Part shown: piece after piece, positions 1-10,320 of the stretch
Layout: every line of letters begins with the position of its first letter
Position numbering within the stretch: position 1 is the stretch's first letter
Assembly: GCA_017468215.1 (NCBI GenBank)
Contig: JAFUJG010000335.1
Span: forward strand, 1 to 10,320
Direction of reading: 5' to 3'
Length of the DNA: 10,320 nt
Source of the DNA: Clostridia bacterium
Lineage (GTDB): Bacteria > Bacillota > Clostridia > UMGS1883
The notes under the pieces: generated by a model
What the model saw: only the letters and a program-made list of their open reading frames with translations
Database searches by the model: none
What the model was told of the DNA's origin: nothing
Program-made: the position numbers and the translations under genes

Positions 1-1642
1 GATGCTGAGATGCAAGTCGTACACCGTCGGAAACGTGCTGAAGGATAATCCTTGCACTTTCCTCATAGGGCAGTTCATCGTGGGGGTTGCCGTCGCCGAA
101 CTGGTTTTCCTTAAAATAAATGGGCTGTTCCATTTTGCCTATATCGTGGTAGTAAGCACCTACACGTGCCAAAAGCGCATTTGCATTTACTGCCGCTGCC
201 GCCGCATCTGCCATATTGGCAACGGTTAAAGCATGATGGTATGAGCCGGGAGCCTTAAGAAGCATTTTTTTAAGAAGCTGATGCTCGGGATTTGAAAGCT
301 CGCCAAGCTTCATGGGGGTTATTACGTCAAAAATTGCCTCCCAGAAGGGAAGTGTGCCTATTGTAAGAACCCCGCCGAAAAAGCCGCCTAACAGGGCGTA
401 TGCAAAAACGATAAAAACATCAAAAATACCCTTTGAGGTGTCGATAAATATTGCCGAGTAGGAAAGCGCATAGGCAAGTGACGAAATAAGTGTTGCACTG
501 AGCATATGTGTACGGCGTCTCACACGTGAGAAAACATATGCCGTTGCACTGCCTGCCAGAATAAGCGCTAATGTAACGGATAAATCGTTTGTCTGTATAC
601 CTGCCAGAACTGCAGTTATCATGTTAACGCTGCAGGAGAGGTTGCCGCTTAAAAGCAAGGATATAAGCGCCGGGATAATGGCAAGGGGCATAAGGTAGAT
701 AAGGTTTTCGCTTCCTTTAACGGCAAAAAAGATGATAAATGCACCTATTATGGTAAGTGCAGAGCATATTACTGTGGTAATAACGGCATTGGGAGAAATC
801 TCCTTTTTGCCTACCGTAATGTAGTGCAAAACCACGAGTGCAATAACAAGGGCAAGAAGCGACATAACGCTTATAGTGTGGAAAACGTCAATCTGGATTT
901 CGCCCTTTACAAAGCCCATTTCACGGAGCATAGCAAGCTGAGCTGCCGTAATAATTTCACCCTTGCGTGCTATTACCTGGTTTTTCATGTATGTAATGTT
1001 GGAAACTGCGTTTGCGGCAATTTCCTTCTGCTTTTGCGTTTCTTCACTGTTAAAGGTTTTGTTTACCTCAATTGCACCGCTGCATAAAGCGTCGGCAAGC
1101 TCTGTAACAATTACCCTCGGGGGATTAAGCTTTGCAAATTCGGCGTTGAAGTAGTCAATACCTGCCTGGGTATCGGTAACACCCTCGGTCATAACCTTTT
1201 TAAGTATGTCGGGAGCGTTGCTTGCCAGAAGCTCAAAGTCACTATCCGAAAGATGAAGTGCAGCTATAAAGTTTTTCTCAGAGAGATATGTTTCGTTCTT
1301 TACTGCATAGGGAATTTCGCTCTGTATATCGGCACTCTCCGGGGGTTCTTCACGCTCGTTGCGGATATAGGCAAGAGCTGAGTTAACTGTTGAAAGAGCC
1401 AGGTCAACCTTGCCGAAATCGATGGTGTATATATCCTCAACACCGTCGGCGGCAGCCTTGCGCCTCTCCTCGGTGGTAACGGTATCCACTATATTACGTG
1501 TGGCATAAATATCCTCGGGGCAGACATTGCCTGCAGCAATGTCGTACTGTGTGGAAAAGCCCGTGGCAATAACCGTGCCCACAAGGACAACAAAGGTTAC
1601 TATAATAAGTGCTATGCAGATAATTTTCTGACGCAGAGTCAT
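1..1642 (-). CDS. pgpH: PgpH/YqfF-type 7TM-HD cyclic-dinucleotide phosphodiesterase, C-terminus beyond the window
   Basis: About 547 codons are present; the gene continues past the left edge. The N-terminus (MTLRQKII) leads into a membrane helix at about residues 7-27. An extracytoplasmic domain follows to about residue 250, then a bundle of hydrophobic helices from about residue 255 to 460. The start of an HD domain comes next, with a His-His pair at 469-470 (GSYHHALTV) and the HDIGK metal motif at 499-503. This order is that of the 7TM-HD family, whose studied members (Listeria PgpH) hydrolyse c-di-AMP at the inner face of the membrane. The ATG at 1642 is preceded by AAAGGAGAG and lies 13 nt after the phoH stop, so the two genes are cotranscribed. 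phoH followed by yqfF is the Bacillus order. The remaining HD residues lie outside the window, so activity cannot be fully judged. Confidence 0.93.
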   Translation of the reverse strand, partial: MTLRQKIICIALIIVTFVVLVGTVIATGFSTQYDIAAGNVCPEDIYATRNIVDTVTTEERRKAAADGVEDIYTIDFGKVDLALSTVNSALAYIRNEREEPPESADIQSEIPYAVKNETYLSEKNFIAALHLSDSDFELLASNAPDILKKVMTEGVTDTQAGIDYFNAEFAKLNPPRVIVTELADALCSGAIEVNKTFNSEETQKQKEIAANAVSNITYMKNQVIARKGEIITAAQLAMLREMGFVKGEIQIDVFHTISVMSLLALVIALVVLHYITVGKKEISPNAVITTVICSALTIIGAFIIFFAVKGSENLIYLMPLAIIPALISLLLSGNLSCSVNMITAVLAGIQTNDLSVTLALILAGSATAYVFSRVRRRTHMLSATLISSLAYALSYSAIFIDTSKGIFDVFIVFAYALLGGFFGGVLTIGTLPFWEAIFDVITPMKLGELSNPEHQLLKKMLLKAPGSYHHALTVANMADAAAAAVNANALLARVGAYYHDIGKMEQPIYFKENQFGDGNPHDELPYEESARIILQHVSDGVRLASQH

Positions 1643-1655
1643 TGTGCACTCTCCT

Positions 1656-2615
1656 TTATCTTATGTTTCGTTTGGATTCGTACTTTTCGTATGCGGCTAT
1701 AATTTTCTGAACAAGGGGATGACGGACAATATCCGATGCTGAAAGATGGCAAATCTCCAATCCTTCGATGTCACGGAGAATTTTAACCGCTTCCTTAAGG
1801 CCGCTTCTTTTGCCGTCGGGAAGGTCTATCTGGGTAACGTCACCTGTGATTACACAGCGTGAGCCGAAGCCTATACGTGTTAAGAACATTTTCATCTGCT
1901 CGGGGGTAGTGTTTTGTGCTTCGTCCAATATGATAAACGCATCGTCAAGTGTTCTGCCTCGCATATAGGCAAGGGGTGCAACCTCAATAGAGCCACGTTC
2001 AACGTATTTCTGATAATTTTCAAAGCCAAGCATATCTGCAAGGGCATCGTAAAGAGGTCTTAAATAAGGGTCAACCTTCATTTGTAAATCGCCGGGCAAA
2101 AAGCCAAGCTTTTCACCTGCTTCAACTGCAGGGCGTGTAAGGATTATGCGTGAAACCTCCTTGCGGCGGAAAGCATCCACCGCCATGGCAACTGCCAAAT
2201 AGGTTTTACCTGTACCTGCAGGACCTATGGCTATAACAACGGTGTTGTTCTTTATTTTGTCAACATAAGCCTGCTGACCCTTGGTTTTGCATTTTACAGG
2301 TCTGCCCTTGCTGGAAATGCAGATTGTGTCCGCACTTTTTGCATAATCGGGGCTGAGCCCTGCCTGAGCCATGTCGATAGCGTAACGTACAGCCTGCTCA
2401 GTAACCTCCTCGCCGTTTGAATACAGAGCAAAAAGGTTGTCAAAAACACCGGCTGCCTTTTCGCAGTCAGCATCGTCGCCTACGATTTTAATGGTTTCAC
2501 CACGGTTGGTTATCTTTACGTTAAACGCCTTTTCAATGAGCTTTACGTTAAAGTCAAAGCTGCCGAAAACAGCTATCGTCATATCAATTGTCTGTGATTG
2601 AATTGTCTTCTCCAA
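1656..2615 (-). CDS. phoH: PhoH family P-loop ATPase (PhoH/YqfE)
   Basis: The protein is 319 aa from a TTG start, the usual length for PhoH. A small N-terminal domain (residues 1 to about 95) precedes the ATPase domain. Visible motifs are Walker A GPAGTGKT at 131-138, Walker B IILDEAQN at 228-235, TGDVTQIDLP at 257-266 and a C-terminal SDIVRHPLVQ at 294-303. PhoH is a cytoplasmic ATPase related to the helicase core, linked in the literature to RNA metabolism and phosphate stress; its exact role is unsettled. The TTG at 2615 is chosen because GGAGG sits 7 nt upstream and the resulting length fits the family. A longer GTG start at 2660 would add 15 unsupported residues. The start overlaps the 3' end of yqfD by 32 nt, implying translational coupling. 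pgpH follows after 13 nt. Confidence 0.95.
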   Translation of the reverse strand: MEKTIQSQTIDMTIAVFGSFDFNVKLIEKAFNVKITNRGETIKIVGDDADCEKAAGVFDNLFALYSNGEEVTEQAVRYAIDMAQAGLSPDYAKSADTICISSKGRPVKCKTKGQQAYVDKIKNNTVVIAIGPAGTGKTYLAVAMAVDAFRRKEVSRIILTRPAVEAGEKLGFLPGDLQMKVDPYLRPLYDALADMLGFENYQKYVERGSIEVAPLAYMRGRTLDDAFIILDEAQNTTPEQMKMFLTRIGFGSRCVITGDVTQIDLPDGKRSGLKEAVKILRDIEGLEICHLSASDIVRHPLVQKIIAAYEKYESKRNIR

Positions 2616-3770
2616 AATCCATCCTCCGCTCTGCGGCAATAGGCTCCTCACAAAGAGCACGCATCGTCAGTATAACGTTATCGCCGTCGTCTGTTGTAAA
2701 AGATTCGATGCAGGTTACACCGTACCCCATTTGTATGAGTGAATTATAAAATTCATCCTCACTCATTTTTACCTTTGAGGGTATGTCATTGTCTTGGTAG
2801 GTAACGCTTACCTCGTGATATTCGTGCTTGGTAAAAGTGATACCAAAGGGGACAATAACCCTATTATTTTCTATAATATCATAGTTTGGGTATAAAATGC
2901 TACTGTTTATGTAAAGTTTTAATCGAAAATTTTCAAAATTTACACTTAATTTTTCAGTTTTTTGCCCTGTTGGTGTGCGGATTTCAATTTTTTTGGGTAT
3001 GGTCACGGTTTTTTCTTCCCATACATTGCCGAAAACCTGACCTGAGGCGTGGATGTATTTTTTTTTTCCTCATCTGCTGCCATGCTGCCCTCAATAAGAA
3101 GCTGCCCCTTTAATACAGTATCTCCTTCTTTGACAACGGCAATTCCGTTGGTGGGGAATATTTTTGTAATGACCGCATCGTGGGTGGAGTAAATATTGTA
3201 AAAAGCATTTTCGTCATACACCTGCGGGGGGAGAGTGCGTTCAACATATTTTACAATTGCACTTGCACCTCGAATGTCTACCCAAAGCCACAAAAGGTCG
3301 GGATTTTGGATAAGCATGGTGTTTTTTATCTTTCCACGGTCTATGGTAAATTTAAAGGCACCACGTTTCACCCCCAGCTCCTTCAGCTCGCTAAGCAGCT
3401 GAGCTTCACGCTCCTTTGGTGCGTCTACTATATTTACGTGCCATATGATTTGCGAGGATAAAAACAGCAATAAAAAAATAACAGCAGGCGCAAAAACCAG
3501 AAGCAGGCGGTTGCGCTTTGATTTTAAAATGCTGTGCAGTCCTGTGGAGGATATTACCTCTACGGACAAATCCTCGGGAAGGTACTGTGAAAGCAGAAGC
3601 TCGGCTCCCTTGCAGCTGACGGAAATAACAAGCGTGTGCTCATCCACGGACGTGATATCACGGACAAATATGCCCTTCTGGCGTGCAATATTTACAACCC
3701 TTTCGCAAAAAGTGCCCTTTATCTGTATGCGGCATATGCCGAAAAGAAAATCAATAAGCCTGTGTCTCAT
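2584..3770 (-). CDS. yqfD: Sporulation protein YqfD, interrupted by an apparent frameshift
   Basis: Two minus-strand reading frames together make one YqfD. The first (3770 down to 3003) gives 255 aa with a membrane helix at about residues 88-110 (after KSKRNR) and an extracytoplasmic segment. The second ends at 2584. The split falls at ten A residues (minus strand, 3067-3058). With one more A (or one -1 slip) translation continues as KKYIHASGQVFGNVWEEKT and into TIPKKIEIRTPTG, giving about 395 aa, against about 398 for Bacillus YqfD. The stretch ASGQVFGNVW resembles the conserved YqfD segment before the C-terminal domain, so the downstream frame is genuinely coding upstream of its first start codon (GTG at 3006). 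The ATG at 3770 has AGGAG 7 nt upstream; that RBS overlaps the end of yqfC. YqfD is a sigma-E-dependent sporulation membrane protein in Bacillus. The break could be an assembly error, real inactivation, or slippage-dependent expression. Confidence 0.85.
2623..2627 (-). promoter_or_regulatory. Ribosome binding site of phoH (GGAGG), inside the end of yqfD
   Basis: On the minus strand GGAGG is followed by 7 nt and then the TTG at 2615. It is the only good Shine-Dalgarno near the phoH N-terminus and decides in favour of the TTG start over the upstream GTG at 2660. It lies within the last codons of yqfD. Confidence 0.75.
3058..3067 (-). repeat. A10 homopolymer at the yqfD frame break
   Basis: Ten consecutive T on the plus strand (A on the coding strand) follow GAGG. 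With ten A the reading frame runs EEKKNTS and stops at 3003. With eleven or eight A the YqfD frame is restored. Such runs are hot spots for replication slippage, transcriptional slippage, -1 ribosomal slippage and base-calling error. Confidence 0.9.
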
Positions 3771-3781
3771 GAAAACACTCC

Positions 3782-4060
3782 TCACTCAAAGCAGAGATTT
3801 TTAATTTTGCCCTTTACGCAGATGCTTTCGTTTGTCATAAACCCAAGGCTAAGCTCTGTGCCGTCAATGCGGAGAATTCCGTCGGTGGTGTTTAATCTGA
3901 CAGCGTTGGGTGAAAAGTCTAAAAGACCTTTAAAATTGTCAATTTCGGCTCTTGAGGTGCCGTAGAGGGTTATATTCGGAAGGTCGCCAAGTGTACCGCA
4001 GGCTATATCAAATGCGTTTTCTGCCTTTGATATAAGGCGGGAAGCAGCTTTTTTTGCCAT
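3782..4060 (-). CDS. yqfC: Sporulation protein YqfC
   Basis: This 92-aa protein has the compact beta-rich composition and length of YqfC. The central segment (about residues 41-60, NFKGLLDFSPNAVRLNTTDG) and the C-terminal GKIKNLCFE are typical of the family. YqfC is found only in spore formers, always next to yqfD, and is sigma-E-controlled in Bacillus; its molecular role is not established. The ATG at 4060 is preceded by AAAGGA about 9-10 nt upstream. Its TGA (3784-3782) overlaps the ribosome binding site of yqfD, so the two are coupled. It is the first gene of the minus-strand operon. I could not identify a convincing sigma-A or sigma-E promoter in the 156 nt upstream. Confidence 0.9.
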   Translation of the reverse strand: MAKKAASRLISKAENAFDIACGTLGDLPNITLYGTSRAEIDNFKGLLDFSPNAVRLNTTDGILRIDGTELSLGFMTNESICVKGKIKNLCFE

Positions 4061-4166
4061 AAAAAATCATCCTTTCGCTCACTCAAAAATTTAAGCGTAT
4101 CTGTCCGTGGGTAAGGTGCGAGGAGCCCGACCCAATATGCTCTTTTCTTGTTAAAACCATATTAGG

Positions 4167-4195
4167 TTCAACTTCTCTCACCATATACATATATT
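4167..4195 (+). promoter_or_regulatory. Possible weak promoter of the YlbJ-like gene
   Basis: TTCAAC, 17 nt, then TATATT lies just upstream of AAGGAG (4201-4206) and the ATG at 4217. The -10 matches five of six sigma-A bases but the -35 only three. A sigma-E promoter would be expected for a sporulation gene, but no correctly spaced pair was found. This is a weak call. The rest of the 4061-4216 gap holds only the two ribosome binding sites and a short GC-rich patch near 4100-4135. Confidence 0.3.
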
Positions 4196-4216
4196 TATTA
4201 AAGGAGTGATTGATTT

Positions 4217-5164
4217 ATGTTTTTATTGGTTGCAATTGTCCTTGTTTTGTTCCCGCACCAAGCCGCCGAGGGGGCGGCAGAGGGGCTGAGATTTGCTCTT
4301 GAAAGGGTAATAGTTGCCATATTGCCCTTTTCGGCAATTTCCTCAGCGATGGTTTTTTCGGGATATGCACAAAAGATAGGCAAGCTTGCTTCCCCCATTT
4401 TTATAAGGCTTAATCTTAACCCTTACGGTGCAATTGCATATATTGCAGGCCTTTTGGGCGGATACCCCACAGGCTGCAGAACAGTATGCGACATGTACCG
4501 TGAAGGCCTTATTGACAAGGCGGATGCCGAAAGCATGCTTTGCTATGTTAATAACGGAGGCCTTGTTTTTGCAATGAATGTTACAGGCATTGCCATGTGG
4601 AAGGATGTACGTGCAGGGCTTTACATATTTTTTGTATCGGCAATTTCGGCACTGATTGCATCGCAGCTTTTTAACAGAGGATGCAGGGTAAATTCGGCAG
4701 CTATTACCCCAAAAGAAAAAACGCCCTTCTGGGCGGCTCTGGGACGTGGCATTGGTGCAAGTGCAGGAGTTGGGGTAAATATAGTCGCCTCCTTTGTGGT
4801 GTTTTACGCTATAGGTGAGGCACTCAATCTGGAAAAAGTACCTTTTTTAATGGGGGTATGGGATATGACCAAGGGCATAAGCTACTGTGCCCAATTAAAA
4901 AACCTGCCTTTGGCAGTGCTGTTCTTTTCCTTTGGCGGTGCTTCGGTTATGGCACAGAGCACCGCTGTTCTGGCAGAGTGTGAGCTGAGTATGAGGCAGA
5001 TGATAAAAGGCAAGGCTGCATCTGCTGCCATTGCATTTTTGATTACATATACAGCCAAAGCCCTTGCAGGCGGTATATGGGAGAGTTCGGTTTTAGCAAT
5101 GCTTGCACTTATAGTGATAGTTGTGGGAATAAAGCTAATAAAAAAGCTCTATGCTTTCGCATAG
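4217..5164 (+). CDS. YlbJ-like integral membrane protein (nucleoside-recognition/Gate family)
   Basis: A 315-aa polytopic membrane protein with hydrophobic segments near residues 1-12, 31-50, 68-84, 133-151, 181-200, 230-251, 267-283 and 290-307. Residues 78-88 (GLLGGYPTGCR) correspond to the SGYPxGA motif of YlbJ. VNNGG (111-115), WDMTKG (215-220) and FGGASVMAQS (239-248) fall where YlbJ has its N-x-G, E-x-T-x-G and GG-S-x-x-AQ signatures. YlbJ is a sporulation membrane protein related to nucleoside-recognition (Gate) domains and needed for normal spores in Bacillus; its transported ligand is unknown. At 315 aa this is shorter than Bacillus YlbJ (about 408), so it may be a shorter clostridial homologue. 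AAGGAG precedes the ATG by 10 nt. It is divergent from the yqfC operon, consistent with a sporulation locus. Confidence 0.75.
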   Translation: MFLLVAIVLVLFPHQAAEGAAEGLRFALERVIVAILPFSAISSAMVFSGYAQKIGKLASPIFIRLNLNPYGAIAYIAGLLGGYPTGCRTVCDMYREGLIDKADAESMLCYVNNGGLVFAMNVTGIAMWKDVRAGLYIFFVSAISALIASQLFNRGCRVNSAAITPKEKTPFWAALGRGIGASAGVGVNIVASFVVFYAIGEALNLEKVPFLMGVWDMTKGISYCAQLKNLPLAVLFFSFGGASVMAQSTAVLAECELSMRQMIKGKAASAAIAFLITYTAKALAGGIWESSVLAMLALIVIVVGIKLIKKLYAFA

Positions 5165-5174
5165 AGCCTTTTTT
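5140..5174. terminator. Bidirectional Rho-independent terminator between convergent genes
   Basis: A perfect 9-bp stem GCTCTATGC/GCATAGAGC (5146-5154 and 5159-5167) encloses a 4-nt loop. It is flanked by A6 on the left (5140-5145) and T6 on the right (5169-5174). Read on the minus strand the loop is GAAA, a stable GNRA tetraloop, followed directly by T6. It therefore serves both the plus-strand YlbJ-like gene and the minus-strand DUF1858 gene. The left arm contains the last codons of the YlbJ-like gene, and its stop codon lies in the right arm. Confidence 0.88.
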
Positions 5175-5217
5175 GCCGTGTGTTTTCTCCTCTTTGATGC
5201 ATAGTTACAACTATTGC

Positions 5218-5240
5218 CAAAGAGTGTCGGAGACACTTTG
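5218..5240. other. Small inverted repeat downstream of the DUF1858 gene
   Basis: AGTGTC (5223-5228), GGA, GACACT (5232-5237) can form a 6-bp hairpin, extended by CAAAG/TTTG with a bulge. There is no good T-tract on either strand. It may be a processing or pausing element in the DUF1858 transcript 3' end, or chance. Confidence 0.35.
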
Positions 5241-5252
5241 TTCTGTGTTCAA

Positions 5253-5456
5253 TTATTTACTTGCCAAAAAGTCGTTAATCTTCTGAACAAGCTCATCGGG
5301 GTCAACACCGTGAACAAGAGCTGCCTGCTCTAAGCTTTCGCCGGAAGCAGAAGGACAGCCAAGGCAGTGCATACCGATTTCAAAAAAGATAGGAGCTGTT
5401 TCGGGGTCAATTCTCAAAACGTCCATAATAATTGTATCCTTAGTTACCTGTGCCAT
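5253..5456 (-). CDS. DUF1858-domain CxxC protein (hybrid-cluster-protein-associated type)
   Basis: A 67-aa protein beginning MAQVTKDT, almost entirely a DUF1858 domain: a helical mini-protein with GMHCLGCPSA at residues 28-37 (Cys31 and Cys34), followed by SLEQAALVHGVD. The family is common in anaerobes, alone or fused to redox proteins. The CxxC is proposed to be a redox disulfide or metal site, but no reaction is proven. The ATG at 5456 is preferred because GGAGG (5465-5469) lies 8 nt upstream; a start five codons earlier would overlap that site. It is monocistronic by appearance, with its own consensus promoter (5489-5517) and the 5140-5174 terminator downstream. Read-through from the HAD gene upstream remains possible since no terminator separates them. 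Confidence 0.9.
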   Translation of the reverse strand: MAQVTKDTIIMDVLRIDPETAPIFFEIGMHCLGCPSASGESLEQAALVHGVDPDELVQKINDFLASK

Positions 5457-5488
5457 TGTTATTACCTCCAAAAATTTAGTCTGAAAAC

Positions 5489-5517
5489 ATTATATTCATA
5501 AATTAAGATATTGTCAA
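5489..5517 (-). promoter_or_regulatory. Perfect sigma-A consensus promoter for the DUF1858 gene
   Basis: On the minus strand TTGACA (5517-5512), exactly 17 nt, then TATAAT (5494-5489): an exact match in both hexamers with optimal spacing. The expected start is near 5482, giving a leader of about 26 nt that contains GGAGG. The -35 overlaps the TGA of the upstream HAD gene (5516-5514). Confidence 0.9.
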
Positions 5518-6557
5518 CATGATTCTATCATGCCCTTTATTGAGGGCAAAATATACTCAGCCTTTTCCTTTTCAAAGTAGCCTCTTGCACTTTCACCTGA
5601 AATACCTGTAAGAACTGCTAAAAAGTCGCAGCCCATACGCTTTGCGGCGAAAAGGTCGCTGCCTGCATCACCAACTATAAGCGCCTTTGAGATAAGGCTT
5701 TTGTGGTACTCGCCTGCGATAATTTTTTCATCGGGATAGCTTGTGCGGTAAAGTGCTTTAAGGAAGATGTAGGGCTCGGGCTTGGTAAGAATAACCTTTT
5801 TACCCATTTTGAGAAAATGCTGCTCTGCCTGTGTGATATGAGTGTAGGTTGCAACAGCGTCAGGTTCGAAAAACTTGCCTATATCCCACAAACGGACAGG
5901 GTTTGAAACATCACGGTCACTTCTTCCTGTGGCAACCATGAGCTTTTTGCCGCTTTCCTTAAGGGTTGACAAAACAGTTAAAACATCATCAAGTGCTATT
6001 GCGGGAATTTCACGCATCTCCATAGATTCCTTACCCTGACAGCGGGGCTTCACATTGTAGAAAACCTCGAACTCGTCACTGCCGAAGTACCATTCCTGGA
6101 ATGTGTCACGGCACATGTTCCATACAGGCTCGTTACGGCTGCATACCTCAACGGGTAAACCAAGCTTTTCGCTGAGAAGCTGTGCACATTCTGTGTATAG
6201 GTCAAAGGCTAAAAGCGATGTTTGTGATATGTAGTCGTAAACCTCTTTATAGGACTTGCATTTGCCCGAAAGCATGTATGCAAAGACAATGTAGCCTAAA
6301 TCCCAGTTGGAGTTTACGCCTCGCTCTTTAACAAGGGTGATGGTCTTGTCACCAAAAAACACCTCGTTGCGTATTTCTTTTACACGGCTGAGTGCATCGG
6401 AGGGGTCAAAGGGTGTTATGCCGTAGTAATGGTTGGCATTTAAAAGCTCATAAACCGTCAGTGCGGCAATGTCCCAATAGTTTTCCTCGCTTGTGATAAC
6501 GCCGTCCATGTCAAAGATAATGTATTCGTATTTGTCAAGAAACTTTGCACACTTCAT
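5514..6557 (-). CDS. HAD-superfamily phosphatase in a his-like cluster
   Basis: A 347-aa cytoplasmic HAD hydrolase. Motif I is FDMDGV (nucleophile Asp16, acid/base Asp18), motif II is VATGRS (Thr210), motif III the Lys in LTKPEP (Lys259), and motif IV VGDAGSD (Asp297, Asp301). All catalytic positions are present. A cap of roughly 170-180 residues sits between motifs I and II, longer than in standard C1-capped phosphatases; it includes NYWDIAALTVYELLN and a Trp/Cys-containing stretch near 146-157. Its ATG overlaps the hisB-like stop (TGATG), so it is translationally coupled as the last gene of the unit. By position it could provide a phosphatase step analogous to histidinol-phosphatase, but the sequence does not look like HisB-N or HisN, and the substrate is unknown. 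It could also be a general phosphoglycolate-type phosphatase. Confidence 0.85.
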   Translation of the reverse strand: MKCAKFLDKYEYIIFDMDGVITSEENYWDIAALTVYELLNANHYYGITPFDPSDALSRVKEIRNEVFFGDKTITLVKERGVNSNWDLGYIVFAYMLSGKCKSYKEVYDYISQTSLLAFDLYTECAQLLSEKLGLPVEVCSRNEPVWNMCRDTFQEWYFGSDEFEVFYNVKPRCQGKESMEMREIPAIALDDVLTVLSTLKESGKKLMVATGRSDRDVSNPVRLWDIGKFFEPDAVATYTHITQAEQHFLKMGKKVILTKPEPYIFLKALYRTSYPDEKIIAGEYHKSLISKALIVGDAGSDLFAAKRMGCDFLAVLTGISGESARGYFEKEKAEYILPSIKGMIESC

Positions 6558-7171
6558 CAGATTTCCTCTACCTCGAAGGTTACCTTGCCTGCAACACCGC
6601 TTGTCATACCCTTGCGGGCTTCGTCAACAGAAAAGGCATTTTTAAGTGCTGTGCCGAAGGAACGGAAAACAGCCTCCCATACATGGTGAGTGTTTTCGCC
6701 TCTTTCAAGGTCAATCTGAACAGTACAGCATGCTCCCTGGCAGAAAGCGTCAAGGAACACAAGAAGCTCCTCACTTGCCATGCCTTCAACGTGCTCAGAA
6801 ACCTTTACCTTGGGATAAAAGCCGAAAAAGGCTCTCTGCTCAAAGCTGATTGTTGTGTGAGCCAAGGCTTCGTCTATCATGCCGAAACCGTCGCCGAAGC
6901 CCATAACACCATCTGTTGTTTCAAGCTTTTTTGCAAAGGCTTTACCAAGCGCCTGGCCAAGGTCCTCTGTTACAAGATGTGCAAGACAAAAGTCTGTAAG
7001 GTTAACCTGGGCTTCAATGTTGAAATTCGACCTCCATACAGTCTGCTCAATCATGTGATTCAAAAAGGGGAGAGGTGTTCTGATGCGGCTTCTGTAGTCC
7101 TTTTTAACAGGACCGTCAGAAAGGATTACCTGCATTGTACTTTCTGTTGTTTTACGTGTAACTTTAATCAT
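6557..7171 (-). CDS. HisB-like (imidazoleglycerol-phosphate dehydratase fold) protein with degenerate active site
   Basis: A 204-aa protein with the two-repeat IGPD fold: ET near 10, PFLNHM (35-40), TEDLGQALG (68-76), MIDEAL (98-103) and ENTHHVWEAVF (159-169). Length fits monofunctional HisB. Several positions conserved in the true enzyme differ. FLDHM has Asn38 for Asp; the His of RHG appears as Arg47; the first HHxxED is HLVTED (65-70) with Leu66; the His of the LH pair before the second motif is Gln152; the Lys of FKA is Arg170; and the C-terminal STKG is absent (MTSGVAGK). The second HHxxE (162-166) is intact. It therefore probably binds metal poorly or differently, and may not dehydrate IGP. 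The ATG at 7171 has AGGTGA 6 nt upstream. It lies 43 nt after hisD-like, and its TGA overlaps the HAD ATG. Family membership is firm; function is open. Confidence 0.82.
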   Translation of the reverse strand: MIKVTRKTTESTMQVILSDGPVKKDYRSRIRTPLPFLNHMIEQTVWRSNFNIEAQVNLTDFCLAHLVTEDLGQALGKAFAKKLETTDGVMGFGDGFGMIDEALAHTTISFEQRAFFGFYPKVKVSEHVEGMASEELLVFLDAFCQGACCTVQIDLERGENTHHVWEAVFRSFGTALKNAFSVDEARKGMTSGVAGKVTFEVEEI

Positions 7172-7214
7172 TATAAATCACCTGTATTTCATAAGGTTTT
7201 ACGCCCGACAGTAA

Positions 7215-8507
7215 TTACTTTCTTTCTTTTACTGCCAAGCCGTGTGTATCAAAGCCTTCAACTGTTGCCATCTTATACGCAAAATCACGAACTCTTTCAA
7301 AGCCTTCACGTGATGCATAGCCGATGGAGGAACGCTTCAAAAAGTCAAATACCGAAACAGAGGAATATGTTTTTGCAAAGCCGCCTGTGGGCAGGATTGC
7401 GTTGGGTCCTAAAAGGAAATTGCAAAGTGTTACGGGTGTGTAGTCGCCTAAGAGGATTTCACCTGCGTTCTTAATGCCCTCAAGCACATCAAAGGGCTTT
7501 TCACACATAACCTCCATATGCTCGGGAGCGTAGTCGTTAACGAACTGAACGCTTTCGGCCAGTGAGTTTGTAAGGATAACACCACCGTAGCCGTTTTCAA
7601 CAGCTTCAATGAAGGACTTTCTTCTTTCGGAAATCTTTTCCTTCTGGCACTGTATAATAGGAAGCACCTTTTCTACAAGTTCTTCTGAGTGTGTTACCAA
7701 AAGTGCGGAGGAGTCGGGGCCGTGTTCAGCCTCAATCATCCAGTCAAGAGCAACCTTTTCGGGGTCTGCCTTTTCGTCAGCAAGGATAATAACCTCACTT
7801 GGACCTGCAGGAAGGCCTGCGTCAATCTGCTGAGCAAGAACTCTCTTTGCTGCTGTAGCGTAGCTGTTGCCGGGGCCGATAATCTTATGGCACTTGGGAA
7901 CAGTTTCAGTACCGTATGCCACAGCTGCAACTGCCTGGATGCCGCCCATTTTATAAATTTCGGTAATGCCGATAATTTTTGCTGCTGTTAAAATTGCATC
8001 GTCAACCTCGCCCTTTTGGTTAGGCGGTGTTACAACAACAATCTTTTCAACACCTGCTACCTTAGCCGGTACGCCGAGCATTAAAAGCACAGAGGGAAAG
8101 CTGCCCTTGCCGCCGGGAACATAAAGACAAACGTCAACAATGGGAGTTGTCTTTTCACCTACCATAAGCCCCTTGTCCACATTGGTAAACCACATTTCCT
8201 CGGGGAGCTGCTTTTCGTGGAAGTCGTATATATTCTTATATGCGTATTCGATAGCTTCACGTGTTTCACGGTCAAGACGTGCATAGGCTGTTTCAATTTC
8301 CTCGGGTGTAACCTTTATTTTATCAGCAGAAAGCTTAACACGGTCAAACTTTTCTGTATATTTGAGCACTGCCGCATCGCCATTGTCACGGACATCGTCG
8401 GAAACCTCTTTTGCCAGCTTCATCTGCTCTGTAATATCGGTTTCGGCTCTTTTCATTATACGTGTTTTCTGCTCGCAAGTCATTTCTGAAAGCTTATAAA
8501 TATTCAT
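7215..8507 (-). CDS. Histidinol-dehydrogenase-family protein (HisD-like), variant metal site
   Basis: A 430-aa protein of normal HisD length. Conserved blocks are YVPGGKGSFPS (129-139), MGGIQAVAA (187-195), GPGNSYATAAKR (211-222), AGPSEVIILAD (234-244), AEHGPDSSALL (260-270), APEHMEV (327-333) and a C-terminal THGLAVKER. Compared with E. coli HisD, the catalytic Glu/His pair (Glu329-His330) and two zinc ligands (His262, His422) remain. The ligand Gln259 is Glu259, the ligand Asp360 is Asn363 (CNF in place of GDY), and His367 is Ala370 (GPNA in place of GxNH). This pattern is that of a paralogous HisD-like subfamily rather than classical HisD, so an NAD-dependent alcohol dehydrogenase on another substrate is plausible. 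The ATG at 8507 has GGAGG 9 nt upstream; an in-frame start 11 codons earlier has no site. It is the first gene of the unit and has its own promoter. Confidence 0.85.
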   Translation of the reverse strand: MNIYKLSEMTCEQKTRIMKRAETDITEQMKLAKEVSDDVRDNGDAAVLKYTEKFDRVKLSADKIKVTPEEIETAYARLDRETREAIEYAYKNIYDFHEKQLPEEMWFTNVDKGLMVGEKTTPIVDVCLYVPGGKGSFPSVLLMLGVPAKVAGVEKIVVVTPPNQKGEVDDAILTAAKIIGITEIYKMGGIQAVAAVAYGTETVPKCHKIIGPGNSYATAAKRVLAQQIDAGLPAGPSEVIILADEKADPEKVALDWMIEAEHGPDSSALLVTHSEELVEKVLPIIQCQKEKISERRKSFIEAVENGYGGVILTNSLAESVQFVNDYAPEHMEVMCEKPFDVLEGIKNAGEILLGDYTPVTLCNFLLGPNAILPTGGFAKTYSSVSVFDFLKRSSIGYASREGFERVRDFAYKMATVEGFDTHGLAVKERK

Positions 8508-8542
8508 ACCTGTAATCCTCCCGGATAAATTTGTTAGCATCT

Positions 8543-8571
8543 ATTATACGATGAAATCGGCATTTTTGCAA
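8543..8571 (-). promoter_or_regulatory. Sigma-A-type promoter of the hisD-like gene
   Basis: On the minus strand TTGCAA (8571-8566), 17 nt, then a perfect TATAAT (8548-8543). The start would be near 8536, giving a leader of about 30 nt before the ATG at 8507. That is too short for a T-box or attenuator, so control by histidine-type leader mechanisms is not visible. Confidence 0.75.
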
Positions 8572-8591
8572 TAATTATTTTATTTTATGGG

Positions 8592-8706
8592 AAAAATCTC
8601 GCTTTTGGAATAAAAACGACTTAAAAAAGCGTTCCCCGGAATGAAAAAATGCCCTGTAAAAAAGGCTGCCAGGAAAAAAACGAACCAGGGAAAAAACGGC
8701 AAAAAA
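8592..8706. other. A-tract-rich, probably curved DNA upstream of the hisD-like promoter
   Basis: Eight A5-A7 tracts on the plus strand begin at 8592, 8612, 8623, 8644, 8658, 8674, 8691 and 8701. Several intervals (20, 11, 21, 10) are near multiples of the helical repeat, which favours curvature; others (14, 16, 17) are not. It lies directly upstream of the hisD-like -35. There is no gene here: the minus-strand frame through it (8931-8575) is a low-complexity Phe/Lys-rich translation. Confidence 0.5.
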
Positions 8707-8909
8707 CAGAATTATGTAAACCTGGATTTGGTGGGTTTTACTGGGTTTGGAAAATTTAAAACCTTCCACAAAAAAACACTGCTTTTCATGTGGAAGTTGT
8801 GGAAAAGTTTGTTCAAAACCGTAAAATAAGCTTTTGCGACCTGTGGAAATCTCCAGTTTTCCACATGGTGCATTCTGTGGAAAACTTATTTTAGGTTTAC
8901 ATAATTCTG
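8707..8909. repeat. 203-bp element bounded by a perfect 17-bp inverted repeat
   Basis: The left arm CAGAATTATGTAAACCT (8707-8723) is the exact reverse complement of 8893-8909. The 169 bp between contain nested inverted repeats: TAAAATAAGcTTTT (8822-8835) against AAAACTTATTTTA (8881-8893) with one bulged base; TGTGGAAA against TTTCCACA (8842-8849 and 8858-8865); and CTTCCACA against TGTGGAAG (8763-8770 and 8789-8796). AAAA abuts both outer ends, as a target duplication might, though the area is A-rich. It carries no gene and lies between two divergent promoters. It may be a MITE-like remnant or a regulatory or architectural element. Confidence 0.75.
8764..8884. promoter_or_regulatory. Cluster of six TTCCACA/TGTGGAA motifs, possible protein-binding array
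   Basis: Occurrences are at 8764-8770 (TTCCACA), 8789-8795, 8798-8804, 8842-8848 (all TGTGGAA), 8859-8865 (TTCCACA) and 8876-8882 (TGTGGAA). Three extend to TTTTCCACA or its complement (8798-8806, 8857-8865, 8876-8884), one base from the DnaA box TTATCCACA. Orientation is mixed and two copies are spaced 9 bp apart. Identity of the binding protein is unknown. Confidence 0.55.
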
Positions 8910-8970
8910 AAAATGGCAGAAACCTTGTCAAAGCCCGAAATAAAGGGGTTTGTGTCGAAATCTAAAAATA

Positions 8971-8999
8971 TTGACCTTTTTATAAAATTGAGATACAAT
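8971..8999 (+). promoter_or_regulatory. Sigma-A-type promoter of rnc
   Basis: TTGACC (8971-8976), 17 nt, TACAAT (8994-8999), five of six matches in each hexamer. Transcription should begin near 9005-9007, after the ATG at 9004, which supports the ATG at 9034 as the real rnc start. Confidence 0.78.
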
Positions 9000-9033
9000 A
9001 CATATGTCAGTTTGTAAAGATGGGAGAAAAAAT

Positions 9034-9714
9034 ATGGATATTAATCTTTTTCAGAAAAATTTAGGATATACTTTTTCGAACACCGAGCTTTTGAAAACAG
9101 CTTTGACACACACCTCCTATGCTCATGAAAAAAATACCGTAAGCTATGAGCGTCTGGAATTTCTGGGTGATGCTGTTCTCCAGCTGCTTACAAGTAAATA
9201 TATATACAAGAACTACCCAACCTTCCCTGAGGGGAAAATGAGCAGGATGCGAGCAAATATTGTTTGCGAGACAACCCTTTCTAAGATTGCCGAAAAGCTT
9301 GACATAGGCTCTTTTGCGCTGTTGGGAAAGGGCGAGGAGCTTACAGGCGGAAGAACACGTCCGTCTATCCTTGCAGATATGGTGGAGGCAACTTTAGCGG
9401 CAATTTACCTTGATGGAGGTCTGGAAAAGGCACAGGAGGTAATCTTTGATGCGTACGGACATATTATTGATGCTGCCGCACAGGGCAAGCTTAACTCTGA
9501 CTATAAAACCGCACTCCAGGAAAAGCTTCAGAAGGACGGCAGCGTAAGGATTGAATACAGCCTTATTGAAGAAACCGGTCCTGCACATAACAAGCGTTTT
9601 GTGATGAATGTGTCCTTAGAAGGGAAAGAACTGGGCAGAGGTGAGGGCAGAACAAAGCAGGAGGCTCAGCAGATGGCGGCAAAAAATGCACTGGAGGATA
9701 TGAAAAATGGCTAA
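9034..9714 (+). CDS. rnc: Ribonuclease III
   Basis: A 226-aa protein, the usual length. The N-terminal endonuclease domain has the RNase III signature ERLEFLGDAV at residues 39-48, with metal and catalytic residues Glu39, Glu42, Asp46, Asp115 and Glu118 (ADMVEATLAAIYLDGG at 114-129). A double-stranded-RNA-binding domain follows from about residue 157 to 225, ending in GEGRTKQEAQQMAAKNAL. The enzyme cleaves double-stranded RNA in rRNA maturation and mRNA turnover in the cytoplasm. The ATG at 9034 has GGGAG 7 nt upstream and follows the predicted transcription start; the upstream ATG at 9004 would be at or before the transcript 5' end. The next gene overlaps its last codons, so the two are coupled. 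Confidence 0.97.
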   Translation: MDINLFQKNLGYTFSNTELLKTALTHTSYAHEKNTVSYERLEFLGDAVLQLLTSKYIYKNYPTFPEGKMSRMRANIVCETTLSKIAEKLDIGSFALLGKGEELTGGRTRPSILADMVEATLAAIYLDGGLEKAQEVIFDAYGHIIDAAAQGKLNSDYKTALQEKLQKDGSVRIEYSLIEETGPAHNKRFVMNVSLEGKELGRGEGRTKQEAQQMAAKNALEDMKNG

Positions 9715-10320
9715 TATCCCGATTTTTATCCCTCATGTGGGATGTAAAAACGAGTGTGCCTTTTGCAATCAAAGAACTATCACGGGAAATATTGCACCGC
9801 CCTCGGTTGAAGATGCCGAGAGTATTATAAGAGAAAACCTGTCTACCTTGAAGGGTGAGGGTCATACCATTGCGTTTTTCGGCGGTAGCTTTACCGGCAT
9901 TGAACGTGAAAAGATGACCCGTTATCTCAGTATGGCGGAAAAATACGTGCAGAAGGGGCTTGTAAAGGGTATAAGGCTCTCTACAAGACCTGACTATATC
10001 AGCGAGGAAATCCTTGATATATTGCAGAAATATACCGTTACAAACATTGAGCTTGGAGCACAGAGCCTTGATGACGAGGTTTTAAAGGCGGTAAAACGAG
10101 GCCATACGGCACAGGATGTGGAGGCAGCATCTCGTCTTATAAAGGAACGAGGCATTACACTGGGCTTACAGATGATGATTGGCCTGCCCTATGACAATAG
10201 TGAAAAAAGCATTGCCACCGCAAAAAGGTTTGTGGAGCTGGGATGCAGTGAAACACGTATTTATCCCACTGTTATAATAAAGGATACTCTCCTGTGCGAA
10301 ATGTTTGAAAAGGGCGAATA
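9707..10320 (+). CDS. Elp3-like radical SAM protein, partial (C-terminus beyond the window)
   Basis: About 204 codons are present before the right edge. The N-terminus MANIPIFIPHVG leads to the 4Fe-4S cluster motif CKNECAFC (Cys13, Cys17, Cys20; CxxxCxxC), followed by FFGGSFTGI (57-65, SAM-binding), STRPDYI, ELGAQSL, KRGHT and MIGLP. These are the radical SAM core signatures shared with Elp3-type proteins. The gene next to rnc in many Clostridia encodes such a protein, commonly followed by smc. Its substrate is not established; Elp3 itself modifies tRNA wobble uridines. The ATG at 9707 overlaps the rnc stop by 8 nt, with GGAGG 9 nt upstream inside rnc. A C-terminal acetyltransferase domain, as in full Elp3, cannot be checked here. 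Confidence 0.9.
   Translation, partial: MANIPIFIPHVGCKNECAFCNQRTITGNIAPPSVEDAESIIRENLSTLKGEGHTIAFFGGSFTGIEREKMTRYLSMAEKYVQKGLVKGIRLSTRPDYISEEILDILQKYTVTNIELGAQSLDDEVLKAVKRGHTAQDVEAASRLIKERGITLGLQMMIGLPYDNSEKSIATAKRFVELGCSETRIYPTVIIKDTLLCEMFEKGE

Follow-up and report, generated by a model that had tools for sequence, protein, structure and literature searches.

It is customary to regard histidine synthesis as a single route. The locus studied here raises the question of whether three adjoining genes, two of them resembling hisD and hisB but with altered active sites, belong to that route or lead to a different product. The window (the whole stretch of 10,320 nucleotides that was analysed) carries the three genes co-directionally on the minus strand, as the original prediction had placed them:

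7215..8507, minus strand: hisD', a histidinol-dehydrogenase-family gene, 430 aa
7398..7421, minus strand: segment of hisD' with the D360N and H367A codons, fixed in 85/85 rows
6557..7171, minus strand: hisB', an IGPD-fold gene, 204 aa
6974..6979, minus strand: first metal motif codons of hisB', with H73 kept and H74 changed to Leu; hydrophobic in all HisB' rows
6899..6901, minus strand: hisB' codon of the phosphate-binding R99, changed to Gly
5514..6557, minus strand: HAD phosphatase gene, 347 aa, four HAD motifs

The best start of hisD' is an ATG at position 8507, preceded by the site GGGAGG (the longest open reading frame begins at 8540). A gap of 43 bp separates hisD' from hisB', and the HisB' and HAD genes overlap by one base. 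All three products were matched by Pfam (HisD', PF00815, E 6.7e-151; HisB', PF00475, E 2.5e-31; HAD, HAD_2, E 1.4e-09). The same gene order is kept across other loci, bearing out the expectation of a recurrent triplet. Isolates that bear the trio include Thermicanus aegyptius, Ferroacidibacillus and Sulfoacidibacillus. The HAD gene is missing altogether at 7/78 named HisB' loci with room for neighbours; in Carbobacillus no HAD gene adjoins the altered pair, and a HisC-like gene is present.

For HisD', we identified the substitutions Q259E, E356V, D360N and H367A (E. coli numbering) in the window protein, and the changes recur in 85/85 and 25/25 HisD' rows. The zinc-site positions are E259, H262, N360 and H419, against Q259, H262, D360 and H419 in the canonical enzyme. 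Q259E and D360N are found together in 85/85 rows, with both zinc histidines retained, and the catalytic E326/H327 and the imidazole contact E414 are likewise retained in all 85. The substrate side of HisD' has changed while the imidazole contact, the zinc histidines and the Glu/His base pair stay. HisD' thus shares with HisD (EC 1.1.1.23; PF00815, TIGR00069) whole-length similarity, E326, H327, H262, H419 and E414, but differs at Q259E, D360N, H367A, E356V/I, A136G and G359C; its TIGR00069 match, at 474.3 bits, lies above the curated cut-off of 243.8.

Within the HisD superfamily, the accessible text of PMC11382572 describes HpsN (DHPS/sulfopropanediol 3-dehydrogenase) as carrying out the four-electron oxidation of the diol DHPS to a hydroxy acid, and gives its motif as G-R-Y-A/S-H, ending in His126. 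HisD' shares the HisD fold with HpsN, whose reaction type, as described there, is the one proposed for HisD' below. However, HisD' is closer to HisD (280.9 bits) than to HpsN-type chains (200.8 and 179.8 bits), and in the one sequence compared, that of the window, the motif position reads G-K-G-S-F, without the motif histidine. On motif and score, the reading of HisD' as an HpsN was rejected.

For HisB', the substitutions in the window protein are H55R, H74L, R99G, H145V and K177R (Arabidopsis IGPD2 numbering), and the altered positions recur throughout the aligned HisB' sets (19 + 120, 80 + 27, and 118 rows, the sets partly overlapping). Taking the complete Mn sites of IGPD as H47, H74, H169, E173 and H73, E77, H145, H170, both sites are incomplete, with one ligand lost at each (H74 and H145). 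Positions 74 and 145 hold a hydrophobic or small residue in every HisB' row; canonical HisB rows (n=30) carry E at position 145 in 29/30, and D in one. R99 is replaced by G, S, C or A, K177 by R (one S) and H55 by R (two K) in the aligned HisB' rows, and the C-loop is altered in 19/19 of the source genome's relatives with HisB'. R121 of the phosphate site is retained, although the site as a whole (R99, K177, H55, R121, C-loop) is not intact. The acid-base Glu21 is E in HisB' wherever aligned.

HisB' scores under every NCBIfam HisB cut-off. Its fold is nonetheless that of IGPD (AlphaFold pLDDT 94.3): Foldseek gave 29 hits at E <= 0.001, every one an IGPD. It shares with IGPD (HisB, EC 4.2.1.19; PF00475) fold, length, E21 and 6/8 metal-ligand positions, and differs in the loss of one ligand per metal site and in the changes at R99, K177, H55 and the C-loop. 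These last four hold the phosphate in IGPD (PMC4509728), so that a protein that lacks them, but retains E21 and the remaining metal ligands, fits a phosphate-free substrate. The active-site changes of both enzymes are fixed across the lineage, indicating coordinated change under constraint and not decay, in agreement with the original prediction.

In the HAD protein, D16, K259 and D297 are invariant and T210 nearly so (20 aligned rows); we take these four residues to mark the four HAD phosphatase motifs. The nearest solved relative by both sequence (E 3e-41) and fold (E 1.4e-22) is 1QYI, a Staphylococcus aureus HAD protein called hypothetical.

We identified hisZ, hisG, hisH, hisF, hisA and hisIE in the source genome. 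The statement that no hisG, hisH, hisA, hisF or hisI is adjacent to the trio therefore holds for the window but not for the genome, in which all sit elsewhere. The sole HisB and HisD found in this genome (a bin 73% complete, in 368 contigs) are those of the trio. The original prediction favoured a product other than histidine, unless the pair proved to be the only HisB/HisD of a histidine prototroph; with the front half present, and at the stated completeness, the source genome comes close to that case, which argues against another product.

A HisB-family match, one per genome, was found in 54/60 relatives, of which 35 are canonical and 19 are HisB', and none has both. Across the class, a HisB-family gene was found in 296/393 genomes, 239 canonical and 57 HisB' by E-value (residues checked in 39, the other 18 typed by E-value only), and again none has both; the genomes in these counts are not independent samples. 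Only G271 (both canonical) and G388 (both HisB') among the class genomes have two HisB matches. The lack of any genome with both HisB' and canonical HisB in the sets searched likewise counts against another product. HisD' accompanies HisB' wherever it was read. The 19 HisB' relatives have HisA/F-family matches in all 19 and HisG in 16. In examples without HisB and HisD (G032, G050 and G057), HisG is also missing and the HisA/F-family matches are only weak.

The distribution of HisC differs between the two types. At the family cut-off of 276.55 bits, HisC was found in 33/35 canonical relatives against 0/19 HisB' relatives, and in 223/239 canonical class genomes against 7/57 with HisB'. The best match in the source genome, in its 73% complete bin, reaches 144.6 bits and scores best as another aminotransferase. 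Matches in genus g4 reach 174-200 bits, and three that were fetched group together; the best model for one of them (L195) is CobD, yet it stays under the CobD cut-off as well (265.8 of 290.55 bits). Aminotransferases of class I/II occur in HisB' genomes. Roseburia has its HisC away from the his operon (PMC7478625), so gene position alone is no test.

Among named HisB' genomes, 6/12 have a HisC-family match over the cut-off, and some such matches in HisB' genomes sit in aro-like contexts. In B. subtilis, HisC in an aro context can also serve histidine. The HisC matches of the class exceptions (L178-L184) cluster with HisC genes that canonical genomes carry as a second copy (L185-L190), outside both operon-HisC groups, in a grouping read without support values. 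The HisC-like L203 of Carbobacillus branches just outside the L178-L190 group, and L210 of Dethiobacter lies near one operon group. In the genomes concerned, these genes may thus have a HisC role.

We found no T-box or HisR site linking the trio to histidine control in the loci and upstream regions scanned. An Rfam scan of the window gave one sub-threshold match (E 0.48), and no T-box was found at the trio there or in 18 loci at the Rfam gathering threshold; a lone T-box in Petroclostridium sp. X23 sits about 10 kb downstream of its trio. The published Firmicutes HisR consensus (PMC9413887) gave an exact core in 5 of 90 upstream regions (3.1 in shuffled sequences) and a score of at least 11 in 5 of 90 (2.2 in shuffled), close to the shuffled expectation. 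An Fe-S hydro-lyase beta subunit lies beside the trio in 48/72 loci with room. It was rejected as an alternative dehydratase, as no alpha subunit was recognised in 13 neighbourhoods and it is missing beside the window trio.

Compared with the canonical pathway (HisZG-IE-A-FH-B-C-N-D), the trio genomes share the front half and the presumed end product, but have the late enzymes replaced as a set, and HisC is usually not found. That the trio replaces the late histidine steps is, judging from these sequences, very probable. As genomes with the altered pair usually lack HisC, what has changed is probably the route to histidine, not the product. HisZG, HisIE, HisA and HisFH would make imidazoleglycerol phosphate (IGP) as usual, and the trio and a transaminase would stand in for HisB, HisC, histidinol phosphatase and HisD. 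We infer each activity, the order of the steps and the transaminase. The HAD protein would dephosphorylate IGP to imidazoleglycerol; HisD' would use NAD to oxidise the primary alcohol of imidazoleglycerol twice, yielding imidazoleglycerate, as its cousin HpsN does with the diol DHPS; HisB', in a reaction like that of IGPD, would eliminate the ring-adjacent hydroxyl, giving imidazolepyruvate; and a general or aromatic transaminase would convert this to histidine. Whether the trio completes histidine without HisC in this order is, in our judgement, evenly balanced.

The residues themselves leave room for other readings, as R121 and the new arginines 55 and 177 of HisB' could still hold phosphate, and the Q259E/D360N pair of HisD' might be a neutral ligand swap. 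Such swaps can be neutral, and the canonical reactions and substrates might simply have been kept through drift, with the HAD protein as histidinol phosphatase and an unrecognised aminotransferase at the HisC step. HisB' genomes do have class I/II aminotransferases, some also an aro-context HisC-like gene, and the accessible text of PMC7311316 reports known prototrophs in which HisC and HisN calls are diverged or absent. Yet drift does not predict the clean two-state pattern with no genome of both types, and many substrate-side changes have been fixed in two enzymes at once, with HisC usually lost alongside; we consider it unlikely. Slightly less likely still is the same product in another order, in which HisB' would dehydrate IGP to imidazoleacetol phosphate, the HAD protein would dephosphorylate this, HisD' would oxidise imidazoleacetol to imidazolepyruvate, and a general transaminase would yield histidine. 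This order would likewise make HisC unneeded and explain the changed HisD' substrate, and HisB', with R121 retained and R55 and R177 gained, could bind phosphate; however, HisB' lacks R99 and the C-loop that binds phosphate, and it would be acting on the canonical substrate with both of its metal sites changed.

A separate pathway with another product, as originally proposed, would suit the changed active sites and the separation of the trio from the remaining his genes of the source genome. We regard it as improbable: with the front half kept and the trio supplying the sole HisB and HisD, IGP would lead nowhere, and in genomes lacking HisB and HisD, G032, G050 and G057 among them, HisG is absent too and the HisA/F-family matches are only weak. 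The incompleteness of the source bin would allow canonical hisB, hisC and hisD to lie in its missing part, with the trio as a relic. The reading frames are open and the signatures fixed, however, the same pattern occurs in bins 96-99% complete (G004, G006, G042, G047, G053, G055), and the single-contig Petroclostridium sp. X23 (contamination estimate 11) has one HisB match only, making artefact or decay very improbable.

We return to the order beginning with the HAD protein, and tentatively propose, at slightly less than even confidence, a second natural late histidine route through imidazoleglycerol, imidazoleglycerate and imidazolepyruvate, with the HisD and HisB chemistries reversed and neither histidinol phosphate nor HisC, spread in the Clostridia class and some Bacilli. 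We found no such late histidine route in searches of open-licence PMC papers. Such a route would have stayed hidden because its genes pass for ordinary hisB and hisD.

If true, the exchange of the late half would add a rare alternative to the usual histidine route, with two enzymes of one pathway changing substrate together, and the HAD subfamily of 1QYI, so far described only as a hypothetical protein, would gain a candidate role. For many Firmicutes of the gut and the environment, a missing-HisC call would then become a prediction of prototrophy, and inhibitors of IGPD and HisD may miss the bacteria that bear the trio.

The trio lies on contig C322, the window, in a bin of 368 contigs that is 73% complete, and comprises altered-active-site versions of the genes for HisD (histidinol dehydrogenase) and HisB (IGPD), here hisD' and hisB', and a HAD phosphatase gene.

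Genes of the trio in the window
7215-8507, minus strand, hisD'
6557-7171, minus strand, hisB'
5514-6557, minus strand, HAD phosphatase gene

No further his genes were recognised within the window, where the neighbours of the trio include sporulation genes (yqfC-, yqfD- and ylbJ-like). The yqfD-like gene (2584-3785) looks split, as an ORF at 3003-3785 spans profile positions 2-232 of 379 and is continued by a second ORF, 2584-3006, in another frame. Non-coding DNA upstream of hisD' contains an inverted repeat, GTGGAAAACTGGAGATTTCCAC, at 8843-8864, with several TTTCCACA-like words around it.

The front half of the histidine pathway is present in the same genome, as hisZ-hisG-hisH-hisF on contig C54 and hisA-hisIE on contig C151. 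HisZ, HisH, HisF, HisA and HisIE are above curated cut-offs, and HisG matches at E 2.5e-54; the functions of pathway genes were assigned from profile scores. HisA/F-family matches (E <= 7.8e-80) were found in 19/19 relatives with HisB', and HisG in 16/19, the genomes without it being G001, G012 and G016 (59, 91 and 86% complete). The trio very probably replaces the late steps, and probably completes histidine without the aminotransferase HisC.

Residue roles follow passages of PMC4509728, PMC10978614 and PMC5585171. The first describes IGPD with its imidazole held between two Mn ions; R99 and K177 bind the phosphate, together with either Q51/H55 or R121/S199/K201. We aligned 30 canonical HisB sequences (30 loci of 35 canonical relatives) with those of 19 HisB' relatives, including the window, and 120 listed of 743 protein matches. 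Five positions differ in HisB' (Arabidopsis IGPD2 numbering): H55 is replaced by R (K in 2/120 listed matches), H74 by V, L or I, R99 by G (S in 1/19 relatives, C in 1/120 listed matches), K177 by R (S in 1/120 listed matches), and H145, a position with E in 29/30 and D in 1/30 canonical sequences, by V, T or A. E21, H47, H73, E77, D108, R121, H169, H170 and E173 are unchanged wherever aligned, and the C-loop is T(S/A)GV(A/C)G in 19/19 relatives, PSTKG being the single canonical C-loop compared. The pattern repeats in 80 named-genome loci (R99 as S in two), in 27 more loci, and in 118 listed rows retrieved with the Sulfoacidibacillus protein as query, where R99 is A in five and position 145 is A, T or S. 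All 29 structural matches of the HisB' model (pLDDT 94.3) at E <= 0.001 are IGPD.

For HisD', Q259E, D360N, H367A and A136G (E. coli numbering) occur in 85/85 rows, as does V or I at position 356, and G359 is C in 84/85; none of these substitutions is found in 12 canonical HisD or in E. coli HisD. A second set gave the altered pattern in 25/25 additional HisD', its controls being four canonical sequences with the unaltered pattern (one with T at 356) and one partial sequence. In trees, HisB' (126/126) resolves apart from canonical HisB (33/33), and HisD' (85) from canonical HisD (13), with midpoint-rooted support of 1.0 on the canonical side and of 0.58 and 0.79 on the other.

The genes mostly occur as a unit. 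In 18/18 relatives hisD' and hisB' occur together, with HAD next in 15/18. A locus scan confirmed at least 524 loci; among the best 80 of these, used as named loci, hisD' is no more than 300 bp away in 71 of the 76 that have room for it. For HAD the corresponding figure, at 400 bp, is 68/78; in the other ten it is more distant in three and not found in seven. Two HisB' loci, L157 and L167, yielded no HisD match in the 3.4 kb that each spans. Isolates with the trio include Petroclostridium sp. X23, Ructibacterium gallinarum, Sulfoacidibacillus thermotolerans, Thermicanus aegyptius and Ferroacidibacillus organovorans. A gene resembling an Fe-S hydro-lyase beta subunit (PF05683, NF005310; for example L074:11708-12259) follows the trio in 48/72 loci with room; the window trio has no adjacent copy, and no alpha-subunit gene was recognised in the trio neighbourhoods inspected.

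In the sets searched, genomes carry one type or the other. Exactly one PF00475 match was found in 54/60 relatives, the window's genome included (35 at E <= 1.3e-57, 19 at E 2.5e-34 to 8.4e-28). Across the class, 296/393 genomes have a match, 239 at E <= 4.3e-56 and 57, sorted as HisB' by E-value with residues checked in 39, at 9.7e-40 to 1.4e-27. Two matches occur only in G271 (both canonical) and G388 (both HisB'), among the 393. The G388 genes (L165, L177) both carry the altered signature on different contigs, and represent either duplication or contamination (contamination estimate 5).

HisC largely follows the same division. The TIGR01141 model is over cut-off in 33/35 canonical relatives, 0/19 with HisB' and 0/6 without HisB, and, counted per genome by best E-value, in 223/239, 7/57 and 12/97 class genomes respectively (242 in total; Fisher p 9e-35, computed treating related genomes as independent). 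Sixteen canonical class genomes fall under the cut-off, 14 of them matching at E 1e-65 or better (all except G031 and G126). The seven HisB' exceptions belong to families f23 and f66, and their matches (1062-1068 bp) group in a tree with the HisC genes that canonical genomes have as a second copy. Judging from names read from sequence starts, their neighbours are presumably aro-like genes in f23, and we take those in f66 to resemble miaB and mutS. Of 12 genomes traced via named loci, six have HisC over cut-off and six do not. In 11 of the 12 canonical clusters read, hisD and hisB flank HisC; in Roseburia it is placed outside the operon (passages of PMC7478625). In Candidatus Carbobacillus (L127), HisD'/HisB' occur without adjacent HAD in a genome with a HisC-like match over cut-off, possibly an intermediate or an exception.

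The order that we propose, at about even confidence, would run from imidazoleglycerol phosphate through imidazoleglycerol, imidazoleglycerate and imidazolepyruvate to histidine, with HAD acting first. General transaminases can accept imidazolepyruvate, and one of them would form the histidine. In HisB' the base and remaining ligands are retained and most of the phosphate site is gone, as expected if it accepts a C1 carboxylate, and a hydroxy acid could take the metal positions left free. In HisD', the two His ligands of zinc, the residue that contacts the imidazole and the Glu/His pair are all retained, and A136G with H367A could give space to an additional C3 hydroxyl. A HisD fold can turn a diol into a hydroxy acid, as described for HpsN in passages of PMC11382572. 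The HAD model (pLDDT 94.7) has 1qyi as top match (E 1.4e-22), followed, among the best 50 of 162 matches at E <= 0.001, by HAD-fold enzymes and designs. Among solved structures, the HAD product (5514-6557) is most closely related to 1QYI, a Staphylococcus aureus protein termed hypothetical, and the trio offers a hint of the type of substrate used by the 1QYI subfamily.

No description of such a late route was found in the open-licence papers searched, nor in passages of PMC9413887, PMC9026213, PMC7311316, PMC5445326, PMC7478625 and PMC3896937; the histidine gene set in PMC9026213 gives HisC and HisN in brackets. HisD' is above the NCBIfam HisD equivalog cut-off despite two differing zinc-ligand positions, so automatic annotation will name it histidinol dehydrogenase. 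Finally, the window's own family contains both types, canonical in genus g5 and HisB' in genera g1-g4, indicating that the set has been exchanged inside one family.
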